Of a DNA stretch of 64,000 bases, positions 1 to 64,000 are shown one piece after another (within the stretch, counting starts at the first letter, position 1; each line of letters begins with the position of its first letter). The notes under the pieces are model-generated. The model was not told where the DNA came from and made no database searches. It was given only the letters and a program-made list of their open reading frames with translations. Source of the DNA: Fuerstiella sp. (GTDB lineage Bacteria > Planctomycetota > Planctomycetia > Planctomycetales > Planctomycetaceae); assembly GCA_022447225.1 (NCBI GenBank), contig JAKVAZ010000011.1:1-64000 (forward strand), given 5' to 3'. Both the position numbers and the translations under genes were made by a program.

Positions 1-1
1 T

Positions 2-589
2 CATTTTGAGTTTCAGGAAACACACGACCTGCGCAATGCCGCTTCCGGCGATCCCTGTCCACGATGTGCAGCAAAGCTGGAAATCGTTCACGGCATCGAG
101 GTTGGCCACGTTTTCAAACTGGGAACAAAGTACACCGAAGCGCTGGACGCCGACTGGCTTGACCGTCAGGAGAAGAAGCATCCCATCATCATGGGTTGCT
201 ACGGAATCGGCGTCACACGAGTCGTCGCGGCAATTGTGGAAACCTGTCACGACGATGGCGGGATCCTCTGGCCGGCAGCGGTCGCTCCGTACACCGTCGA
301 AATGATTCCGCTGAATGTCACTGATGAAGCGGTCATGAATGCGGCCAACTCTATCTATGATGAGCTCAGTTCAATCGGGATCGACATCCTGATGGATGAC
401 CGCGATCAGCGTCCGGGATTCAAATTCAAGGACGCCGACCTGATCGGTCTGCCTGTGCGGATCATCGTGGGTGGCAAGGGACTCAAGGATGGAATCGTCG
501 AAGTCAGGCGTCGCACCGATTCAGAGGCCACTCGCGTTCCTCTGACGGAAGCGGCATCGTATGTGCAGGAATTGATTGGAAAGCTGTAG
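2..589 (+). CDS. proS: Prolyl-tRNA synthetase, C-terminal part (5' truncated by window edge)
   Basis: Class II aminoacyl-tRNA synthetase that charges tRNA-Pro in the cytoplasm. Only the last 195 codons are present and the reading frame is open from base 2. The end of the editing/insertion region is followed by class II motif 3 ([10 protein letters not shown], the GxGxxR arginine) and then by the anticodon-binding domain ([12 protein letters not shown], later [18 protein letters not shown]). The ending LIGKL-stop and the layout match the bacterial-type ProS with an insertion domain. No partner gene follows closely on the same strand. Family assignment is firm; completeness cannot be judged because the start lies outside the window. 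Confidence 0.95.
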
Positions 590-833
590 CTCAAAATAGC
601 TGCGAAAATCGACGAGCTTCATCTCAACGGCTGCCTGGAGGTCTGAACTACGAACGATCGCTGATGACCTCTCCACCTCCCGGAAGGCCGAATTTCCAAC
701 CATTTTTTGACTCCTCGGGGTAGTCGAGGTCGCCAATGAGGGATTCCTCGCCCTCCGCCACGATTGATGGATCGCCGGGGTGGGATTTAATGCTTATTCA
801 GTCGTTTCCGGGTGGCTGAGACTGCGGATTGAA

Positions 834-1427
834 TCACTTATGATCCTTGTCCGTGGCTTCGCCCTTAATGCCTTCAGGCCCAACAAAATGATCCTTGTCC
901 GTGGCTTCGCCCTTAACATCTCCAAGCTGATTCATGTTGTCTCCGGAATCCGCGTCTATCTGGTTACTGAGTTCGACCACAGCGGCGGATTCAGGCGAAG
1001 GAGCAACCCAAAATCCATCCGCACCGGGTTGCTCCTGCAGTGATGGATTACCAGCGATGATCCAGCCGTTTTTTTGGCTGTTTGCAACTTCCTCATGACC
1101 GCTCGTGTCGACCGTTGTCTCGAGGCTTGGATTGCCGATGATCGTCCAGTCGTTTTTTTGGCTGTTTGCAACTTCCTCATGGCCGCTCGTATCGAGAGCA
1201 GCCATGCCGGACTCACTCGCGTCGAACTCGGAGAAGGTGGGAAGGTTTCCACCCAGGTCCACCGCCTGAGTATCAACGCTGCCTAACACCGCGCTCAACA
1301 TGACTCGATCTTCCAGTGCTTCTGTCTGAATTGCAGTGTTTTGTTTTCTCCTGCGCGGTCGGAGTCGTTGACTTGTCAGTCCCTGGATCCCTGCCCATTC
1401 TGAAAACGCTTTTCCGCAATTGCTCAT
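834..1427 (-). CDS. Small secreted repeat protein with planctomycete LEDRVMLSA motif
   Basis: A 197-aa protein of unknown function. Residues 25-28 are basic (RRRK) and a few residues on comes ALEDRVMLSA, the planctomycete LEPR-xLL-type motif normally seen at the N-terminus of very large exported proteins. The rest is low-complexity and acidic. A 28-residue unit beginning DTSGHEEVANSQKN occurs twice in tandem, and GEATDKDH occurs twice near the C-terminus, which ends in DKDHK. The two DTSGHEEV units differ at the DNA level by silent changes within the shared core. It is divergent from the similar small protein starting at 1745, with about 317 bp between them. Export and function are inferred from the motif only. 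Confidence 0.75.
   Translation of the reverse strand: MSNCGKAFSEWAGIQGLTSQRLRPRRRKQNTAIQTEALEDRVMLSAVLGSVDTQAVDLGGNLPTFSEFDASESGMAALDTSGHEEVANSQKNDWTIIGNPSLETTVDTSGHEEVANSQKNGWIIAGNPSLQEQPGADGFWVAPSPESAAVVELSNQIDADSGDNMNQLGDVKGEATDKDHFVGPEGIKGEATDKDHK
843..919. repeat. 29-bp direct repeat inside the LEDRVMLSA gene
   Basis: The same roughly 29-base unit (starting ATGATCCTTGTCCGTGG on the plus strand) occurs at about 840-868 and 891-919, spaced 51 bp, so the frame is kept. On the minus strand it encodes the repeated KGEATDKDH segment at the C-terminus. Confidence 0.85.
1041..1198. repeat. 84-bp tandem repeat inside the LEDRVMLSA gene
   Basis: Two in-frame copies of an 84-bp unit encode DTSGHEEVANSQKN followed by a (D/G)W(T/I)I(I/A)GNPSL segment. 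The core differs at two third-codon positions only (Gly and Asp codons). Divergence is larger in the linker. Confidence 0.8.
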
Positions 1428-1744
1428 AAAATTTGATCTCTCGTTTGGTTGTGGTTAATTCCCCGTGACTCACCCAGACAAATGCATGTCCTGTGCCAAT
1501 AGGCAAAAAACGTCCACGGGACTGTATTTCACGAGGGCGGACGTCACTCGTGAGGAAAAGTTCCATCAGTATGCAGCGATGTGCCACAAACAACTGCAGC
1601 ATTTTGCGATGCTGTGCAGCAGGATCACGCAAAACGGATTCAATTGAGAAAACATCGTTTTTTGTGCGGTCGTTGGACAGCCTCTGTGTGTTTCATCCCC
1701 TGTCGTTGAAAGTGAAACTCACTCTTCAAATACGAGAGGTTCCT
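1428..1744. promoter_or_regulatory. Divergent intergenic region between two small repeat-protein genes
   Basis: This 317-bp stretch separates the divergent starts at 1427 (minus) and 1745 (plus), so it should hold both promoters. Both starts are preceded by a purine run of the ACGAGAG type, 8-15 nt upstream. No convincing coding sequence or promoter hexamers could be singled out. Confidence 0.4.
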
Positions 1745-2203
1745 ATGTTTTCCGCATCCCAAATATTCAAAAATATATTCCGGACTACCAATCGGCGCCG
1801 ATCTGTTCGGCGCAGATCTGCAAGTGTGCCGTTCGCAGTCGAACGGATGGAAAGTCGAATGTTACTTTCCGCGGCGACTGTGGGTGGTGTTGCGGGCACT
1901 GTTGTCCAATTAACCGACGCGAGCCCGGAAGCTCCCGACAACGTGGCGATCCTCGGACAGGCGAATGGTGTGAGCGCGAGTCCGGAAGCTCCCGACAATG
2001 TGGCGATCCTCGGACAGGCGAATGGTGTGAGCGCGAGTCCGGAAGCTCCCGACAATGTGGCGATCCTCGGTCAGGCGAATGGTGTGAGCGCGAGTCCCGA
2101 AGCCCCCGACAACGTGGCGATCCTCGGGCAGGCGAACGGTGTGAGCGCTCTCGTTGCACAGGAAGGTGAGGCACTGATGAATACAGGTCTGGCGGACCAT
2201 TAG
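1745..2203 (+). CDS. Small secreted protein with MESRMLLSA motif and four 19-aa repeats
   Basis: A 152-aa protein of unknown function. The start ATG at 1745 has AGAGG 7 nt upstream. The N-terminus is basic (RRRSVRRRS), and residues 35-43 read MESRMLLSA, the planctomycete LEPR-xLL-type export-associated motif. From residue 59 the unit ASPEAPDNVAILGQANGVS is present four times without any amino-acid change. A short tail ends LADH before TAG at 2201-2203. The same frame continues for 39 codons after that stop and still looks coding (see findings), so this may be a truncated form of a protein of about 192 aa. It forms a divergent pair with the LEDRVMLSA protein at 834-1427. Family members are usually far longer. 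Confidence 0.75.
   Translation: MFSASQIFKNIFRTTNRRRSVRRRSASVPFAVERMESRMLLSAATVGGVAGTVVQLTDASPEAPDNVAILGQANGVSASPEAPDNVAILGQANGVSASPEAPDNVAILGQANGVSASPEAPDNVAILGQANGVSALVAQEGEALMNTGLADH
1919..2146 (+). repeat. Four tandem 57-bp coding repeats
   Basis: Copies lie at 1919-1975, 1976-2032, 2033-2089 and 2090-2146. They vary at six third-codon positions (Ser, Pro, Ala, Asn, Gly, Asn) and every variant is synonymous, so all four encode the identical 19 residues. This is a coding minisatellite, not a CRISPR array, because there are no spacers. Confidence 0.95.
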
Positions 2204-2347
2204 GTTGTCGATGGAGTCATGGATGCCGGACACACCAAAGACGAAGCCTTTAATCCGGGTGAAACGGTAATGGACGAAGACCGGATACAGTGGGTTGAGC
2301 CAGCCAATCACGTTCTTTGGTAACAAGAGGTACGAATCTGTCAGAAC

Positions 2348-2377
2348 GATGCCACGCCGTTTCTCCAGCGTGGCATC
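2348..2377. terminator. Perfect 10-bp stem / 10-nt loop hairpin
   Basis: GATGCCACGC at 2348-2357 pairs perfectly with GCGTGGCATC at 2368-2377. It lies 25 nt after the second stop (2321-2323) of the MESRMLLSA reading frame, so it may end that transcript, but no T-tract follows. A second hairpin (CCGGGGC/GCCCCGG, 2401-2424) sits just downstream. An insertion-sequence end or REP-like element is an alternative. Confidence 0.45.
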
Positions 2378-2392
2378 CGGACAGGCATGTCG

Positions 2393-2629
2393 TTAGTTCT
2401 CCGGGGCTGCTTCGTCGGCCCCGGAAAGACATCGTCTTCGACCGCACCGGGTTGTATGAGGTCGTAACGACTTCTCGGTGTGGAACTGGGACGCCAGTTT
2501 ACCCACTGCGCTGAGACTTGCTCCGAACCGCCTGGTAATATCCCGGTATGAGCCATCTGCTGGCTCGTAAACGAAAACAATCCGCTCCGGCAAATTGATG
2601 GAAAGACTCGCAGTCATCATCAGCTCCAT
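2393..2629 (-). pseudogene. IS630-family transposase N-terminal remnant
   Basis: The 78-aa reading frame resembles the N-terminal helix-turn-helix region of IS630-type transposases. The visible pattern is SLSINLPERIV, then DGSYRDITRRFGASLSAVGKL, then a (S)LRPHTTRCGRRRCLSG linker, matching the usual 'ERVV...GSYREIARRFGVS...TGSLRP...GR' layout. The DDE catalytic domain is absent: the frame stops after ADEAAPEN. No intact terminal repeats were identified, although two strong hairpins overlap or adjoin its 3' end. Assignment rests on pattern recognition only. Confidence 0.55.
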
Positions 2630-2687
2630 GAGTGACTGCTGTTTTAAGCTCGACCGGTTCCCTGGCTGCTTCTTTCTGGAAACGGTT

Positions 2688-3917
2688 CTAGTTAACGTCG
2701 GACCATCGAGCGGTTTTTTCCTCGCGGAGGGAGATGTTGGCCAGATGGGCGGCGGCAGCCGACCGGACTCCTTCTTCGGCGGGACAGGAAGGTTGCGCCC
2801 GTGTGCGGACGCAGTTCACCCAGTCACGAAGGTGATACAGTGCGCCGTCGACCTCCTGATAGAAATCCAGTCCGAGAATGTCACGCTTTCCTTCGATCCG
2901 CTGACGGGGTACCACTTTTTTTCCGCGTTCCGGTCGCAATTCATAGCGGCCGCGGTCGCAGTATAGGTTTGCCTCGGTGCCCATCAACAGCAGTGATGAC
3001 CGATTCTGGTGGTTGACGAACGTTCCTTCGAAGTACGCCTGCAGGCGTACTTCGGGATACGACAGCAACGTTTGTACCGTGTCGGGTGTTTCCCAAACAC
3101 CTGCGGTAGCAAAGTGATTGCCGATGCTCATCGCCAGTTCCGGATTACCCATGTCGAGCATCCAGTAGGCCGTATCAATCCAGTGCACCATCAGATCTGT
3201 GAAGATTCCGCCTCCAAAGTCCCAGAACCACCGCCAGTTTCGCATCCGGTACTCATCGAACGGCTGTTGCGGAGCGTTACCCAAAAACTGCTTCCAGCGT
3301 ACGCTGCCAGGATCGATTCCGTATTTAGTTCGCCCTCGGTGATTTGAGTTGCGATTCCAGGAAAGCCGAATCTTGTGAATTGCGCCCAGTTGCCCGGATC
3401 GCACAATTTCGCGGGCTTCCTGCAGATGTGGGATGCTTCTTTGCTGAGTGCCGACTTGGACGATGCGCCTGTTTTCATTCTGGGCGGCGATCACTTCTGC
3501 AGCTTCATCCAGATCGTGTGTGAGCGGTTTTTCGACGTAGACATCCTTTCCGGCTGCACAGGCATCAACCGTCATTGGTACGTGCCAATGGTCGGGCGCA
3601 GCAATCAGTACCGCGTCAATGTCCGGCCGTTCCAGCAGACGTCGGTAATCGGTTCCCTCACGGATGGCCTTCGGATCCGCCAGCTTGGATCCTGTGGCCA
3701 GGTGTCCGTCCCACACATCGCAAACTGCGGCAAGCCGTACGTTGGGGATCATCGCCAATCGCGGCATCAGGGTTCTTTGAGCTCTGCCGCCGGTGCCAAT
3801 GCAGGCGACATTCAATGTGTCATTTGCCGAATAGCCGCGGGCGGATTCAACAGGCATCGTTGACATCGCAGCGGCGCCCACAGCCAAAAACTGTCGGCGC
3901 GGAATATGATTGTTCAT
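2688..3917 (-). CDS. Gfo/Idh/MocA-family oxidoreductase with Tat signal
   Basis: NAD(P)-dependent sugar-type dehydrogenase, 409 aa. The N-terminus carries a twin-arginine signal (RRQFLAVGAAA, residues 7-17), so the enzyme is probably exported folded with its cofactor. The Rossmann fold starts at about residue 36 (NVACIGTGGRAQ). The family EKP motif with its lysine is at residues 129-131 (VEKPLTHDL). A C-terminal substrate-binding domain follows (WDFGGGIFTDLMVHWIDTAYW). Substrate unknown; in planctomycetes such enzymes come in many paralogues and some act on glycosides at C3. A second copy lies at 19367-20779. The gene stands alone, divergent from the PQQ-type propeller at 4036. Confidence 0.88.
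   Translation of the reverse strand: MNNHIPRRQFLAVGAAAMSTMPVESARGYSANDTLNVACIGTGGRAQRTLMPRLAMIPNVRLAAVCDVWDGHLATGSKLADPKAIREGTDYRRLLERPDIDAVLIAAPDHWHVPMTVDACAAGKDVYVEKPLTHDLDEAAEVIAAQNENRRIVQVGTQQRSIPHLQEAREIVRSGQLGAIHKIRLSWNRNSNHRGRTKYGIDPGSVRWKQFLGNAPQQPFDEYRMRNWRWFWDFGGGIFTDLMVHWIDTAYWMLDMGNPELAMSIGNHFATAGVWETPDTVQTLLSYPEVRLQAYFEGTFVNHQNRSSLLLMGTEANLYCDRGRYELRPERGKKVVPRQRIEGKRDILGLDFYQEVDGALYHLRDWVNCVRTRAQPSCPAEEGVRSAAAAHLANISLREEKTARWSDVN
3029..3054. repeat. 26-bp perfect palindrome inside a coding region
   Basis: Each 13-base half, CGAAGTACGCCTG and its reverse complement, meets without a spacer around a central CTGCAG. It lies within the oxidoreductase gene where the protein reads EVRLQAYFE. 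Confidence 0.95.
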
Positions 3918-4035
3918 TGTGTAAGTTCACCTGAATCGGATATTGTGATCATTGGTTCTTCAGCACAGACGTCGCGTGTTCCGGCGATGTTGACACCGGT
4001 GTTCTACAAACTTAACCGCTGATATGGAGCAAAAA

Positions 4036-5322
4036 ATGCTTCGCAGAGTCCAGGAAATTTCCGAAATGCTGCTTAGTCTGGCAGTCGTCATGGTGCTGGC
4101 GGAAGATGTCCTGGCCGAAAACTGGCCGCGATTTCGCGGTCCCGGCGGATCCGGTATAAGCAGTCAGCAGGGGCTGCCGGTCGAATGGTCTGATGCTGAT
4201 TACGAATGGAAAACAGATCTGCCAGGACGGGGACATTCGTCGCCGTGTATCTGGGATGACCACCTGTTTTTGACGTCGGCCACTGACGAAGGCCGCACAC
4301 GAATCCTGCTGGATATTGACGTGAACAACGGCGATGTTCGTTGGTCGCGATCGGTCGAATCCGCGACTCATCCCATCCACGACCTGAACAGTTATGCCTC
4401 AGGAACACCGACAACAGACGGCAAATATGTTTATGTGCTGTTTGTTTCCGATGAACAGATGCAGGTCACAGCCTGCGACTTCCAGGGAAACCAAATCTGG
4501 CAGCGGGATCTGGGGCCGTTCTTTCAGCGCGACGATCAGGTTCACGGCTGTGGAGCTTCACCGATCGTATTCGAAGATCTTGTCATCATCGCCAATCAGC
4601 AGGATGGCCCGGCATCGATCATTGCTCTGGATTCATCGACAGGTCATACCCGATGGAAAAATGATCGAACGCTGAGAATGACGGCTCATTCCACGCCGGT
4701 GCTGCTGCGACGTCCGAATTCAGAACCGCGGCTGTTTGTTTCCAATTTAGGCGACGGAATTGCGGCACTCAATCCGAAAAATGGTGAACTTCTGTTTCGC
4801 GCGGACGTCCTGGATGCCCGCTGCGTGGGTTCACCACTGGTAGCCGGTGAACTCGTGCTGGCCACCAGTGGCGGAGGTGGACGCGGGACATCCATGGGAG
4901 CGGTTCCCATTGACAGCAGCGGGGACCTGGATCTGTCGTCTGCGGTATGGACCCGCAACCGGGCACTTCCGTATGTGCCCACTCCGATTGCGGTGGATGA
5001 ATCTGTATTTCTGTGGGGAGACAACGGCGTGGTGGTGTGTCTGGAGGCGAAAACAGGCGAGGAGACCTGGACCAGTCGTGTTGCCGGCAACTACTCAGGA
5101 TCGCCTGTTTGTGCCGACGGTCGGATTTACTGTGTGGCCCAGGACGGAACGGTGGCCGTCATTGAAGCCAGTCAGGAATTCAGGCTTCTGGCCAGAAACA
5201 GTCTCGGTGAGCGTTCCCACAGCACGCCCGCGATTGCAGCCGGCAGAATGTTTATTCGCGGCTTTGAACATTTGTTTTGTCTGAAAGCCCGAACGGAACT
5301 GAATACACCGCCCCCGGAGTAA
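4036..5322 (+). CDS. Secreted PQQ-like beta-propeller protein
   Basis: About 428 aa, with an N-terminal signal peptide (LLSLAVVMVLAEDVLA). It opens with NWPRFRGPGGSG, the typical beginning of the planctomycete 'outer membrane protein assembly factor BamB-like' PQQ-repeat proteins. Blade-like repeats follow, such as GHTRWKNDRT, GELLFRADVL, GEETWTSRV and GSPVCADGRIYCVAQDG. The start at 4036 is preferred over 4024 because GGAGC lies 5 nt before it. Members are probably periplasmic or surface propellers; PQQ binding is not demonstrated by these repeats. The ligand is unknown. It is divergent from the oxidoreductase at 2688-3917. Confidence 0.85.
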   Translation: MLRRVQEISEMLLSLAVVMVLAEDVLAENWPRFRGPGGSGISSQQGLPVEWSDADYEWKTDLPGRGHSSPCIWDDHLFLTSATDEGRTRILLDIDVNNGDVRWSRSVESATHPIHDLNSYASGTPTTDGKYVYVLFVSDEQMQVTACDFQGNQIWQRDLGPFFQRDDQVHGCGASPIVFEDLVIIANQQDGPASIIALDSSTGHTRWKNDRTLRMTAHSTPVLLRRPNSEPRLFVSNLGDGIAALNPKNGELLFRADVLDARCVGSPLVAGELVLATSGGGGRGTSMGAVPIDSSGDLDLSSAVWTRNRALPYVPTPIAVDESVFLWGDNGVVVCLEAKTGEETWTSRVAGNYSGSPVCADGRIYCVAQDGTVAVIEASQEFRLLARNSLGERSHSTPAIAAGRMFIRGFEHLFCLKARTELNTPPPE

Positions 5323-5462
5323 CGTGTCTTCAGACAGTTCGTGTGTTCAGTGGCCGGTTAAATTCTGAGGATCGCCTGGTGCGATTTTGGCTGAGCTGAA
5401 TCCGGCGAAGCATTAGCGGTGCTGTTCCATTCGTCGTGGGAAACGGTCTGACGACGCGACGC

Positions 5463-5498
5463 CAGCTGCAGCCGATAATTCAGCTGCGGCCGATAATG
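5463..5498. repeat. 18-bp tandem duplication over a stop codon
   Basis: CAGCTGCAGCCGATAATT (5463-5480) is followed immediately by CAGCTGCGGCCGATAATG (5481-5498). The second copy encodes, on the minus strand, the last residues of the CoA-transferase beta subunit (IIGRS-stop); the first copy lies just after the stop. Confidence 0.8.
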
Positions 5499-6253
5499 TA
5501 GCCCTGCGGATCGACGTCCTCCCGCAAAACTCGCAGCGATTCGTCGTCCGGCACCGGCGTGCGTCCGAGTGGCTCCTGAATGAGCAGTTCAAAGTCTGTG
5601 TTATCGCGCACTTCCTCCAGGGTGACCCCAGGATGCAGCGATTCGACCTGCATCCGTTTCGACTGCTGGTGGAACCCCATCACGGCAAGATTAGTGATCA
5701 CTTTATACGGACCGGTTCCTGGCGGTAATCCGGATCGTTCTCTCGCGCCAGGTCCGTCCAGGAATCCGGGCGTGGTGATAAAGTCAACTCGTTCGGTAAA
5801 GCGTCGTCGATCGTGCGGGGTAATGACCAGAATCCGCCAGCACAAAGATCCCAGATCGTTGGCGCCACCACTGCCGGGAAGACGGACGGTGGGCTGCCGG
5901 TGGTCATCACCAATTTGAGTGGAATTCAGATTTCCAAACATGTCGATCTGGGCACCTCCGAGAAACGTGTAGTCAACCAGTCCGCGCTGGCAGGTTTCCA
6001 TTACGTCTCCCATACTGGTGGCCATCAATCCCTGATAGAAAGTACGGGAATCCCCGACACTGATGGGCATTCGAGGCAGCAACGGACCGATGCCGCCGGC
6101 TTCAAACATCAAAGTCAGGTTCGGTGCGGTCGTCTTTTGTGCCAGCATGGATGCGGCACACGGAGCCCCCGTTCCGACCACCACCATTGCGCCGTCATCG
6201 ATCAGCCGCGATGCCGCACAAATCATCATCTCCATGGAATTGAAGTCAGCCAT
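5480..6253 (-). CDS. CoA-transferase beta subunit (GctB-like)
   Basis: Beta subunit of a class I (glutaconate-type) CoA-transferase, 257 aa. These heterodimers move CoA between acyl carboxylates through a glutamyl-CoA thioester. The segment TLMFEAGGIGP places a glutamate at residue 51, at the position of the catalytic Glu of GctB; related IpdB-type subunits lack it. That suggests true transferase activity. The alpha subunit (6259-7263) ends 5 nt upstream on the same strand, so the two are co-transcribed and probably translationally coupled. Substrate unknown; the DapA-family enzyme and transporter further upstream suggest breakdown of an organic acid. The 3' end shows a small tandem duplication. 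Confidence 0.85.
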   Translation of the reverse strand: MADFNSMEMMICAASRLIDDGAMVVVGTGAPCAASMLAQKTTAPNLTLMFEAGGIGPLLPRMPISVGDSRTFYQGLMATSMGDVMETCQRGLVDYTFLGGAQIDMFGNLNSTQIGDDHRQPTVRLPGSGGANDLGSLCWRILVITPHDRRRFTERVDFITTPGFLDGPGARERSGLPPGTGPYKVITNLAVMGFHQQSKRMQVESLHPGVTLEEVRDNTDFELLIQEPLGRTPVPDDESLRVLREDVDPQGYIIGRS

Positions 6254-6258
6254 GCGGA

Positions 6259-7263
6259 TTATTTCATTAACTCTTCACGACGCAGTTCTTCAAGCCGTGC
6301 CGGTCCGGCACACAGGTCCAGATATTCAGAAAATTCATGAGTACCAAACAGAATACGATCAAGGAATTCCTGAAGTGATTCGGATTCCGCTTCTGCGGTG
6401 AGCCACTCCCGCAGGTGCACTTCGTCTGAGAAATATTCGTAGGGCATATTGCCCGGATAGCTGCCGAACGGCACTTCACAAACTGCATCGACGCAGTAAA
6501 AGGGAATCATCGTCGATGACGGATCCCGGCGGATTTCATCGTTGTCGATGAGTCGCTCGCAGGTGATGATCAGTTTTTTGGCAGCTCGGGCCACGTGGTA
6601 GTCGGCGACAGTTGTGCCACGAATACGGCAGTTGCCGAAGCAGTCGGCTTCGTGCACGTGAATAGCGGCAACATCCGGCCAGAGTGCCGGAACCGCAATC
6701 AGGGTCTCTCCGGTATACGGACAGGTGATCTGCTTAGCAGCGCTGTGCCGAAAGGTGTCGCTCCCCGCCAGTGAACGGACCGGCAGGAAAGATACTCCCA
6801 TTGCCGCTGCCTGAAACCTGAGCGCCAGGGTGTAGTTTGACCATTCGCAGACGGCGATGTTTCCGCTTTGCATGACTCTTCGGGCGTGCGGTGAAAGTCC
6901 ACGTGCTTCCAGTCCGACAACGTATGCCGCATCGACCCGATCAAACAACTGGCCGCGACCCGTGAGGTTCCCGGCGCACAGAATCTGAAAATCATGCGTC
7001 GTGGTGTGGCCGGCAATCCCGAGTTTCTGTTTTTTCTGACGCACGACTTCATGGATCACGGCCGTGGCAATACGGTCGCCGCCAAAGCCACCCGAGGCCA
7101 GATAATCACCGTCGTTAATAAATCGCGACACCGCTTCCGTGACCGACATGACCTTGTCGACCATGCCTTTGGGCTTTGTGCGGAAGTCGTTGCGGGCCGA
7201 ATTGCAGTCGGGAGAACTGAAGAGTGGTCCGTCGGACTGTTGCTGCTTTACGATTTCGGTCAT
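6259..7263 (-). CDS. CoA-transferase alpha subunit (GctA-like)
   Basis: Alpha subunit of a glutaconate-type CoA-transferase, 334 aa. After about 35 non-conserved residues it shows the family core: DGDYLASGGFGGDR, then AGHTTTHDFQILCAGN, and HVHEADCFGNCRI. It pairs with the beta subunit 5 nt downstream. Both together should form the active heterodimer in the cytoplasm. The N-terminal part (SVTEAVSRFINDGDYLASGGF) fits the usual start of the domain, so the extra leader residues may mean that translation starts at a later Met such as the one in KGMVDKVMSV. Confidence 0.85.
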   Translation of the reverse strand: MTEIVKQQQSDGPLFSSPDCNSARNDFRTKPKGMVDKVMSVTEAVSRFINDGDYLASGGFGGDRIATAVIHEVVRQKKQKLGIAGHTTTHDFQILCAGNLTGRGQLFDRVDAAYVVGLEARGLSPHARRVMQSGNIAVCEWSNYTLALRFQAAAMGVSFLPVRSLAGSDTFRHSAAKQITCPYTGETLIAVPALWPDVAAIHVHEADCFGNCRIRGTTVADYHVARAAKKLIITCERLIDNDEIRRDPSSTMIPFYCVDAVCEVPFGSYPGNMPYEYFSDEVHLREWLTAEAESESLQEFLDRILFGTHEFSEYLDLCAGPARLEELRREELMK

Positions 7264-7290
7264 ACAGGGTCAATCAAAGTAGCGGCCTGT

Positions 7291-8226
7291 TTACTGCTGT
7301 TCGAGGTAATAGGGGCGAAATTGGAATAGCAGCGGGTCCGCAGGGTCAACGGTCACTGCTACGCCTGCAACGTTGGGTGAACCAAAGACTTCCATGCGGG
7401 TAAAGTTCAGCCATAACTTTCCGGTGGCACGTCTGAATGGCTGGTCGATGCGGTAGTAATGCGTATCACCATGGATGCAGATCACTGGCCTGCGATATTC
7501 CTGAAGAAACGCGCGAACCGTGGCCAGAAAGTCGGTGAACCCTGGGTCTTGACCTTTTTCGAAGTCGGGGTTGGCATGAATCACAAGAGCCACTCCGCTG
7601 GCATTCGAGGCTTCGGCGGCAGCAAAACTTTCGTTAAGAAACGCGATATTCGCTGAGTTGCGCTGTTCGAATTCCTGCATCGCATCTGTGTTACCGGTAC
7701 GCATGTTGTTTCCGCTGCCAACAACATGCGTCACAATGAACATGACGCCGGATTTCTGAAAACGGTAGTTCTCGACATACTGTGAAAACTGTGTGTGGCG
7801 GCTTTGATGAACTGCCTGAAGCTGGCTGAGACGCAGGGTGGATGTATCGTGAAAAAACAATTCCCGCAATTTGCCCAGACGTTCAATCGGATCCGAACCG
7901 GTACCGTGGCAGTCTGTCCATTCGTTGTCGCCGGGAGTGTAAACCACCGGCTTCGGGTACGTACGAAATATGTCTCGTATTTTGCCGAAGGTCTCATCAC
8001 TGCACGGCATGCTTTGAGCTTTGATGTCACCGACATGCATCAGGAATGCAAAGTCTTCTCGCTCTGACTGCTGCAGAAGCCGACGAAACGGAAGATCCTG
8101 TTCCGGCTTGTACGGGAGATCGCCCGTGGCCAGAAACCGAAATCCCTTTTCCTTCTCGGCTGCTAAAGACGGAGACAGACAACACACCACACAGAAAATT
8201 GTGGCTGTAATCATTGAATGATTCAT
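7291..8226 (-). CDS. Secreted metallophosphoesterase (calcineurin-like)
   Basis: A 311-aa protein with a signal peptide (ITATIFCVVCCLSPSLAAE). The calcineurin-like metal-ligand motifs are present in order: ATGDLPY (D), MHVGDIKA (GD), TPGDNEWTDC (the usual GNHE replaced by GDNEW), VIHANPD (H) and IHGDTHYY (GDTH). It is therefore likely an active periplasmic phosphoesterase, substrate unknown. It lies 27 nt upstream of the CoA-transferase alpha gene on the same strand, although the functions have no obvious link. Confidence 0.82.
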   Translation of the reverse strand: MNHSMITATIFCVVCCLSPSLAAEKEKGFRFLATGDLPYKPEQDLPFRRLLQQSEREDFAFLMHVGDIKAQSMPCSDETFGKIRDIFRTYPKPVVYTPGDNEWTDCHGTGSDPIERLGKLRELFFHDTSTLRLSQLQAVHQSRHTQFSQYVENYRFQKSGVMFIVTHVVGSGNNMRTGNTDAMQEFEQRNSANIAFLNESFAAAEASNASGVALVIHANPDFEKGQDPGFTDFLATVRAFLQEYRRPVICIHGDTHYYRIDQPFRRATGKLWLNFTRMEVFGSPNVAGVAVTVDPADPLLFQFRPYYLEQQ

Positions 8227-8491
8227 CAGGTTGGTTCCGGAAAGGAGCGAAGCTGTTCAGATGATTCGATCGTAGCCAGGACGACCGGAGAATTCGAATT
8301 CAAATCCCGGAAACCAGCAGATGCTGCCAAGCCGCAAAATTCCGGATCCGATTTCGAAGCAGCCCTGCTCTTTTTCGAACACTCGGGCTTCTCAATCGTC
8401 AATTCTGTTTTTGCAGCGTTTGGCCACCCGTTTTATCGACGCTTCAATTTGGGATCAGTTTTACGGACGGATACCAACTCACTGGATGACA

Positions 8492-9427
8492 TCAGTCAAC
8501 ACCAGGCACACCGATGGTTTTGAGAATCGTTCTGAGTTCCGCGACCTCGTCATTTGTGAGTTCACGAGTTGGAAGACGGCTGGGCCCATGCGGGCGTCCG
8601 ACAATCTTGAGAGCTGCACAGATGACCGGGCTTTCCGCAGCCGTTCGGTTCCACATCCGACCACGGAACTGAGACCATGGCCAGTTGATAGCCGTGATTT
8701 TTTGCTGAGCTGCCACATAATCTCCGGCCTCCAGAAGTTTCCAGACGGACAAGTCGTGTTCCGGCCAGATCGTGCACAAATGTGTGACAAAGCCCGTACC
8801 GCCGAGTAGATGATTCATAACGGACAGCCCCTGATTGTCGACAATCGCCAGTCGGTCTGAAAGTTCCTGGATGCCGCGCTGGTAGACGGAAGTATCCGGA
8901 CTGGACCATTTCAGGGACACGCAGCGTTCCAGGGCTGCAAGTTCATTCAGCTGGTCAAGGGACATGTCGTAGCCCTCCCAGTGCGTGTTATAGATCATGA
9001 TTGCGACTTTGCTGGTGGCATCATGCACGGCCTGAAACAAACGCAGACAGTCGCCACTGGATGAGGCATAGTAATAACCGGGTGAAAACTGAATTCCATA
9101 GGCACCGATCTCTTCTGCGTAACGAGCCATTTCAATTGTTACTGAAACGTTGGTGTCCTGTGCACCCACAAGCGTTGGCACACGTCCTTCGGCCGCTTCC
9201 ACAATCGTCTTTGAAACGGCTTTGCGTTCTTCGATTGACAGCATAGGAAAGTCACCGCCCGCGCCCACGGCCAGCAGGACTCCGGATCCGTTGACGACGC
9301 CGTGGTCGATGACATAACGCACGTTTTCGCGGATGCCGGCGTGATCAATCGAAAGGTCCTCATTAAAGTTCGTTACCACGGGGATCATGGGACCGCGGAG
9401 TGACTGTTTGACTTCTTTGATGTCCAT
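8492..9427 (-). CDS. DapA/N-acetylneuraminate lyase-family protein
   Basis: Class I aldolase of the dihydrodipicolinate synthase family, 311 aa. The Schiff-base lysine is K173 (VSLKWSSPD) and the active-site tyrosine is Y146 (IMIYNTHW). The usual GTTGE substrate-carboxylate loop reads GAGGDFP at about residues 55-61, so it is probably not DHDPS itself but a lyase or dehydratase for another 2-oxo acid or sugar acid. Genes for an MFS transporter, an enolase-superfamily enzyme and an aldo/keto reductase upstream on the same strand make a catabolic role likely. About 470 bp separate it from the next gene upstream, so it may have its own promoter. Confidence 0.85.
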   Translation of the reverse strand: MDIKEVKQSLRGPMIPVVTNFNEDLSIDHAGIRENVRYVIDHGVVNGSGVLLAVGAGGDFPMLSIEERKAVSKTIVEAAEGRVPTLVGAQDTNVSVTIEMARYAEEIGAYGIQFSPGYYYASSSGDCLRLFQAVHDATSKVAIMIYNTHWEGYDMSLDQLNELAALERCVSLKWSSPDTSVYQRGIQELSDRLAIVDNQGLSVMNHLLGGTGFVTHLCTIWPEHDLSVWKLLEAGDYVAAQQKITAINWPWSQFRGRMWNRTAAESPVICAALKIVGRPHGPSRLPTRELTNDEVAELRTILKTIGVPGVD

Positions 9428-9898
9428 AAATGGGCTCGGTTTCCAGGGGGGTAACGATGTTGAAGTGTCAGCCTGGTTTCAGAATGCTGTCAGAGCTATG
9501 TCTTCTGAGGGCATTTTCGAACAGAGAGCTCTGTTCGAATTCGGAAAACCAGCTGACTTCGTGAAAAAGGAACCAGTACAGATCTGCCGTGGAACGCACG
9601 TCCGATCAATCTGCAGGCCATGCAATCCAGCAGGAAATGTCAGGAATCATGGGGCTGCAGCGATGGAATTCTACGTCGTACGCGGTGGTGGTTTCAACGA
9701 ACGTAACATTCCCATCCCGGGGGATATACGGGTGTCATCGTGTGGTGAATTCAGGGGGCACGATCTGCACGTCGGCATCCGCGCAGCGACAAAGACTGTT
9801 TTCGACCGGAAACGCGTAAAGATACTCTTGATCTCAATGCTGCCGGCCTGCGTTGTATTCGTCCCCGCATGCTCGGTAGTGATGTCGATCATGGATGG
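9428..9898. other. 471-bp stretch without a supported gene
   Basis: Lies between the DapA-family gene and the 396-aa unknown gene. Open frames exist on both strands, for example plus 9387-9974, but that one runs antisense into both flanking genes and matches no family I know. A minus-strand frame (9671-9892) with ITTEHAGTNTTQAG has a stop right after it. It may be a decayed gene, or simply the promoter region of the DapA-family gene. Confidence 0.3.
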
Positions 9899-11089
9899 TT
9901 ATGGCCATGGATCAAGACAGGCGCCACTCGGTCGTGGTCCGGTTGGTCTCCATGGGATTGATTCGTACGATTGATACGACACATCAAGCCAGGGAGTTTC
10001 CAGACGTTGGTGCCCGTTCAGACGTGAGGTCAGGGCTGCCTCCAGCACACCAGTCGTTAAAAGGGTGCGTTCCACCGGATAAGCCGGTACTCCGCTGAGA
10101 AACATGTCTTCCACATTGAGTGACAGATAAGCAAAGTGGGCAAACGGTCCCTCGATGACATCACCGTGGCCCTGGGCATAAAACTCCGTGGCCACAATTC
10201 CGTCAGTCGTTCGGGCCGCATACGCTAAATCGCGGACGTATCCTTCGAGCATCAGAGCCACGCCGCGAAATCCGTCGCGATACTCAACCAGTATCACTGC
10301 CGGATTGCTGCAATGTTCTTCAATACGTCCATCCGGTTTGTTCTCGATCGTTGAGCATGCCGCCTCTGCCAGTTCGCGTGACCAGTGTCCGTCATCAGCA
10401 GCCTGCCAGACGGCGTCACCTTCCAGACAGGTCACCGCGGCGACACCGCTTTCTCCGCCTGCTCGGCGCTCCACCATGCACTCCAGCACTTCCAGCGTAT
10501 GGAACCCGTAAATATCGAGCCCGGAGAACCCGATGGCAACAGCCTCGGACATTTCCGTGTTGCGATCATGCTCCAGCCACGGGTTCCGCCACACAAGCGG
10601 CAGTGAGGATCCCGCCATGAACGGTATGTCCAGTTCCGCAGCACGATCGACCATCCATTTTGCATCATGCCAGTTCCAGGACAGGTGCTTGTCGTTGAAA
10701 ACCGGTATGGCACGGTCGCCGGTGGCGATCACACCACAGATTTGCTCCATGAAATATTTACGAGGAAAAAGTTGCTGTTCTTTTTCATTCCATGCGTAGT
10801 CCCCATGCTCACCGATCAGCAGTACGCCGTCGACAGCCAGTTTGTCCCCGCCCAGCGTCAGTGCCTTGACGATACTGGGATAGACCGGGACATCGTGCTC
10901 GTCAGCAATCGCGCGCCCCACGTCGTTCTCAGTGAACTGATCAATGTACATTGAGACCAGATCGACTCGAGGTGCGTGCCGACCCTCGTCAGTCGGAAAC
11001 CCCTTGAGGAACTTCGTCACTACAACATCGGCATGGGAGCCGGCAAAATACTCGGTAATGATGGCAGCAATACGTTGACGTTCGGGCAT
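9899..11089 (-). CDS. Conserved-looking protein of unknown function (396 aa)
   Basis: A soluble protein without signal peptide. Well-structured segments look conserved: PTDEGRHAPRVDLVSMYIDQF, AVDGVLLIGEHGDYAWNEK, VFNDKHLSWNWHDAKWMVDRA and PFMAGSSLPLVWRNPWLE. His, Asp and Glu residues in these segments could bind metal. The N-terminal third has Rossmann-like spacing (VVVTKFLKG, then DEHDVPVYPSIVKALT, then VDGVLLIGEHG), reminiscent of the cofactor half of Gfo/Idh proteins, but the GxGxxG loop is missing. It starts 2 nt after the stop of the MFS transporter gene, so the two are probably coupled and may handle one substrate. I cannot assign a function. Confidence 0.8.
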   Translation of the reverse strand: MPERQRIAAIITEYFAGSHADVVVTKFLKGFPTDEGRHAPRVDLVSMYIDQFTENDVGRAIADEHDVPVYPSIVKALTLGGDKLAVDGVLLIGEHGDYAWNEKEQQLFPRKYFMEQICGVIATGDRAIPVFNDKHLSWNWHDAKWMVDRAAELDIPFMAGSSLPLVWRNPWLEHDRNTEMSEAVAIGFSGLDIYGFHTLEVLECMVERRAGGESGVAAVTCLEGDAVWQAADDGHWSRELAEAACSTIENKPDGRIEEHCSNPAVILVEYRDGFRGVALMLEGYVRDLAYAARTTDGIVATEFYAQGHGDVIEGPFAHFAYLSLNVEDMFLSGVPAYPVERTLLTTGVLEAALTSRLNGHQRLETPWLDVSYQSYESIPWRPTGPRPSGACLDPWP

Positions 11090-11091
11090 GA

Positions 11092-12429
11092 TCAGTCAGC
11101 CTGCGGAGTGGCGCGGAAATCTTTTCTCAATGTGAATACAATAAGAACCACGAGCAACCCGGCGCCGACACCGAGTACGATGGCATAGACCAGAAACACA
11201 GATCGCAGATCTGTGATGGAGCCCGTGTCGCGGAGGTAGCCGATGACCGGGTAGGGCCAGGTTCCCAGTACCGAAACCACGTTTAAGAGCCCAATGGCGG
11301 TCGAGCGCGCCGCCGGATCGACAACCTCGAACGTGGTGGTCCACAGATTCGAGAAATACAGCCAAACCCCGACTCCACAGATGAACAAGGCCGTCTGGAT
11401 TACGATCGGGTGTTCAACTGTTGCGATGACGAAGATCGCAGGAACTCCGATGATCAGGCCGGCAATCTGTACGAGAAATCTGCCCGACATATGCCGCCGG
11501 GAGAGAAAATCGGCCAGGATGCCGCCTGTGAGGATGCCGATGGCTGCACCAATCTGAGGGGCCAGGGTCGCCATCAGGCCGGACTCCCCAAGATTCATCC
11601 CATAGTGTTCTTCAAAATGCTTAGGCAGAAAGTAGCTCAACTGCTGCCAGACGTTGCCAACCAGAACATAGGCCAACCCCAACAGCAGAAAACTGGGGAC
11701 GATCAATACAGCCTGGATCGTCCCGACCAGTGTACTGCCGGATTTGCCGAGCCCGGTGTCGCCACGCTCGGTTCGGTCCGGTTCTCGCAACAGCGCGCAG
11801 AGAGTGGCCACAACGACCAGTCCGAGGCCTGCGAACCAAAATATCATAACCCGCCAGCTGAACACATCGGCAAGTGTTCCACCGGCCCAGCCCGCCATGA
11901 CGACCGCAACCGGCGAGGAGAGCAAATAGATGGCGACAGCACGGGAACGGTTTTGCTGAGTAAAACAGTCCGCCATGATTCCGGCAATCGCCGGGACACT
12001 CGCTGCCTGTGCCGCCGCAGACAAAATCCGCAGAATCAGGAAGTCGTAAAAACCCTGTGCACACCCGATGCCCGCCAGCAGTACAGTACTCAAACTGAGT
12101 GCCACGATGAGGATCGAACGCCGACGGAACCGATCGCTCAGATAGGCGACAAAGAGTGCCGACAGTGAATACGTTATCTGCCAGGCCAGCGTGGCAGAAT
12201 GCAGTTGGCTTTCACTGAGATTCAGTTCCTTAAGCAGCGGTGTCTGAATGAAGGTGAAAACGCTGCGGTGCGTGTAGAGGATGAAATAGTTGAGCAACAG
12301 CAGGCTGAGAATGAACCATCGGTCGGGAACGCCGTGTGCGGACGGCATTGAAACGGCTGGTCTGTCTGACTGTAACCCGGCTGGCCGTTGAGAGGAGGTG
12401 TCTCCATCTGTTGGTTTGGATCCTTTCAT
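11092..12429 (-). CDS. MFS transporter
   Basis: Inner-membrane permease, 445 aa, with about 12 hydrophobic segments starting at WFILSLLLLNYFILY. The MFS loop 2-3 motif appears as YLSDRFRRRSI (residues about 98-108), the usual D-R-x-G-R-R region. TM segments such as FLLLGLAYVLVGNVW and LLVVLIVFTL flank a central loop with basic and acidic residues. The N-terminal 35 residues are hydrophilic. It is followed after 2 nt by the 396-aa unknown protein and preceded by the MenC-like enzyme, so it probably imports the substrate of this cluster. Substrate not predictable. Confidence 0.88.
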   Translation of the reverse strand: MKGSKPTDGDTSSQRPAGLQSDRPAVSMPSAHGVPDRWFILSLLLLNYFILYTHRSVFTFIQTPLLKELNLSESQLHSATLAWQITYSLSALFVAYLSDRFRRRSILIVALSLSTVLLAGIGCAQGFYDFLILRILSAAAQAASVPAIAGIMADCFTQQNRSRAVAIYLLSSPVAVVMAGWAGGTLADVFSWRVMIFWFAGLGLVVVATLCALLREPDRTERGDTGLGKSGSTLVGTIQAVLIVPSFLLLGLAYVLVGNVWQQLSYFLPKHFEEHYGMNLGESGLMATLAPQIGAAIGILTGGILADFLSRRHMSGRFLVQIAGLIIGVPAIFVIATVEHPIVIQTALFICGVGVWLYFSNLWTTTFEVVDPAARSTAIGLLNVVSVLGTWPYPVIGYLRDTGSITDLRSVFLVYAIVLGVGAGLLVVLIVFTLRKDFRATPQAD

Positions 12430-12524
12430 GGATGCACCTTCGGTTCACGTGTTGATCTCGACATCGTTCCGGCCAAACAATATCAACTGGTCGTCCAGCC
12501 ACCTGGACGCATGTACGGTGCCAA

Positions 12525-13637
12525 TCAGGCCTGAATCCGAGCCTGCTCGACCAGCCGTTTTTCCAGCCGGGATTCGACAGGTTCCGGCAACGGGTCGGGC
12601 GCCCGCACCGACGGAACTCCGGATTCATCTCGCGTCAGTTCACAAGGCGGATCGCTCAGATCTTCAACGTAGAATTTTGAACTCGGAAAGATGTCGGCCG
12701 GATAGGAATTGTTGTCGAGCATCGCCAGAGCCGCACAAAATCCGGCCCCGCACGAACTTTCCAGCATGCCTCCGACCCAGCACGGAATGCCTGCATCGCG
12801 ACCAATATCGTGAATTTGTTTTGCATTTGTCAGACCGCCCACGCGACCGGGTTTGATGTTGAAATAGCGACAGCTCTTCAGTTCGGCGGCCTGCCGGGCT
12901 CGGCGGGGTGTGGTCAGACTTTCGTCCAGGCACACCGGCGTTTGAATGGTGCGGGCCAGTTCCGCGTGGTCGACGAGATCGTCGTGCTGAAGTGGCTGCT
13001 CAATCATGGCCAGATTGAATTCGTCGGCCTTGCGGAACAGGTCAACGTCGGCCAGTCGGTATCCGCTGTTACAGTCGATGTGAATGGTATGATCGGGAAA
13101 TTCCCTGCGCACGATGGCCAGCATGTCATTGTCCCAGCCTGGACGAAATTTTAATTTTGTCCGGGGAAACCGGTCGTCCACCGCCTGTCCAATGGAAGTC
13201 ACCAGATCGTCGGTTGAATCCATCACGCCGAAGTCCGCGCCGACAGGAGCAATATCGCGATTGGCACCTAACAACCGATGCAACGGCTGACCTGTCAGTT
13301 TTGACTGCAGAGCCCACCAGGCGGTATCGAGAACTGCCTTGGCGAAGGGGTTGCCTTTGAACAGGTTGAGTTTCTGCTGAAGTTGTTCGCCGGAATCAAT
13401 TTCCTGGCCGACAACCGCTGGTCCCAGCCACTCGCGATTGATCGCAAATATTCCACCGGCCCATTCCGGACTGTAACACGGTGCGGCAAACGGCGCGCTT
13501 TCCCCCCAGGCATCCACGGACCCACTCGTCATTCGACACAGGACCGAATGAATGGCTGCGTCTTCACCGTAAGCCGTTTTCCACGGATAGATCAGCGGCA
13601 TGCTGACGTGAAACAATTCAATTCGATCAATGCGCAT
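12525..13637 (-). CDS. Enolase-superfamily enzyme, MenC / N-acylamino-acid racemase / dipeptide-epimerase type
   Basis: About 370 aa; the start MRIDRIELF at 13637 is chosen over an upstream Met at 13664 because the domain begins there. The catalytic set of the muconate-lactonizing subgroup is complete: K161 and K163 (TKLKF), metal ligands D188 (HIDCN), E213 (MIEQP) and D238 (CLDES), and base K262 (NIKPG). The N-terminal lid reads PWKTAYGED. These features fit o-succinylbenzoate synthase as well as amino-acid racemases and epimerases. No other menaquinone gene lies nearby, and the transporter downstream favours a catabolic racemase or epimerase. Confidence 0.85.
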   Translation of the reverse strand: MRIDRIELFHVSMPLIYPWKTAYGEDAAIHSVLCRMTSGSVDAWGESAPFAAPCYSPEWAGGIFAINREWLGPAVVGQEIDSGEQLQQKLNLFKGNPFAKAVLDTAWWALQSKLTGQPLHRLLGANRDIAPVGADFGVMDSTDDLVTSIGQAVDDRFPRTKLKFRPGWDNDMLAIVRREFPDHTIHIDCNSGYRLADVDLFRKADEFNLAMIEQPLQHDDLVDHAELARTIQTPVCLDESLTTPRRARQAAELKSCRYFNIKPGRVGGLTNAKQIHDIGRDAGIPCWVGGMLESSCGAGFCAALAMLDNNSYPADIFPSSKFYVEDLSDPPCELTRDESGVPSVRAPDPLPEPVESRLEKRLVEQARIQA

Positions 13638-13691
13638 CAGACGTGTTCTCTCTGCTGTCTGCACCGGCCCATGCGGAATGGCCCGGCGGAC

Positions 13692-14693
13692 TTATCGTCC
13701 GCGACCGGTGATTGGATAGGCGTCATCCTGAAAACCAAATCCGCTGTGTTCACCGATTGGGACCAGTCCGTTAATAAATGCTTCATCGTCTGTGGTGATT
13801 TCTACATCCAGGCATTTGATATTATCGTCGTACTGCTGCATCGTCCGAGGCCCGATGATCACGGACGTCAGGATCGGATTGGCCAGAACCCACGCCAGTG
13901 CAAATTGTGACGGGGTGCAGCCTTTTGTTTTGCAATGGGCAGCAATCTGCTGAGCAATCTCGAAACTTGCAGGGCGAAGTTCCGCCTGGGTCATTCTCAT
14001 GTCACCGCGTGATGCACGACTGCCTTCGGGATACTCGCCGAATTTCGTGTACTTGCCGCTGAGGATTCCGCGAGCCAGCGGGCTGTAGCTGACAACACCG
14101 ATACCATGTTTTTGACACAATGGCAAAATTTCGACTTCGACATCACGATTCACGATATTGTACAGCGGCTGAATACACGCGAAGTGATTGAGATGGAACC
14201 GGTCACTGATCCAAAGTGATTCACAGATTTCCCAGGCGCGAAAATTGCTGCAGGCAATGTAATGAACCCGGCCACTTCGGACCATGTCGTCCAGAGCACG
14301 CAGGGACTCTTCCATTGGTGTCGAATTGTCGGGAGCGTGGTAGTAGTAGATGTCAATGTAATCCGTGCCCAGACGCCGGAGACTTGCGTCAAGCTCATGC
14401 ATCAGATGCATGCGACTGCCGCCCTGCTGATTTGGACCATCCCCCATCTTCTGCCGTCCCTTGGTGGCCAGCACAATCCGGTCACGGCGGTCCGCAATCG
14501 CCCGGCCAACCACCTTTTCAGACTCCCCGGCGTTATACATGTTGGCGGTATCAATGAAATTGATCCCCTGATCGTATGCCTTGTGAATGATCTGCACCGA
14601 ATCTGCTTCATTCGTCTGGCCGCCAAACATCATGGTTCCAAGACAGACCGGAGACACCTTGACGCCGCACTTCCCTACATTTCTAAAGTCCAC
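13692..14693 (-). CDS. Aldo/keto reductase
   Basis: NADPH-dependent oxidoreductase with a TIM barrel, 333 aa. The catalytic tetrad is visible: D48 (NFIDTANMY), Y53, K78 (LATKGR) and H119 (YYYHAPD). The NADPH phosphate-binding end is TSVIIGPRTMQQYDDN near the C-terminus. It belongs to the YajO/potassium-channel-beta-like group by sequence appearance (GTMMFGGQTNE). It is the first gene of the minus-strand run AKR - MenC-like - MFS - 396-aa unknown, with gaps of 54, 95 and 2 nt, so it is probably part of the same catabolic operon. Confidence 0.9.
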   Translation of the reverse strand: MDFRNVGKCGVKVSPVCLGTMMFGGQTNEADSVQIIHKAYDQGINFIDTANMYNAGESEKVVGRAIADRRDRIVLATKGRQKMGDGPNQQGGSRMHLMHELDASLRRLGTDYIDIYYYHAPDNSTPMEESLRALDDMVRSGRVHYIACSNFRAWEICESLWISDRFHLNHFACIQPLYNIVNRDVEVEILPLCQKHGIGVVSYSPLARGILSGKYTKFGEYPEGSRASRGDMRMTQAELRPASFEIAQQIAAHCKTKGCTPSQFALAWVLANPILTSVIIGPRTMQQYDDNIKCLDVEITTDDEAFINGLVPIGEHSGFGFQDDAYPITGRGR

Positions 14694-14988
14694 TGTTAGT
14701 CCTCACGGTTGGTTGTTCAGGCTGAATCGTCCTGATGTTATCAGTAACAGGTGATGTCAAAAATCGATCAGTGACCGACAGATGCAGATAACATATGTTT
14801 CTGAAAGACGCCTTTCGATTCGGTCGGCTGCTGTTCTTTGGGAATATTCAACTGCGCTGAAATTGAAGGATGTGGTTCTGTTTGGATCCTTGATCCCGCT
14901 ACAATCTCTGACAGTTACGGCGAGTCTTATAGAGCGGTGTCGCCGCGATGTTGTGAGTTTTCGAAAAAATCAATTACAGAGCATCCCT

Positions 14989-16920
14989 ATGAATGTTTCG
15001 ATTCGCCAGGTTCTGCTTTCCATCTGTCTGTTGCCCGCTGTGTCATCCGCGAAAGCTGAAGTGCCGGTTAACACACTGACACCTGCAGAGCAGCGCAGTG
15101 GATGGAAACTGCTGTTTGACGGAACAACATCAGCCGGCTGGCGGAACTACCGTGCCGGTGAACTGAGCGACGGCTGGGTGGTGGCGGACGGTGTTCTGGA
15201 ACGTACAGCGAAAGGTGCGGGTGACATTGTCACCACCGAACAGTACCGATTCTTTGAACTGTCTCTCGAATATCGAGTTTCGAAGGCCGGCAACAGTGGG
15301 ATTATGTTTCACGTGACCGAGGATTTCGACAGGCCCTGGTACAGTGGCCCGGAAGTGCAGATCCAGGATAATGTTGACGGACACGACCCCCAGAAATCCG
15401 GGTGGCTGTATCAGCTGTACAAGCCTGAAAAACCACACTGGGCGAAGCTGCTGGAAGAACAGGCAGGTATTGAAAGTACGGATGTCGACGATTCCACTCG
15501 ACCTGCCGGAGACTGGAACCACGTTTATCTGCGCGTGTCACCCAGTCAATGTGAAGTGGCCATGAACGGAGTGAGCTACTTCTATTTTGTTAAGGGCAGT
15601 GAAGACTGGGACAAACGGGTTGCGGCCAGTAAATTCGCCGGATTCCCTCAGTTTGGGAAAGCCGAATCAGGACACATTTGCCTGCAGGACCATGGAGATC
15701 TGGTTGCATTTCGGAACATCAAAATTCGTGAGCTCGATATGGACGGGAAGGTTGCAGATCCCGTTGATGGCAGACTGCCGATTAAGGGCGTTGTTGCCTT
15801 TCCAAAGATGAAATGGGAGGGGTTTGAAACCGTCGATGAAAACGGGCTGGTTCATCAACTGCGTCCGATGGTGCTGACTCATGCGGGGGACGGGACGAAC
15901 CGAGTGTTTGTCGCGACGCAGCGCGGAGCCATCTACGTTTTTCCAAACGATTCCGAGACCCGGCAGGCCAGGATGTTTCTGGATCTTCGTGAGCAGGTTC
16001 AGGACTGGGAAATCGATGATGAAGAAGGGCTGCTGGGACTCGCGTTCCATCCGAATTATGAATCGAATCGGCAATTCTACGTTTACTACAGTTCGGCCAC
16101 TGAACCTCGTGTTTCTATTGTGTCGCGTTTTCTCGCCTCGGCTGACAACCCTGGGGTTGCAGATGCGGACAGTGAACAGATTGTCATAAAGATCCCTCAG
16201 CCGTTTTCCAATCACAACGGCGGAGCCATTGCCTTTGGTCATGACGGGTATTTGTACATTGGCCTTGGCGATGGAGGGGGACGTAATGATCCTCTGCAGC
16301 ATGGTCAGAATCTAAAGACGTGGATGGGATCGATCCTGAGAATCGATGTGAATGCGACTGAACACGGGAAAAATTATGCGGTCCCCGCTGACAATCCGTT
16401 TCTGCAGCGAGAAGACGCTCTGCCCGAGATCTTTGCTTACGGCTTCCGTAACGTCTGGCGTCTGACAGTGGACCGGGCAACAGGCACTCTGTGGGCTCCG
16501 GATGTGGGGCAGGATTTTTGGGAAGAGATCAATATCGTAAAACCAGGCGGTAACTATGGCTGGAGTGTTCGTGAAGGCTCCTATCCGTTCAATAACAATC
16601 CTCCGACAACGAATGACGCTCCGATTGGCCCTGTCTGGGAATATGATCACCAGATTGGGAAATCGATTACCGGCGGTTTCGTCTACCGTGGCAAACAGTT
16701 CCCTGAACTGCAGGGATGTTATCTGTATGCCGACTTCGTCAGTGGAAAAATCTGGGCACTGCAGTACGACGAATCAACCGGTCGAGTGAACGGGAATATG
16801 AGCATCGCTTCGACCGGAATTCCGGTGCTGTCATTCGGCGAAGACGAGGACGGAGAAGTGTATTACAACCTTCAAACCGTGACCGGTCAGGGTATTTACC
16901 GATTCGAACGTTCTGAGTGA
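14989..16920 (+). CDS. Secreted DUF1080 (3-keto-disaccharide hydrolase-like) + glucose/sorbosone dehydrogenase-like fusion
   Basis: About 643 aa with signal peptide (VLLSICLLPAVSSAKAE). Residues about 35-245 form a DUF1080 domain (GWKLLFDGTTSAGWRN, SGIMFHV, SGPEVQIQD, GHICLQDHGD, FRNIKIREL), a fold shared with laminin-G/concanavalin lectins; members hydrolyse 3-keto-glycosides. Residues about 280-640 form a six-bladed glucose/sorbosone-dehydrogenase-type propeller (DEEGLLGLAFHP, HNGGAIAFGHDGYLYIGLGDGG, AYGFRNVWRLT, DVGQDFWEEI), a PQQ sugar dehydrogenase relative. The start at 14989 is chosen because the signal peptide begins there. The fusion implies joint action on an extracellular glycan. 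Convergent with the pseudogene at 16975. Confidence 0.9.
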   Translation: MNVSIRQVLLSICLLPAVSSAKAEVPVNTLTPAEQRSGWKLLFDGTTSAGWRNYRAGELSDGWVVADGVLERTAKGAGDIVTTEQYRFFELSLEYRVSKAGNSGIMFHVTEDFDRPWYSGPEVQIQDNVDGHDPQKSGWLYQLYKPEKPHWAKLLEEQAGIESTDVDDSTRPAGDWNHVYLRVSPSQCEVAMNGVSYFYFVKGSEDWDKRVAASKFAGFPQFGKAESGHICLQDHGDLVAFRNIKIRELDMDGKVADPVDGRLPIKGVVAFPKMKWEGFETVDENGLVHQLRPMVLTHAGDGTNRVFVATQRGAIYVFPNDSETRQARMFLDLREQVQDWEIDDEEGLLGLAFHPNYESNRQFYVYYSSATEPRVSIVSRFLASADNPGVADADSEQIVIKIPQPFSNHNGGAIAFGHDGYLYIGLGDGGGRNDPLQHGQNLKTWMGSILRIDVNATEHGKNYAVPADNPFLQREDALPEIFAYGFRNVWRLTVDRATGTLWAPDVGQDFWEEINIVKPGGNYGWSVREGSYPFNNNPPTTNDAPIGPVWEYDHQIGKSITGGFVYRGKQFPELQGCYLYADFVSGKIWALQYDESTGRVNGNMSIASTGIPVLSFGEDEDGEVYYNLQTVTGQGIYRFERSE

Positions 16921-16974
16921 ACAGCCGGCCCCACCCATCCCGGCCGGGCTTCTGCCGGCGTTTGTTCGGAAGTT

Positions 16975-17300
16975 TCACCACGAAGACAGGCGATCCGGTA
17001 CGTTGCGGGTAATCTGCTGCACCTGTGGCTCTTTATCGGTCAGACCACGGGACCATGCGGTGCCTCCCGTTGTGAAAACGGTGCCACCGAGTGTATCGAT
17101 GCCGATGGTCGCAGCACCACGCATCACGCGATATGTGTGTTCCGCATCACCAAACAGACTCTTCGGTGCAAATTCCAGGTTGCCGTCCCAAAGCCGGGGC
17201 GGAAGCAGGAATCTCAAAACACTTCGGCAGTCGAAATATGCTGCAGGTTCCACAGACAGTCGAATTCATCATGCGGTTTTCTGAAAACCGCGGCAAAACG
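16975..17300 (-). pseudogene. N,N-dimethylformamidase beta-subunit-like C-terminal remnant, frameshifted
   Basis: The minus strand reads DGNLEFAPKSLFGDAEHTYR, then GGTVFTTGGTAWSRGL, then ITRNVPDRLSSW-stop, which resembles the C-terminal end of the dimethylformamidase-large-subunit-like domain (pattern 'G..VF..GS..W..GL......ITRNVLDRL'). Upstream the matching sequence continues in another frame as DEFDCLWNLQHISTAEVF and then hits TGA near 17220, so a frameshift separates the two parts. Nothing recognisable remains farther upstream before the creatininase gene at 17371. Confidence 0.5.
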
Positions 17301-17370
17301 CGTACATCGGATGAGGCGTCACCGGTGGATCACTTTGTCTGCGAATCGGTAGAGATTCCTGCCGAACGTC

Positions 17371-18192
17371 CTACTCGGCGAGTGCCTTTTTTATCGCCTG
17401 GACCGTCAGCTCTGCACGGAAACTGATGAGACGCCGTCCCCAGTCCATTGTCTGTTCCGCCGGAGCCAGATCCACACCGTTAATATGAAACCTGTCCGCT
17501 GCTAGACGTTGTTTGGTACGAACACTTTGCGGGTCGACACTCATCATCATCGCTGTCATGCCGAAATCGTCATGCAGACCCTCCGGCGTTTGTGAAATTC
17601 CCCGTTCTTCCAGCCAGTCTGCTACCGCCGCAAAATCATAATACTCCGGAATGTAATGCAGCCTGCCGCCCTGAGAGCTTCTGTTGAGCTGCTGGGCAAC
17701 GTGCTTCATCCCATCCTGATTGCCGCCGCTGTCACCGATGAGAATGATATGTCTGAATCCGTGCGCACGAAGCGAGGCACAGATATCTGTCAGCAACGCT
17801 TCATATGTCTCTTCGGTCAGACTGATCGTGCCAGGATACTTCATGTGCAAAGTTGGCGGATCGATGTCACCTTCAGGAACAAACGGCACGATTGGAGCAA
17901 CCAGTGCATCGCCGAGTTTACGGGCAATTGCGGCTGTGGTCCCTCGCAGCACGACGTTATGTTTGCCGGTGACCAGATAGGGACCGTTTTGCTCGACGCC
18001 TCCCGTGGCAACAATCACGGTGTCTTTACCGTCTCGCATTGCATCGCGGACTTCCATCCATGTCAAATCTTCGATGAACACAGTATCAACCGAATCGATC
18101 AGTCGTGGTGATTCCGGATCGGGACTCATCGGATCCGGAGGCGCGATGAAGGCAAGTGAAACGACAGCGAGCAGAGTGCAGAAGCGGGGCAT
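17371..18192 (-). CDS. Secreted creatininase-family protein, variant metal site
   Basis: About 273 aa. The start MPRFCTLLAVVSLAF at 18192 is chosen because a signal peptide begins there and AAGGAAC lies upstream. The family core is present: GGVEQNGPYLVTGKHN, then ALVAPIVPFVPEGDIDPPTLHMKYPGT and ILIGDSGGNQDGM. In typical creatininases the metal motifs read EQHGPHLP...TD and NGHGGN; here they are EQNG...KHN and GDSGGN, so several histidine/aspartate ligands are replaced. Either the metal site is rearranged or the function differs from creatinine hydrolysis. It follows the dimethylformamidase remnant on the same strand, another amide-cleaving family. Confidence 0.8.
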   Translation of the reverse strand: MPRFCTLLAVVSLAFIAPPDPMSPDPESPRLIDSVDTVFIEDLTWMEVRDAMRDGKDTVIVATGGVEQNGPYLVTGKHNVVLRGTTAAIARKLGDALVAPIVPFVPEGDIDPPTLHMKYPGTISLTEETYEALLTDICASLRAHGFRHIILIGDSGGNQDGMKHVAQQLNRSSQGGRLHYIPEYYDFAAVADWLEERGISQTPEGLHDDFGMTAMMMSVDPQSVRTKQRLAADRFHINGVDLAPAEQTMDWGRRLISFRAELTVQAIKKALAE

Positions 18193-18485
18193 AATGTTGT
18201 TCCTTGAATGTTGAGAAGTCCGATTATCAGTTGAGGAGGAATTCCGTGCAATCGACTTGGCAGATACCCTTGAAGCAGGATCATGATTTGCCGGCACAGT
18301 GAACGCCGGTGGTTTGCCTGTAATGGATCATCCGAAATTAAAAGCTTAAGTTCTTTTCGGCAGCGGCACCAATCGTGGTTGCTTGAAGCAACGGTCCTGG
18401 ACGGTAAGCTGGCCTGGAGAGGGATGTCTGCTGTCTCGACCACGGTGTTCAGGTTGTAACGATCGGCTTCCGGGTACTGAAACCA

Positions 18486-19409
18486 ATGGAAATTTTGGAT
18501 TACCGCAGGTGTTTCGCTATTTGTGTTTCGGCTGTGGACGGGGAAGAAAATAATACGTGTCGCGCGCAGCTGCTGGCCCGCTGCGAACTCACAGACAAAA
18601 GTGCGGGGGACACACAGCAGTTTTTCCTGGGCAAAGAATGCGTCGGCGAGTACATGTACCAAAAGCGAGGCATCGCTCAGGTGCCGACCTCAGAAGTCTG
18701 TGTGATCTTCAGCGACGGCGACTCGTCGTTGCAAAAGAAATTCGCAAATCATGACAGCGATGTGATCCAGTCCGGCGAAATGACGGTTTCTCGCCAGGGG
18801 TTCGACGGCAGCTGGGCCAACTGGACCGGTTTGCGTTTCATCCTGGAGCATGGCCATGCCGAAACTCTGCAGTCGGTGGACGAAATCATCCGTGCGACCC
18901 TGGACGGAGAATGTCTGGTCGGCCGCACCACGCTGAATGATCCGTCCGGAGAGTGGCAGGCCAGACTGGAATATCCAATTCCCTACATCAACGTCCATCC
19001 ACCGCAGGGGCTGTTTCAGGTGGATGTCGGTCCCGTCCTGTACCCTGATTTCTCATCGACAGCTCCGAGGTCCATCGAGCGTTTACGTCTGGCCTAAGTG
19101 ATGTACAACCGGACGGATGTCGCTGAGTTTGTCCTTCGAGTACCAACACCGGTTGCAGAAGGACAAACGACTACGACTTTGCACTATTCCGAAGTCATCA
19201 AAAACGTTGCGGAAAATTCACTGTACCGCCTGGAGGAAATAGGGGGCACGCCGGATCAAACTTCATCAGAGCCTAATCCGGTCTCCGAACAGTACGAACT
19301 GTTCCAGGGACGTGTCCTGTCACGTGACCGGTTTCCGCAGAGAACTGCGGATGTTGCGGGCTGTGTTCAGAGTGTCCAGCCTTCGCGGTATTCGCGATGT
19401 ACAAACTGA
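18486..19409 (+). pseudogene. Protein of unknown function split by an in-frame TAA
   Basis: The first part (18486-19094, 203 codons) shows ordered, domain-like sequence: CRAQLLARCELTD, FFLGKECVGEYMY, VPTSEVCVIFSD, LEYPIPYINVHPP, FQVDVGPVLYPDF and SIERLRLA. TAA follows at 19095-19097. The very next codons in the same frame read VMYNRTDVAEFVLRVPTPV, which look like the direct continuation. The simplest reading is one gene of about 300 codons with a nonsense change (Tyr codon TAT/TAC to TAA would be enough). Its last 43 bases overlap the convergent oxidoreductase gene, so the true end may be earlier. Function unknown; no signal peptide seen. Confidence 0.6.
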
Positions 19410-20779
19410 TTCACGTCAACGCTCAAATCCTGAACATTGGTTGCTTTCAGGTTCTTTGCATCCCATTCAATGCGATCCCCTTCACCGACACGAAGTGCCA
19501 GGTTGCCGATCAATATGGTCTCTGTGAGACGACCGGCGTAGGTGAAGTTCGACATCGTGCCGGGCTTGTGCTCGCCGGTGATTGACTTCACGAATTCCCA
19601 CTTCTGTCGTTCGTCAGGCGCACCGTTGAAGGGGATTCGTGGCAGCGTCTGCTCCGGCTTTTCGTAGTTTGAGAAACCGTCCCGCGGCAAAAGATAATAC
19701 CTCTGACCGTAGTCATCAGCTGAAAACAGCATCCCGTTGGTACCCACGGCCAGCATGCCGCTGGTTTTCGGACCACCCTGGCGTTGCGCTGTGATCTTTT
19801 TCCTGAAGCCTTCCGGCAGCTGACTGGTGAGTTCCTCGGGTGGCAGTTCGCCTCCGTCGTACCAGTACATGTCGCAGGCAGCCATTCCCTCACGTTCAGG
19901 GAACTCGAATTTCAGCAAACTGCTGGACGGATAGGTCTCGTTTTCGTAGAGGCCTGGATTTTTCACGGCTGTGATGGCAATCGGATCAAACAGATGCAGA
20001 GCCATGATCGGAAGATTGGTGGTGTGGCAGGCCATATCGCCCAGTGCCCCGGTGCCGAAATCGACCCATCCTCGCCATTTGAATGGATGATAAACACCTT
20101 GCTTATAGGGACGCATTGGAGCCGGACCGATCCAGCTGTCCCAGTTCAGGTGTGCAGGAACGGGATCCTCACCTTCCGGCCGACCCACCGCCTGGGGCCA
20201 CACTGGTCGATTGGTCCACACGTGGACCGAGGTCACGTCACCAATCGCATCTGCTCGCAGGACTTCCACAGCTTCGCGCAGTCCGTCACCGGCCGTGCCC
20301 TGGTTCCCCATTTGTGTGACCACACCTTTTTCTTCGGAAAGCTCGCGCAGATGGCGTGCCTCGTAAATCGACCAGGTCAGTGGTTTCTGGCAGTAAACGT
20401 GTTTGTCCATCTTCATCGCCATGGATGCGGCGGCGGCATGACTATGGTCCGGCGTACTGACGGTGACGATGTCAACTTTTTCACCCATCTTATCCAGCAT
20501 CTCACGGTAGTCGCTGAAAGACTCAGCATCGCGAAATTCGCGTTGCTTCTGCTGGAGAGTATTTGCGTCGACATCACAGATTCCGACAATTGAAACGCCC
20601 TGGTCGTATATGTTGCTGGTGTCAGACCGGCCTTTTCCTCCAACCCCCACACATGCGGCGCTCAATGATTGAAGCGCCGAACGTGAGGCTTTGACCTGAG
20701 TACCGCCTCCAACCCAATAGGCTGCTCCGATTCCTGCAGACTGTCCTATGAATTGACGTCGATTCGTATTTCGAGCCAT
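19367..20779 (-). CDS. Gfo/Idh/MocA-family oxidoreductase with Tat signal
   Basis: About 470 aa. The start at 20779 has AAAGGTGA about 8 nt upstream, and gives the twin-arginine leader NTNRRQFIGQSAGIGAA. The Rossmann loop reads ACVGVGGKGRSD (residues about 42-53), and the catalytic lysine lies in YCQKPLTW (132). The middle has the WVDFGTGALGDMACHTTN segment typical of the planctomycete/verrucomicrobial secreted group with a long C-terminal domain. Probably a periplasmic sugar dehydrogenase; substrate unknown. Paralogue of 2688-3917, which it resembles mainly in fold. Confidence 0.88.
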   Translation of the reverse strand: MARNTNRRQFIGQSAGIGAAYWVGGGTQVKASRSALQSLSAACVGVGGKGRSDTSNIYDQGVSIVGICDVDANTLQQKQREFRDAESFSDYREMLDKMGEKVDIVTVSTPDHSHAAAASMAMKMDKHVYCQKPLTWSIYEARHLRELSEEKGVVTQMGNQGTAGDGLREAVEVLRADAIGDVTSVHVWTNRPVWPQAVGRPEGEDPVPAHLNWDSWIGPAPMRPYKQGVYHPFKWRGWVDFGTGALGDMACHTTNLPIMALHLFDPIAITAVKNPGLYENETYPSSSLLKFEFPEREGMAACDMYWYDGGELPPEELTSQLPEGFRKKITAQRQGGPKTSGMLAVGTNGMLFSADDYGQRYYLLPRDGFSNYEKPEQTLPRIPFNGAPDERQKWEFVKSITGEHKPGTMSNFTYAGRLTETILIGNLALRVGEGDRIEWDAKNLKATNVQDLSVDVNQFVHREYREGWTL

Positions 20780-21066
20780 CGAAGTATCACCTTTGATTCT
20801 GTACAAATTGCGGTAGGAAAACGACAAACGTGGAATTCAGCAGGGACTGGGTGTACGCCAGTTCCTTGATGCAGGAAGGCTGAGAAATTCAGTCAAGTTT
20901 GTCGAAAACTCTGCTCCCACGATAACAACGCTGCCACAAAGAGCAAACAATCCCAATGTTTTCAGAAGTTATGCGACCTGATTCCGGTCCGGTATTGTTG
21001 TTTTTATGAACGTTGGATTCGCTTCTCTGTTTCCTGGTGCCCCTTCCTCTTTTTTCAAGTGAATTG

Positions 21067-22425
21067 ATGTTGCGAGTGACCCTCTTTTTCCCGGTCGTGG
21101 ATGTAAGAAAACGTTGCTGTCAAATGGCACTGGCAGCCGGACTGACTGTGACACTGATGCTGTGCGGCTGCAGCGAGGACCGATCAGGTTCTGTTCCGAA
21201 GTCGTCCGGTGACGGCGGAGCCGGTGAGACACCAACCGTAGCAGCGGACGATCCTGCAGCCGTGGCTGCTTTAACGGCCGCCGGCTTCAAGCTGACTGCG
21301 AATCAGGCCGGCAATGTTACTGCGGTATCGATGGCCTTCAACGAAGATCAGTCGGATCAATTGTCTCATCTGAGGGGCCTCAACAGTTTGACGCGGATTC
21401 AGTTCACGGGCCCTGCTCTGACAGACAATGGTCTGGATGTCATTGCTGAACTGCCGAATCTTAAACAATTGAACATTTCTGATTCACGAGCAGCGGACGG
21501 GGCCCTGAAAGCCTGTGAAGGACTACAAAAGCTGGAAGTCCTGCAGTTGAGGCGGTCTGCTGTAACCAACGATGGACTGATCAGTCTGAGTGGCCTGCCG
21601 GTGTTACGTGTTGTTGACGTACGCAACACCAAAGTCTCAGACGAGGGTCTGGAGCATCTGGCAAAAATTTCGTCACTCCTCGACCTGCAGGTTGAGAAAT
21701 GCGATGTGACGGATGCCGGCGTCAGAGCGATCAGCCATCTTTCGCTTAAGTCCATCAATCTCAATTTTTGTACATCGATATCGAATCAAACTCTGAAAAT
21801 ACTTGGCGGGATGTCAAGTCTGACTGCCATTCAGCTTTCGGAGACGGAAGTCACGGACGAAGGAATGCAGGCAGTTGCCAATCTCAGGAAACTCAAGCGT
21901 CTGCGTCTGACAGGTTGTGATGTTACGCACGCCGGGTTTGTTCATCTGGCGGGAATCGAAACGATCGAGCGACTGGAACTTCGGGAAACGTCGCTGGATG
22001 TTGAGGGGCTGGAAATTATCTCGAAATTGCCTCATGTCAGTTTTCTGGACATCAGTGAATGTCGCCTGCTCCGAAAAGGCGAACTGTCACCGATCAGCAG
22101 AATGACCAGCCTGAAGACTCTGGTCTGTCGGTATACCCGAATGGATGATGCTGTTTTCAATACTTTGGACGGACTCACGAAACTTGAGGAACTGAATCTG
22201 AGTTCGACATCGATTACAGACGAATCGGTGAAGACGCTTCTGAAGCTGACTAAGGTAAAAAGACTCAACGTTGGTGCGACGCAATTGTCTGATGAAGGTT
22301 TCCGCCAGCTTTCAGCAATGCCGGAGCTGAAGTGGTTGAATGTTGCCAATACGAGCATCGGGTTTGACGTCATCGACGAACTCAAAGCAGCTCGGGAAGG
22401 ACTCGAGGTTGAAGAATTTGAATAG
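21067..22425 (+). CDS. Leucine-rich-repeat lipoprotein
   Basis: About 452 aa from ATG 21067; an in-frame ATG at 21013 is less likely. A lipoprotein signal ends in LMLCGC-SED, with the lipidated Cys inside LCGC. After a linker (PKSSGDGGAG...) come at least a dozen LRR units of the AMN1/'cysteine-containing' type, for example LTDNGLDVIAELPNLKQLNI, TNDGLISLSGLPVLRVVD and TDEGMQAVANLRKLKRLRL. Such proteins are membrane-anchored binding proteins of unknown ligand, abundant in planctomycetes. It lies 94 bp before hemL on the same strand; no functional link is evident. Confidence 0.85.
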   Translation: MLRVTLFFPVVDVRKRCCQMALAAGLTVTLMLCGCSEDRSGSVPKSSGDGGAGETPTVAADDPAAVAALTAAGFKLTANQAGNVTAVSMAFNEDQSDQLSHLRGLNSLTRIQFTGPALTDNGLDVIAELPNLKQLNISDSRAADGALKACEGLQKLEVLQLRRSAVTNDGLISLSGLPVLRVVDVRNTKVSDEGLEHLAKISSLLDLQVEKCDVTDAGVRAISHLSLKSINLNFCTSISNQTLKILGGMSSLTAIQLSETEVTDEGMQAVANLRKLKRLRLTGCDVTHAGFVHLAGIETIERLELRETSLDVEGLEIISKLPHVSFLDISECRLLRKGELSPISRMTSLKTLVCRYTRMDDAVFNTLDGLTKLEELNLSSTSITDESVKTLLKLTKVKRLNVGATQLSDEGFRQLSAMPELKWLNVANTSIGFDVIDELKAAREGLEVEEFE

Positions 22426-22519
22426 TCCCGGCGGGTGCGTTTTCGGGTTAAGTTTGACGACCGTACCTGGATAAGGTTGAAGGTCTCTTGGTCTCGCAAG
22501 GTGTCAGGGTATAAAGTCC

Positions 22520-23821
22520 ATGGTCGATACTTCCGGGCGTTCTCAGAGTCAGCAGCAGTTCGAACGAGCTCAACGCAGTATTCCCGGTGGAGTCAACAGT
22601 CCCGCTCGCGCATTTGGTGCCGTTGGCGGGGTTCCTCCGTTTATTGCCCGTGGTGATGGTCCGCTGATCACAGATATTGACGGGAACGTCTACATCGACT
22701 TTGTGGGCTCCTGGGGACCTCACATACTGGGACACCAGCATCCGGCAGTTGTTTCCTCGATTGAACAGGCCGTTGCCAAGGGAACCAGTTTTGGCGCACC
22801 GACGGTGGCGGAATCTGATCTTGCCGAGTTGGTTTGTGAACTGGTACCCGGTATCGACCGTGTGCGGATGGTGAATTCAGGGACCGAAGCCACGATGTCT
22901 GCCATCCGCGCGGCACGCGGATTTACGGGTCGGGATCGTATCATTAAATTTGCGGGCTGTTACCACGGACATGTCGATTCGTTGCTCGTTCAGGCAGGAA
23001 GTGGTGCGCTGACTCTGGGGGCACCGTCCAGTCCGGGGGTCCCTGCGGGCTGCACATCCGACACTCTGATTCTTTCTTACAATGATGAGGACGCGGTCAC
23101 TCAGGCATTCAGCGAATACGGAGACACCCTGGCTGCTGTGATTCTTGAACCCGTTTGTGGAAACATGGGTTGTGTGGTGCCAGACATCAGGTTTCTGAAC
23201 ACATTACGCAGTTTGTGTACGGAACATGGTGCTGTACTGATCTTTGACGAAGTCATGACTGGTTTTCGGGTTGGCATTCACTGTGCTCAACACCGATTCA
23301 GTGTGACGCCGGACATGACAACACTCGGCAAGATTATCGGCGGGGGCATGCCCGTGGGTGCCTATGGAGGGCGAGTCGACATTATGGACTCCGTCTCTCC
23401 GGTTGGTGAGGTCTATCAGGCGGGAACTCTGTCAGGGAATCCTGTGGCCATGGCCAGTGGATTGGCGACCTTGAACACATTACGCGACGAAGATCCGTTC
23501 GATCGGCTGGAAGAACTGGGGGCACAACTTGAATCCGGGTTCCGTGAAGCGGCTGCCGCTGTTGGTATCCCGGTGACCGTGAATCGAGTTGGCAGTATGC
23601 TGACCCTGTTCTTTAACGCTGGTCCCGTTACAGATTTGGCTTCGGCGATGCGGTCGGATACCGAGCGTTTTTCCGGATGGTTTCACGGTATGCTGAATCG
23701 CGGCGTGTACCTGCCCTGCAGTCAGTTCGAGGCCATGTTTGTTTCAGCGGCCCACACCGGCGAGTACATCGATCGTACACTGGAATCAGCTACCCTCACG
23801 ATGCGTGAATTGGCAAAGTAG
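22520..23821 (+). CDS. hemL: Glutamate-1-semialdehyde 2,1-aminomutase
   Basis: PLP-dependent enzyme that converts glutamate-1-semialdehyde to 5-aminolevulinate in the C5 route to tetrapyrroles. Length 433 aa, normal for HemL. Hallmarks: SIPGGVNSPARAFGAVGG near the N-terminus, VNSGTEATMSAIRAARG (PLP-phosphate region), LIFDEVMTGFRVG, and the PLP lysine in TTLGKIIGGGMPVGAYGG. The C-terminal MFVSAAHTGEYIDRTL also fits. Cytoplasmic. No other heme gene is nearby, so it appears to be a stand-alone locus. Confidence 0.96.
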   Translation: MVDTSGRSQSQQQFERAQRSIPGGVNSPARAFGAVGGVPPFIARGDGPLITDIDGNVYIDFVGSWGPHILGHQHPAVVSSIEQAVAKGTSFGAPTVAESDLAELVCELVPGIDRVRMVNSGTEATMSAIRAARGFTGRDRIIKFAGCYHGHVDSLLVQAGSGALTLGAPSSPGVPAGCTSDTLILSYNDEDAVTQAFSEYGDTLAAVILEPVCGNMGCVVPDIRFLNTLRSLCTEHGAVLIFDEVMTGFRVGIHCAQHRFSVTPDMTTLGKIIGGGMPVGAYGGRVDIMDSVSPVGEVYQAGTLSGNPVAMASGLATLNTLRDEDPFDRLEELGAQLESGFREAAAAVGIPVTVNRVGSMLTLFFNAGPVTDLASAMRSDTERFSGWFHGMLNRGVYLPCSQFEAMFVSAAHTGEYIDRTLESATLTMRELAK

Positions 23822-24238
23822 CCATCATACGAATCGTACAGGTGTGGCCGGTGCCGTCAGGCCCGACGGTGTGCAACTGCTCAGATACGGAACGTCTGAG
23901 AAAACGTGTTTGACGATTTTCGTTACAGAATCAGATTCGGTTTGCTCCGGATGCCGAATTGATGTCTGTTTAATGATTTCAAAGTCGCTGCCGCGATCTG
24001 TCGAATCCGTGACATCAGGGGAAGCAATGCTTCAGTGTGGACGTTGCTGTGCTGTCTTTTACGGGACTCTGTGTGGCAGTGGTGTGTTGTCTCCATGAGA
24101 TGAAAACGACTCCGAATACCAAAGAAACTGTCGACCAGTTGAAACCTTGGACACACCCAGACTTGGCTGAGTTGAATTGAGTCTTTTACGGCACGACAAT
24201 ATTACTGCGAATTTTTAATGTTTTTCGGGACAAATTCT
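23822..24238. other. Intergenic stretch, about 417 bp, no gene seen
   Basis: Between hemL and the TPR-like protein. Short frames on both strands lack family features. Presumably holds the promoter for the gene at 24239. Confidence 0.4.
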
Positions 24239-24991
24239 ATGGTCCGGTCTGTGGTGTGCTGTTGTTTTGCCGCGGTTCTGCCGGTTCCGTATGCATGGGC
24301 ATTCGACGAACCGGTCACTCATCCTCTGACAGCAGCAGAGCGTCAGAAGATTCAACAGAAATACCGCAGAGTGATCGAGTCCACGGATGACATTCCACCG
24401 ACCGTCTCGATCCATTCGCGTCGAGGTGATGCTCGTATGTTTTTGCGGGACTACAAACAGGCGGTTGAGGAATACCTGGCAATGGTCAAACTTCAGCCTG
24501 AACTTGATGCGTCACACTGGAGGCTTGGAATTGCATTGTTCTTTAATGGTCAGCCTGAAACAGCCGCCGCTCAGTTTGATAAATACCATTCCTTTGACGA
24601 TGTTGACCGGGAGAACGGAATTTGGCGTTTTCTTTGCCACTATCGAGCCTTTGGAGCGGAACGGGCCGCCAAAGAACTGTTGCGTTATGAAAAAGATGAC
24701 CGGCAGCCGTTTCCTGTCGTGTATCGATTATTTGACGGCAGTGTCACGCCGGAGGAAGCTTTGGAGCAGGTTTCGGAGTCTCTCCCTGCCTCCGAGCGTG
24801 ACAAGAGATTGTTTTATACGGAACTCTATATTGGTCTTCTGAAAACCGTGCAGGACGATCGTGTGGCTGCGCGGGATGCACTGCGGAGTGCCACTTCACG
24901 TGAGTGGCCCCGAACGGCCGGGTTCGGCCCCGCTTATATGTGGCAGGTGGGACGAATGCAGTTCGACGAATTGACGAAAACGGATGAATGA
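24239..24991 (+). CDS. Secreted TPR-like protein of unknown function
   Basis: About 250 aa with signal peptide (MVRSVVCCCFAAVLPVPYAWA). A possible earlier ATG at 24218 adds only seven residues. After a conserved-looking lead (TAAERQKIQQKYRRVIESTDD) there are two helical TPR-type repeats (IHSRRGDARMFLRDYKQAVEEYLAMV and DASHWRLGIALFFNGQPETAAAQFDKYH), then helical sequence up to WPRTAGFGPAYMWQVGRM. Similar planctomycete secreted TPR proteins have no known function. It is followed after about 200 bp by the convergent nnrE gene. Confidence 0.75.
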   Translation: MVRSVVCCCFAAVLPVPYAWAFDEPVTHPLTAAERQKIQQKYRRVIESTDDIPPTVSIHSRRGDARMFLRDYKQAVEEYLAMVKLQPELDASHWRLGIALFFNGQPETAAAQFDKYHSFDDVDRENGIWRFLCHYRAFGAERAAKELLRYEKDDRQPFPVVYRLFDGSVTPEEALEQVSESLPASERDKRLFYTELYIGLLKTVQDDRVAARDALRSATSREWPRTAGFGPAYMWQVGRMQFDELTKTDE

Positions 24992-25197
24992 TCCGCTGTT
25001 TCGCTGCGGGTATGAACATCTCACAGCCGGATCCTGACAATGTTCAGCAAGGTTAGTGTGCTGCCTGTCGGTTCTGCATTGTGTTTCCCGGGAAGACGGG
25101 ACACCTTTCGTACCCTTTGAAGGACTCATTTTGTGCCGGCTGATCAGTTCTGATCGGTGCCTGTTGTGTTGTCTCGGGGCCTCGACACATGTGGATG

Positions 25198-25917
25198 TCA
25201 GGACTTTTCCTGACGATACTGAATGATCCAGTCATGAATCCATGCCTGTGGTATGCCAATGTGTGCAATCACGACACGGCCTGTGTATTTCTGTGCCGCT
25301 GGTGTGAGAAACCCGCGTTTTGTTCCGACGAAGGACACCGTGATGTCCGCCTGAACACATTGATTCCCACAACTGCCATCATCACAGTTCAGACCTGAGG
25401 GTACGTCAACGGACAATACCTGTGCGGGGGATGAATTGATTGATTCGACCCAACGGCTGAACGGGGATCGAAGTTCACCGCGAACAGCTGTTCCCAGGAG
25501 TGCATCGACAATCCAGTCATTCGGAGCCATGTCAGCCAGCAATCTCGGGCAGTCTGAACCGTCATTCAGGATCTGAACGTTCACGCCGCTGTTTGTGAGA
25601 AATTCGAGGTTGCTTCGCGTGTCGGCCGACAGAGGCCTGCCAGCCGTTTCCAGGAACACCTGTGAACGGTATCCCTCAGCTGCGCGTTGTCGGGCAATGG
25701 CCAGACCGTCTCCTCCGTTGTTCCCGGGACCACACAGGATTGCGACCTGATCAGACGCTCCGGGATCGGGTAAATGGTCGGCAGTGCCGCGGGCCGCATT
25801 TTCCATCATCAGTAGTCCGGGAAGTCCCAGTGCTTTAACGGCAGCGGCGTCGACTGCCCGTGCTTCATCCCGGGACAGAATCAGTTCATTTAAGTTCGAA
25901 GCAGAAGGGGCATTCAT
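25198..25917 (-). CDS. nnrE: NAD(P)H-hydrate epimerase (YjeF N-terminal domain)
   Basis: Repairs hydrated NADH/NADPH by interconverting R and S epimers. Length 239 aa, a stand-alone N-terminal YjeF domain without the dehydratase (NnrD) part. Signature residues: EARAVDAAAVKALGLPGLLMMENAARG, AILCGPGNNGGDGLAIAR (nucleotide loop), NDWIVDALLGTAVRG (D for K+ and substrate) and LSVDVPSGLNCDDG. No NnrD gene is seen in the window. Cytoplasmic housekeeping enzyme. Confidence 0.92.
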   Translation of the reverse strand: MNAPSASNLNELILSRDEARAVDAAAVKALGLPGLLMMENAARGTADHLPDPGASDQVAILCGPGNNGGDGLAIARQRAAEGYRSQVFLETAGRPLSADTRSNLEFLTNSGVNVQILNDGSDCPRLLADMAPNDWIVDALLGTAVRGELRSPFSRWVESINSSPAQVLSVDVPSGLNCDDGSCGNQCVQADITVSFVGTKRGFLTPAAQKYTGRVVIAHIGIPQAWIHDWIIQYRQEKS

Positions 25918-26087
25918 CGTTGTGTTTTGGAGAAATTCCGGTGTGGTTGACTTTGCCCTCGATGCCTGCCGGGACGAATGGTGAAGAATCGGTTAAACTT
26001 TGCGGCACCGTCCGATTTTTCTTCGGTTAGCACAAATAGCGACTTACTTCCGCTGAGAAACTCGGGTGGACACAAATTGGGTATCTG

Positions 26088-26951
26088 TTGGTGCTGGACA
26101 CCTATAACGATCGTTGGGCACTTGTAACAGGCGCTTCTTCCGGAATCGGCCGTGAGTTCGCTGCGCGCCTTGCCGGTCGGGGAATGCATCTTATTCTTGC
26201 GGCCCGCCGTACCGATATGATGAATGAACTGGCCCAGGATCTGCTCACTCGTCACGGGACAACCAGCCATATTGTAACGATCGATCTTGCCACAACCGAC
26301 GCCGGTGAAAGGCTGTACAATGAAATTCAACGTCTGAACATCGATGTGGAACTGGTCGTTAACAACGCCGGGGCCGGTCTGATCGGGGACATCGAGACGA
26401 CTGATCCGAATCAGGTTCAGCGGATGCTGACGCTGAATATTCTCACGCTTACCGATCTGACTTATCGGCTGCTGCCTGGAATGCTGCAGCGGGGACATGG
26501 CGCAATCATCAACATGTCATCGGTGGCCGCTTTCCAGCCGGTCGCATTCATGGCCGCGTATGCAGCCAGTAAGTCCTTTATTCTGCACTTCAGTGAAGCA
26601 CTCTGGGCTGAAGCACGCAGTCGTGGAGTGACTGTGATGGGGTTGTGTCCTGGAGTGACTGAAACGGAATTTTTCAAGCTGGCGGGTGCTCCAGGCTGGC
26701 TGGAAAAACACACGGCACAAACGAGCAGCCGCGTGGTTCGCAAGGCACTGAAGGGACTGGAAAAACGTCGGCAGTACCTGGTCACCAGCTGGAAAGACTA
26801 TCTGATTACGGTCTTTGTTCGTCTGGCGACTCGGCGCACCGCGGTGAATGAATCCAAACGATACTTTCGACCAGGTCGTCGCCTGCCGGATGAATCGTCA
26901 GATCGTCCGAATGAAGCTGAGACTTCGATGCAGAACGATCTGCAACGGTAA
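26088..26951 (+). CDS. Short-chain dehydrogenase/reductase
   Basis: Classical SDR, 287 aa from a TTG at 26088 (GTG at 26091 is equally possible; no ATG is available near the domain start). Motifs: cofactor loop TGASSGIGREFA, NNAGAG, and the catalytic Ser-Tyr-Lys set in INMSSVAAFQPVAFMAAYAASKSF. LCPGVTETEFF follows. The group resembles DltE/YqjQ-type reductases that act on acyl or steroid-like substrates. The C-terminal tail (KRYFRPGRRLPDE...) is hydrophilic. Next gene downstream is the convergent fabH. Confidence 0.88.
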   Translation: MVLDTYNDRWALVTGASSGIGREFAARLAGRGMHLILAARRTDMMNELAQDLLTRHGTTSHIVTIDLATTDAGERLYNEIQRLNIDVELVVNNAGAGLIGDIETTDPNQVQRMLTLNILTLTDLTYRLLPGMLQRGHGAIINMSSVAAFQPVAFMAAYAASKSFILHFSEALWAEARSRGVTVMGLCPGVTETEFFKLAGAPGWLEKHTAQTSSRVVRKALKGLEKRRQYLVTSWKDYLITVFVRLATRRTAVNESKRYFRPGRRLPDESSDRPNEAETSMQNDLQR

Positions 26952-27090
26952 AATGCTGTATCATCCTGAACACACAGAATCGGGACCTGCATTCGATGTC
27001 CGGGAAACGATGTTCAGCAGGAATCGAAAGCCCCGGGCTGCATGAGGGGTTACGATTTCAGTCATCGTATTTGACGGGAGGTGTGTGGAC

Positions 27091-28215
27091 TTACCAGCGG
27101 AAAAGGCCGGTGCCCCAGGTCAGTCCGGCTCCAAACCCGCACATCAGGACCAGATCGCCACTGTTAATACGACCTGCTTTGTTTGCCTCGGACAGAACCA
27201 GCGGGATCGATGCCGCAGACGTATTACCCACCCGTTCCAGATTGTTGACGACCTTATGCTCCGGAATTCCCAGGTCTTTCATTGCGTGATCAATGATGCG
27301 GATGTTGGCCTGATGCAGGACAAACAAATTTACCTGATCGACTGAAACACCGGAGTGGTCCAAAACAACTCTGATTGAATCGGCCACGGTCTGCACTGCC
27401 CACTTGAAAACCTTGCGGCCGTCCATTTTCAGGAAGTGGTCACCAGCAGCAACGGTGTGAGGCTCCGGCGGTCGGGCGCTGCCTCCAACCGGACAGTACA
27501 ACAGATCAGCACCTCTGCCGTCGGCACCCAGCTGGTAACTCAGAAGGCCCTGCTCCGGGCCTCCGGCCTGAACAATGACCGCTCCGGCGCCGTCACCGAA
27601 CAAGGGTGCCGTCGTTCTGTCAGATGGTTCTGCGCACCTGCTCATGATGTCTGCTCCGATCACCAGAGCTGTTTGCGAATTTCCTGTGGCCACATACTGT
27701 CCTGCAGTGGAGAGAGCGTACATGAATCCGGCACAGGCGGCCTGCACATCGAACGCAGCAGCATCCAGGTCCAGTTCATGCTGGACCAGACAGGCGCTGG
27801 AAGCACAGTGATAGTCGGGAGTAAATGTCCCCATAACGACCAGGTCAATATCCGTTGTAGAAATCCCGGCATCGGAAATTGCTGCTTTGGCAGCACGGAC
27901 AGCCAGTGAACTTGTTGAATCATTGGCGGCTGCCCGACGTCGTTCGCGGATACCTGTCCTTTTTTCGATCCATTCCGGATCAAAGCCGTAGTTCCGCTTC
28001 AGGTCCTCATTGGTCACAACATCCTCAGGCAGCGCGGATCCGATACCGCGTATCGAGATGCCGTGCAGTTTTTGAGTGCGCGACGATGTTCGAAATGCAG
28101 ACTCCGGATTCGAAGCTGCAGGTGTTGATGCTGTCAAGTTTTGGCAGACTGTCTCGGCGTCGATTTCGACACCGGTGGAAGCCGGCACTCCTGCCGTGGT
28201 GGTTTGTGCATCCAT
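27091..28215 (-). CDS. fabH: 3-oxoacyl-ACP synthase III (KAS III)
   Basis: Starts fatty-acid synthesis by condensing acetyl-CoA with malonyl-ACP. About 374 aa from MDAQTTT at 28215. The catalytic triad is complete: C161 (VQAACAGFMYAL), His in FVLHQANIRIIDH and Asn in VGNTSAASIP. The FabH core starts only at about residue 50 (KLHGISIRGIGSALPEDVVTNEDL), leaving an N-terminal hydrophilic extension of about 50 residues that normal FabH lacks; a later start is possible but no Met lies near the core. The minus-strand neighbour upstream is murA. Confidence 0.92.
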   Translation of the reverse strand: MDAQTTTAGVPASTGVEIDAETVCQNLTASTPAASNPESAFRTSSRTQKLHGISIRGIGSALPEDVVTNEDLKRNYGFDPEWIEKRTGIRERRRAAANDSTSSLAVRAAKAAISDAGISTTDIDLVVMGTFTPDYHCASSACLVQHELDLDAAAFDVQAACAGFMYALSTAGQYVATGNSQTALVIGADIMSRCAEPSDRTTAPLFGDGAGAVIVQAGGPEQGLLSYQLGADGRGADLLYCPVGGSARPPEPHTVAAGDHFLKMDGRKVFKWAVQTVADSIRVVLDHSGVSVDQVNLFVLHQANIRIIDHAMKDLGIPEHKVVNNLERVGNTSAASIPLVLSEANKAGRINSGDLVLMCGFGAGLTWGTGLFRW

Positions 28216-28266
28216 TGGTGGTACCTGCAGGCTGATCCTGTTGTGGACCAGCGGAAGCATCAGACA

Positions 28267-28285
28267 AGCCGGCTGTCTGCCGGCT
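28267..28285. terminator. 7-bp GC-rich hairpin between murA and fabH
   Basis: AGCCGGC (28267-28273) pairs with GCCGGCT (28279-28285) across TGTCT. It lies about 50 nt upstream of the fabH start and 230 nt after the murA stop, with no T-tract. Could be a murA terminator or a leader structure of fabH. Confidence 0.3.
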
Positions 28286-28514
28286 GAGGACAACAGGACA
28301 AAAGTAACTGTCTTCCTACTATTAGCTGTGTAATTCTAACGATCTGGTGTCTGTTTGGAAACCTGTCCGTTCGAACGATCAATTCTGTCAGGACCACGAC
28401 ATACAGACTGTCAGGGAGTGTCATAGAAACAGCCGGCACATCGGCATGATTTGCCGATGGTGGCACTGATTTAAGAGGATCCAGGCGGATTCCCATGCAA
28501 CACAACCGTCCGGT

Positions 28515-29804
28515 TCAGCTGACGCGGCTGTTTTGAGTGCGGGTTTCATCGCAGCGCCGGATTCTGGCACCGATTTGATTGAGTTTTTGTTCGAGTTGCA
28601 CATAGCCGCGGTCCAGGTGGTATATCCGTCGAATTCGGGACTCGCCGTCGGCAGCCATCGCTGCCAGCAACAGGGCCGCACTTGCACGCAGGTCACACGC
28701 CATCAGTGGTGCGCCCGACAGTGAATTTACTCCCTGAACCAAAGTGGAATCACCGGCTCGTCGCAGCCTGGCCCCCATCCGCAGTAGCTCAGAGGCGTGC
28801 ATAAAACGATCCGGGAAAACACTGTCAGTGACCAGGCTGTTTCCAGGAATTGTGGCCAGCAGAGCCATGAATTGAGCCTGTGTGTCGGTGGGAATTCCCG
28901 GGTAAGGCCGTGCGGTGATATCGGATGAACGCAGTGTCCCGGTGGCGTTCACTTTCAAACATTTACCGTTGACTGCCATGTTGACTCCGATTTCGCGAAG
29001 TTTGGAAATGACTGACGCCAGGTGATCAACGGGTGCTTCTTCAATTTCTATGTCACTGCGAGTGATTGCAGCAGCGATTGCCAGGGTGGCGGCCTCAATT
29101 CGATCCGACACGATGGTCTGACTTCCACCATGCAGATGCTCTACTCCTGTAATTTCAATCGTGGAAGTGCCGGCTCCCTCAATCTTAGCACCCAGACGGT
29201 TGAGAAAAGCAGCCAGGCCGGCAACCTCCGGTTCCATTGCCGCACAGTGAATGATGGTACGACCACGGGCGAGAGTTGCCGCCGTCATCACGTTACATGT
29301 CGCGGTGACGCTGCTTCCGTGGGGACCATCCAGATGAAGTTCAGTGCCGCGCAGGGTCCCTGATTCAGCAACGACATAACCTCCGTTGATACGGATATCT
29401 GCACCCAGTGCCGTCAGTCCCCGCAGATGCAGATCGATCGGACGATGTCCGATGTTACAGCCACCGGGTAAGGAGACTCTGGCGCTTCCAAATCTGGCCA
29501 GCAAAGGCCCCAGCACGCAGACACCGGCCCGCATTTGTCTGACAAGGTCATATTCCGCCACCACACCCTCGGCACACTGAGCATCGATTTCCACACGGTC
29601 CTCTGTGCCTGAAACGCGGGCACCGAGGCTTCGCAGCAGCCGGGCCATGGTGACGACATCAACAAGGGCCGGGACATTGTTGAGTGTGACGGGGCCATCA
29701 ACAGCCAGCGACGCTGCCATGATGGGAAGCGTCGCATTCTTGGACCCATGAACGCGAACGCGTCCCGAAAGTCGTCGGGCTCCCTCTACGATCAACATGT
29801 CCAT
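28515..29804 (-). CDS. murA: UDP-N-acetylglucosamine 1-carboxyvinyltransferase
   Basis: First committed enzyme of peptidoglycan precursor synthesis: transfers enolpyruvate from PEP to UDP-GlcNAc. Length 429 aa, typical. The catalytic cysteine is C116 (SLPGGCNIGHRPIDLHL), so fosfomycin sensitivity is expected on that residue. K22 and N23 in VHGSKNATLPIM are the conserved substrate pair. DGPHGSSVTATCN and PYPGIPTDTQAQFMAL match the family. Its presence supports a peptidoglycan wall, as now accepted for planctomycetes. No other mur gene is in the window; WecA- and LpoB-like genes lie farther away. Confidence 0.96.
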   Translation of the reverse strand: MDMLIVEGARRLSGRVRVHGSKNATLPIMAASLAVDGPVTLNNVPALVDVVTMARLLRSLGARVSGTEDRVEIDAQCAEGVVAEYDLVRQMRAGVCVLGPLLARFGSARVSLPGGCNIGHRPIDLHLRGLTALGADIRINGGYVVAESGTLRGTELHLDGPHGSSVTATCNVMTAATLARGRTIIHCAAMEPEVAGLAAFLNRLGAKIEGAGTSTIEITGVEHLHGGSQTIVSDRIEAATLAIAAAITRSDIEIEEAPVDHLASVISKLREIGVNMAVNGKCLKVNATGTLRSSDITARPYPGIPTDTQAQFMALLATIPGNSLVTDSVFPDRFMHASELLRMGARLRRAGDSTLVQGVNSLSGAPLMACDLRASAALLLAAMAADGESRIRRIYHLDRGYVQLEQKLNQIGARIRRCDETRTQNSRVS

Positions 29805-30166
29805 CCGTGTGTATCCCTGCTGACAAACCGTACCGCGAGTGGACAGGCTCAGGAGTTATCGGCCTGTTCAAAGCCGTCAAATACGTCTGTCCCGAAGTTC
29901 GATTCCACTGATCGAATATCCGTCACTGCTTAAACGCTATGAATACAAAGATTAGCGGTAAAACACCACCAATCTCAGGCATTGCCATGCCGGTCCGGGC
30001 ATCGATCTGATTGGCACGGTTCAGTATTTGGTGATCATTAGCAGCAACACGGACCAATCGCAGGACGGTTGATACGGTGAAGTTTTTTCACAGTATGGGA
30101 TTACCCCGTAAATCGTCGTTACGTCGAATCTGCACTTATGTTCATGAGTTCAGGCCGAATCACGGT
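29805..30166. other. 362-bp intergenic stretch, no gene seen
   Basis: Between murA and the sirtuin gene, both minus strand. It must contain the murA promoter; no clear hexamers, RNA structure or coding frame could be supported. Confidence 0.4.
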
Positions 30167-30919
30167 TCACATCAGCTGAAAGACATCTCCCAGCAGTGCA
30201 CGTACATTCAGTGAGGCGACTGCATCGAGTGGGGTTTCGTCTCGATTGATGATCACCAGCTTTGCGCCCTGATCTGCAGCAATTCCTGGCAGGCTGGCTG
30301 CCGGTTCAACCACCAGTGATGAGCCCAGTGCCAGGAACAGATCGCACTGAGCGGCCCACTGTGCTGACGTGTCCAGAACATCAGTGGGCAGGGACTGACC
30401 AAATGACACCGTTGCATGCTTCAGGCGACCACCGCATTCGGGACAGACCGGGACGCGGTCGGTGGCTACGAATTCTTCAACCCACTGATCTGCCGGATCC
30501 TGCCAGTCGCAGTCCAGGCAGGTCACGTTGCGTGCGGTTCCATGCAGTTCCAGTACTCGCTGACTGCCGGATACCTGATGCAGACCGTCGATGTTTTGAG
30601 TGATGATTCCGTGCAGTTGTCCCTTCGATTCCCACCTGGCCAAGGTTTGATGAGTGATATTTGGTTTGGCCTGGGAGAAATCCTGATGAGTTTCTGCTTT
30701 TTGCCGCCAGTATTCGTGGCGAGCTTCATGGCTGTCACAGAATTCTTCGAAGTACACCGTTCTGGATCTGGACCAGACACCGCCAGGTGATCGGAAATCA
30801 GGAATTCCACTTTCCGTGCTGATTCCGGCTCCGGTAAATGCCACAACACAGTGTGACTCGTTCATCCATTCACGGAGCAGGCGGGACGCTTTCTGTGCAT
30901 TATTTGTCTGCACTCGCAT
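30167..30919 (-). CDS. cobB: Sirtuin NAD-dependent protein deacylase
   Basis: Removes acetyl or other acyl groups from lysines using NAD+. 250 aa. Motifs: VAFTGAGISTESGIPDFRS (NAD pocket), ITQNIDGLHQVSGS, catalytic H126 in LELHGT, and a zinc module C134xxC137 ... C159xxC162 (TCLDCDW, VCPECGG). GSSLVVEPAASLP and VIINRDETPLD complete the domain. The start at 30919 lies inside the 3' end of prmC (20-nt overlap), so translation is probably coupled. The helix before VVAFTGAG (QKASRLLREWM) supports this start rather than the internal Met. Confidence 0.93.
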   Translation of the reverse strand: MRVQTNNAQKASRLLREWMNESHCVVAFTGAGISTESGIPDFRSPGGVWSRSRTVYFEEFCDSHEARHEYWRQKAETHQDFSQAKPNITHQTLARWESKGQLHGIITQNIDGLHQVSGSQRVLELHGTARNVTCLDCDWQDPADQWVEEFVATDRVPVCPECGGRLKHATVSFGQSLPTDVLDTSAQWAAQCDLFLALGSSLVVEPAASLPGIAADQGAKLVIINRDETPLDAVASLNVRALLGDVFQLM

Positions 30920-31817
30920 CCCCTTTTTTGAAGGCCGTCACAATTCGATCCACATTCCGGTGATCCTGATGAATCTTAATTTTCGTGAAACCCGAATCTG
31001 TCATCAGTCGACGGACTTCCTCACACTGCGCGGGATCACACTCAAGTCCGATCCATCCCCCCGGTTTAAGAATGTCGGATGATTCCGGAATCAGGCGTCG
31101 GATCAGATCCAGACCGTCGACTCCTGACAGGAGTGCGTCGTGCGGTTCGTATTCGGCAACCTCCGGCTGCAGTTCCTGCAGTTCGTGATCACATACGTAC
31201 GGAGGATTACTGATGATTCCATCATACCGGACGTCAGTACTCGAGCGTTTTATCGGTTCCAGACCATTTCCCCGGACCAACCGGATTCTGTCTGTAACTT
31301 CGTACATCGTGGCGTTGCGTGTGGCATACCCAAAACAGACATCCGAGATGTCACTTGCTGTAATCCGGCACTTTGGTTTTTGAACGGCCAGGGTCACAGC
31401 GATGCATCCCGAACCAAATCCCACTTCGGCGAACTGTGACGCGTGAATATCAGAAATCTGTTCAAGCGCCAGGTCAACGAGTGTTTCTGTTTCCGGCCGG
31501 GGGATAAGTACCCCGACTCCCACTTCAAAATTTCGGCCGTAGAACTCACGATTACCTGTGATGTAGGCGAGTGGTTCCCGTCCGGCCCGACGTTGAACAT
31601 ATTCCCGCATTCGGACGCGTTCGGTATCTGTCATTGGCATGTCGTAGTCCGTGTACAGACGAACACGCTGACACTGTCTTGCATGAGCACATAACAGTTC
31701 TGCTTCAAGCCGAGCTGCCGGGATACCGTTCTTCGTCAGGTAGTTTGTCGTCCAGGCCAGAATCCGCTGAACGGTCCACACATCGTCAGCGGGACCTGAT
31801 TCATTCATGTTTTGCAC
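30900..31817 (-). CDS. prmC: Peptide chain release factor N5-glutamine methyltransferase
   Basis: Methylates the GGQ glutamine of RF1/RF2 using S-adenosylmethionine. 305 aa; a start three codons later (MNESG) is equally possible. The N-terminal helical domain (ILAWTTNYLTKNGIPAARLEAELLCAH) is followed by REPLAYITGNREFYGR and LIPRPETETLV, SAM loop EVGFGSGCIAVTLAV and the catalytic SNPPYV motif. The tail overlaps the sirtuin start by 20 nt. The usual prfA partner is not upstream; the TIM-barrel isomerase gene precedes it after 188 nt. Confidence 0.94.
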   Translation of the reverse strand: MQNMNESGPADDVWTVQRILAWTTNYLTKNGIPAARLEAELLCAHARQCQRVRLYTDYDMPMTDTERVRMREYVQRRAGREPLAYITGNREFYGRNFEVGVGVLIPRPETETLVDLALEQISDIHASQFAEVGFGSGCIAVTLAVQKPKCRITASDISDVCFGYATRNATMYEVTDRIRLVRGNGLEPIKRSSTDVRYDGIISNPPYVCDHELQELQPEVAEYEPHDALLSGVDGLDLIRRLIPESSDILKPGGWIGLECDPAQCEEVRRLMTDSGFTKIKIHQDHRNVDRIVTAFKKGDASADK

Positions 31818-32005
31818 CTGCGGGACTGATGAATCTGTTTGCTGTTAGACCATCGCCGACACAGGACGGAATCGGATTCTTTGCGCGACATTTCCGTGCC
31901 GGGCTGTGACGACCGTCAATAAAATCTTCACTCAACCGGTCCTCTGTCGAACTGAGACGGGAAATCATACGCCTGTGGGACGTAAGTTTGAACGAGTACG
32001 TCAGT

Positions 32006-32833
32006 TTAATTGACGTTCCGGCGAAACACGGATTTAAACGTTTCGATGGTCTGTCGCGCTGCTTCATCTGAATTTGGAACGGGAAATGCTTCAGCTGAGG
32101 CATATCCTTTATATCCGATGTCGCTGAGTGCCTGAGCGACGGGACTGTAATCCATGTGCCCCCGACCGGCAGCCTGGCGATTGGAATCAACGAAATGAAC
32201 GTGTCCCACGTTTGAACCTGCTGTTCGGAGGGCCTCCGAGATATTGCTTTCCTCGATATTCATGTGAAACAGGTCGGCCAGCAGCACCACATTATCAGTA
32301 GACAGCGGTGTCAGTAATTCGTTGCCCTGCTTCATGGTGACGGCCAGATTTGTCTCGTAGCGATTCAATGGTTCATAAATCAGACGGACGCCGTGATCGG
32401 CGGCGTAGCTTCCCAGTGACTCGAGACTGTCCCGCAATCGATCTGTGGCAACTGACTTACTTGTTTGGTCGTCCCATCTTCCCTGCATCGATCCAATAAT
32501 TGCGGGAGCGCCATATGCTGCTCCCGCTTCAATCATTGACTGGATAAAGTCTTGAGCGGCCGTGCGTCGAGCGACATCCGGGTCACAAAGGTGTAGTCCG
32601 TGAACCACCATTCCGGCTCCGGTACCAACAGCCGCAAGATTCAAACCATTTTCCTGCAACAGCGATTCCAATGGAAGTGCTTTGATTGCATCAGCGGATG
32701 GAGCAAAGAGTTCCACTGCATCGAAGCCCAGTTCAGCAGCTTTACGGCAGCTGGCAGCTGCATCATCGTGAAACACAAACGGTCCCTGGCGAGCCTGTTC
32801 GACAAGACTGATTGTTACAGCAGATTTGATCAT
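32006..32833 (-). CDS. Hydroxypyruvate isomerase-like TIM-barrel protein (xylose-isomerase-like family)
   Basis: 275 aa, sugar phosphate isomerase/epimerase fold. Metal-site segments: RLIYEPLNRYETNLAVT (E), LLADLFHMNIEESNI (D, H), VGHVHFVDSNRQAAGRGHMDYSP (H, D, R) and GYASAEAFPVPNSDEA (E). This is the set seen in hydroxypyruvate isomerase and related aldose/ketose isomerases; the same fold also includes enzymes acting on 3-keto sugars. No signal peptide, so cytoplasmic. It sits 64 nt after hisD on the same strand without an evident functional link. Confidence 0.85.
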   Translation of the reverse strand: MIKSAVTISLVEQARQGPFVFHDDAAASCRKAAELGFDAVELFAPSADAIKALPLESLLQENGLNLAAVGTGAGMVVHGLHLCDPDVARRTAAQDFIQSMIEAGAAYGAPAIIGSMQGRWDDQTSKSVATDRLRDSLESLGSYAADHGVRLIYEPLNRYETNLAVTMKQGNELLTPLSTDNVVLLADLFHMNIEESNISEALRTAGSNVGHVHFVDSNRQAAGRGHMDYSPVAQALSDIGYKGYASAEAFPVPNSDEAARQTIETFKSVFRRNVN

Positions 32834-32897
32834 GTGCAGTCAGATTTCGTGAAGCGGGACATGCGGCGAAAAGGGAAAGACAGGGTGCAGCCACATG

Positions 32898-34283
32898 CTA
32901 AGTGTCCTGCAGACGAATATCGACACTGGCGCCATGGGCTGTCAGACCTTCTGTGGCGGACATGAGCCGAACGTGTCCGGCATCTGCCGCGAGTGACTGC
33001 CGGTCATACTGGATCACCGAACTGCGCTTTAAAAAGTCGGTCGACGCCAAACCATTCGAAAACCTCGCGGTTCCTCCGGTAGGCAGTACATGAGACGGAC
33101 CTGCGACGTAGTCTCCCAGTGCGACCGGCGTATAGTGTCCCATAAAGATCGCACCGGCATTTTGAATTCGCGGCAGCATTGATTCGGGAGCGGACATGGA
33201 AAGATGCAGATGTTCCGGAGCCAGTTCATCGGTCATTTGAGCTGCCTGTGTTTCATCCTTTGCCAGAATTAATGCTCCGTAGTCCACCAGACATATGCGG
33301 GCCAGATCACCACGAGGCAACTGCCGGAGTTGGTGTTCCAGTTCATTTTTTACCTTCGCAATCAGTGGTTCATGCCAGGTGATCAGGACTCCTGAGCCGG
33401 GACTGTGTTCAGCCTGAGAAATCAAGTCTGCAGCCACGAAGTGCGGGTGGGCCGTTTCGTCTGCCAGAACAACGACTTCGCTGGGACCGGCGATACTGTC
33501 AATGTCCACCTCACCAAAGACGTATTGCTTGGCTAAAGCTACGAACAGGTTACCGGGTCCGACGATTTTATCGACGCCCTTAATTCCGTCCACGCCGTAT
33601 GCCAGGGCTGCCACCGCCTGGGCGCCTCCGATCCGGTAGACTTCAGTCACTCCGACTTCATGGCAGGTTGCCAGAATGTCTGTATTCCATGCTCCGAATT
33701 TTGTGGGTGGTACAACGACAGCGATCTCTTTCACACCCGCCGTCTTTGCCGGTACAGCAGTCATTAATACCGTCGAGGGGTACGCTGCGGCGCCGCCTGG
33801 CACACAGATTCCGACACGTTTCATCGGCAGGTGTCGTTGCCGGAGTTTGACGCAGCCGCCATTAAGGTCTCGTCGGATTTCCGAGTCTTCAGGCAGCACA
33901 ATTGTCTGGAATTCGGCGATGTTGTCACGGATCGTCCGAATTGTGTTCAGGAAATTCGGGTCGGCAGCATCAACCGCAGCCTCAAGTTGCTCCTGAGGCA
34001 CTCGAACGGTTTCTGCAGTCAGGTCGCTTCTGTCGAGCCGGGATGTATAGTCGAGAACCGCTGAGATGCCCTTCTTCTGAACGTCTGAGCAGATGCGTTG
34101 TACCACGGCACGCGGGCTGAGGGCTTCACCGAACAGCTCAATCGTTCGCTGTCGGCCGGCTTCAGAAACCACGTCACCGCGCGGACTAAGTTTTTCTCTC
34201 AAGGAGCGAAACAGACCGGCCGCATCATCATGGCGACAATCAATCACCGGGATCGGGCAGTTTTTGTCCGATGAATTCGTCAT
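32898..34283 (-). CDS. hisD: Histidinol dehydrogenase
   Basis: Last enzyme of histidine synthesis: oxidises L-histidinol to L-histidine with 2 NAD+ and a zinc ion. 461 aa. Motifs: RVGICVPGGAAAYPSTVLMTAVPAKTAGV, IAGPSEVVVLADETA, SQAEHSPGSG (zinc-site Q and H), PEHLHLSM (catalytic E-H) and MGHYTPVALGDYVAGPSHVLPTGG. A complete, standard-length enzyme. It stands apart from other his genes, as is common in planctomycetes, and may be co-transcribed with the isomerase-like gene downstream. Confidence 0.96.
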   Translation of the reverse strand: MTNSSDKNCPIPVIDCRHDDAAGLFRSLREKLSPRGDVVSEAGRQRTIELFGEALSPRAVVQRICSDVQKKGISAVLDYTSRLDRSDLTAETVRVPQEQLEAAVDAADPNFLNTIRTIRDNIAEFQTIVLPEDSEIRRDLNGGCVKLRQRHLPMKRVGICVPGGAAAYPSTVLMTAVPAKTAGVKEIAVVVPPTKFGAWNTDILATCHEVGVTEVYRIGGAQAVAALAYGVDGIKGVDKIVGPGNLFVALAKQYVFGEVDIDSIAGPSEVVVLADETAHPHFVAADLISQAEHSPGSGVLITWHEPLIAKVKNELEHQLRQLPRGDLARICLVDYGALILAKDETQAAQMTDELAPEHLHLSMSAPESMLPRIQNAGAIFMGHYTPVALGDYVAGPSHVLPTGGTARFSNGLASTDFLKRSSVIQYDRQSLAADAGHVRLMSATEGLTAHGASVDIRLQDT

Positions 34284-34495
34284 GGGTAACTCGGGATTCG
34301 AATAATCGGGCCGGTCATTGAGTCAGGGGCTGATGGGTTTCTGTTGTGAGACGGACGAATCTAACTCCGTCAGGCTGATGATTGAAGCCGGCAAACGACG
34401 GATGTACAGTCACTCACTGACATTTTTATTCCGAAACCCGGCGTTTTTGGGTGGCGATTCCGTCAACCGCAGGTTTGTTAAGGTAATCATTGTCC

Positions 34496-35569
34496 ATGCT
34501 TGATCTTTACAGCGATACTGTGACACGTCCAACTGACGCGATGCGGCAGGCGATGGCATCCGCCGTTGTTGGTGACGATATGATGGGTGAAGATCCCACC
34601 GTCAATCAACTTGAATCTATGGTTGCCGGGATGCTGGGGAAAGAAGCTGCTGTCTTTGCCTGTTCGGGAACACAATCCAACCAGATGGCTCTTCGCGTGC
34701 ATTGTGTGCCAGGTGATGAATTACTGATTAACTCGACCGGGCACATTGGCAATTACGAAGGTGGTGCTCCCGCTGCGCTGAGCGGTATCACAGTACGTCA
34801 CATCATGTCCCCTGACGGATTTCTGGATGTAGACGATTTACGTGATCGACTGGCTCCTGATGATCAGCATTTATGTCGCACTCGGCTGGTGTGTCTTGAG
34901 AATACCGCCAACGCCGGTGGAGGTCGCGTTTACCCGCTGGAACAGATGCAGCGGGTCGCCGAATGGGCCTGGTCCAACAATCTGAAAATGCACCTTGACG
35001 GGGCCAGACTGTTTAATGCGACAACGGCCGGCGGGTATTCACCGGAAGATGTTGGACAGTGTTTTGACACTGTTTCCATTTGTTTCAGTAAGGGGCTCGG
35101 CTGTCCGATGGGTTCGATTCTGGTCGGTTCGCATGACGACATTCGTGAGGCACGTCGTGTTCGCAAGATTTTTGGAGGTGCTCTGCGTCAGGCGGGTATT
35201 ATTGCTGCGGCAGCTGTGCATGCCCTGGAAAACCATGTGAGTCGTTTGGGCGACGATCACAGGAATGCCCGGGAGCTGGCTGCCCGGTTATCCACTGTTG
35301 AAGGGATCCGTATCAGTCCGGCCGATGTGGAAAGTAATCTGGTGTTCTTTGAAATCGATGACGATCTGGGAACGTCTGCACAACTGGGAACGGCTCTTTC
35401 CGAATTTGACGTACGGATGTGTCCTTTTCCCGGACAGAGAATGCGTGCGGTTACTCATCTGGATGTCACAGCAGCTGATATCCCAAAAGCAGCAGACGCG
35501 GTTCGCAGGGCGATGGCAGCCGGTATCAGGGAACAGACAGTCCCCACCGGTGGTCCACATTCGGAATGA
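34496..35569 (+). CDS. ltaE: Low-specificity threonine aldolase (GntG-type)
   Basis: PLP enzyme cleaving threonine/allo-threonine to glycine and acetaldehyde. About 357 aa from ATG 34496, with AAGGT roughly 13 nt upstream. Motifs: LYSDTVTRPTDAMRQAM, VGDDMMGEDPTVNQLE, FACSGTQSNQMAL, LENTANAGGGRVYPL, HLDGARLFNA and the PLP lysine in CFSKGLGCPMGS. Divergent from hisD with 212 bp between. Cytoplasmic. Confidence 0.92.
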   Translation: MLDLYSDTVTRPTDAMRQAMASAVVGDDMMGEDPTVNQLESMVAGMLGKEAAVFACSGTQSNQMALRVHCVPGDELLINSTGHIGNYEGGAPAALSGITVRHIMSPDGFLDVDDLRDRLAPDDQHLCRTRLVCLENTANAGGGRVYPLEQMQRVAEWAWSNNLKMHLDGARLFNATTAGGYSPEDVGQCFDTVSICFSKGLGCPMGSILVGSHDDIREARRVRKIFGGALRQAGIIAAAAVHALENHVSRLGDDHRNARELAARLSTVEGIRISPADVESNLVFFEIDDDLGTSAQLGTALSEFDVRMCPFPGQRMRAVTHLDVTAADIPKAADAVRRAMAAGIREQTVPTGGPHSE

Positions 35570-36076
35570 CGGACGAAACCCCGGTCGCCAGCAGACACTT
35601 TGGACAGGGGTTCCGGTTGCCGTTCTGACACTTTGCTGTTTCGATATGAGGTGGACAGAATGTAAACACGTATCACCTGTCAGTGGAGAGACGCAAAGCG
35701 TCGCGTGAGGAACAGTGTTGATATCACCCTGCTGAATTCTGCTGTCAATTCATTCTGGGTTTGTTGAATGCCGTGTTTTTGGTTTGTTGCGAGTCCGGCA
35801 TATGCAGGAATGTTCGTACCACAAACCGGTCTGAACATGAAATCGTTTGCGGCACGGCTGATGACCGGAAAAGATGTCAAACCGGTTGTGTAACTCCGGG
35901 GGAGTTGCGGACGATTGGAAAATAGACCTGGGTGTTTTCTGTATTTGTCGTGTCAGCCAAAGTGACAATCGATCCGGAGGTAAGTCAAGCAATTGCTGGA
36001 CCAGTTTGAGATCCCTCTCTACGATGTGCAGTCAATCTCGTAGTTTTTTCAGCGTGTTACCCATGAATGAATTGCC
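35570..36076. other. 507-bp stretch without a supported gene
   Basis: Between the threonine aldolase and the FlgM-like ORF. Short frames on both strands look random. A small stem GACGC-AAA-GCGTC lies near 35691. A recent promoter region or decayed sequence is possible. Confidence 0.35.
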
Positions 36077-36361
36077 ATGGTGAACTCGAAAAAGTCATCC
36101 CAGACCACCCGGTTGACTCCTTGTTCAGCCGACGGCAAAACGAAAATCCAATCTGCCGACGTGTGTGAAGAGGAACAGCAGAAAACCTCAAAGTCTGCAA
36201 ATCGCCAGGGACCACCAGGAGCTGTTTGTTCTGATGAATTGCGGGATGACAGACTTCGTCGCATCAAAAGGGACGTGAGGAATGGCAAATACGAAGGTGG
36301 TGAATTTCTGAGCCAGGCTCTCGAAATAATGCTGAAACAGCTTTCTGACGACACCGAATAG
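36077..36361 (+). CDS. Small protein with FlgM-like C-terminal segment
   Basis: 94 aa. The first 55 residues are polar and look disordered (SKKSSQTTRL, EEEQQKTSKSANRQGPP). The end, DDRLRRIKRDVRNGKYEGGEF followed by LSQALEIMLKQL, resembles the C-terminal sigma-28-binding helices of FlgM anti-sigma factors ('..I...I.NG.Y......A...L'). A disordered N-terminus also fits FlgM. No flagellar genes are nearby, so the call is tentative. It precedes the Fur-type regulator by about 135 nt on the same strand. Confidence 0.45.
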   Translation: MVNSKKSSQTTRLTPCSADGKTKIQSADVCEEEQQKTSKSANRQGPPGAVCSDELRDDRLRRIKRDVRNGKYEGGEFLSQALEIMLKQLSDDTE

Positions 36362-36496
36362 CAGAAAACCGCTGTGGATTTTTTTTTGAAGCCTTTGAAA
36401 CGCTGAACGTGGCTGCGAAACTAATGCCCGGACCGTTTTCCGAAAGATATGTGCCGATCAAGTCGGCAAACAGTTGTTTCAGACAAAGGTACTGCT

Positions 36497-36997
36497 GTGA
36501 AGAATCTGACGCCGGAAACTGTTTCAGCCGCACCCGTGGAAAAATTCAGGGAATACCTCGAAACTCGGCGAATGCGGCTGACTCAGGAACGTGACATCAT
36601 CGTCCGTGAGATCTTCGCGGATCACAAGCACTTTGAAACCGATGAGATTGTCGCACGACTGACGAAACAGCGCATTGGCGGGACTCGGGTAAGTCGAGCG
36701 ACAATCTACCGAACAATCGGTCATCTGGAAGATGCCGGTCTGATTCGCAAGGTTGCCCGCAGCAACGACCGCGAAGTGTACGAACATGATTATGGTTATC
36801 CACAGCACGATCATTTCATTTGTGAAAAGTGCGATTCGTTGATTGAATTCCGCAATGATGTGATTTCGAAGACACTGGAAACCATCGCAGCTGACCACGG
36901 TTTTCGTATGACGGGCCACCGTCTGGAAGTTCACGGGATTTGTACTCAGTGTGCTCGCCCGCCTTCCCGCCGCCATCGCAAACTGGACATGATTTGA
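36497..36997 (+). CDS. Fur-family transcriptional regulator
   Basis: About 166 aa from GTG 36497, which has AAAGGT 5-6 nt upstream. The winged-helix DNA-binding domain covers RMRLTQERDIIVREIF to RVSRATIYRTIGHLEDAGLIRKV. The metal/dimerisation part has YPQHDHFICEKCDSLIEF and ICTQC, giving the two CxxC structural zinc pairs, and HDH residues for regulatory metal. It could be Fur, Zur or PerR; the sequence alone does not decide. The tail PPSRRHRKLDMI is basic. Confidence 0.9.
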   Translation: MKNLTPETVSAAPVEKFREYLETRRMRLTQERDIIVREIFADHKHFETDEIVARLTKQRIGGTRVSRATIYRTIGHLEDAGLIRKVARSNDREVYEHDYGYPQHDHFICEKCDSLIEFRNDVISKTLETIAADHGFRMTGHRLEVHGICTQCARPPSRRHRKLDMI

Positions 36998-37159
36998 ATT
37001 TGAGAGGTCGGATAATCCCGGCGAAAACAAGGTATAGACTGAATCCGACTTTCTCTGACGGGTTTGGTCCATGGTCATTTGGATCGATGTTTGTGTATTG
37101 TCAGCAGTGAGTAGCGGGGTCGCTCTGAGGCACCCGAGCGCTGTCGAGAATGGAATTGA

Positions 37160-38167
37160 CTAACGACGGATTGATTCTGCAGGGGTGGTCAGAAACGTCC
37201 GCAATGCACCCAGCAGGATCGCAAGCGCTGCCAGAGATCCACCAGTCAGTCCGAGGATCGATGGCCAGTGACTGAACACGATTCGCATCAATAATGGCTC
37301 CGCCCAGATCCATCGCCATGTACCCAGCACGATCACAGCAGAAACAGCGAGATAGGGACCGAACGCCACATATGTGCGACCTGTGGTGATGCGTACCGCT
37401 AATCCGGCCACAATCCCTGTCAGGGGAGCGATGGCGATGGCGCAAAGCGCCGGCTGCCACCCGATGAATGAACCGATCATCGCCATCAGTGTGACATCGC
37501 CGTATCCCATCGTCGGCTGTCCCATGACCCATCCGGAAATTCCGCGCACGAGCCATATAAAAGTGCCTCCGACAATCATGCCGCCCAGACTCCAGATCAA
37601 ACCGTGCAGGTGCTGGTGGTTTTTCATCCATTCGGGCAGATAGGGACCGTTCAGTCCGGGGATCTGGGCATCCCAGTTCACCCATACGTGGATGACCTGC
37701 AAATCACCCGACATCGTTGCTCCGGCGACTGCCACGAAAATACCCAGGATGATTACCTGGTCAGGAATCACATAGTCCAGCAGATCGGTGAGCACGGTGA
37801 CGGTCAGGAGAAACAGTAGTGCCAGGTGATATGGAAGTCTGAGCAGGTGCATCGCGGTCACAGGCTGAACTTCTGCCACCTTCTGGCAGTCGATTACTGT
37901 TAACAGCCACGCGTAGGCCGTAAACAATATTCCCATGACCAGTGACGAAACCACGGGCCATCGGACTCCCCGGCGAGTTCCGCATATCCTGCAGCGAATT
38001 GTCCAGACTCCCAGCCAACGCTGCTGAATGGAGCACGGAGTCCGGCATTGTTCACAGTCATCCAGCCCGGTAGATGAATCCCCGGCCAACACGTGAGCTG
38101 CCCAGCCGGCGGCAATCCGGCCCAGCACACAGCCGACAATAAATAGCATAATTGGTGTCATAGGCAT
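37160..38167 (-). CDS. Prepilin peptidase (A24 family)
   Basis: Polytopic membrane aspartyl protease that cleaves type IV prepilin-like leaders, 335 aa. The N-terminal zinc-type cysteines are present (DDCEQCRTPC, then RCRICGTRRG), as in bifunctional PilD enzymes that also N-methylate. The two catalytic aspartates are in LTDLLDYVIPD and MGYGDVTLMAM. Several hydrophobic segments run from ILFIVG-like N-terminus to LAALAILLGAL. An insertion (about 45 residues, DLQVIHVWVNWD...MKNHQHLHG) between the TM segments is larger than usual. No pilin gene is adjacent. Confidence 0.88.
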   Translation of the reverse strand: MPMTPIMLFIVGCVLGRIAAGWAAHVLAGDSSTGLDDCEQCRTPCSIQQRWLGVWTIRCRICGTRRGVRWPVVSSLVMGILFTAYAWLLTVIDCQKVAEVQPVTAMHLLRLPYHLALLFLLTVTVLTDLLDYVIPDQVIILGIFVAVAGATMSGDLQVIHVWVNWDAQIPGLNGPYLPEWMKNHQHLHGLIWSLGGMIVGGTFIWLVRGISGWVMGQPTMGYGDVTLMAMIGSFIGWQPALCAIAIAPLTGIVAGLAVRITTGRTYVAFGPYLAVSAVIVLGTWRWIWAEPLLMRIVFSHWPSILGLTGGSLAALAILLGALRTFLTTPAESIRR

Positions 38168-38414
38168 CGCTGGAAGGCGTGAGCTGTTGGCTGAATCCTG
38201 CTGACAGATGAGTATTTGGACCAGACGGGAAGCAGACTGCTGCTGTTACGCTCCAGTTGAGTTGAGGTCTGATTCGGTCGTGTTACCAGCGTCGAATCAT
38301 GTTCTGTTCTTGTCGCTTTTATGTCCACAGGCCGAGTTTCGCACAGACCGCGAAGTGTAGGTAAGTGCACGGCCGGAACAAATCTCACAAAGATAAGCCG
38401 GTTGTCGTTTTCAT

Positions 38415-38427
38415 GGGCACAGTGCCC
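38415..38427. promoter_or_regulatory. 13-bp palindrome, possible upstream activator site for amtB
   Basis: GGGCAC-A-GTGCCC, a perfect inverted repeat. Its centre is about 86 bp upstream of the start point predicted from the sigma-54 promoter at 38480-38496, the distance expected for an enhancer-binding protein. It does not match the usual longer-spaced NtrC site. Confidence 0.4.
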
Positions 38428-38479
38428 GTTCATTGGGCGAATGGCCGCGAGGTGATAAGAAAAAGCCAGTGAATTTTGG

Positions 38480-38496
38480 TTGGCACGATTGTTGCC
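38480..38496 (+). promoter_or_regulatory. Sigma-54 (RpoN) promoter of amtB
   Basis: TTGGCACGATTGTTGCC matches the -24/-12 consensus (TGGCACG-N4-TTGC) with GG at 38482-38483 and GC at 38494-38495, the correct 10-bp gap. Transcription would start near 38507, giving a leader of about 105 nt before the amtB GTG at 38612. Nitrogen-regulated amtB-glnK genes commonly use RpoN. Confidence 0.85.
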
Positions 38497-38611
38497 TTGG
38501 ATTCTGGCACAGGCAGATCTCGGCGACCAGTTATTTGTCAGTCGCTGTGCGTTGTTTGAGTGACCTTCTTATGTGCACTCCGCGAAATCAACTGAGACAG
38601 GAGCAACAGTC

Positions 38612-39985
38612 GTGAACAAACTTTTTTCGTGGTGCCGCATTGTGGTGCCGTGTTTTATTTTGCTGGCCGGAACAGCAGCGTTGGGGCAGGACGATGCTGC
38701 CACAGCGGAGCCTGTGGCAGAAGAAGCTTCAATTCCCGTGGAATTCATCGTCCACAACCTATGGATCATGATTGCGGGAATGCTGGTGTTCATCATGCAC
38801 CTGGGTTTTGCCACTCTTGAAAGCGGTCTGACCCGATCGAAAAACACTGTCAACATCCTGTTCAAGAATACCATGATCATCTGTATCGGTTTTCTGACCT
38901 ATCTGTTGATGGGCTTTAATCTGATGTACCCTGGTTTTGATGATCCCTCCACCGGGTATTTCGGGTTTGCCGGTTTTGATTTCATGATGAATGGAGCTGC
39001 ACAGGCCAGTGACCCGGCCTTCTCATCGCCAGCCTATAATGAAGGCTATACCGCTTACACAGACTTCTTCTTCCAGGCCATGTTTGCTGCGACGTGTGCC
39101 ACGATTGTTTCAGGAGCTGTGGCCGGTCGAGTGAAACTGTCCTCGTTTCTTCTGTTCAGCACCTTGTTCGTATCCATCTGTTATCCCGTTACCGGTTCCT
39201 GGAAATGGGGGGGCGGCTGGCTTGACGATCGAGGTTTCTATGATTTTGCAGGTTCAACACTGGTCCATTCGGTTGGAGGCTGGGGTGCCTTGGTGATGGC
39301 ATGGTTGCTGGGTGCGCGAAAAGGAAAATATGTAGATGGGAAATCCAGACCCATACCCGCAAGTAATCTGACATTGGCAGCCATCGGAGTATTTCTGCTT
39401 TGGCTTGGCTGGTTTGGTTTCAACGGAGGGTCGGTGCTGAGTGCTGATCCCGGACTGGTTTCTCTGGTGCTGGTTACAACTTCAACTGCGGCTGCTGCCG
39501 GTGGACTTGCCGCAGCGATTACCTCATGGGTTCACGGGGGAAGACCGGACCTCAGTATGGGACTCAACGGCATACTTGCAGGCCTCGTTGGTATTACAGC
39601 GGGTGCGGATCAGATGTCCGGTCTGGATTCACTGTTGATCGGGTTGATCGCGGGAATCTTGGTTTACTTTGCCGTACTTTTCGTTGACACCGTTCTCAAG
39701 ATTGACGACCCCGTGGGGGCAGTCAGTGTCCACCTGGTGTGTGGCATCTGGGGCACGCTGGCGGTCGGACTGTTCGGTGCAATGGCCGGTGCCGACCAGC
39801 TCATGAAACAACTGACCGGCATCGTGTCAATCGGTGCCTTTACTGTTGTCTTTTGTCTGGTTCTTGGGTCTGTCTTGAAAGCGACGATGGGAATCCGTGT
39901 GAGTCTCGAAGACGAAGAGATCGGGCTGGATATCAGTGAGCACGGGATGGAAGCCTACGCTCTGAGCCCAACACGAATGCACTGA
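38612..39985 (+). CDS. amtB: Ammonium transporter
   Basis: Inner-membrane ammonium channel, about 457 aa. GTG at 38612 is chosen as start because GGAG lies 8 nt upstream and a signal peptide follows (IVVPCFILLAGTAALGQD), as in many Amt proteins. About eleven TM helices; key pieces are FATLESGLTRSKNTVNI, the first pore histidine in STLVHSVGGWGAL, and the second in AVSVHLVCGIWGTL. The tail VSLEDEEIGLDISEHGMEAY is the usual PII-interacting end. A PII gene follows at 40187, and a sigma-54 promoter precedes, so the pair is under nitrogen control. Confidence 0.95.
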   Translation: MNKLFSWCRIVVPCFILLAGTAALGQDDAATAEPVAEEASIPVEFIVHNLWIMIAGMLVFIMHLGFATLESGLTRSKNTVNILFKNTMIICIGFLTYLLMGFNLMYPGFDDPSTGYFGFAGFDFMMNGAAQASDPAFSSPAYNEGYTAYTDFFFQAMFAATCATIVSGAVAGRVKLSSFLLFSTLFVSICYPVTGSWKWGGGWLDDRGFYDFAGSTLVHSVGGWGALVMAWLLGARKGKYVDGKSRPIPASNLTLAAIGVFLLWLGWFGFNGGSVLSADPGLVSLVLVTTSTAAAAGGLAAAITSWVHGGRPDLSMGLNGILAGLVGITAGADQMSGLDSLLIGLIAGILVYFAVLFVDTVLKIDDPVGAVSVHLVCGIWGTLAVGLFGAMAGADQLMKQLTGIVSIGAFTVVFCLVLGSVLKATMGIRVSLEDEEIGLDISEHGMEAYALSPTRMH

Positions 39986-40008
39986 GTCATTCTGAAAAAC
40001 GGCCCCGA

Positions 40009-40057
40009 AACGAAGAGAGGCCGGAGTTGTATGACTGGTCTCTCTTCGTTTTTTTTT
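40009..40057 (+). terminator. Intrinsic terminator after amtB
   Basis: AACGAAGAGAGGCC (40009-40022) pairs with GGTCTCTCTTCGTT (40037-40050) with one G-T wobble, and a run of nine Ts extends to 40057. It lies 24 nt after the amtB stop and should separate most amtB transcripts from glnB. Confidence 0.92.
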
Positions 40058-40186
40058 ATGTGTCGTGTGGCACAGTGTTGATATACGTTTCAGGACATCC
40101 CTGGCAGGAACCAGAGCCCGGGTTTCGCTTCAAGTCAGGCCTCGTACTCATTCAAAAATCCGGCATCTACCAGCAGAAAGCTGATC

Positions 40187-40525
40187 ATGAAGAAAATTGA
40201 ATCTGTCGTTCGACATTACAAGCTCGAGGACATTAAGTCGGCCCTCACAGCCGTTGGAGTTCTTGGTATGACTGTTAGTGAAGTCCGGGGCTTCGGACGA
40301 CAGCGCGGTCACAAAGAAACTTACCGCGGTGCTGAGTACACCGTCGATTTTATGCCCAAGGTCAAAGTTGAAGTCGTCGTTGACGATGACAAATGCGAAG
40401 AGACCATCAAGGTCATTTGTGAGTCAGCAAGGACCGGTCAGATCGGTGACGGAAAGGTATTTGTGTCGTCGTTGGAACAGGTCGTCCGCATCCGGACCGG
40501 GGAAACCGGTCAGGAAGCGATCTGA
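40187..40525 (+). CDS. glnB: Nitrogen regulatory protein PII (GlnB/GlnK)
   Basis: 112-aa trimeric signal protein that senses 2-oxoglutarate, ATP/ADP and glutamine status. The T-loop has Y51 at the standard uridylylation position (ETYRGAEYTVDF). GQIGDGKVFVSSLEQVVRIRTGETG is the C-terminal PII signature. Linkage to amtB suggests the GlnK role of plugging AmtB under high ammonium. The strong terminator upstream suggests its own promoter or partial read-through. Confidence 0.96.
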   Translation: MKKIESVVRHYKLEDIKSALTAVGVLGMTVSEVRGFGRQRGHKETYRGAEYTVDFMPKVKVEVVVDDDKCEETIKVICESARTGQIGDGKVFVSSLEQVVRIRTGETGQEAI

Positions 40526-40576
40526 TCTGAGGACCGGGCGACGAGGTTGGTGCCAAAATGACCGTATGGTTAGGTT

Positions 40577-40620
40577 CAGGGCCTCGGGTTCCGGCCCTGT
40601 CCCCTCAAGGCGGAACCCGA
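40577..40620. terminator. Two mutually exclusive hairpins downstream of glnB
   Basis: Hairpin A pairs CAGGGCC (40577-40583) with GGCCCTG (40593-40599). Hairpin B pairs TCGGGTTCCG (40584-40593) with CGGAACCCGA (40611-40620). They share 40584-40593, so only one can form at a time. Confidence 0.55.
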
Positions 40621-40627
40621 ACGCAAA

Positions 40628-40658
40628 CAGGGCCGACAGATCTTTGCTGTCGGCCCTG
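40628..40658. terminator. Hairpin between convergent glnB and rpsR
   Basis: CAGGGCCGACAG (40628-40639) pairs perfectly with CTGTCGGCCCTG (40647-40658) over a 7-nt loop, a 12-bp stem. It sits 26 nt after the rpsR stop and about 100 nt after glnB, probably ending transcription from both sides. T-tracts are weak (TTTGCGTT on the minus strand). Confidence 0.75.
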
Positions 40659-40683
40659 TGTACTGGTCCGGTTGATGAATCAG

Positions 40684-40965
40684 TTATTCATCTGCCACAA
40701 ACGGGAGCAGGCCGATAAACCGAGCACGCATCACGGCGGTTCGTACGGCACGTTGATAAATGGCTGATGTTCCCGTACGACGTCGTGGCAAAATACGGCC
40801 CTCCCTATCGATAAGAGAACGGAGTACCTTCAGGTCCTTGTAGTCGACATACACGGGCCGCGGTACCACACCGTTCGGACAAAACGGGCACTCCATCTTC
40901 TTCTTTTTGAGACGAGCGCGCCGCCTGCGCAACTTTTTAAGATCAGCTTTTGAGATTGTAGGCAT
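40684..40965 (-). CDS. rpsR: 30S ribosomal protein S18
   Basis: Small-subunit ribosomal protein. From [11 protein letters not shown] at 40965 the product is about 93 aa; ATG codons at 40977 and 40995 would add 4 or 10 residues, and no Shine-Dalgarno sequence decides. The S18 core is clear: [50 protein letters not shown]. The CPFCPNG segment corresponds to the cysteine-containing, zinc-binding form. The N-terminus is very lysine/arginine rich ([15 protein letters not shown]). It is alone here, without rpsF or rplI next to it. Confidence 0.93.
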
Positions 40966-41045
40966 GGGATTAATCATTCTGCCACAGCGGTTCACTGCAG
41001 CGACAGAGCATCGGGATCGGGCTGGTGTGTCCCCGTAAAGTCTTA

Positions 41046-41062
41046 TGTAACATTTGGTTACA
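41046..41062. promoter_or_regulatory. 17-bp inverted repeat upstream of rpsR
   Basis: TGTAAC-ATTTG-GTTACA, perfect 6-bp arms, about 80 bp upstream of the rpsR start. Size and symmetry fit an operator for a dimeric regulator, but no regulator is known for it. Confidence 0.3.
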
Positions 41063-41312
41063 ATTAACCGCCCGTCGGACAGGTGTCTTTTACAAACGCC
41101 TGCGGGGATTCAATGTCCGGCATTGTAATCTGCAGCCACAGCCGAACAACTGCAAACACAATCTGTGGAGTTGGATTTCGTGACACAAGCTGATTTTTGA
41201 TGTGATCTCAGGAAGAATCTCGGTGTCTGTCGGGGTGTTCACAGTGATTACTGCTTGTCGCCTCATATGAGGACGATTGCTGATCCTGACAACGGTAATT
41301 TCAGAGACGCTC

Positions 41313-41340
41313 CCCGTCGTCAGCCCGGCTCAACGACGGG
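41313..41340 (-). terminator. Possible terminator hairpin after the KAS-ACP-ligase operon
   Basis: CCCGTCGT (41313-41320) pairs with ACGACGGG (41333-41340), an 8-bp stem with a 12-nt loop, about 115 nt after the ligase stop on the minus strand. No T-tract. Confidence 0.35.
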
Positions 41341-41453
41341 TGCGTCCGTTGCAGAATAAGAACCCACCCCGCCTGAGCAAGGCTGTGCGGTTAACCGAAT
41401 GTTTTGCGAACAGGAACATAAAAATCTGTTAGTCCTCGGAAGTGCGCTTTGTT

Positions 41454-42797
41454 CTACTCTCGGTGGAAACGTCGAGCCTTCAGGTCAAATCTGGGCAGTG
41501 AACCAGGGCTGACGATTCTTACTTCGCAGACAAATCCCAGCCTCTGTCTCAATGCGTCCGAGACACGAGTCTGCAGTTCGCCCGAATCGGCTGAAAACGA
41601 TTCGACTGTCACCAGCAACTCATGCATCGCCCGGACGGTCCGGACATCGATTCGGAATTCAGCCACTTCATCGATTTCACGCAGTACTGCCTCGACACTC
41701 GATGGAAACACGTTGTTGCCGCGAATTGTCACCATGTCGTCAGACCGACCTAAAATGCCGCCTTCCAGCCACAGCAGTTGACGACCGGCAGGATCTTTTG
41801 CCGTCGATGCACGCACCAGGTCCCGCGTTCGATATCGGATCAATGGTGATCCAGTTCGACCAAGATTTGTAATCAACAGTTCTCCTGTAGTGCCTTCCTG
41901 CACTGGTTCCAGAGATTGCGGATCGACAATTTCCGCAATTGTTTCTGTTTCCAGCAGATACATCCCGCCGGGCCGATCAAAAGATTCAATTCCCAGGGAA
42001 CCGATTTCTGTCATTCCCCAGTGGTCGATGACTCGTGCGTTCCAGGCTTGTTCGATACGACTGCGAGTCGCAGGAATGGCTCCACCCGGCTCTCCGGCCA
42101 CAATCAGCATACGGACGGTAGACTCATGCAGATCTATGTTGTTCTGTTGTGCCAGTTCTGCCATTCGCAGAGCATAAGTGGGAGTGCAGCAGACAATAGT
42201 GGCTTCGTTTTCAATCATTGCCCTCAGACGAATTTCGGTTGTCATTCCTCCACCGGCCAGACAAAAATTTCCGATCCGCCCTGCTCCCTCAAATGCCGCC
42301 CAGAAACCAATAAACGGTCCAAACGAAAACGGGAAAAAAAAACGATCGTCCGGAGTTATACCTGCCAGAAGATAAATCTGTCGCCAGCATTCCATGATTC
42401 CATCCCAGCTGGCTGCCGTGTCCAGCCAGCGCATCGGTCGTCCTGTGGTCCCAGATGTCTGGTGCAGGCGGCAATATCTGTTGGGAGGATAGGTGAGATT
42501 TATCCCGTATGGTGGTTGTGCTTCCTGTCCGTCCACCAGTTCCTGCTTGGATGTCACCGGTAACTGATGCAGGTTTTTCAAACCGTCAATGTCCGAGATA
42601 TCAATCCCGGTAAATTTCCGGTCATAGAACCGATTACGAGGTATGATCTCCGTCAGCATTTCCCGGAGTCGTCGCGACTGAATCTCACGAATTGACTTCC
42701 GGTCGCACCAGATGTGCTCGATCGACGTGGTCACTCTGTTACCTTCTTTGAATGGCTGATCAAGTCGTCGTTTTGTATCGGTGTTGCTGACTGTCAA
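41454..42797 (-). CDS. Phenylacetate-CoA ligase-like AMP-binding enzyme
   Basis: 447-aa member of the adenylate-forming family, PaaK-like. AMP-binding motif LHQTSGTTGRPMRW, then CTPTYALRMAEL, VAGEPGGAIPATRSRIEQ, DHWGMTEIGSLGIE, the RYRTRDLVR segment and the C-terminal GRSDDMVTIRGNNVFPSSVE followed by LPRFDLKARRF, whose lysine would be catalytic. It probably activates a carboxylic acid (aryl or fatty) to an acyl-AMP for CoA or ACP loading. It is the last gene of the run KAS - ACP - FAD oxidoreductase - ligase on the minus strand, so the ACP at 44488 is a plausible acceptor. A later GTG start near VTTSIEHIW is possible. Confidence 0.88.
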   Translation of the reverse strand: MTVSNTDTKRRLDQPFKEGNRVTTSIEHIWCDRKSIREIQSRRLREMLTEIIPRNRFYDRKFTGIDISDIDGLKNLHQLPVTSKQELVDGQEAQPPYGINLTYPPNRYCRLHQTSGTTGRPMRWLDTAASWDGIMECWRQIYLLAGITPDDRFFFPFSFGPFIGFWAAFEGAGRIGNFCLAGGGMTTEIRLRAMIENEATIVCCTPTYALRMAELAQQNNIDLHESTVRMLIVAGEPGGAIPATRSRIEQAWNARVIDHWGMTEIGSLGIESFDRPGGMYLLETETIAEIVDPQSLEPVQEGTTGELLITNLGRTGSPLIRYRTRDLVRASTAKDPAGRQLLWLEGGILGRSDDMVTIRGNNVFPSSVEAVLREIDEVAEFRIDVRTVRAMHELLVTVESFSADSGELQTRVSDALRQRLGFVCEVRIVSPGSLPRFDLKARRFHRE

Positions 42798-42969
42798 TTC
42801 GTCTACCGATCAACAACAGACCTTCGGATGACGTTCCGACGATTCCACCACACATACAAACGGGCTTAGTTCAACGGTGCTGTCAGCAACTGATCTGTAC
42901 GACATCATCGGCCCGCCGGCAACGCAGCAGACCGGAAAACTAAACTGTTTTTTTGTGCGATGTGGTGAT

Positions 42970-44430
42970 CTACTTAAGTAGATACCGATTGGCGATTGTG
43001 ATGCCCGACAACATAGCGCCGACAATCCCCAGAAAGCCCTGATCGGTACCGCACAGATACAGGTTGTCTACAGGTGTCTGACCATCGACGAACTTACGAG
43101 GTGCACCGTAAACACAGCCGTTATCATGCCCGGTAAATCGACGAATTGTGCGGGGGGTAAATACATCCGTGTCGAGTACGTGCGCACGAAAGTCGGGGAT
43201 ATGTTTCAGTGCCGTGCGGATGATGCGGTCATTCCATTCCATCTTACGAAGCTGATAGTCTTCTTCTGACAGCGAAATCCAGTAGTCCGGATCCGCAAGT
43301 GCTGTGATTCGAACTCTGCCATCTTCCAGAGGCCTGGAGTAGTCAAAGTTGTTTGGTGAACAAATGATTCCGCTGCGCAGATCAACCGGATCATTTGGTC
43401 GTTCATAATGGAATTCATCAGCATCATTAAAGAAAACGATGGTTTCATTATGTCCCAGGTCCGACGGCTCACAGTCCAGAACAGATATTGATTCCACGAA
43501 TGAAATGTTTCCTGGACTCGGTCGACTGACGGACTGTGTCGGGTCGACCATTCGCATTGTTTCTGCCGCTCCGGCGGACGACAGTACGTTGTTAGCTTTG
43601 ATCTCAGTACCGTCTTCAAGAATGACGGAACTGGCCTGGCCATTGTGCTGCACGATTTCCTGTACGCCTGCCCGCAGTTTGAGATGGCCGCCAAGTGATT
43701 TGAAGTGTCTGACGAGCTGCTTCAGGATTCGGCGGATGCCATCAAACGGTCGTCCAAAACCTTCGTAAAATATACTCTTAAACATAATCACAAACTGACT
43801 GAAATCCATGTCTCGAGGTGTTGCGCTGCCGTAAAACATCAACGGACAGAAGAGCATGTCGATGAGCATTGGATCGCTGATATGTTCACTGAGGACCTGC
43901 CGTGCCGAAACGGACTTGCGATTCAGGTCGAGGGCGTCATGCTCATTGATTTTTTGCAGCAGACGGCAAAACCCGTCGATTTGCTTGGGGAACGCTTCAG
44001 CGATATCGGTCAGAAGGCAATTGAAATCATTTGTGAAATTCAACACACAGTCCGGGAATGCGACTTTTGACTGCAGTTGAGGACGCAGGTCAAAATCTTC
44101 CCATCTCATTCTCAACTGTCTGAGCAACTTGCTGAGTGGTCCGGCTTTCGTTCCCGGTTCTGCATAATTTGTGATTGCGTGAAGACCAACATCGTAGTTG
44201 CGGTTGCGAAGGCGGTAGAACGAATTGAGCCCGCCGATCGTGGTGTGGCGTTCAAGAATGCAGACGCTTTTTTCAAAATAGGCCAGTCGGACTCCCGCTG
44301 AGAGGCCCGACATTCCTGCACCAATGATCACGGTATCATATTTAACCGGCAGACGTTCCTGGGGTGATTCGTCCATAAGCGGAATGCAACCCCCGTCGAT
44401 CTTTTGATCGTCCGGCGGGAATGGTGACAC
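42970..44430 (-). CDS. FAD-dependent phytoene desaturase/carotene isomerase-like oxidoreductase
   Basis: 486 aa. Dinucleotide-binding motif VIIGAGMSGLSAGVRLAYFEKSV at about residue 33 is followed by LERHTTIGGLNSFYR, the second conserved strand of the CrtI/CrtISO family. The middle holds GFGRPFDGIRRILKQLVRHFKSLGG and EIKANNVLSSAGAAETMRM. The C-terminus, NLYLCGTDQGFLGIVGAMLSGITIANRYL, is the usual FAD-contact end. No carotenoid gene is nearby. It sits between the ACP and the AMP-ligase, so the substrate is more likely an acyl chain on the ACP, for desaturation or double-bond isomerisation. A start at the second Met (MDESPQERL) is also reasonable. Confidence 0.85.
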   Translation of the reverse strand: MSPFPPDDQKIDGGCIPLMDESPQERLPVKYDTVIIGAGMSGLSAGVRLAYFEKSVCILERHTTIGGLNSFYRLRNRNYDVGLHAITNYAEPGTKAGPLSKLLRQLRMRWEDFDLRPQLQSKVAFPDCVLNFTNDFNCLLTDIAEAFPKQIDGFCRLLQKINEHDALDLNRKSVSARQVLSEHISDPMLIDMLFCPLMFYGSATPRDMDFSQFVIMFKSIFYEGFGRPFDGIRRILKQLVRHFKSLGGHLKLRAGVQEIVQHNGQASSVILEDGTEIKANNVLSSAGAAETMRMVDPTQSVSRPSPGNISFVESISVLDCEPSDLGHNETIVFFNDADEFHYERPNDPVDLRSGIICSPNNFDYSRPLEDGRVRITALADPDYWISLSEEDYQLRKMEWNDRIIRTALKHIPDFRAHVLDTDVFTPRTIRRFTGHDNGCVYGAPRKFVDGQTPVDNLYLCGTDQGFLGIVGAMLSGITIANRYLLK

Positions 44431-44487
44431 ATGATTGATACAGCAGGTGATGACTTTGATTTTACATCACAGTCATCTGCCCGCCCG

Positions 44488-44754
44488 CTACCCCGCCATG
44501 GATATGTCTTTAAGACGAGGTTCCAGATAGGCGACAGTGGTCGCCATAGTCGTCAGGTGTTCGTACTCGTCTTCCGGGATCTGAATTCGATAGGCTTTTC
44601 GTAATTCCATTACGATGTCAAGGAAGTCCATGCTGTCGAGTTCCATTTGTTCGCGGAACGCCACTGCATCATCCAGATCGGACAGATCTTCATCCGGAGC
44701 TATCCGCTCCAGAATATCAAGTATGACCTGTCTGATCTCCTCACCCGTCATCAA
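44488..44754 (-). CDS. Acyl carrier protein
   Basis: 88 aa, acidic, four-helix ACP. The phosphopantetheine serine is S41 in QMELDSMDFLDIVMEL, where canonical ACPs have DSLD. EVxG-type sequence at the third helix reads IQIPEDEYEHLTTMATTVAYL. Not the housekeeping AcpP by sequence (DSMDF, long N-terminus). It lies 74 nt after the KAS gene and 57 nt before the oxidoreductase, so it is the dedicated carrier of this operon. Confidence 0.9.
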   Translation of the reverse strand: MMTGEEIRQVILDILERIAPDEDLSDLDDAVAFREQMELDSMDFLDIVMELRKAYRIQIPEDEYEHLTTMATTVAYLEPRLKDISMAG

Positions 44755-44828
44755 TCGACCCTCTCAAGAACGTCAACCGCCAAATAAATATGTGCCCGTT
44801 AAGGCAGAAGTGCCAACTCCGGACTGGT

Positions 44829-46064
44829 TCATCCTTCGTACTTCTGAACGATCAACACAGAGTTGATTCCCAGCATTCCAAAGGAATTGTTCAGGATGCT
44901 ACGAACTTTCCCGATATCGCGGGGCTGATTCACCACCAGTTGATCGAGGTTGCACCTCGGGTCGGGACAGTCAACATTGATTGTAGCGTGGGCCTTCCCA
45001 TCGTCAAACGACGGCAAATTTCCCAGTAACTCCAAAGCCCCTGCGGCGCCCATCGCATGTCCGATGAAACTTTTGGTATTGTTTACGACGGCATTTGTTC
45101 CGCCGAACACCTCCCCGAGTGCGGTCGCCTCTTCAATATCTCCCTGCTCTGTTGCCGTGGCATGACTGCTCACGAGGTCAACATCATGTTGAGTGATTCC
45201 TGCTCGTGAAAGTGCCAGCCGCATGCATTCTGCCTGTCTCTCAGAATTGGGCAGCACAAAGTCACTGGCGTCGGAATTCATTGCATGACCAATGATTTCT
45301 CCGTAGATAGTTGCACCCCGTTTCAGGGCATCGGGGAGTCGTTCCAGAACGCAGATTCCCCCTCCCTCTGCCACTACGATGCCGTTGCGGGAGTTATCGA
45401 ACGGACGACTGGCTCGTGTGGGGTCTTCGTGAGTGGCAAGTGCGCCCTGGCTCTGGAAGCTGGCAAAGATGCCGAAAGTATGGATGCTCTCTGAAACACC
45501 GCCGGCAATGGCGATGTCAACTTCGTTCAGCCGCAGCATTTGCAGACCCTGAATGAAGCCCGCGTTACCGGCAGCGCAGGCAGCCCCCACTGTTAGGTGA
45601 GGTCCTGTGATGCCGAGGTTGAGAGTGACCTCACCGGCCGGGTTGTTGGCCACTGTACGCGGATTATGGTGGTGGGACCAGACTTTAGTGTCATACTCGA
45701 ACTGAGAGATTTCATGGATCTCGTTTTCGGTTTCCACGTTGCCGTGTTCCGTAATGCCAAGATACACGCCGACGCGGCATTTCTCGACACTGTCCCAGTC
45801 CAGTTCAGCATGTCTGACGGCTTCATTGGAGCAGTAAATCGCTACAGATCCTGCCCGCGTGCCACGACGGACTTCTCTGCGCGACTGGTAGCGCAGTTCA
45901 TCGAAGTTACACACACCCGCCAGAACCGGCGGCATGTATCGGGTTTCGTAGTTCACGACGCCCGACTGTCCCTTCAGCAGGTTGTGCCGAAATTCGTTCA
46001 GGCTGTTTCCATTGGGAGCGGTGAGCCCAATTCCAGTGATGACAATACGATCGTTGACGGGCAC
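44829..46064 (-). CDS. Beta-ketoacyl-ACP synthase (FabF-type, cluster-specific)
   Basis: 411-aa condensing enzyme, thiolase fold. Catalytic set present but with unusual surroundings: nucleophile C163 in VGAACAAGNAGF, H301 in SSHATATEQGD (FabF normally NAHGTST) and H336 in KSFIGHAMGAAG. FDNSRNGIVVAEGGGICVLE and NNSFGMLGINSVLI complete the family pattern. The altered pocket motifs suggest a substrate other than standard fatty-acyl chains. It is the first gene of a four-gene minus-strand operon with ACP, FAD oxidoreductase and AMP-ligase, and probably extends an acyl chain on that ACP. Confidence 0.9.
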   Translation of the reverse strand: MPVNDRIVITGIGLTAPNGNSLNEFRHNLLKGQSGVVNYETRYMPPVLAGVCNFDELRYQSRREVRRGTRAGSVAIYCSNEAVRHAELDWDSVEKCRVGVYLGITEHGNVETENEIHEISQFEYDTKVWSHHHNPRTVANNPAGEVTLNLGITGPHLTVGAACAAGNAGFIQGLQMLRLNEVDIAIAGGVSESIHTFGIFASFQSQGALATHEDPTRASRPFDNSRNGIVVAEGGGICVLERLPDALKRGATIYGEIIGHAMNSDASDFVLPNSERQAECMRLALSRAGITQHDVDLVSSHATATEQGDIEEATALGEVFGGTNAVVNNTKSFIGHAMGAAGALELLGNLPSFDDGKAHATINVDCPDPRCNLDQLVVNQPRDIGKVRSILNNSFGMLGINSVLIVQKYEG

Positions 46065-46331
46065 AGGACAGTCTCGGACTGAGAGTGGCGGGGCGGTTCA
46101 GTGAACGGCCAGTTACGGTGCGCCGCAGATTACCCGTGTGACGCAACAGTGGCAAGGTTCCGGTGGTTCAGTTCATAGGGCATTCTGCCGGATGGAGCAG
46201 GCAGACGACGCACCTCATTACCGGTTTCAGCGGTCAGAACAGTGTCGGGGACGCTGCGCCGGCAGCTATTGGTCATTTCATGCAGCAACGGGATCGGAAG
46301 ATTTTGGATGGTGTCCGCTGCCGCGTGATCG

Positions 46332-47417
46332 TCAGACTCGCGACAGTTTGGACACTCGGCCGCTTCCGACCCATTCTGCTACGAAGATATTCCCTTCGGA
46401 ATCGAAGCATGCGTCGTGAGGATGGATGAACTGACCGTTGAGCCACCGGTCAGGTTTAACGCGAAGATTGTCAATTTCGCTGATACGCTCCACTGCTGCT
46501 CCCAGGTGAGCAACCACCTGATTGTTTTCGTTGAGCAGAGTGACTCGCGCTTTCAGTTCAGGGACCAGCATTAGGTTTTTCCAGGTGTCAATATTGGCAG
46601 GCAGGCCATATCCCTCATATGTCTGCTTGTAGCGGCCTTCCTGGGTGAATGTCTGCAACGTGCCGTGAGCACGATCGGTAACCACAATTTCAGCCGCCCG
46701 ACCTTTGCGATTATCCAGCCACAGACCATGGGCGGTATTGAAGGTGCCCTTTCCTTCACCTGGCCCGCCAAAACAGCTGAGCCAGTTGGCATCTTTGTCG
46801 TAGCGGTGAATTTGAAAGGATCCATAGCCGTCAGCCAGCCAGAACCCGCCGTCGTCGGCAAACGCGAAATTGGTTGGCATAAAGCGATCGCGTCCCCATA
46901 TCTTCTGCCGGTCTGTGTCTTCGTTCGCAGCATAAACGCCTGATTCCATGGGGGCATATTTTTCCCAGACGATTTCGCCGGTCAGTGTCATTTTTGAAAA
47001 CGCTTTGACCTGCTGATATCCGGTGACGTACAGAAATTCTTCGCTGCCCTCTTTGCGCACTTCCAGTCCGTGTCCACCTCCCTGAAATCGACTGCCAAAT
47101 GCCCGTATGAATCTGCCTTCACTGTCGAAAACAAATATCGACGGATGATCCGGCTGGTCTACTCTTCCTTCATGGATCACATACAGATTCGCTTCAGTGT
47201 CGACCGCCACATTGTGTGTTGTCTGCCAGTTGTATCGGTCAGGGAGTTGCGGCCATGCATGTTTGACACGGTAGCGATATTCACCCTCACCCACGATCAC
47301 TTCGTTGGTCGTACGTCGGGCCATCAGGACCTGTGGTGTTCCGGCCATGCTCATTGCAGCAGTCACACTGGCGCTCAGAAACATTCGCCGCGTGTCGGGG
47401 ACTGCAGATTTTGACAT
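46332..47417 (-). CDS. Secreted NHL / six-bladed beta-propeller protein
   Basis: 361 aa with a Tat-like leader (DTRRMFLSASVTAAMSMAG). Repeats of NHL/peptidyl-alpha-hydroxyglycine-lyase type: TTHNVAVDTEANLYVIHEG, SIFVFDSEGRFIRAFGSRF, NFAFADDGGFWLADGYG, NTAHGLWLDN, IHPHDACFDSEGNIFVAEWVGSGRVSKL. The substrate is unknown; planctomycetes have many of these. It is not clearly part of the KAS operon, as 267 bp separate them. Confidence 0.83.
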   Translation of the reverse strand: MSKSAVPDTRRMFLSASVTAAMSMAGTPQVLMARRTTNEVIVGEGEYRYRVKHAWPQLPDRYNWQTTHNVAVDTEANLYVIHEGRVDQPDHPSIFVFDSEGRFIRAFGSRFQGGGHGLEVRKEGSEEFLYVTGYQQVKAFSKMTLTGEIVWEKYAPMESGVYAANEDTDRQKIWGRDRFMPTNFAFADDGGFWLADGYGSFQIHRYDKDANWLSCFGGPGEGKGTFNTAHGLWLDNRKGRAAEIVVTDRAHGTLQTFTQEGRYKQTYEGYGLPANIDTWKNLMLVPELKARVTLLNENNQVVAHLGAAVERISEIDNLRVKPDRWLNGQFIHPHDACFDSEGNIFVAEWVGSGRVSKLSRV

Positions 47418-47570
47418 GAATTCACTTTCTTTCGGTAAGGGTGTTATTGAGCCGGTATGACTGTTGCAGAATCATGAACTGGCAGAGATGCCGACAGCCG
47501 GGGCTGGTAAACGGACAACTCAGAAAAGACGTTCGAATGTACTAAGCGAATCGTGAGGTAAAGGATCGAG

Positions 47571-47867
47571 TTACGATTGCAGACTGTGTAAATGGGGCCA
47601 CGTATACAGCCCGGAGTCGTGTTTGTCCGACCAGACAAATTTCAGTGCATAATTTCCGGTCAATGAAACATCATTCAGCTGGATGTCGTTGGCGACACTG
47701 TCGGGATCGAGAATCTGAACCCCCGTGAATTCATCTATGCACATTGCACAGCGGCAGCTTTGTCGCAGCAGGCGAAACGGCAGTCGGGAGACGTCATTTT
47801 CATCCCAAACGATTTCAAGAACAGCGGCGTCACGATGAACACGAATGTTTTGAGGTGTCTTCATCAC
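47571..47867 (-). CDS. DUF971-family protein
   Basis: 98-aa single-domain protein of the DUF971 (gamma-butyrobetaine-hydroxylase N-terminal-like) family. Recognisable parts: LEIVWDENDVSRLPFRLLRQSCRCAMCIDEFTG, then GNYALKFVWSDKHDSGLYTWPHLHSL. The CRCAMC cysteines plus the histidines could bind zinc or an Fe-S cluster. Stand-alone DUF971 proteins often accompany Fe-S assembly or Mrp-type proteins, but none is next to it; the SUKH protein lies 28 nt upstream. Confidence 0.85.
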   Translation of the reverse strand: MMKTPQNIRVHRDAAVLEIVWDENDVSRLPFRLLRQSCRCAMCIDEFTGVQILDPDSVANDIQLNDVSLTGNYALKFVWSDKHDSGLYTWPHLHSLQS

Positions 47868-47895
47868 CGGAGTGTTTCCTCCGCACCATGTGATT

Positions 47896-48312
47896 TCAAG
47901 CAGGAAATGATTCCAGCAGCAGTTCTACGTATTCTTCCAGGGACTCTGTGATTTCTTCGTATTCGACCAGTTGATGGTCAAAAAAGAGTACACCCGGATA
48001 TTTGCCGGTTAAATCAATGCAGTAATAATCACCTTCTCCGTTTTCACCGATCACCAGTACCTGGTCGGGCCACTGAAAATCAGTGCCATCCGGATGCATG
48101 ACTGATTCCGACCGAACTTCATTATTGATGTCCAGTACGTCGGCAGAGTCACTCAACAACTCAACCGAACTGACAAGACCTTCCCTTTCCGTACCATCAT
48201 CGGCACGATTAATGTTGAGCAGTTGCGGAGGAAATTTGTCGAGTAGTTGTTTGTAGTCTTTCCGCAGGGGGAGTCCGGTCAGTTCCTGAATCTCACTGAA
48301 TGTTTCTGACAT
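47896..48312 (-). CDS. SMI1/KNR4 (SUKH)-family protein
   Basis: 138-aa acidic protein. ITGLPLRKDYKQLLDKFPP-like start, DQVLVIGENGEGDYYCIDLTGKYPGVLFFDHQ in the middle and a C-terminal acidic helix (YEEITESLEEYVELLLESF) fit the SUKH fold. SUKH proteins often act as immunity proteins to secreted nuclease toxins, or as general binding domains. No toxin gene is adjacent; the neighbour is DUF971. Confidence 0.8.
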   Translation of the reverse strand: MSETFSEIQELTGLPLRKDYKQLLDKFPPQLLNINRADDGTEREGLVSSVELLSDSADVLDINNEVRSESVMHPDGTDFQWPDQVLVIGENGEGDYYCIDLTGKYPGVLFFDHQLVEYEEITESLEEYVELLLESFPA

Positions 48313-48429
48313 GTTTTCAATGGTATCCCGACTGCTGAATGAGGACGATTAAAGTCTGAATGACGTGCAGTGAACGTCATATGAACGCAAATTTGTGCAC
48401 CTGCCCAATAAATTGCTATACTGAACCTT

Positions 48430-51354
48430 ATGAGTATTATCCGAACCTGTACGGGCAGACTTTGCGGGCTGAAACCTGATTTCGTTTGCTGGGTGTGGGT
48501 TTGTTGTGGACTCTCCGCTGCTGGCGCCGAATGGCCGTACTGTCCACTGAATGCTTCCCAGCCACCGACCGTTGATTCCGACTGGGGTTGCAACGGAATC
48601 GATGCGTTCGTTCTCCGGAAGCTTACTGAACAGGGACTGCAGCCGGCCCGAACTGCAGAGGATGCCGTCCTTGTTCGGCGGTTGTACTTTGATCTGATCG
48701 GACTTCCACCCAGTCCCGATGACATCCGACGGTATCTGGAGGATTCGTCTGAGGATCGCTGGGAATCTTTAGTGAACCGGTTGCTCGATGATCCTCGCTA
48801 CGGAGAACGCTGGGGACGCCTCTGGCTGGACCTTGCACGTTATGCGGATACGGCCGGATACGAGGGTGATCCTGATCTGCCTCACGTGTGGAGATACCGT
48901 GACTACGTTATCGATGCATTTAACACCGACAAGCCGTATGACGAATTTGTGAGGGAACAGATTGCCGGAGATGAAATCCATGAAGTTATGGGGGCCGGCG
49001 AGCTGCCGGCGGTCCTGCCGGATCGAACAGTGGCACTCACCTTCTTACGGCTGGCTCCCTTTACCGAACCACGTGGCGATGAGACACGACACGAAATGCT
49101 GAGTGAAATTACGTCGACTGTCGGATCGGTTTTTCTGGGACTTACGGTCGGGTGTGCCAAATGTCACGATCACAAACATGATGAGATTTCCACCAAAGAC
49201 TTCTACCGAATGAAGGCGTTCTTTGCGACGGTTTCCATGCCGCCCCCCGAACCCGGAGATATTTATCAGATTGGTGGTTCCATACCTGCCGCATTCTATC
49301 GTGATGGCGAAAAGGACTGGGCCGACCGGCGAAGAAGCAGATTCGAACGTGAAATCAAAGAGTCAGCACATCAACTGGAACAACTGCGTGCTGAACTTAC
49401 CACACGTCTGAATTTTAGATCAGGATTTGGTTTACAGACTGTGGGCCAGGAGCACGGAAATGATTACGTCTACACGCGATCTTCTGTAAACGATGGAAAG
49501 CTGCATTGTTCGGTCGCAAACTGCGACGGGGAATCCTGGACGTTTTTAACGGACAGTCTTGCCGAATCTGATCCGGGCGTTGTGAGCGGATCAAACCGCG
49601 GTTTGTGGTTCGGAGATCTTTCTGCATCAGAGTCGATGACGCTTGGCCAGTATTCTGGGGGAACCCGGTCAATTGCGGCAGACAATCCCTATCACGGTGA
49701 CTTCGCCCAGATCCTGATTTACGATCATCCGCTGAGTGAGGTGGAACGAAATCAACTTGGGCAGTGGCTGAAGGCCGGAAGTTCTCAGGCTGCCGCCGGT
49801 CTGCCGAAAAACGGCCTTCGTGTCTGGTTCGATGCAAGCGATCTTGATGCCGATCCCGGTTCCGATAACCCGCCGGCGGGAAGCCCGGTGGTCGAATGGA
49901 CCGACCGTGTCAGCAACATAACGCTTGTACAGAACAATCCGGACCGACAGCCGGTCGTCAGCAGAATCACATCCGATTCCGGTCAGGTTGCCGGCATTCG
50001 ATTTGAAGACGATTTTTTGGCAGCAACACTGACCGCTGCCCCGTTTGCCGATGACCAGCAGGGTTCAATCGTTGTGGTTTATTCGGCTGAGCATTCCGCT
50101 GAAGGATATGGATTATCCGTTGGTGGTCATGGAGAATTTATCAGTACCTTTGTGAACCCGGGAGCATCCGGAAGCAAAGATCTGGAGTCCGCGCTGGAAA
50201 AAACGGATAACAGTGTGGTGTCTGTGGAGGAGCGAAAACTCCTGTTATGGCTCAGTGATCGTGAACGGATGCTTGGGCAGCAGATCAAACGACTGGATCC
50301 TGTTGCCATGTCACTGCGGCATTCTTTTGGCCCTCCGTTTGAACCGGGAGTGCCTGTTTCGAGGGTTATGATTCGCGGGGAATACGATAATCCTGGTGAA
50401 GTTGTAGAACCGGGTTTTTTGAGCTGTATCACGGGAAACGAAGACCCGGCCGACATTCGACTGGATCCCTTCAAACGCTGGCCGACCCGCAGTCGACGAA
50501 TCGCACTGGCTGAATGGATAGCCGGTGAGGATAACCCCATGACGGCACGTGTCCTGGTTAATCGTCTTTGGCACTGGCATTTTGGTCGTGGAATTGTTTC
50601 TACTCCCAGTGACTTCGGCCAACTCAGTGGCGGCCCGTCCCATCAGGAGTTACTTGACTGGCTGTCAGGCCGGTTCCTGCAGAATAAATGGAGCATTAAG
50701 TCGATCCACCGACTGATCCTCACGTCTGCGACCTGGCGGCAGACATCCATTCGAGTTGATCCAAGAGCATCAGAGATCGACCCGAACAATACTCTGCTTT
50801 GGCGACATCGAAGACAGCGTCTGGACGCCGAAACAATTCGTGATGCGATTCTGACGGTGAGTGGTCGCCTTAATCCGGAACAGTACGGACTCCCCGTTTT
50901 TCCGCCGCTTCCGGACGATATCGAGCAGCGTGTTAAGTATTCAAAAAACAAATGGGACACGCAAACCGGACCCGAAGGCCGGAAACGCAGCATCTACATT
51001 TATCAACAGCGAACACTGACGATGCCGTTCATGCAGGTATTTGATGCTCTGGTCTGTGATGAGTCACGACCGCGACGAAGGTATTCTGTGACTCCTCTGC
51101 AGGCACTCGCTATGTACAACGGACGCCTGGTCAATGAAGAAGCAAAGTACTTTGCCCAACGTGTGCGATTAGCGTCCGGGGCTGATGCGAGTCAGGCTGA
51201 ACAGATCGTACAAGCCTGTCAGATCGCACTGGGGAGGCCGCCCACAGAGCATGAACAGGCAAGTATGGCACCGTTGTTCACGTCAGCGAACAGTGGTCTG
51301 GAATCTGTGTGTCGAGTGCTGATGAACAGCAATGAATTTATATTTGTGGATTGA
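48430..51354 (+). CDS. DUF1549 / DUF1553 secreted protein with lectin-like insert
   Basis: 974 aa, with signal peptide (VCWVWVCCGLSAAGAE). Residues about 40-270 are DUF1549 (IDAFVLRKLTEQGLQP, RRLYFDLIGLPPSPDDI, YGERWGRLWLDLARYADTAGYE, GCAKCHDHKHDEISTKDFY, the last an HD/heme-like CxxCHDHK motif). A central insert (about 300-580) has GDFAQILIYDHPLSEVERNQ and GLRVWFDASDLDADPG, which resemble LamG-type segments. Residues about 700-960 are DUF1553 (MTARVLVNRLWHWHFGRGIV, NKWSIKSIHRLILTSATWRQTS). The N-terminal cytochrome (PSCyt1) domain of many relatives is missing. Paired with the DUF1501 gene 6-117 nt downstream, as is usual. Function unknown; proposed roles concern extracellular carbohydrate use. 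Confidence 0.9.
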   Translation: MSIIRTCTGRLCGLKPDFVCWVWVCCGLSAAGAEWPYCPLNASQPPTVDSDWGCNGIDAFVLRKLTEQGLQPARTAEDAVLVRRLYFDLIGLPPSPDDIRRYLEDSSEDRWESLVNRLLDDPRYGERWGRLWLDLARYADTAGYEGDPDLPHVWRYRDYVIDAFNTDKPYDEFVREQIAGDEIHEVMGAGELPAVLPDRTVALTFLRLAPFTEPRGDETRHEMLSEITSTVGSVFLGLTVGCAKCHDHKHDEISTKDFYRMKAFFATVSMPPPEPGDIYQIGGSIPAAFYRDGEKDWADRRRSRFEREIKESAHQLEQLRAELTTRLNFRSGFGLQTVGQEHGNDYVYTRSSVNDGKLHCSVANCDGESWTFLTDSLAESDPGVVSGSNRGLWFGDLSASESMTLGQYSGGTRSIAADNPYHGDFAQILIYDHPLSEVERNQLGQWLKAGSSQAAAGLPKNGLRVWFDASDLDADPGSDNPPAGSPVVEWTDRVSNITLVQNNPDRQPVVSRITSDSGQVAGIRFEDDFLAATLTAAPFADDQQGSIVVVYSAEHSAEGYGLSVGGHGEFISTFVNPGASGSKDLESALEKTDNSVVSVEERKLLLWLSDRERMLGQQIKRLDPVAMSLRHSFGPPFEPGVPVSRVMIRGEYDNPGEVVEPGFLSCITGNEDPADIRLDPFKRWPTRSRRIALAEWIAGEDNPMTARVLVNRLWHWHFGRGIVSTPSDFGQLSGGPSHQELLDWLSGRFLQNKWSIKSIHRLILTSATWRQTSIRVDPRASEIDPNNTLLWRHRRQRLDAETIRDAILTVSGRLNPEQYGLPVFPPLPDDIEQRVKYSKNKWDTQTGPEGRKRSIYIYQQRTLTMPFMQVFDALVCDESRPRRRYSVTPLQALAMYNGRLVNEEAKYFAQRVRLASGADASQAEQIVQACQIALGRPPTEHEQASMAPLFTSANSGLESVCRVLMNSNEFIFVD

Positions 51355-51471
51355 TATCGAGTGAACAGTTTGGGACGCACGTCCCGGAGTCGTCAGGAAT
51401 CTCAGGTCAATCCGAAAACCTGCCATCACTCCCAAAGCGAACCGGAGTGTGCAACTGCAGAAACACGTCCA

Positions 51472-52905
51472 ATGCCCATTACTCGACAGCATTTTCTCAA
51501 CACGACCTTCAACGGCATCGGTGCACTGGCGCTGAGTGACCTGATGGTGAACAGTCCAGGGGCGGAGTCTGCGGCGGTAAATCCTTTGGCTGTGCGGGAT
51601 CAACATCTGCCGCGCAAAGCGAAACACTGCATCTTTCTGTTTATGCAGGGAGGCGTGAGTCAGATGGATTCATTCGAATACAAGCCCGTGCTGAATGAGT
51701 ACCATGGCAAACCGCTGCCGCGAATACCAAGCATTTCCGGTGAGCTTCAGGGACGACTGACATTTCCTCATGTCACGATCGGCAGTCCCTTTAAATTCCG
51801 GAAATATGGTCAGTCAGGGCACTGGTTTTCCGAATTGTATCCGCATTTGTCAGGACACGCGGACAAGTTGGCCATGATCCGGGGAATTAAGACCGACAAT
51901 CAGAATCATGGACCGTCGACACTGCATGTGACAACAGGAAGCCAGTTTCCTGGCAGTCCGTCAGTGGGGTCATGGGTCACCTACGGACTGGGATCGGAAA
52001 ATCGCGATATGCCCGGGTATGTTGTCGTCCAGGATCCGCGCGGAGCTCCTGTCAATGGTGCAGCTGTCTGGGCAAATGGTTACCTTCCGGCCAGCTACCA
52101 GGGGACTCTGCTGCGTTCGGAAGGAACACCTATTCTGAACCTCGCCCGCGCTGAGGGGATCTCAGCCCATCAGCAACGCAGTGAATTTGACGTATTGGGA
52201 GAGCTCAATAACCGCCACCTTTCACGACGTGCTGATGACACGGAACTTGCTGCTCGCATCAATGCCTATGAGCTTGCGTTTCGAATGCAGACTGAGGCAC
52301 CCGAACTTGTTGATATCTCAGGCGAGACATCGGCGACACATCAGCTTTACGGGCTTGATGATCCGGTGACCGCCCGATTTGGACGCCAGTGTCTGCTTGC
52401 ACGACGTCTTGTCGAGAGTGGTGTGCGGTATACGCTTCTGGTGCATGGAGTACAAATTGGCAAACACAGCTGGGATGATCACGGGGACGTGCAGGGTCGC
52501 ATGGTAAGGCACTCTCGTGAAGTTGATCAGCCCGTTGCGGCACTGCTCACCGATCTGTACGAGCGGGGCCTGCTGGAAGACACTTTGGTTGTGTGGGCGT
52601 CGGAAATGGGACGTACACCCTTCAAGAACGGTTCAATGGGAAAGAAACCTGGTCGAGAACATAATTCCTGGAATCTTGTGATGTGGATGGCCGGCGGAAA
52701 TGTCAGGGGTGGCTCTTCCGCAGGAGAAACCGACGAATTTGGACTGCGGTCTGTTGCTGATGAGAGTATTCCGATTCGCGATGTTCATGCCACCATTCTG
52801 AATCTGATGGGCCTGCACGACGATGAGCTGCGTTATCATCACGCAGGTCGCCTGCGTCAGTTGACGGACATTGGGGGATACGTACTGGACGATATCATCG
52901 CGTAA
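51472..52905 (+). CDS. DUF1501-family secreted protein
   Basis: About 477 aa from MPITRQHFLNTTFNGIGALALS, a Tat-like leader; a GTG at 51361 just behind the preceding stop would add 37 residues. Members have an alkaline-phosphatase/sulfatase-like fold. Motifs: CIFLFMQGGVSQMDSFEYKP, IRGIKTDNQNHGPSTLHVTTG, SVGSWVTYGLGSENRDMPGYVV, LVHGVQIGKHSWDDHGDV, VVWASEMGRTPF and DVHATILNLMGL. Metal ligands D and H are visible in these stretches. Forms a two-gene unit with the DUF1549/1553 protein. Confidence 0.9.
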   Translation: MPITRQHFLNTTFNGIGALALSDLMVNSPGAESAAVNPLAVRDQHLPRKAKHCIFLFMQGGVSQMDSFEYKPVLNEYHGKPLPRIPSISGELQGRLTFPHVTIGSPFKFRKYGQSGHWFSELYPHLSGHADKLAMIRGIKTDNQNHGPSTLHVTTGSQFPGSPSVGSWVTYGLGSENRDMPGYVVVQDPRGAPVNGAAVWANGYLPASYQGTLLRSEGTPILNLARAEGISAHQQRSEFDVLGELNNRHLSRRADDTELAARINAYELAFRMQTEAPELVDISGETSATHQLYGLDDPVTARFGRQCLLARRLVESGVRYTLLVHGVQIGKHSWDDHGDVQGRMVRHSREVDQPVAALLTDLYERGLLEDTLVVWASEMGRTPFKNGSMGKKPGREHNSWNLVMWMAGGNVRGGSSAGETDEFGLRSVADESIPIRDVHATILNLMGLHDDELRYHHAGRLRQLTDIGGYVLDDIIA

Positions 52906-53160
52906 CACAGGGTGTGAAACGACCGACACTGTCTGTTTTTTTTCTTCCGCAGAATTCGTTCAGCTCAGGCAGGATGTCTGTTCAGGTGAAATGAACTGCG
53001 GTCCCGTTTCATTCTTACCATTTCCGTCGGAGCATTTCAGTGACGTCCGCAGCGTGGCACGTTCTTTTTCGGAGAGCCTGATGCACGACCCCCTGTGGTT
53101 TGCTTCTCAGGTCTGTCGGAAACGGTCCCTTCCCGCGGCCGCAGAAACAATCGTTCCGAT

Positions 53161-54738
53161 TTATTCTAATCCGTAGTGTTCTACATCAGGCCAGTATTCC
53201 TCAAAGTCGAAGTTGGGACTGTTGTCGGTATCATGGCAACTGTAGCACATTGACTCAGCCTGCTCGTAGGTCACCTTAACCTCTCTGCGAGCCAGCTCCA
53301 GGTTGCCGCTGTCGAGTAACTCAATATGTCTGCTGCCGGGACCGTGACAGTTCTCACACTGGTTGCCGGCGAGCAGTATTTGTAGTTGTTCGTCTTCTTT
53401 GGTTTCGGCAAACTCGCTGTTCAGAAATCCGCTCCGATAGCGAATATATTCCTGTGGGTCCCAGCCGGTGACATGACAACTGAGGCACTCCGGGTCATGT
53501 GTCCGACTGACACCATTCAGACGTTCGTATCCTTTACGTTCATTCGTCGGATCAAGACTCTCGAACGCATGAGCATGCGGTGTTTTTTTCCAAATCTCGT
53601 AAGCTTCTGTGTGACACTCACCGCATTTGGTCGCTCCGACAAATGACGCGCCACCCGGGTGTCCGATAACCCCATCTGTCAGGACGATTTGTTCATCACG
53701 CAGTCTTTGCTGATAGTTGCGCATGTGGACGATCATCTCCGGTGAATCAGCAAACTCGCTGCGTTCCAGGGGAATCAGCTGGAAGCGAATCGGTGTTTCT
53801 TCGTTTGCGGGATAAAGGCCAAGAATGCCGACGTATTTCCCCTTGTGACCTACCTGCAAAAACAGGGTCTCGCCAATTATCTCTGTGTCGGCAGTCGGGT
53901 CAGGATCGCTGAATCCCTGTCCGACAACGACCGCATCGAATTGCGGGTAACGGATCGCCAACGCCCGGGAGTCCTCCAGGTGACTGTGAGACAGCAGAAT
54001 TCGACAGTCCACATTCCGCGATTCGAAATCACGCAGGATGTTTTCAATGGACGGATCAGGGTCGCTCCAGGTGATGTCGGAACCGGCTCCTTCGGCGACC
54101 ACGGATTCGATCGTGGATTTGCTGATGATGCTCGTGATGCCGATCCTTCGTTCACCGATTTGTACGACACGCGACTGAACCGGAGTGCCGATTTCCGGGG
54201 AGTCGTAAAACAGCAGGTTGGCGCTAACCAGTCGCAGTGCCGCGTCAGTGTCATCCGACGCGTCCTGGGTGATGAGAAAGTCGGGTTGCAGCCGGAGATC
54301 CTCCGGACCCAATCCGACCGCGACATACTGAAGATCTTTGAGTGCCTGCATCGATGTTTCGTACTTGATCTGCGATTGACGAACTGTACGCCGGGAAAGC
54401 CCTCCCAAATCGACACCTCGAATATCCCAGCCGGCGTTTCTGAGTTTATGCCAAAGGTCGGCCCGTCGTGACATGCCGCCCAGTTGGTTTGACGTGCAGC
54501 CACACGGTTCGAAAAAACCATGCTGTTCACCAGTGATCATCAGGGCCGCCTGAGGTTTAGGCCATTTATTCCATATCGGTACGACGTCGGAATTAGGGGC
54601 AGCCTGCTGTGTAGGCTCGGATGGATCATTCAGTGCTGTGTCTGCCGCGGGACCTGGCTTGCCGGACATTTGAATGGCCAGCCAGAACAGAGATCCTGTC
54701 AGGATGATTCCAATAATAGTCAGCGACAAATTTCGCAC
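53161..54738 (-). CDS. Degenerate 5'-nucleotidase-like domain fused to tetraheme cytochrome c
   Basis: 525 aa with one N-terminal TM anchor (IIGIILTGSLFWLAI). Residues about 65-330 follow the 5'-nucleotidase phosphoesterase layout, but metal ligands are lost: the NDxHG motif reads GEQHG, DxGD reads DLGG, GNHE reads LGPED and GHTH reads VGQGF. A EPCGCTSNQLGGMSRRA motif is kept. The C-terminal part carries four CxxCH heme sites at C372 (CGECH), C418 (CLSCH), C461 (CENCH) and C498 (CYSCH), typical of cytochrome c554-like proteins. It is probably periplasmic and redox-active, with a phosphoesterase-derived scaffold. Partners not seen nearby. Confidence 0.85.
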   Translation of the reverse strand: MRNLSLTIIGIILTGSLFWLAIQMSGKPGPAADTALNDPSEPTQQAAPNSDVVPIWNKWPKPQAALMITGEQHGFFEPCGCTSNQLGGMSRRADLWHKLRNAGWDIRGVDLGGLSRRTVRQSQIKYETSMQALKDLQYVAVGLGPEDLRLQPDFLITQDASDDTDAALRLVSANLLFYDSPEIGTPVQSRVVQIGERRIGITSIISKSTIESVVAEGAGSDITWSDPDPSIENILRDFESRNVDCRILLSHSHLEDSRALAIRYPQFDAVVVGQGFSDPDPTADTEIIGETLFLQVGHKGKYVGILGLYPANEETPIRFQLIPLERSEFADSPEMIVHMRNYQQRLRDEQIVLTDGVIGHPGGASFVGATKCGECHTEAYEIWKKTPHAHAFESLDPTNERKGYERLNGVSRTHDPECLSCHVTGWDPQEYIRYRSGFLNSEFAETKEDEQLQILLAGNQCENCHGPGSRHIELLDSGNLELARREVKVTYEQAESMCYSCHDTDNSPNFDFEEYWPDVEHYGLE

Positions 54739-55591
54739 GTCAGCAGTCTCCGGAGCAGGAGCTTTATGTTTTAAGCAGGAATCGATTCACCGGAGGTGAT
54801 CATGACATTTTTTAACTCTGTCTGTAAAGATCGGGAAATAATCGATGGGGTGACCGCAGGGTCCGTCTGCGGAGCGAATCTGTCATTACAGGCTGTTGGT
54901 AACGATGAGGGACATGACATTTAAAGTGTTGCAAGATTACAGTTGAACATCCATTCGTTCAGTCAGATTGAAGACGACGCAGATCACAGTTGCGTCGGTT
55001 CCGTTCAGGAACCGTTTAATGAACACACCGCCCCTGGCGGCGAAGACTCATTTATCCGCTGATGGACACTGTGATTGCGGGATTCTTTATTGTGATTTTC
55101 GGAGCGGACGACTTTGTGACCATGAACAGTTTTGGAGGGACCAGGAAGAATGTTTGCGGCAGTTGTTTGATCTTTCCGGCGGAGATGTTCAGCAGCTGTG
55201 TTTCATTTGGCCGTGTCCTCACGATTTTCGGATGCAGAAGTGCCGAAAAAAAGGTGCAGTTGGTCCCGCAGCGGGAAGGGACATGCGGGAATTCGCAGCT
55301 GCCTTTCCGACCGTTCTTTCATGGGGCGTCGTTTTGGTGAAATCTGTTCAGACAGACGAGATGGTGAAAAACAAAGTTCAACGGCAACGGAAGGCAGGCT
55401 TCATCCGAGACCGGTACCGGTTTCACAAAAGCCCGGACAGATGTCCGATTCAGTGTCTTGTGTCCTATCGCTCTCAGTCTGTCAAAAAATCCACTGTAAA
55501 ACATACGGTCACCAACAAATGTCTTACTGTCTGACGGGGAGAACCGGGAGGGTGTGGTATCTCCACAGTACTCATCTTTGATGTTGCAATG
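54739..55591. other. 853-bp stretch without a supported gene
   Basis: Largest gene-poor gap in the window. The longest open frame is plus 54968-55534 (188 codons, TTG start) but it is Cys/Arg rich with no family feature and no ribosome binding site. It may be untranslated or decayed. Confidence 0.4.
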
Positions 55592-56827
55592 TCAAAATGC
55601 GTTGAATGTCGCACGAATGACAATTTCCGTTTCCATCGGATGGTTGGTAACGATGCGAATGCTTCCTGGATCTGAGCTGGAGCGTTTGGAGCTCAGGCCA
55701 ATGGGTGCAACGGAGATGTTCATGCGGTATCGAGCCACGTTTCCATTTGGTTTTCCCATCGGCTCAAGGGCCACTTTAAGGAAGTTTGGGTCCGACTCGA
55801 CTTCGAGAATCTTGAGTTCTTCATCGAAATTATCCTGATTCACAATCAACATCAGACTGGATTCGTGCCCCCTGGAAGCTGGAAACTGTCCGAGGCTGAT
55901 GAGTCGTGTCCGATCACTAAATCGAGTTCCCCGCATGGGGCTGATTCGGATATTGCCCAGACGTCGTGCGTGTACAGGTACCTGAACGTCGTCTGCTTTA
56001 CTGTCATGGAATGCCACTGTCAGGATGTCTTCCAGCTTGCCAACAGGGAAATCAGGTTGGATGGTCAGGTTGAAGTTCCAGCCGCTGAGGGCCTGATTCA
56101 GTCTAAGATCTGATTCTGTCATTGGGACGTATTCGACCGTAGTGAACTCTGAATCGGTTGAAATGGACTCGATGGTCAAGTCCGGAATGATCCGCGAAAA
56201 CATGGTTGTCTTAATAACTCCAGGTGTAGTTCCGTTGAGATTTCCTGCGGACCATGCACCAGCCGGTTTCGTGATGATCGATGTCTCTACGATTCCTGTG
56301 ATAAGGTATATGAGTTCGGTATTGTCGGGGTCATTGGTTTGGACCTTGGCAGCGTGACGGAATGCAGCGTCTTCTCTTTCAGCTTTCCACTGAACTGTGA
56401 CGGTTGCAGATTCGCCAGGTGGAACGTGATTTCGATCGATTGAAAAGCTGGTGCACTGACATGTGGTGTCTCCGGTTGTCAGTTCCAGCGGAGCCTCTCC
56501 TTCGTTGGAAATGGTGAATTCATGATTTTTATCGGGTGCGTGGAGCCGCATACGTCCAAAATCGTACATTTGTACTGCTGATACCGCTTTCGGCCAGGGA
56601 CCGGTCGGCGACACTTTTGGCGGAGGACTAACTTCCGTACCGGTGTGATTTTCAGCTTCGTCAGTATGGTCTCCATGATCGACAGTCCGGATTAAGTCAC
56701 TGGTGCTTTGGGGACCACCTGGATCCTCGCATCCGGACAGCAGAATCACAATTCCGATCAGACAGGAACTCGGTTTCCAGAGGTCTACCGTTTGCTGTCG
56801 CAGAGTTTGTCTTGCCATGCTGCTCAT
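55592..56827 (-). CDS. DUF1573 lipoprotein
   Basis: 411 aa. Lipobox ILLSGC with lipidated C33. After a linker, a DUF1573 Ig-like domain appears (DFGRMRLHAPDKNHEFTISNEGEAPLEL, TTCQCTSFSIDRNHVPPGESATVTVQWKA), followed by more beta-rich sequence and a second Ig-like unit near the C-terminus (IRIVTNHPMETEIVIRA). Likely periplasmic-membrane protein, function unknown. Its ATG overlaps the stop of the O-antigen-ligase-like gene by 4 nt (56824-56827), so they are co-translated. Confidence 0.88.
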   Translation of the reverse strand: MSSMARQTLRQQTVDLWKPSSCLIGIVILLSGCEDPGGPQSTSDLIRTVDHGDHTDEAENHTGTEVSPPPKVSPTGPWPKAVSAVQMYDFGRMRLHAPDKNHEFTISNEGEAPLELTTGDTTCQCTSFSIDRNHVPPGESATVTVQWKAEREDAAFRHAAKVQTNDPDNTELIYLITGIVETSIITKPAGAWSAGNLNGTTPGVIKTTMFSRIIPDLTIESISTDSEFTTVEYVPMTESDLRLNQALSGWNFNLTIQPDFPVGKLEDILTVAFHDSKADDVQVPVHARRLGNIRISPMRGTRFSDRTRLISLGQFPASRGHESSLMLIVNQDNFDEELKILEVESDPNFLKVALEPMGKPNGNVARYRMNISVAPIGLSSKRSSSDPGSIRIVTNHPMETEIVIRATFNAF

Positions 56828-59136
56828 TGTATTACACCACTAATAATTCGGTTCATGTTTCTGATGTCTTCGACCGAGAGGTATTGGTCACTGTGCCCCC
56901 ATGCCCGATTTACTGATTCGATATCCTTGGCCCTTCCGGCAGTTGCACAGGCTGCGGAAATCTGTCCTGCAGCCTCTTCCAGAAGGGCCAGTTGTACTCG
57001 GAACGCAGCATTTGTGGGATGCCACGCAACCACCTGTCTGAAATCGTCAAGACTGTGTTCAATGTATTCATGCTGACCGGTGAGCTGATAGACCTGATGA
57101 TACACCAGGGCTCGTGTGAGCCTCGCATCAATTCGGCGTTTATCGCTCGCGATGTAGTTGGCGCACGCCGATTCAATCGTATTTATCTTACTGTCCGGGA
57201 TGCCGGCTTTCCCCGCAGTTTGCTGTGGGTCTTGCCGCATAAGTGAATACGCTGCAGTCCTTACAATGTGTTGGCGAATGATCGGGGACCAGGGGTCGGC
57301 AGCCGCGGCCAGTTCAAATGCGTGCTGAGCACCGCCGTTGTCCCCGGTCCTGAATCGCAGCTGACCGGTGCTGAACTGAACCCGTGCTGAGTGGACGGGC
57401 ATGAGTCCCCAAATCAGTGTAGCGGCCGCAGCGGCTGCCCAAATCACGGACTCAAGGAACGGACTCAACCCGGGACGGCGTACCGGAGAAGAGTCATGCT
57501 TGTGTTGTGACGCCGGCGCCGCGACCATGGCCAGTGCGATCAGAAGAAACCACAGTGTGGTGATCTGAAGTCCGCCTGCTCCCAGTAGATGCACAAGCAA
57601 TGTAATACATCCTGCCGCGGGTCCCAGTGGATTCCACGGGAGCTTGCCAGCCGCAGCCCCGACAACTGCGGCCAGCAGAATCGCAGTGGCGCTCATTGCT
57701 TCCGGATACCCGAATGCACCCCCCGTCAGCCAGTGCCATCCAAAATGCAGGAAAAGGCAACCGATGATTCCCGGGACGACTGGTAAGATGTTGGATTGTA
57801 CTGTTGTGCCGCGGTCCGGGGGGACTGACCGAATAGAGCGAGCGATACCTGCAACGATCAGCAGCATTCCCGCAAACCCCACAATTCCTGCGAAGCACCA
57901 TGCGTCCAGCAGGAAATTGTGAGGATCCATAATTGACTCGCTTGACTGCACAGGCTTGTGTGTCAGATACAGCTGCCGAAAGTTCCCCGGTCCCGCTCCA
58001 AACAGCGGTTCTTCACCGATGACACCGACAGTTCCAATCCAGTACAGCAGGCGAAACTGTAAAGATCGTGGTGACTCAGACAAAACCTCACGGTCGATGA
58101 CGCCGGACAGGATCCCGGCGAAAAACAGCAGTGTTGCCGGAACCGCGATCGTCAGAATGATTCTAAAAATCGACCACAGTCTGGACGGAGATGTGTCTGA
58201 CTGACGATTACTTCTGCTCAGCAGCAGAATGATTCCAACACCGGTTCCTACCCAGGCTGTTCGGCTTTTCGTCAGAATGAGGCACCAGCCGACCACAATG
58301 AGTGCCAGAATCGGGATTGCCAGTTTCTTCCAGTCATGTTGAGGGACCCGCCATTCGGATATCAGTCCGCCACTCAGCAGCACCAGTCCGACTGCGAGAA
58401 CTCCTGCCAGTGTATTTGTGAGCGCGAACGGACCGAACGGTTCTGTACTGTTCAAAAGCCGTTCTTCGAACAAGTCACGTCCTGGGCCATCCAGAATTCC
58501 TGCACTTGCGAACTCCTGCCGGATCCTCGCTGCTTCCAGCGGATTGGTTTCGCTGTCAAGAAGCCTGCGTTTCTCGAGATATGACTCTGCTTCACGAGCG
58601 TAGAAGACATGACTTTGCCAGATACCGAACACGGCCAGTCCGCAAGCCAGGCCGGCGATCAGACTGACCAGTGTTTGCCGAACGGTCTGACGCGACGCCA
58701 GCAGACGGCACAGCCAGCCACAGGCAGCAATCGCGGTCCACGCAATTGCCAGATTAATCGCGGCACGTCGGTCCCCTGAAACCCGAAAGACATTCCACGT
58801 TGAAAGCCAGATACTGACAGTAAGAACCATTAAGCCGCAAGTCACAAGGCCACCAGGCGTGACCCGGAATCTCCATGATGGTCCTGAGGCCCCGGTTCCC
58901 GAATCGAGCGGAGAGTCCGAATTCTGCCAATGTTTCCACTGCAGGATTGCGGTAACTGCGGCAAGCCACAAAAAAGACAGATGCAGCCCATCACCTTCAA
59001 TTGCAGCCAGCGACGGCCAGTGAAATTCACAGGCCAGCAATGATGCCAGAACTGCAAACTGTCCGACGGGTTCTGTTGAGAACGAATCCGCAACCGACCG
59101 GCCTGTTCTCTTCATTTTTGCTGTGGTACGGATCAT
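56824..59136 (-). CDS. O-antigen ligase/polymerase-like membrane protein with TPR-like tail
   Basis: 770 aa. About ten TM helices (FAVLASLLACEFHW ... LIALAMVAAPAS), then a large loop with RLLYWIGTVGVIGEEPLFGAGPGNFRQLY and HNFLLDAWCFAGIVGFAG, the Wzy_C/WaaL signature. The last 200 residues form helical, TPR-like repeats (GDNGGAQHAFELAAAADPWS, AFRVQLALLEEAAGQIS). Probably polymerises or ligates a surface polysaccharide at the outer face of the inner membrane. Between the WecA-like gene (8 nt upstream) and the DUF1573 lipoprotein (4-nt overlap), which supports an envelope-glycan operon. Confidence 0.87.
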   Translation of the reverse strand: MIRTTAKMKRTGRSVADSFSTEPVGQFAVLASLLACEFHWPSLAAIEGDGLHLSFLWLAAVTAILQWKHWQNSDSPLDSGTGASGPSWRFRVTPGGLVTCGLMVLTVSIWLSTWNVFRVSGDRRAAINLAIAWTAIAACGWLCRLLASRQTVRQTLVSLIAGLACGLAVFGIWQSHVFYAREAESYLEKRRLLDSETNPLEAARIRQEFASAGILDGPGRDLFEERLLNSTEPFGPFALTNTLAGVLAVGLVLLSGGLISEWRVPQHDWKKLAIPILALIVVGWCLILTKSRTAWVGTGVGIILLLSRSNRQSDTSPSRLWSIFRIILTIAVPATLLFFAGILSGVIDREVLSESPRSLQFRLLYWIGTVGVIGEEPLFGAGPGNFRQLYLTHKPVQSSESIMDPHNFLLDAWCFAGIVGFAGMLLIVAGIARSIRSVPPDRGTTVQSNILPVVPGIIGCLFLHFGWHWLTGGAFGYPEAMSATAILLAAVVGAAAGKLPWNPLGPAAGCITLLVHLLGAGGLQITTLWFLLIALAMVAAPASQHKHDSSPVRRPGLSPFLESVIWAAAAAATLIWGLMPVHSARVQFSTGQLRFRTGDNGGAQHAFELAAAADPWSPIIRQHIVRTAAYSLMRQDPQQTAGKAGIPDSKINTIESACANYIASDKRRIDARLTRALVYHQVYQLTGQHEYIEHSLDDFRQVVAWHPTNAAFRVQLALLEEAAGQISAACATAGRAKDIESVNRAWGHSDQYLSVEDIRNMNRIISGVIQ

Positions 59137-59144
59137 CAGCCGGT

Positions 59145-60353
59145 TCAGTTTACAGAACTGTCTTGTGGAGCAGATGACGTGTTCGCAGTCTCACACATTG
59201 ACACCTGTCCGGATGTTGGATTTAAATCTACTGACCGGGATGCCATCGCCTCCCGGTGTCTTTTGGCAGACCTTCGTCCGGCGGTTTCCAGAATTGCGAC
59301 TACAGAAAGTACACAGAAGATCAGAGCGATTACCATGAACGCACCGGTCCAGTCCTTTATCTTATACAGCAATAATCCGCCAAGACCTGTCATCAGTGTT
59401 GCCAGGTGAATTGTGAGCACCGCGTGAGCCGGTTTCAGTCCAACGTCAACCAGACGGTGTGAAAAATGACTCTTGTCGCCATGAAACGGACTGCGGCCAT
59501 GACGCAGCCGAATCAGGATTACAGTGCAGAAGTCATACAGTGGTATGGCCAGAACACACAGTGGTGCAAGGATGACGTGGCGACTTCCGGAGGTCTCATA
59601 AAACGTACCGGATACGGTTAGTGTTGCCAGAAGAAATCCGATCAGATTGCTGCCTGAATCTCCCATGAATATTGATGCCGGAGGTCGATTCCAAACCAGA
59701 AAACCACCAAGTGCTCCGGATGTGATCAACAGGCCAAAAGCCACAACCCAGTGTGGAGTCGGGACCAGAGTGAGCAGAATTCCGGCAAACACCATACAGG
59801 CTATCAGACTGATTCCGGCTGATAACGCATCCATGTTGTCCAGGAAATTGAGAGCATTAGTGAGAACCACAATCCACAGAACGGTCACTGCGAATCCGAT
59901 CCAGGGTTGTGTGACAAATACTGTTGCCTGAATACCGGCTGCGGTGACGCTGGTTGCAACACCCAACTGAGTCAGCAAACGGAATTGCCACGGAATATTC
60001 CATCGGTCATCAGCCAGCCCCACCAGAAACAGTATTGTTCCGCCGGCGACAATCGCTGTCATTTGGTGAGACAGTGTCGGATTGTCGTCCAGTGTTGACA
60101 AAAGTGTTTGGAAGCCTGACGAAATGCGAACAACCTGTGCCGGTGCCAGGTACAACGCGAACATTGGTGCCGCAATCCCGATTGCCAACGCAATACCACC
60201 GCCCAGTGGTGTGGGATGTTGATGAACTTTGCGGCGTCCAGGCTGGTCGACGAGGCCCATTCGAGGTGCGAGCGCACGGATCAGTGGAACGCAAAAACAG
60301 CTGGGAAAAAATGCAGCAATCAAACATGCTGTCAGGAAACTTAACACTTCCAT
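59145..60353 (-). CDS. Undecaprenyl-phosphate GlcNAc-1-phosphate transferase (WecA/TagO-like)
   Basis: About 402 aa from MEVLSFL at 60353. Polytopic MraY/WecA-family enzyme that moves a sugar-1-phosphate from a UDP-sugar to undecaprenyl phosphate, starting surface glycan synthesis. Catalytic segments: VGLADDRWNIPWQ, LNFLDNMDALSAGIS, FMGDSGSNLIGF, and the C-terminal GRSPFHGDKSHFSHRLVDVG, which matches the WecA/TagO HxxH-rich end. Followed after 8 nt by the O-antigen-ligase-like gene. Confidence 0.92.
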   Translation of the reverse strand: MEVLSFLTACLIAAFFPSCFCVPLIRALAPRMGLVDQPGRRKVHQHPTPLGGGIALAIGIAAPMFALYLAPAQVVRISSGFQTLLSTLDDNPTLSHQMTAIVAGGTILFLVGLADDRWNIPWQFRLLTQLGVATSVTAAGIQATVFVTQPWIGFAVTVLWIVVLTNALNFLDNMDALSAGISLIACMVFAGILLTLVPTPHWVVAFGLLITSGALGGFLVWNRPPASIFMGDSGSNLIGFLLATLTVSGTFYETSGSRHVILAPLCVLAIPLYDFCTVILIRLRHGRSPFHGDKSHFSHRLVDVGLKPAHAVLTIHLATLMTGLGGLLLYKIKDWTGAFMVIALIFCVLSVVAILETAGRRSAKRHREAMASRSVDLNPTSGQVSMCETANTSSAPQDSSVN

Positions 60354-60493
60354 TTTGCAATTCGCCAGGTGGCAACGGGACGCCACTGAGACGCCTCACC
60401 GCAACGCCGATCTGATTTTATTCGCAGAACAGGAATAAGTTACTTGGAGTTTAATTCCGGCACCGGAACAGACCTGCATCAGGAGGATTCTGC

Positions 60494-60646
60494 GTGAAAT
60501 TGGACTTTGACCGGTGTGACTCAATCTACGGTGACAAGTTTGCGCGTGACGGTGGATTTGGTTGGTCTTTTGCAGTTTTGCTGCCGGACCACAATTGCAG
60601 TTGGAAATTACTTCAATGCAAAGGTGTTCGTTTGTTCACTGGATGA
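60494..60646 (+). CDS. Candidate 50-aa small protein with strong Shine-Dalgarno
   Basis: AGGAGG at 60481-60486 is followed 7 nt later by GTG at 60494; the frame runs 50 codons to TGA (60644-60646). Product starts VKLDFDRCDSIYGDKFARDG and ends LFTG. No known family. Strong Shine-Dalgarno sequences are rare here, which is the main argument. Confidence 0.35.
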   Translation: MKLDFDRCDSIYGDKFARDGGFGWSFAVLLPDHNCSWKLLQCKGVRLFTG

Positions 60647-60864
60647 TGGCAATTCTGGTATCGTTTCATAACCAGTTTGTAGTTTTGGCAGTGGACATCT
60701 CCGCATGATTTCTGGTGGTTATGTTTCGTAAGTGTTATGATATCAGCATCTTAAGGCAATGCTCTTTTTTTTGGGTCGTTTTTGGCGCAACACTTGCGTA
60801 GCTGTGTGATCATAACGAAGACGGTCATTTCGGTCAGCAGTATCGAACGGAAAGGGAGAGTATC

Positions 60865-61266
60865 ATGCGAACATCCGTTACCCCCAAAATTATTCGCCGA
60901 CTGCTGGCAGCGGACGGTTATCTGCATCTGGAACTTCCTGAACTGGCAGCGATTGAACTTCAGAAAATGGAAAATGCTGGTCCTCTGGAGGGACCTCGTC
61001 GTCTTTTACTCGGTCTGGCACTTAAGCGAGCTGGTGAATCGGAGCTTGCAATCGAACACCTGGAAGAGGCCGCCCGTGTCATGCCCACTCCTGTGCGAGG
61101 TTTTGCGTGGAGTGAACTGTCCGGCTGCTATAAGAACATCGGAAGTGATGTAATGGCAAATCTTGCTGATTCTCTCGGTGGTGAAAAAACCTACGAGTTG
61201 CGAATTGCGCTGCCGTTTGGAGAAATCAGTATCGAGTCAACGGCAGCCGCAGTGGCGGTTGTTTGA
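60865..61266 (+). CDS. Small TPR-like protein of unknown function
   Basis: 133 aa. GGGAG 7 nt upstream of the ATG. Helical repeats: IIRRLLAADGYLHLELPELAAIELQKM and LLLGLALKRAGESELAIEHLEEAARVMP. No signal peptide. Possibly a scaffold; followed by two lipoproteins of the LpoB/COG3014 type. Confidence 0.65.
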   Translation: MRTSVTPKIIRRLLAADGYLHLELPELAAIELQKMENAGPLEGPRRLLLGLALKRAGESELAIEHLEEAARVMPTPVRGFAWSELSGCYKNIGSDVMANLADSLGGEKTYELRIALPFGEISIESTAAAVAVV

Positions 61267-61463
61267 CTGTGTCTGTCCGGTTCTGATTCCGGCGACTTAC
61301 CAGCAGAGTTATCCTGTTTGGATGGCTCCTTTTTTTTTGCGTCTGGCTGAACGATCGAATTCCTGTCATTCCTCTGTTCGCAGATCCTGTCACGCGACAT
61401 ACTTCCGTTTCCACAATTGATGTGGATTCAACCAACAGCGTATGGATCGATTGAGGTTTCAGG

Positions 61464-62141
61464 ATGGATACACGGCCAGAAGCATGGACCGCGCTACTGG
61501 TGGTTTTTGGGACGTTCGCGCTCATCGGATGTCGCAGTCATCAGCATGCCCGGATACTTTCGGCTACCGACAAAGACATGGTGGGAAGTCACGAGGCTGG
61601 TGCCGCAACCTGGAAGCCGCTGATCGATGAATCAGTGGTCAGACTCCTGGGCCGGTCTGTCGACAGTGTCGAAACCGTTTCATATACAACTTCGGGTGGC
61701 GTACCGGTTCGTACCGTATGTTTTGCAGGTGTGGAAAATCGAAGCAGCGAACCGTTGGGAGATTTTCGTGAGCAAATCTACGAACACATTGACTCACTCG
61801 TGGGCCAGTCTCCCGGTTTTCGGATGATCAGTCGGCGATATGTTGAGGCAGCGATGAAGGATATTCGCTGCCGACCGGACGCACTGATTCTGCCTGCGAA
61901 TCAGAGACAGCTTCAGGCCGCGCTTGAACGAGTCGAGCAGCCTTTTGATTATCTGCTGTTCGCGCAGGTGACCTCCGGGACAACAGAAACCAACGGTGAC
62001 TATCAGCGTGACTACCTGCTGACGTTGGAGCTTCTGGACATTCACACAGGAGTCGCCATCAAGGAGTCGGCACAGCTTCGCAAAGGGTATCATCGATCCT
62101 ATGTTGGTAAGCTTAGGTACAAGTTGATGTCGAGTCCGTAA
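61464..62141 (+). CDS. LpoB/FlgO-like lipoprotein
   Basis: 225 aa. Lipobox FALIGC, lipidated C23. The body resembles the LpoB (penicillin-binding-protein activator) / FlgO / CsgG-type domain: PVRTVCFAGVENRSSEPLGDF, then REQIYEHIDSLVGQSPGFRMISRRYVEAAMKDI, DYLLFAQVTSGTTETN and YLLTLELLDIHTGVAIKESA. Homologues activate class A peptidoglycan synthases from the outer membrane; which of these roles applies here is not decided by sequence. The next gene (62257) is a COG3014-like lipoprotein, the same pairing known from other bacteria. Confidence 0.8.
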   Translation: MDTRPEAWTALLVVFGTFALIGCRSHQHARILSATDKDMVGSHEAGAATWKPLIDESVVRLLGRSVDSVETVSYTTSGGVPVRTVCFAGVENRSSEPLGDFREQIYEHIDSLVGQSPGFRMISRRYVEAAMKDIRCRPDALILPANQRQLQAALERVEQPFDYLLFAQVTSGTTETNGDYQRDYLLTLELLDIHTGVAIKESAQLRKGYHRSYVGKLRYKLMSSP

Positions 62142-62256
62142 AGCGGATCTGTAGACGGTCGGGACGTTACAGATTTGGAGATCTGGCAGATCACAGGCAG
62201 TTCCTGGGTTTCTGTTAGCGGATGCAGACGCCACCGGAATAGCGAAAGCCATTGCG

Positions 62257-63648
62257 ATGAGTCCGGCATTTAGATGTATCTTACTGATGGTTCCGTGGTA
62301 TTTGTTCAGTTCGATCGGTTGCCGGTCGACGGTGCATGTTCATCAGCAGATGATATCAGCGTACGATCGCGGCGAGGTGGATGATGCCCTGTTTCAGCTG
62401 GAACGTCTGGCTGACAGTGGTCCCGGTGAATCGAACATTGTCTCATTGAACCGTGCCATTCTGTATCTCATGGATTCACGTCCCGAGTCAGCCGTTCCTG
62501 AACTGGAGTGCACTCGCAAACGGCTCGACCATTTGAAGCAGATCGATGTTGTTGAACGAGGGATTTCCATATTGGATGATGATTCGTTCAATGCCTGGAC
62601 CGGTCAGGATTTCGAGCGACGAATGGTTGACAATCTTCAAATCATTGCCGGTTTTTTACAGAACGATGATGACTCGTTCGCACTGGTCTCCAGGGGGATG
62701 AACGGTGTTTTCACAGACGAGCGAATTGTCAATCCGTCCTGGAAATCCAGTGATTTTACGAAGTCGGGGACGGTCAGACGGGCCGTTGCTGTTCCTGCAC
62801 GGTTTGCAGCAAATCGTATGACGGCGTGGCTGGCTGCAGCACTGACTTCGGAACGAATGATGGACGCTGATGCCACGGATCGACTGATAAAGCAGGTCGC
62901 GGCCTGGGAACCTGCGGGACATACCGACGTTGATGATCTGCACACACTGGGTACACGAACCTCTCAGAATTTCGGTACGCTGCAGGTCGTCACGTTTGCC
63001 GACCGAATATCACCCCGGAAGTCTGAACAGGCCCTGCCGACGACGGCTGCTTTAGTGGTGGCTGATCGACTGCTGTCTGTCACCGGTGACCATTCACTAC
63101 CGCCAACCATTTTTCCCGTTCTGGTCGACCGACCGGTCAGTGAGCGTTACGAACCGATGTTTGTGACACATATGTCGGTTGGTAGTGCGGAATCAAAAAG
63201 TAGTCGATTGCTGGTCGATCTCAACGCAGCCGCATGGGACGCTTGGCAGGCGGATCGGGATCAGCAGCTGGCTCGCGCAGTTGTGCGACGTGTCGTCAAA
63301 AAAAGTGCCGTTTACGGAGCCAGGAATGCTCTTGGTGTACGCAACGGATCTGGTGCTGATTTACTGTTGAACGTGGGGGGGATGATCTGGGAAGCTCACG
63401 AGCGGCCGGATCTGCGCCAGTGGAACCTCCTTCCGGCGGCGATTGAAGTGGCTCAGATGGAACTTCCTGCAGGAAATCACACGGTCAGGTTGCAGGTCTT
63501 TCCGGAACGTCAGCAATCACCAGGAAGACCCGTCGATCAGGTGGAACTTCCGGTGATGATTGAGGATGGTCGCAATACGTTTGTAGTGTGTTTTCGGCCG
63601 CGCAACAGACTGGTTGGGATACAATGCAACAGGCCGGGCGTCAGATAG
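62257..63648 (+). CDS. COG3014-like lipoprotein, neighbour of LpoB-like gene
   Basis: 463 aa, lipobox FSSIGC. TPR-type N-terminus (AYDRGEVDDALFQLERLADSG), a middle with DDDSFNAWTGQDFERRMVDNL and a C-terminal beta-rich half (WNLLPAAIEVAQMELPAGNHTVRLQVFPE) fit the COG3014 family, which occurs beside LpoB homologues. Function unknown, presumably at the outer membrane with the LpoB-like protein 115 nt upstream. Confidence 0.75.
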   Translation: MSPAFRCILLMVPWYLFSSIGCRSTVHVHQQMISAYDRGEVDDALFQLERLADSGPGESNIVSLNRAILYLMDSRPESAVPELECTRKRLDHLKQIDVVERGISILDDDSFNAWTGQDFERRMVDNLQIIAGFLQNDDDSFALVSRGMNGVFTDERIVNPSWKSSDFTKSGTVRRAVAVPARFAANRMTAWLAAALTSERMMDADATDRLIKQVAAWEPAGHTDVDDLHTLGTRTSQNFGTLQVVTFADRISPRKSEQALPTTAALVVADRLLSVTGDHSLPPTIFPVLVDRPVSERYEPMFVTHMSVGSAESKSSRLLVDLNAAAWDAWQADRDQQLARAVVRRVVKKSAVYGARNALGVRNGSGADLLLNVGGMIWEAHERPDLRQWNLLPAAIEVAQMELPAGNHTVRLQVFPERQQSPGRPVDQVELPVMIEDGRNTFVVCFRPRNRLVGIQCNRPGVR

Positions 63649-63747
63649 ACGTTGGGGGCTGATTTTCCTGTACACGCGAACAGGTATGGCGTTGTTTTTG
63701 GGTCTGAATTCTCAGTCCGATTCGCGGATTCACGTTTTACAGCGCAG

Positions 63748-64000
63748 CTAATTAATGACTCCGCTCACAGGAAGTCTCAGTGGTTCTGAACGACCTGCAA
63801 TGCGAATGATCAATTCATCTTCAAAATGACCGCGGTCCGGTGGTGCGCTGAATTGAACAGGCACTACATGCACCGTTCTTTTTTCCGCCGGAACTGTGAC
63901 CTCGAAGCAGTCTGACATTCCGTCACAGTCTATTGCTGCGATTCGGAATGGCTTTTTCCCTTTGACGACGATTCGCTGCCGGATCGTGTTGCCCGCCTGG
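63748..64000 (-). CDS. DUF1573-like protein, C-terminal part (truncated by window edge)
   Basis: The last 84 codons are present and the frame is open to the window end. IVVKGKKPFRIAAIDCDGMSD, FEVTVPAEKRTVHVVPVQFSAP and the closing LRLPVSGVIN are typical of the C-terminal Ig-like repeat in planctomycete DUF1573 proteins. Start lies outside the window. Confidence 0.7.
   Translation of the reverse strand, partial: QAGNTIRQRIVVKGKKPFRIAAIDCDGMSDCFEVTVPAEKRTVHVVPVQFSAPPDRGHFEDELIIRIAGRSEPLRLPVSGVIN

Follow-up and report, generated by a model that had tools for sequence, protein, structure and literature searches.

Three of four clustered planctomycete genes belong to a multi-phylum set that probably makes the polyunsaturated chains of very long hydrocarbons

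Background

Ole genes and their products have been surveyed mainly by Sukovich et al. in 2010. A closely comparable system is the Pfa-Ole route of Shewanella to the C31:9 hydrocarbon hentriacontanonaene, in which a supplier of polyunsaturated chains, the PfaA megasynthase, is combined with the Ole pathway (PMC6463001). C31:8 and C31:9 have also been measured in Desulfotalea psychrophila, and C31:9 has been reported from some planctomycetes (PMC2649909). According to the authors of that study, the D. psychrophila genome contains neither a polyketide PUFA pathway nor another known PUFA route, which raises the question of what makes the polyunsaturated halves; for this organism Rattray et al. proposed in 2009 a FASII-based route to PUFA and hydrocarbons with phytoene-dehydrogenase-like enzymes (PMC2649909). 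The respective clusters consist of FASII and phytoene-dehydrogenase-like genes, two of them with the consecutive tags DP2405 and DP2406, and were grouped by these authors with anammox clusters and radical SAM enzymes (PMC2649909). In the anammox ladderane clusters (kuste3603-3608), genes for FabZ, KAS and CrtI are contiguous (PMC4790861).

Results and discussion

The locus and its conserved core

The window analysed here comprises 64,000 nucleotides of a contig of Fuerstiella sp. (Planctomycetota). On its minus strand lie a KAS gene encoding a FabF-superfamily condensing enzyme (44829-46064; Pfam ketoacyl-synt, 133.8 bits), an ACP gene with ELDSMDFLDIVMEL flanking the phosphopantetheine serine (44488-44754; PP-binding, 32.9 bits), a gene for a CrtI/CrtISO-superfamily FAD oxidoreductase, termed CrtI1 (42970-44430; Amino_oxidase, 54.9 bits), and a gene for a PaaK-like AMP-forming acyl ligase (41454-42797; AMP-binding, 50.3 bits, and AMP-binding_C_2, 56.9 bits). 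A preliminary description had presented them as an orphan four-gene operon. The arrangement on one strand, with gaps of 74, 57 and 172 nt, was confirmed, but the conserved unit consists of KAS, ACP and CrtI1 only: the ligase adjoins this cassette in the window and in locus L042, thus at 2 of 35 loci, which rules out a four-gene unit (in L043, from the same genus, the contig stops after CrtI1). Nor is the cassette an orphan, since the same genome encodes further members of the set, namely a second CrtI-like protein, CrtI2 (contig C6, 588366-589784), OleA (C21, 12652-13695) and an OleC-like protein (C12, 141110-142720).

Orthologs of KAS, CrtI1 and CrtI2 were found in an identical set of 35 out of 59 genomes, and all three were missing from the same 24; the KAS ortholog scored above 700 bits in 33 genomes and was split in the other two. 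The ACP gene is located between KAS and CrtI1 at every locus containing KAS, and KAS was distant from CrtI1, or cut off, at 10 of 35 loci. Together with a neighbourhood survey across families and phyla, these searches revealed strong linkage and co-occurrence. Of 80 named loci, 35 were analysed as CrtI1-bearing; L195, whose match sits at the end of a contig (71% identity across 55 residues), and L219, a partial match of 37%, were left out. By record label the cassette spans at least five phyla. In other families and phyla it is often clustered with genes for FabG-, FabZ- and FabI-like enzymes and with ole genes, including oleB-like ones. The FabG-like group comprises 15 loci, two of which (L119, L180) lie away from the cassette, with three proteins scanned against Pfam and two against NCBIfam; the OleB-like group comprises 23 loci, with three proteins scanned against Pfam and one against NCBIfam. 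In the family of the Desulfocapsa locus L182, CrtI1 (above 340 bits) was likewise present in 76 of 79 genomes, the L182 genome included; Desulfotalea psychrophila is placed in the Desulfocapsaceae.

A condensing enzyme apart from FabF

The KAS had been described as having non-standard active-site surroundings. Nearby residues do differ from those of FabF, but the catalytic set expected of an elongating KAS is intact (Cys163, His301, Lys331, His336) and invariant in our 23-row alignment. This alignment retained 23 of 24 rows and includes one paralog in error (L049, 27% identity), which raises the score of that paralog in the genome search (518 bits, G006); the presence calls do not depend on it, because G006 also has an ortholog with 782 bits. 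On the NCBIfam FabF model TIGR03150 the KAS reached 305.4 bits, below the cut-off of 493.75 bits. In the KAS tree (88 rows gathered, two short ones dropped and 24 loci thinned, leaving 62; places with stops or fewer than 300 aligned residues were left out), 48 rows of the window type formed a single clade (100/100) that excluded E. coli FabF and FabB as well as the genome's own FabF (L142). A housekeeping FabF duplicate is ruled out by this score and the tree, and the idea of a separate pathway, which a KAS grouping with FabF and a lack of conserved linkage would have contradicted, survives.

Two CrtI-type flavoproteins

CrtI1 has the CrtI fold with a dinucleotide-binding Rossmann domain, as indicated by a Pfam NAD_binding_8 match, a confident structure model (AF2 pLDDT 90.1) and the nearest solved folds found with Foldseek (4rep, TM 0.72; 4dgk, TM 0.56; normalised by query). 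The first 27 residues of the open reading frame have pLDDT values below 50, and the frames of several relatives begin shortly before the motif YDTIIIGAG; the true start is thus probably Met19, at base 44376. The model of CrtI2 has a pLDDT of 79.2. In the CrtI tree, drawn from the window plus 44 loci (45 sources, 58 rows), CrtI1 formed a clade of its own (100/100). Frames shorter than 380 aa and alignments below 300 were excluded, so that L202, L204, L205, L217 and L223 have no rows; the CrtI1 alignment itself used 27 of 34 grouped frames, overlong or partial ones being omitted.

The fold of CrtI1 would also suit an enzyme of carotenoid synthesis (a C30 or other step) whose gene only happens to adjoin those of a KAS and an ACP. 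Yet its scores on the carotenoid models are far from the curated cut-offs (93.5 of 586.9 bits for TIGR02730, 55.2 of 238.1 bits for TIGR02734), and its co-occurrence with KAS is exact. In addition, the related anammox proteins kuste3336 and kuste3607 had no phytoene-desaturase-like activity, as we understand the published account (PMC4790861). We consider this explanation very improbable and, on the family cut-offs and the co-occurrence, rejected CrtI1 as a carotenoid enzyme. The preliminary remark that no carotenoid gene is near was checked for the four genes and three neighbours.

The relation to ladderane biosynthesis suggested earlier turned out to be an analogy rather than membership. ACP, FabZ, FabF and phytoene desaturase are enzyme classes that kuste3603-3607 have in common with the cassette (PMC4790861), but in the trees the KAS and CrtI proteins of anammox type, from L194 (Ca. 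Brocadia) and L196, are not members of the window-type KAS, CrtI1 or CrtI2 clades, and both trees rule out that the cassette belongs to the ladderane genes. The gene order in L196 is FabZ-KAS-KAS-CrtI-radical SAM, with the radical SAM/B12 gene adjoining CrtI; a Pfam scan of the four genes of the window and three of their neighbours detected no radical SAM enzyme. We consider a ladderane-like pathway extremely improbable. Similarity to the Desulfotalea clusters is by description; the core of the cassette is a separate set of KAS, CrtI1 and CrtI2 that is linked to ole genes.

Supply of chains to OleA

The OleA of this genome scored 390 bits on PRK09258, above the cut-off of 285 bits. Its OleC-like protein is 50% identical to that of L072. 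On the model for olefin beta-lactone synthetase, the L072 protein reached 569 bits (cut-off 900). For OleC and OleD of relatives, the corresponding models were the best matches, yet with scores below the curated cut-offs (569 of 900 and 405 of 580 bits). Of the 24 genomes lacking the cassette, 17 likewise carry OleC-like genes, and OleC was not detected in the cassette genome G021. Some of the genomes are incomplete (G016, 78%). OleD-like genes were found in L070, L072 and L073. At least one OleA-, OleC- or OleD-like gene was present inside the fetched stretch at 16 of the 35 named loci and, where loci came from the phylum's other families, at 14 of 20.

With a strong PfaA match defined, by a threshold chosen post hoc, as a best piece above 700 bits (or, for G042, two adjoining pieces), 34 of 59 genomes had the cassette only, 19 had Pfa only, one had both and five had neither (Fisher p 5e-10, with relatedness ignored), making cassette and Pfa almost mutually exclusive. 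In the window's family the corresponding numbers were 30, 5, 0 and 2. OleA was found in 34 of 35 genomes with the cassette and in 18 of 19 with only the strong Pfa-type match, and in none of the five with neither. The curated cut-off was passed by PfaA in 13 of 59 genomes, 12 of them without the cassette and all 12 with OleA; here OleA occurred in 6 of 12 genomes having neither supplier. At E <= 1e-40, a PfaA match was present in 45 of 59 genomes and absent in 13 of 35 cassette genomes. In the OleA tree, 17 of 18 sequences from Pfa genomes shared one clade (100/100), five from the window's own family included. OleA thus follows the supplier more than taxonomy. Exceptions were L254 (Pfa), which sat on a long branch amid sequences from cassette genomes, and two sequences placed weakly beside the Pfa clade, from L114, which has the cassette, and L267, which has both suppliers. 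The best piece of the present genome on the PfaA model TIGR02813 reached 271 bits, below the cut-off of 1010.1 bits, and represents a polyketide synthase with the order KS-KS-AT-ACP-KR-DH, which could conceivably supply the chains; as a polyene source it is a weak candidate, given the 13 cassette genomes in which no PfaA match was seen.

Three of the four window genes belong to a set, spread over several phyla, that probably makes the polyunsaturated chains of very long hydrocarbons. We regard it as likely that the set is a dedicated type II synthase that makes polyunsaturated chains for OleA in place of Pfa, probably leading to hydrocarbons of the C31:9 type. KAS, ACP, CrtI1 and CrtI2 would form, together with the FabG-, FabZ- and FabI-like proteins, a synthase of discrete enzymes in which polyunsaturated acyl chains are assembled on the cassette's own ACP. 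KAS would perform the elongations, and the Fab-like enzymes would carry out the reduction, dehydration and enoyl-reduction steps; double bonds would be set by the two flavoproteins through dehydrogenation or isomerisation of acyl-ACP. The chains would be handed to OleA, which would join two of them head to head, and OleB, OleC and OleD would complete a long-chain polyunsaturated olefin, with C31:9 or C31:8 the likeliest product; from the compound name, we infer two C16:4 (4,7,10,13) halves per C31:9. A discrete synthase feeding OleA would therefore stand in for the PfaA-type megasynthase of Shewanella, which differs from the separate KAS, ACP, Fab-like and CrtI-type proteins of the cassette (PMC6463001).

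The cassette might instead provide a polyunsaturated or modified fatty acid for membrane lipids, its tie to ole being indirect because both serve membrane adaptation. In the window's family it lies mostly away from ole genes (one nearby at 1 of 30 loci, and at 4 of 35 overall, not counting OleD-like matches of 30% identity in L068 and L075). OleA was not detected in the cassette genome G023 in the 59-genome search or in 4 of the 35 named cassette genomes (present in 31), and the adjoining ligase could activate a free acid. This explanation appears unlikely, as OleA was absent from all five genomes lacking both suppliers (at the stricter Pfa cut-off, from half of twelve), OleA clades track the supplier, and clusters of ole genes with the cassette recur across several phyla.

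The ligase itself is a genus-level neighbour outside the conserved core. By sequence it is an AMP-binding ligase of the PaaK group, with 199.9 bits on the phenylacetate-CoA ligase model TIGR02155 (cut-off 646.3 bits), and this genome has no second copy; in the window's genus it may perhaps re-load released acid as acyl-CoA. Flexirubin FlxY (155 of 520 bits) ranks third among the NCBIfam matches of the ligase, FabG proteins of the clusters matched FlxB (237 and 233 of 340 bits), and carotenoid isomerase is the top or near-top match of CrtI1 and CrtI2, far below its cut-off. These matches would fit a conjugated polyene or an aryl-polyene/flexirubin-like pigment, with the CrtI-type proteins as isomerases or aromatising dehydrogenases. 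Against such a pigment, which we consider quite improbable, are the presence of ole genes and of a FabI-like reductase gene in the clusters and the fact that none of the 21 families listed by NCBIfam for KAS is a flexirubin or aryl-polyene model. An unusual polyunsaturated lipid, as anticipated in the preliminary description, is the best-supported class of product.

For the flavoproteins, we know of no CrtI-type enzyme acting on acyl-ACP that could serve as a precedent. Helicobacter pylori FabX yields monounsaturated acids. Like the CrtI-type proteins in the proposed role, FabX is a flavoprotein dehydrogenase/isomerase whose substrate is acyl-ACP and which takes part in making unsaturated fatty acids, but it belongs to the FMN/[4Fe-4S] nitronate-monooxygenase family and not to the CrtI family (PMC8626469). 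It is a serious possibility, although we stop short of calling it probable, that the two CrtI-family proteins introduce all-cis, methylene-interrupted double bonds into chains bound to ACP, with no need for O2, and serve OleA independently of Pfa in at least five phyla.

Conclusions

The genes had been put forward as a candidate for an undescribed pathway. A FASII-based route was already proposed for Desulfotalea in 2009 (PMC2649909). A role of this gene set as a substitute for Pfa was mentioned in none of the titles and abstract openings of the papers listed in a search covering few subscription journals. The cassette provides a concrete list of genes for the origin of the C31:9 halves, set apart from the ladderane genes alongside which the Desulfotalea clusters had been discussed. 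It would allow the supplier of a strain, Pfa or cassette, to be predicted from its genome and would bring CrtI-type flavoproteins into fatty-acid chemistry. If the two proteins indeed act as suggested, CrtI-type enzymes would work beyond isoprenoid metabolism, as desaturases or isomerases of acyl chains, and the ladderane CrtI would be a distant cousin with the same chemistry.

Organization and conservation of the cassette

The window encodes, on its minus strand, a condensing enzyme of the FabF superfamily (KAS; 44829-46064), an ACP (44488-44754), the CrtI-type FAD oxidoreductase CrtI1 (42970-44430) and a PaaK-like ligase (41454-42797), separated by gaps of 74, 57 and 172 nt, in agreement with the preliminary description of four genes on one strand with 57-172-nt gaps. 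That these four genes also form the functional unit, as a four-gene operon, was not borne out. In a sample of 59 genomes (the window's genome and 58 from its genus, family and class), CrtI1 was detected with more than 500 bits in 35, and a KAS ortholog is present in exactly these 35 (33 above 700 bits; G013 and G022 as split pieces) and absent from the 24 genomes without CrtI1, where the best KAS reaches at most 325 bits. CrtI2, a CrtI-type protein distinct from CrtI1, is found in the same 35 genomes and in none besides (split in G013, partial in G019). KAS and CrtI1 share one locus in 25 of the 35 (one partial), with the genes lying apart or at contig ends in the remaining 10; they co-occur even where they are not in one locus. 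The PaaK-like gene adjoins the cassette in only 2 of 35 loci, those of the window and one congener. Because of this co-occurrence and the rarity of the ligase, the functional unit is KAS, ACP, CrtI1 and CrtI2. In a wider sample of the phylum, 66 of 294 genomes have a CrtI1 match at E <= 1e-40. One compared genome (G006) has a rearranged cassette, with a divergent KAS (27-28% identity) beside CrtI1 (locus L049, 10523-11788) and the KAS ortholog about 400 kb from this locus, at C1:6292155-6293393.

The catalytic set of the KAS is intact according to alignment and residue check, and the protein scores 305 bits against the FabF model, below the 494-bit cut-off. The structure model of CrtI1 is of high confidence (pLDDT 90.1), and the closest solved structures are gamma-carotene desaturase (4rep, TM 0.72) and then CrtI (4dgk); despite these fold matches to carotenoid enzymes, CrtI1 falls below every carotenoid family cut-off of the curated family models. 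Directly upstream of the KAS, an NHL-repeat protein (46332-47417, minus strand) matches scytonemin ScyF with 42 bits (cut-off 350), and such a protein is found near the cassette in loci L042 and L043 of relatives, too. Downstream of the cassette, an ammonium transporter and a P-II regulator are encoded on the plus strand within 38573-40995, followed by a minus-strand gene presumably encoding ribosomal protein S18.

Relation to ladderane genes

A kinship with anammox ladderane loci, considered previously, did not hold. Two fetched loci, L194 (Ca. Brocadia) and L196, carry anammox-type KAS and CrtI genes, and the gene order of L196 (FabZ-KAS-KAS-CrtI-radical SAM/B12) is that reported for the ladderane cluster kuste3604-3608 (PMC4790861). 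In the KAS tree, the 48 window-type rows form a clade (support 100/100) that excludes their KASs; in the CrtI tree, their CrtIs belong neither to the CrtI1 clade (25 rows) nor to the CrtI2 clade (19 rows), each supported at 100/100. No order is claimed for the deep branches, which in both trees are long and poorly resolved. Judged from sequence, the likeness of the cassette to ladderane genes is one of enzyme classes. The L196 record, in which a radical SAM/B12 gene adjoins the KAS pair and anammox-type CrtI, is labelled Planctomycetes RIFCSPHIGHO2_12_FULL_52_36. Such a KAS pair and CrtI also occur, with a weak tryptophan-halogenase-like gene, in L198, which is labelled Zixiibacteriota and is not anammox by label.

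Clusters with Ole genes in other families and phyla

In one family of the window's class (L070, L072, L073), genes whose best matches are the OleC and OleD models, with scores below the cut-offs, accompany the cassette; L073 also holds an OleA that clears the cut-off of the OleA model (441 against 285 bits). The same three loci encode an N-terminal zinc-ribbon protein and an ATP-grasp ligase of the RimK type. Among 20 loci of other families within the phylum, the fetched stretch contained KAS in 16, CrtI2 in 15 and at least one of OleA, OleC and OleD in 14.

Scanning named genomes yielded 80 loci, 35 of them with CrtI1 at about 40-81% identity (81% in L155, labelled uncultured Planctomycetaceae). 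By record label these belong to Planctomycetota, Verrucomicrobiota (Opitutales, Pelagicoccus), Nitrospinota, Thermodesulfobacteriota (Desulfocapsa), Bdellovibrionota, 'Deltaproteobacteria' and two doubtful bins. CrtI1 follows KAS and ACP in 30 of these 35 loci, and 16 of the loci include an OleA/C/D-like gene; 31 of the 35 genomes encode OleA somewhere. Cassettes were seen in bins labelled Chloroflexi (L163) and Pseudomonadales (L192), and OleA was detected in neither genome; L192 is probably a misbinned contig, because G075 (L117), from the window's phylum, has an identical KAS.

Two more protein groups recur, each identified from its scanned members: a FabG-type ketoreductase at 15 loci, of which two lie apart from the cassette, and an alpha/beta hydrolase resembling OleB at 23 loci. 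A small protein is encoded directly upstream of the KAS in 15 loci, including L111, L116, L172 and L193; those of L172 and L193 were scanned and gave weak MarR/ArsR-type helix-turn-helix matches, making it a candidate regulator of the cluster. Pooled over several clusters, the set comprises, besides the condensing enzyme, the ACP and the two CrtI flavoproteins, a ketoreductase, a dehydratase, a FabI-like reductase and members of all four Ole classes.

Proposed pathway and measured hydrocarbons

We propose that the KAS would elongate the chain on the cassette ACP, each unit being processed by FabG-, FabZ- and FabI-like enzymes, and that CrtI1 and CrtI2 would set the double bonds by flavin chemistry, as acyl-ACP desaturases or enoyl isomerases. 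Helicobacter pylori FabX, a flavoprotein of a different family, is described as dehydrogenating and isomerising acyl-ACP (PMC8626469). OleA would then join two C16:4 halves with loss of one carbon, as implied by the name of the C31:9 product, 3,6,9,12,15,19,22,25,28-hentriacontanonaene (PMC6463001). In the window's genus, the PaaK-like ligase might conceivably turn released acid into acyl-CoA for OleA.

Desulfotalea psychrophila produces C31:8 and C31:9 hydrocarbons. The authors of that work report finding no other known PUFA pathway in the genome and suggested a route that is based on FASII and involves phytoene-dehydrogenase-like enzymes (PMC2649909). In the NCBI taxonomy, Desulfotalea falls in Desulfocapsaceae, and the tie to the cassette is at family level, through genomes of relatives: CrtI1 exceeds 340 bits in 76 of 79 sampled genomes from the family to which Desulfocapsa locus L182 belongs, many with a second CrtI match directly beside it among the matches listed. 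Such hydrocarbons are also reported from members of the Planctomycetes, for which PMC2649909 cites Schlesneria, Singulisphaera and Nichols 1995; by taxonomy look-up, Schlesneria belongs to Planctomycetaceae.

The cassette as a probable alternative to Pfa in supplying OleA

In Shewanella, C31:9 formation needs the Pfa polyunsaturated fatty acid synthase and is carried out by the head-to-head olefin pathway OleABCD (PMC6463001), and we therefore sought PfaA across the 59 genomes. Strong PfaA (best piece above 700 bits, or two adjoining pieces in G042; a threshold we set after seeing the scores) occurs in 20 of 59, together with the cassette in G039 only. One genome thus has both suppliers, 34 the cassette only, 19 Pfa only and five neither (Fisher p 5e-10, relatedness ignored); the window's family alone gives 0, 30, 5 and 2. 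At this threshold, 34 of the 35 genomes with the cassette carry OleA (undetected in the remaining one), as do 18 of the 19 with Pfa only and none of the five with neither. With the curated cut-off, PfaA is found in 13 of 59 genomes, 12 of them without the cassette and all 12 with OleA; 6 of the 12 with neither supplier carry OleA. OleC went undetected in one of the 35 cassette genomes, and OleC-like genes occur in 17 of the 24 without the cassette. One of the compared genomes, G016, has an OleC-like gene (53%) and lacks cassette, strong Pfa and OleA; at 78% completeness, its assembly may lack some genes.

In the OleA tree, 17 of 18 OleAs from Pfa genomes form one clade (100/100), including those of five Pfa genomes from the window's family, apart from their cassette-bearing relatives. 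Three OleAs depart from this pattern: that of L254, from a Pfa genome, sits on a long branch amid sequences of cassette genomes, and those of L114 (cassette) and L267 (both suppliers) fall next to the Pfa clade with weak support.

Chain supply could also involve a 3110-aa polyketide synthase of the window's genome (KS-KS-AT-ACPx3-KR-DH; C1:398562-407894, L143:3563-12895), which matches PfaA weakly (271 bits); the lack of any PfaA match at E <= 1e-40 in 13 of 35 cassette genomes counts against it as the supplier. The near-exclusion of cassette and PfaA, the distribution of OleA and OleA clades that follow the supplier suggest, at the level of genes, that the cassette stands in for Pfa in providing OleA with its chains.
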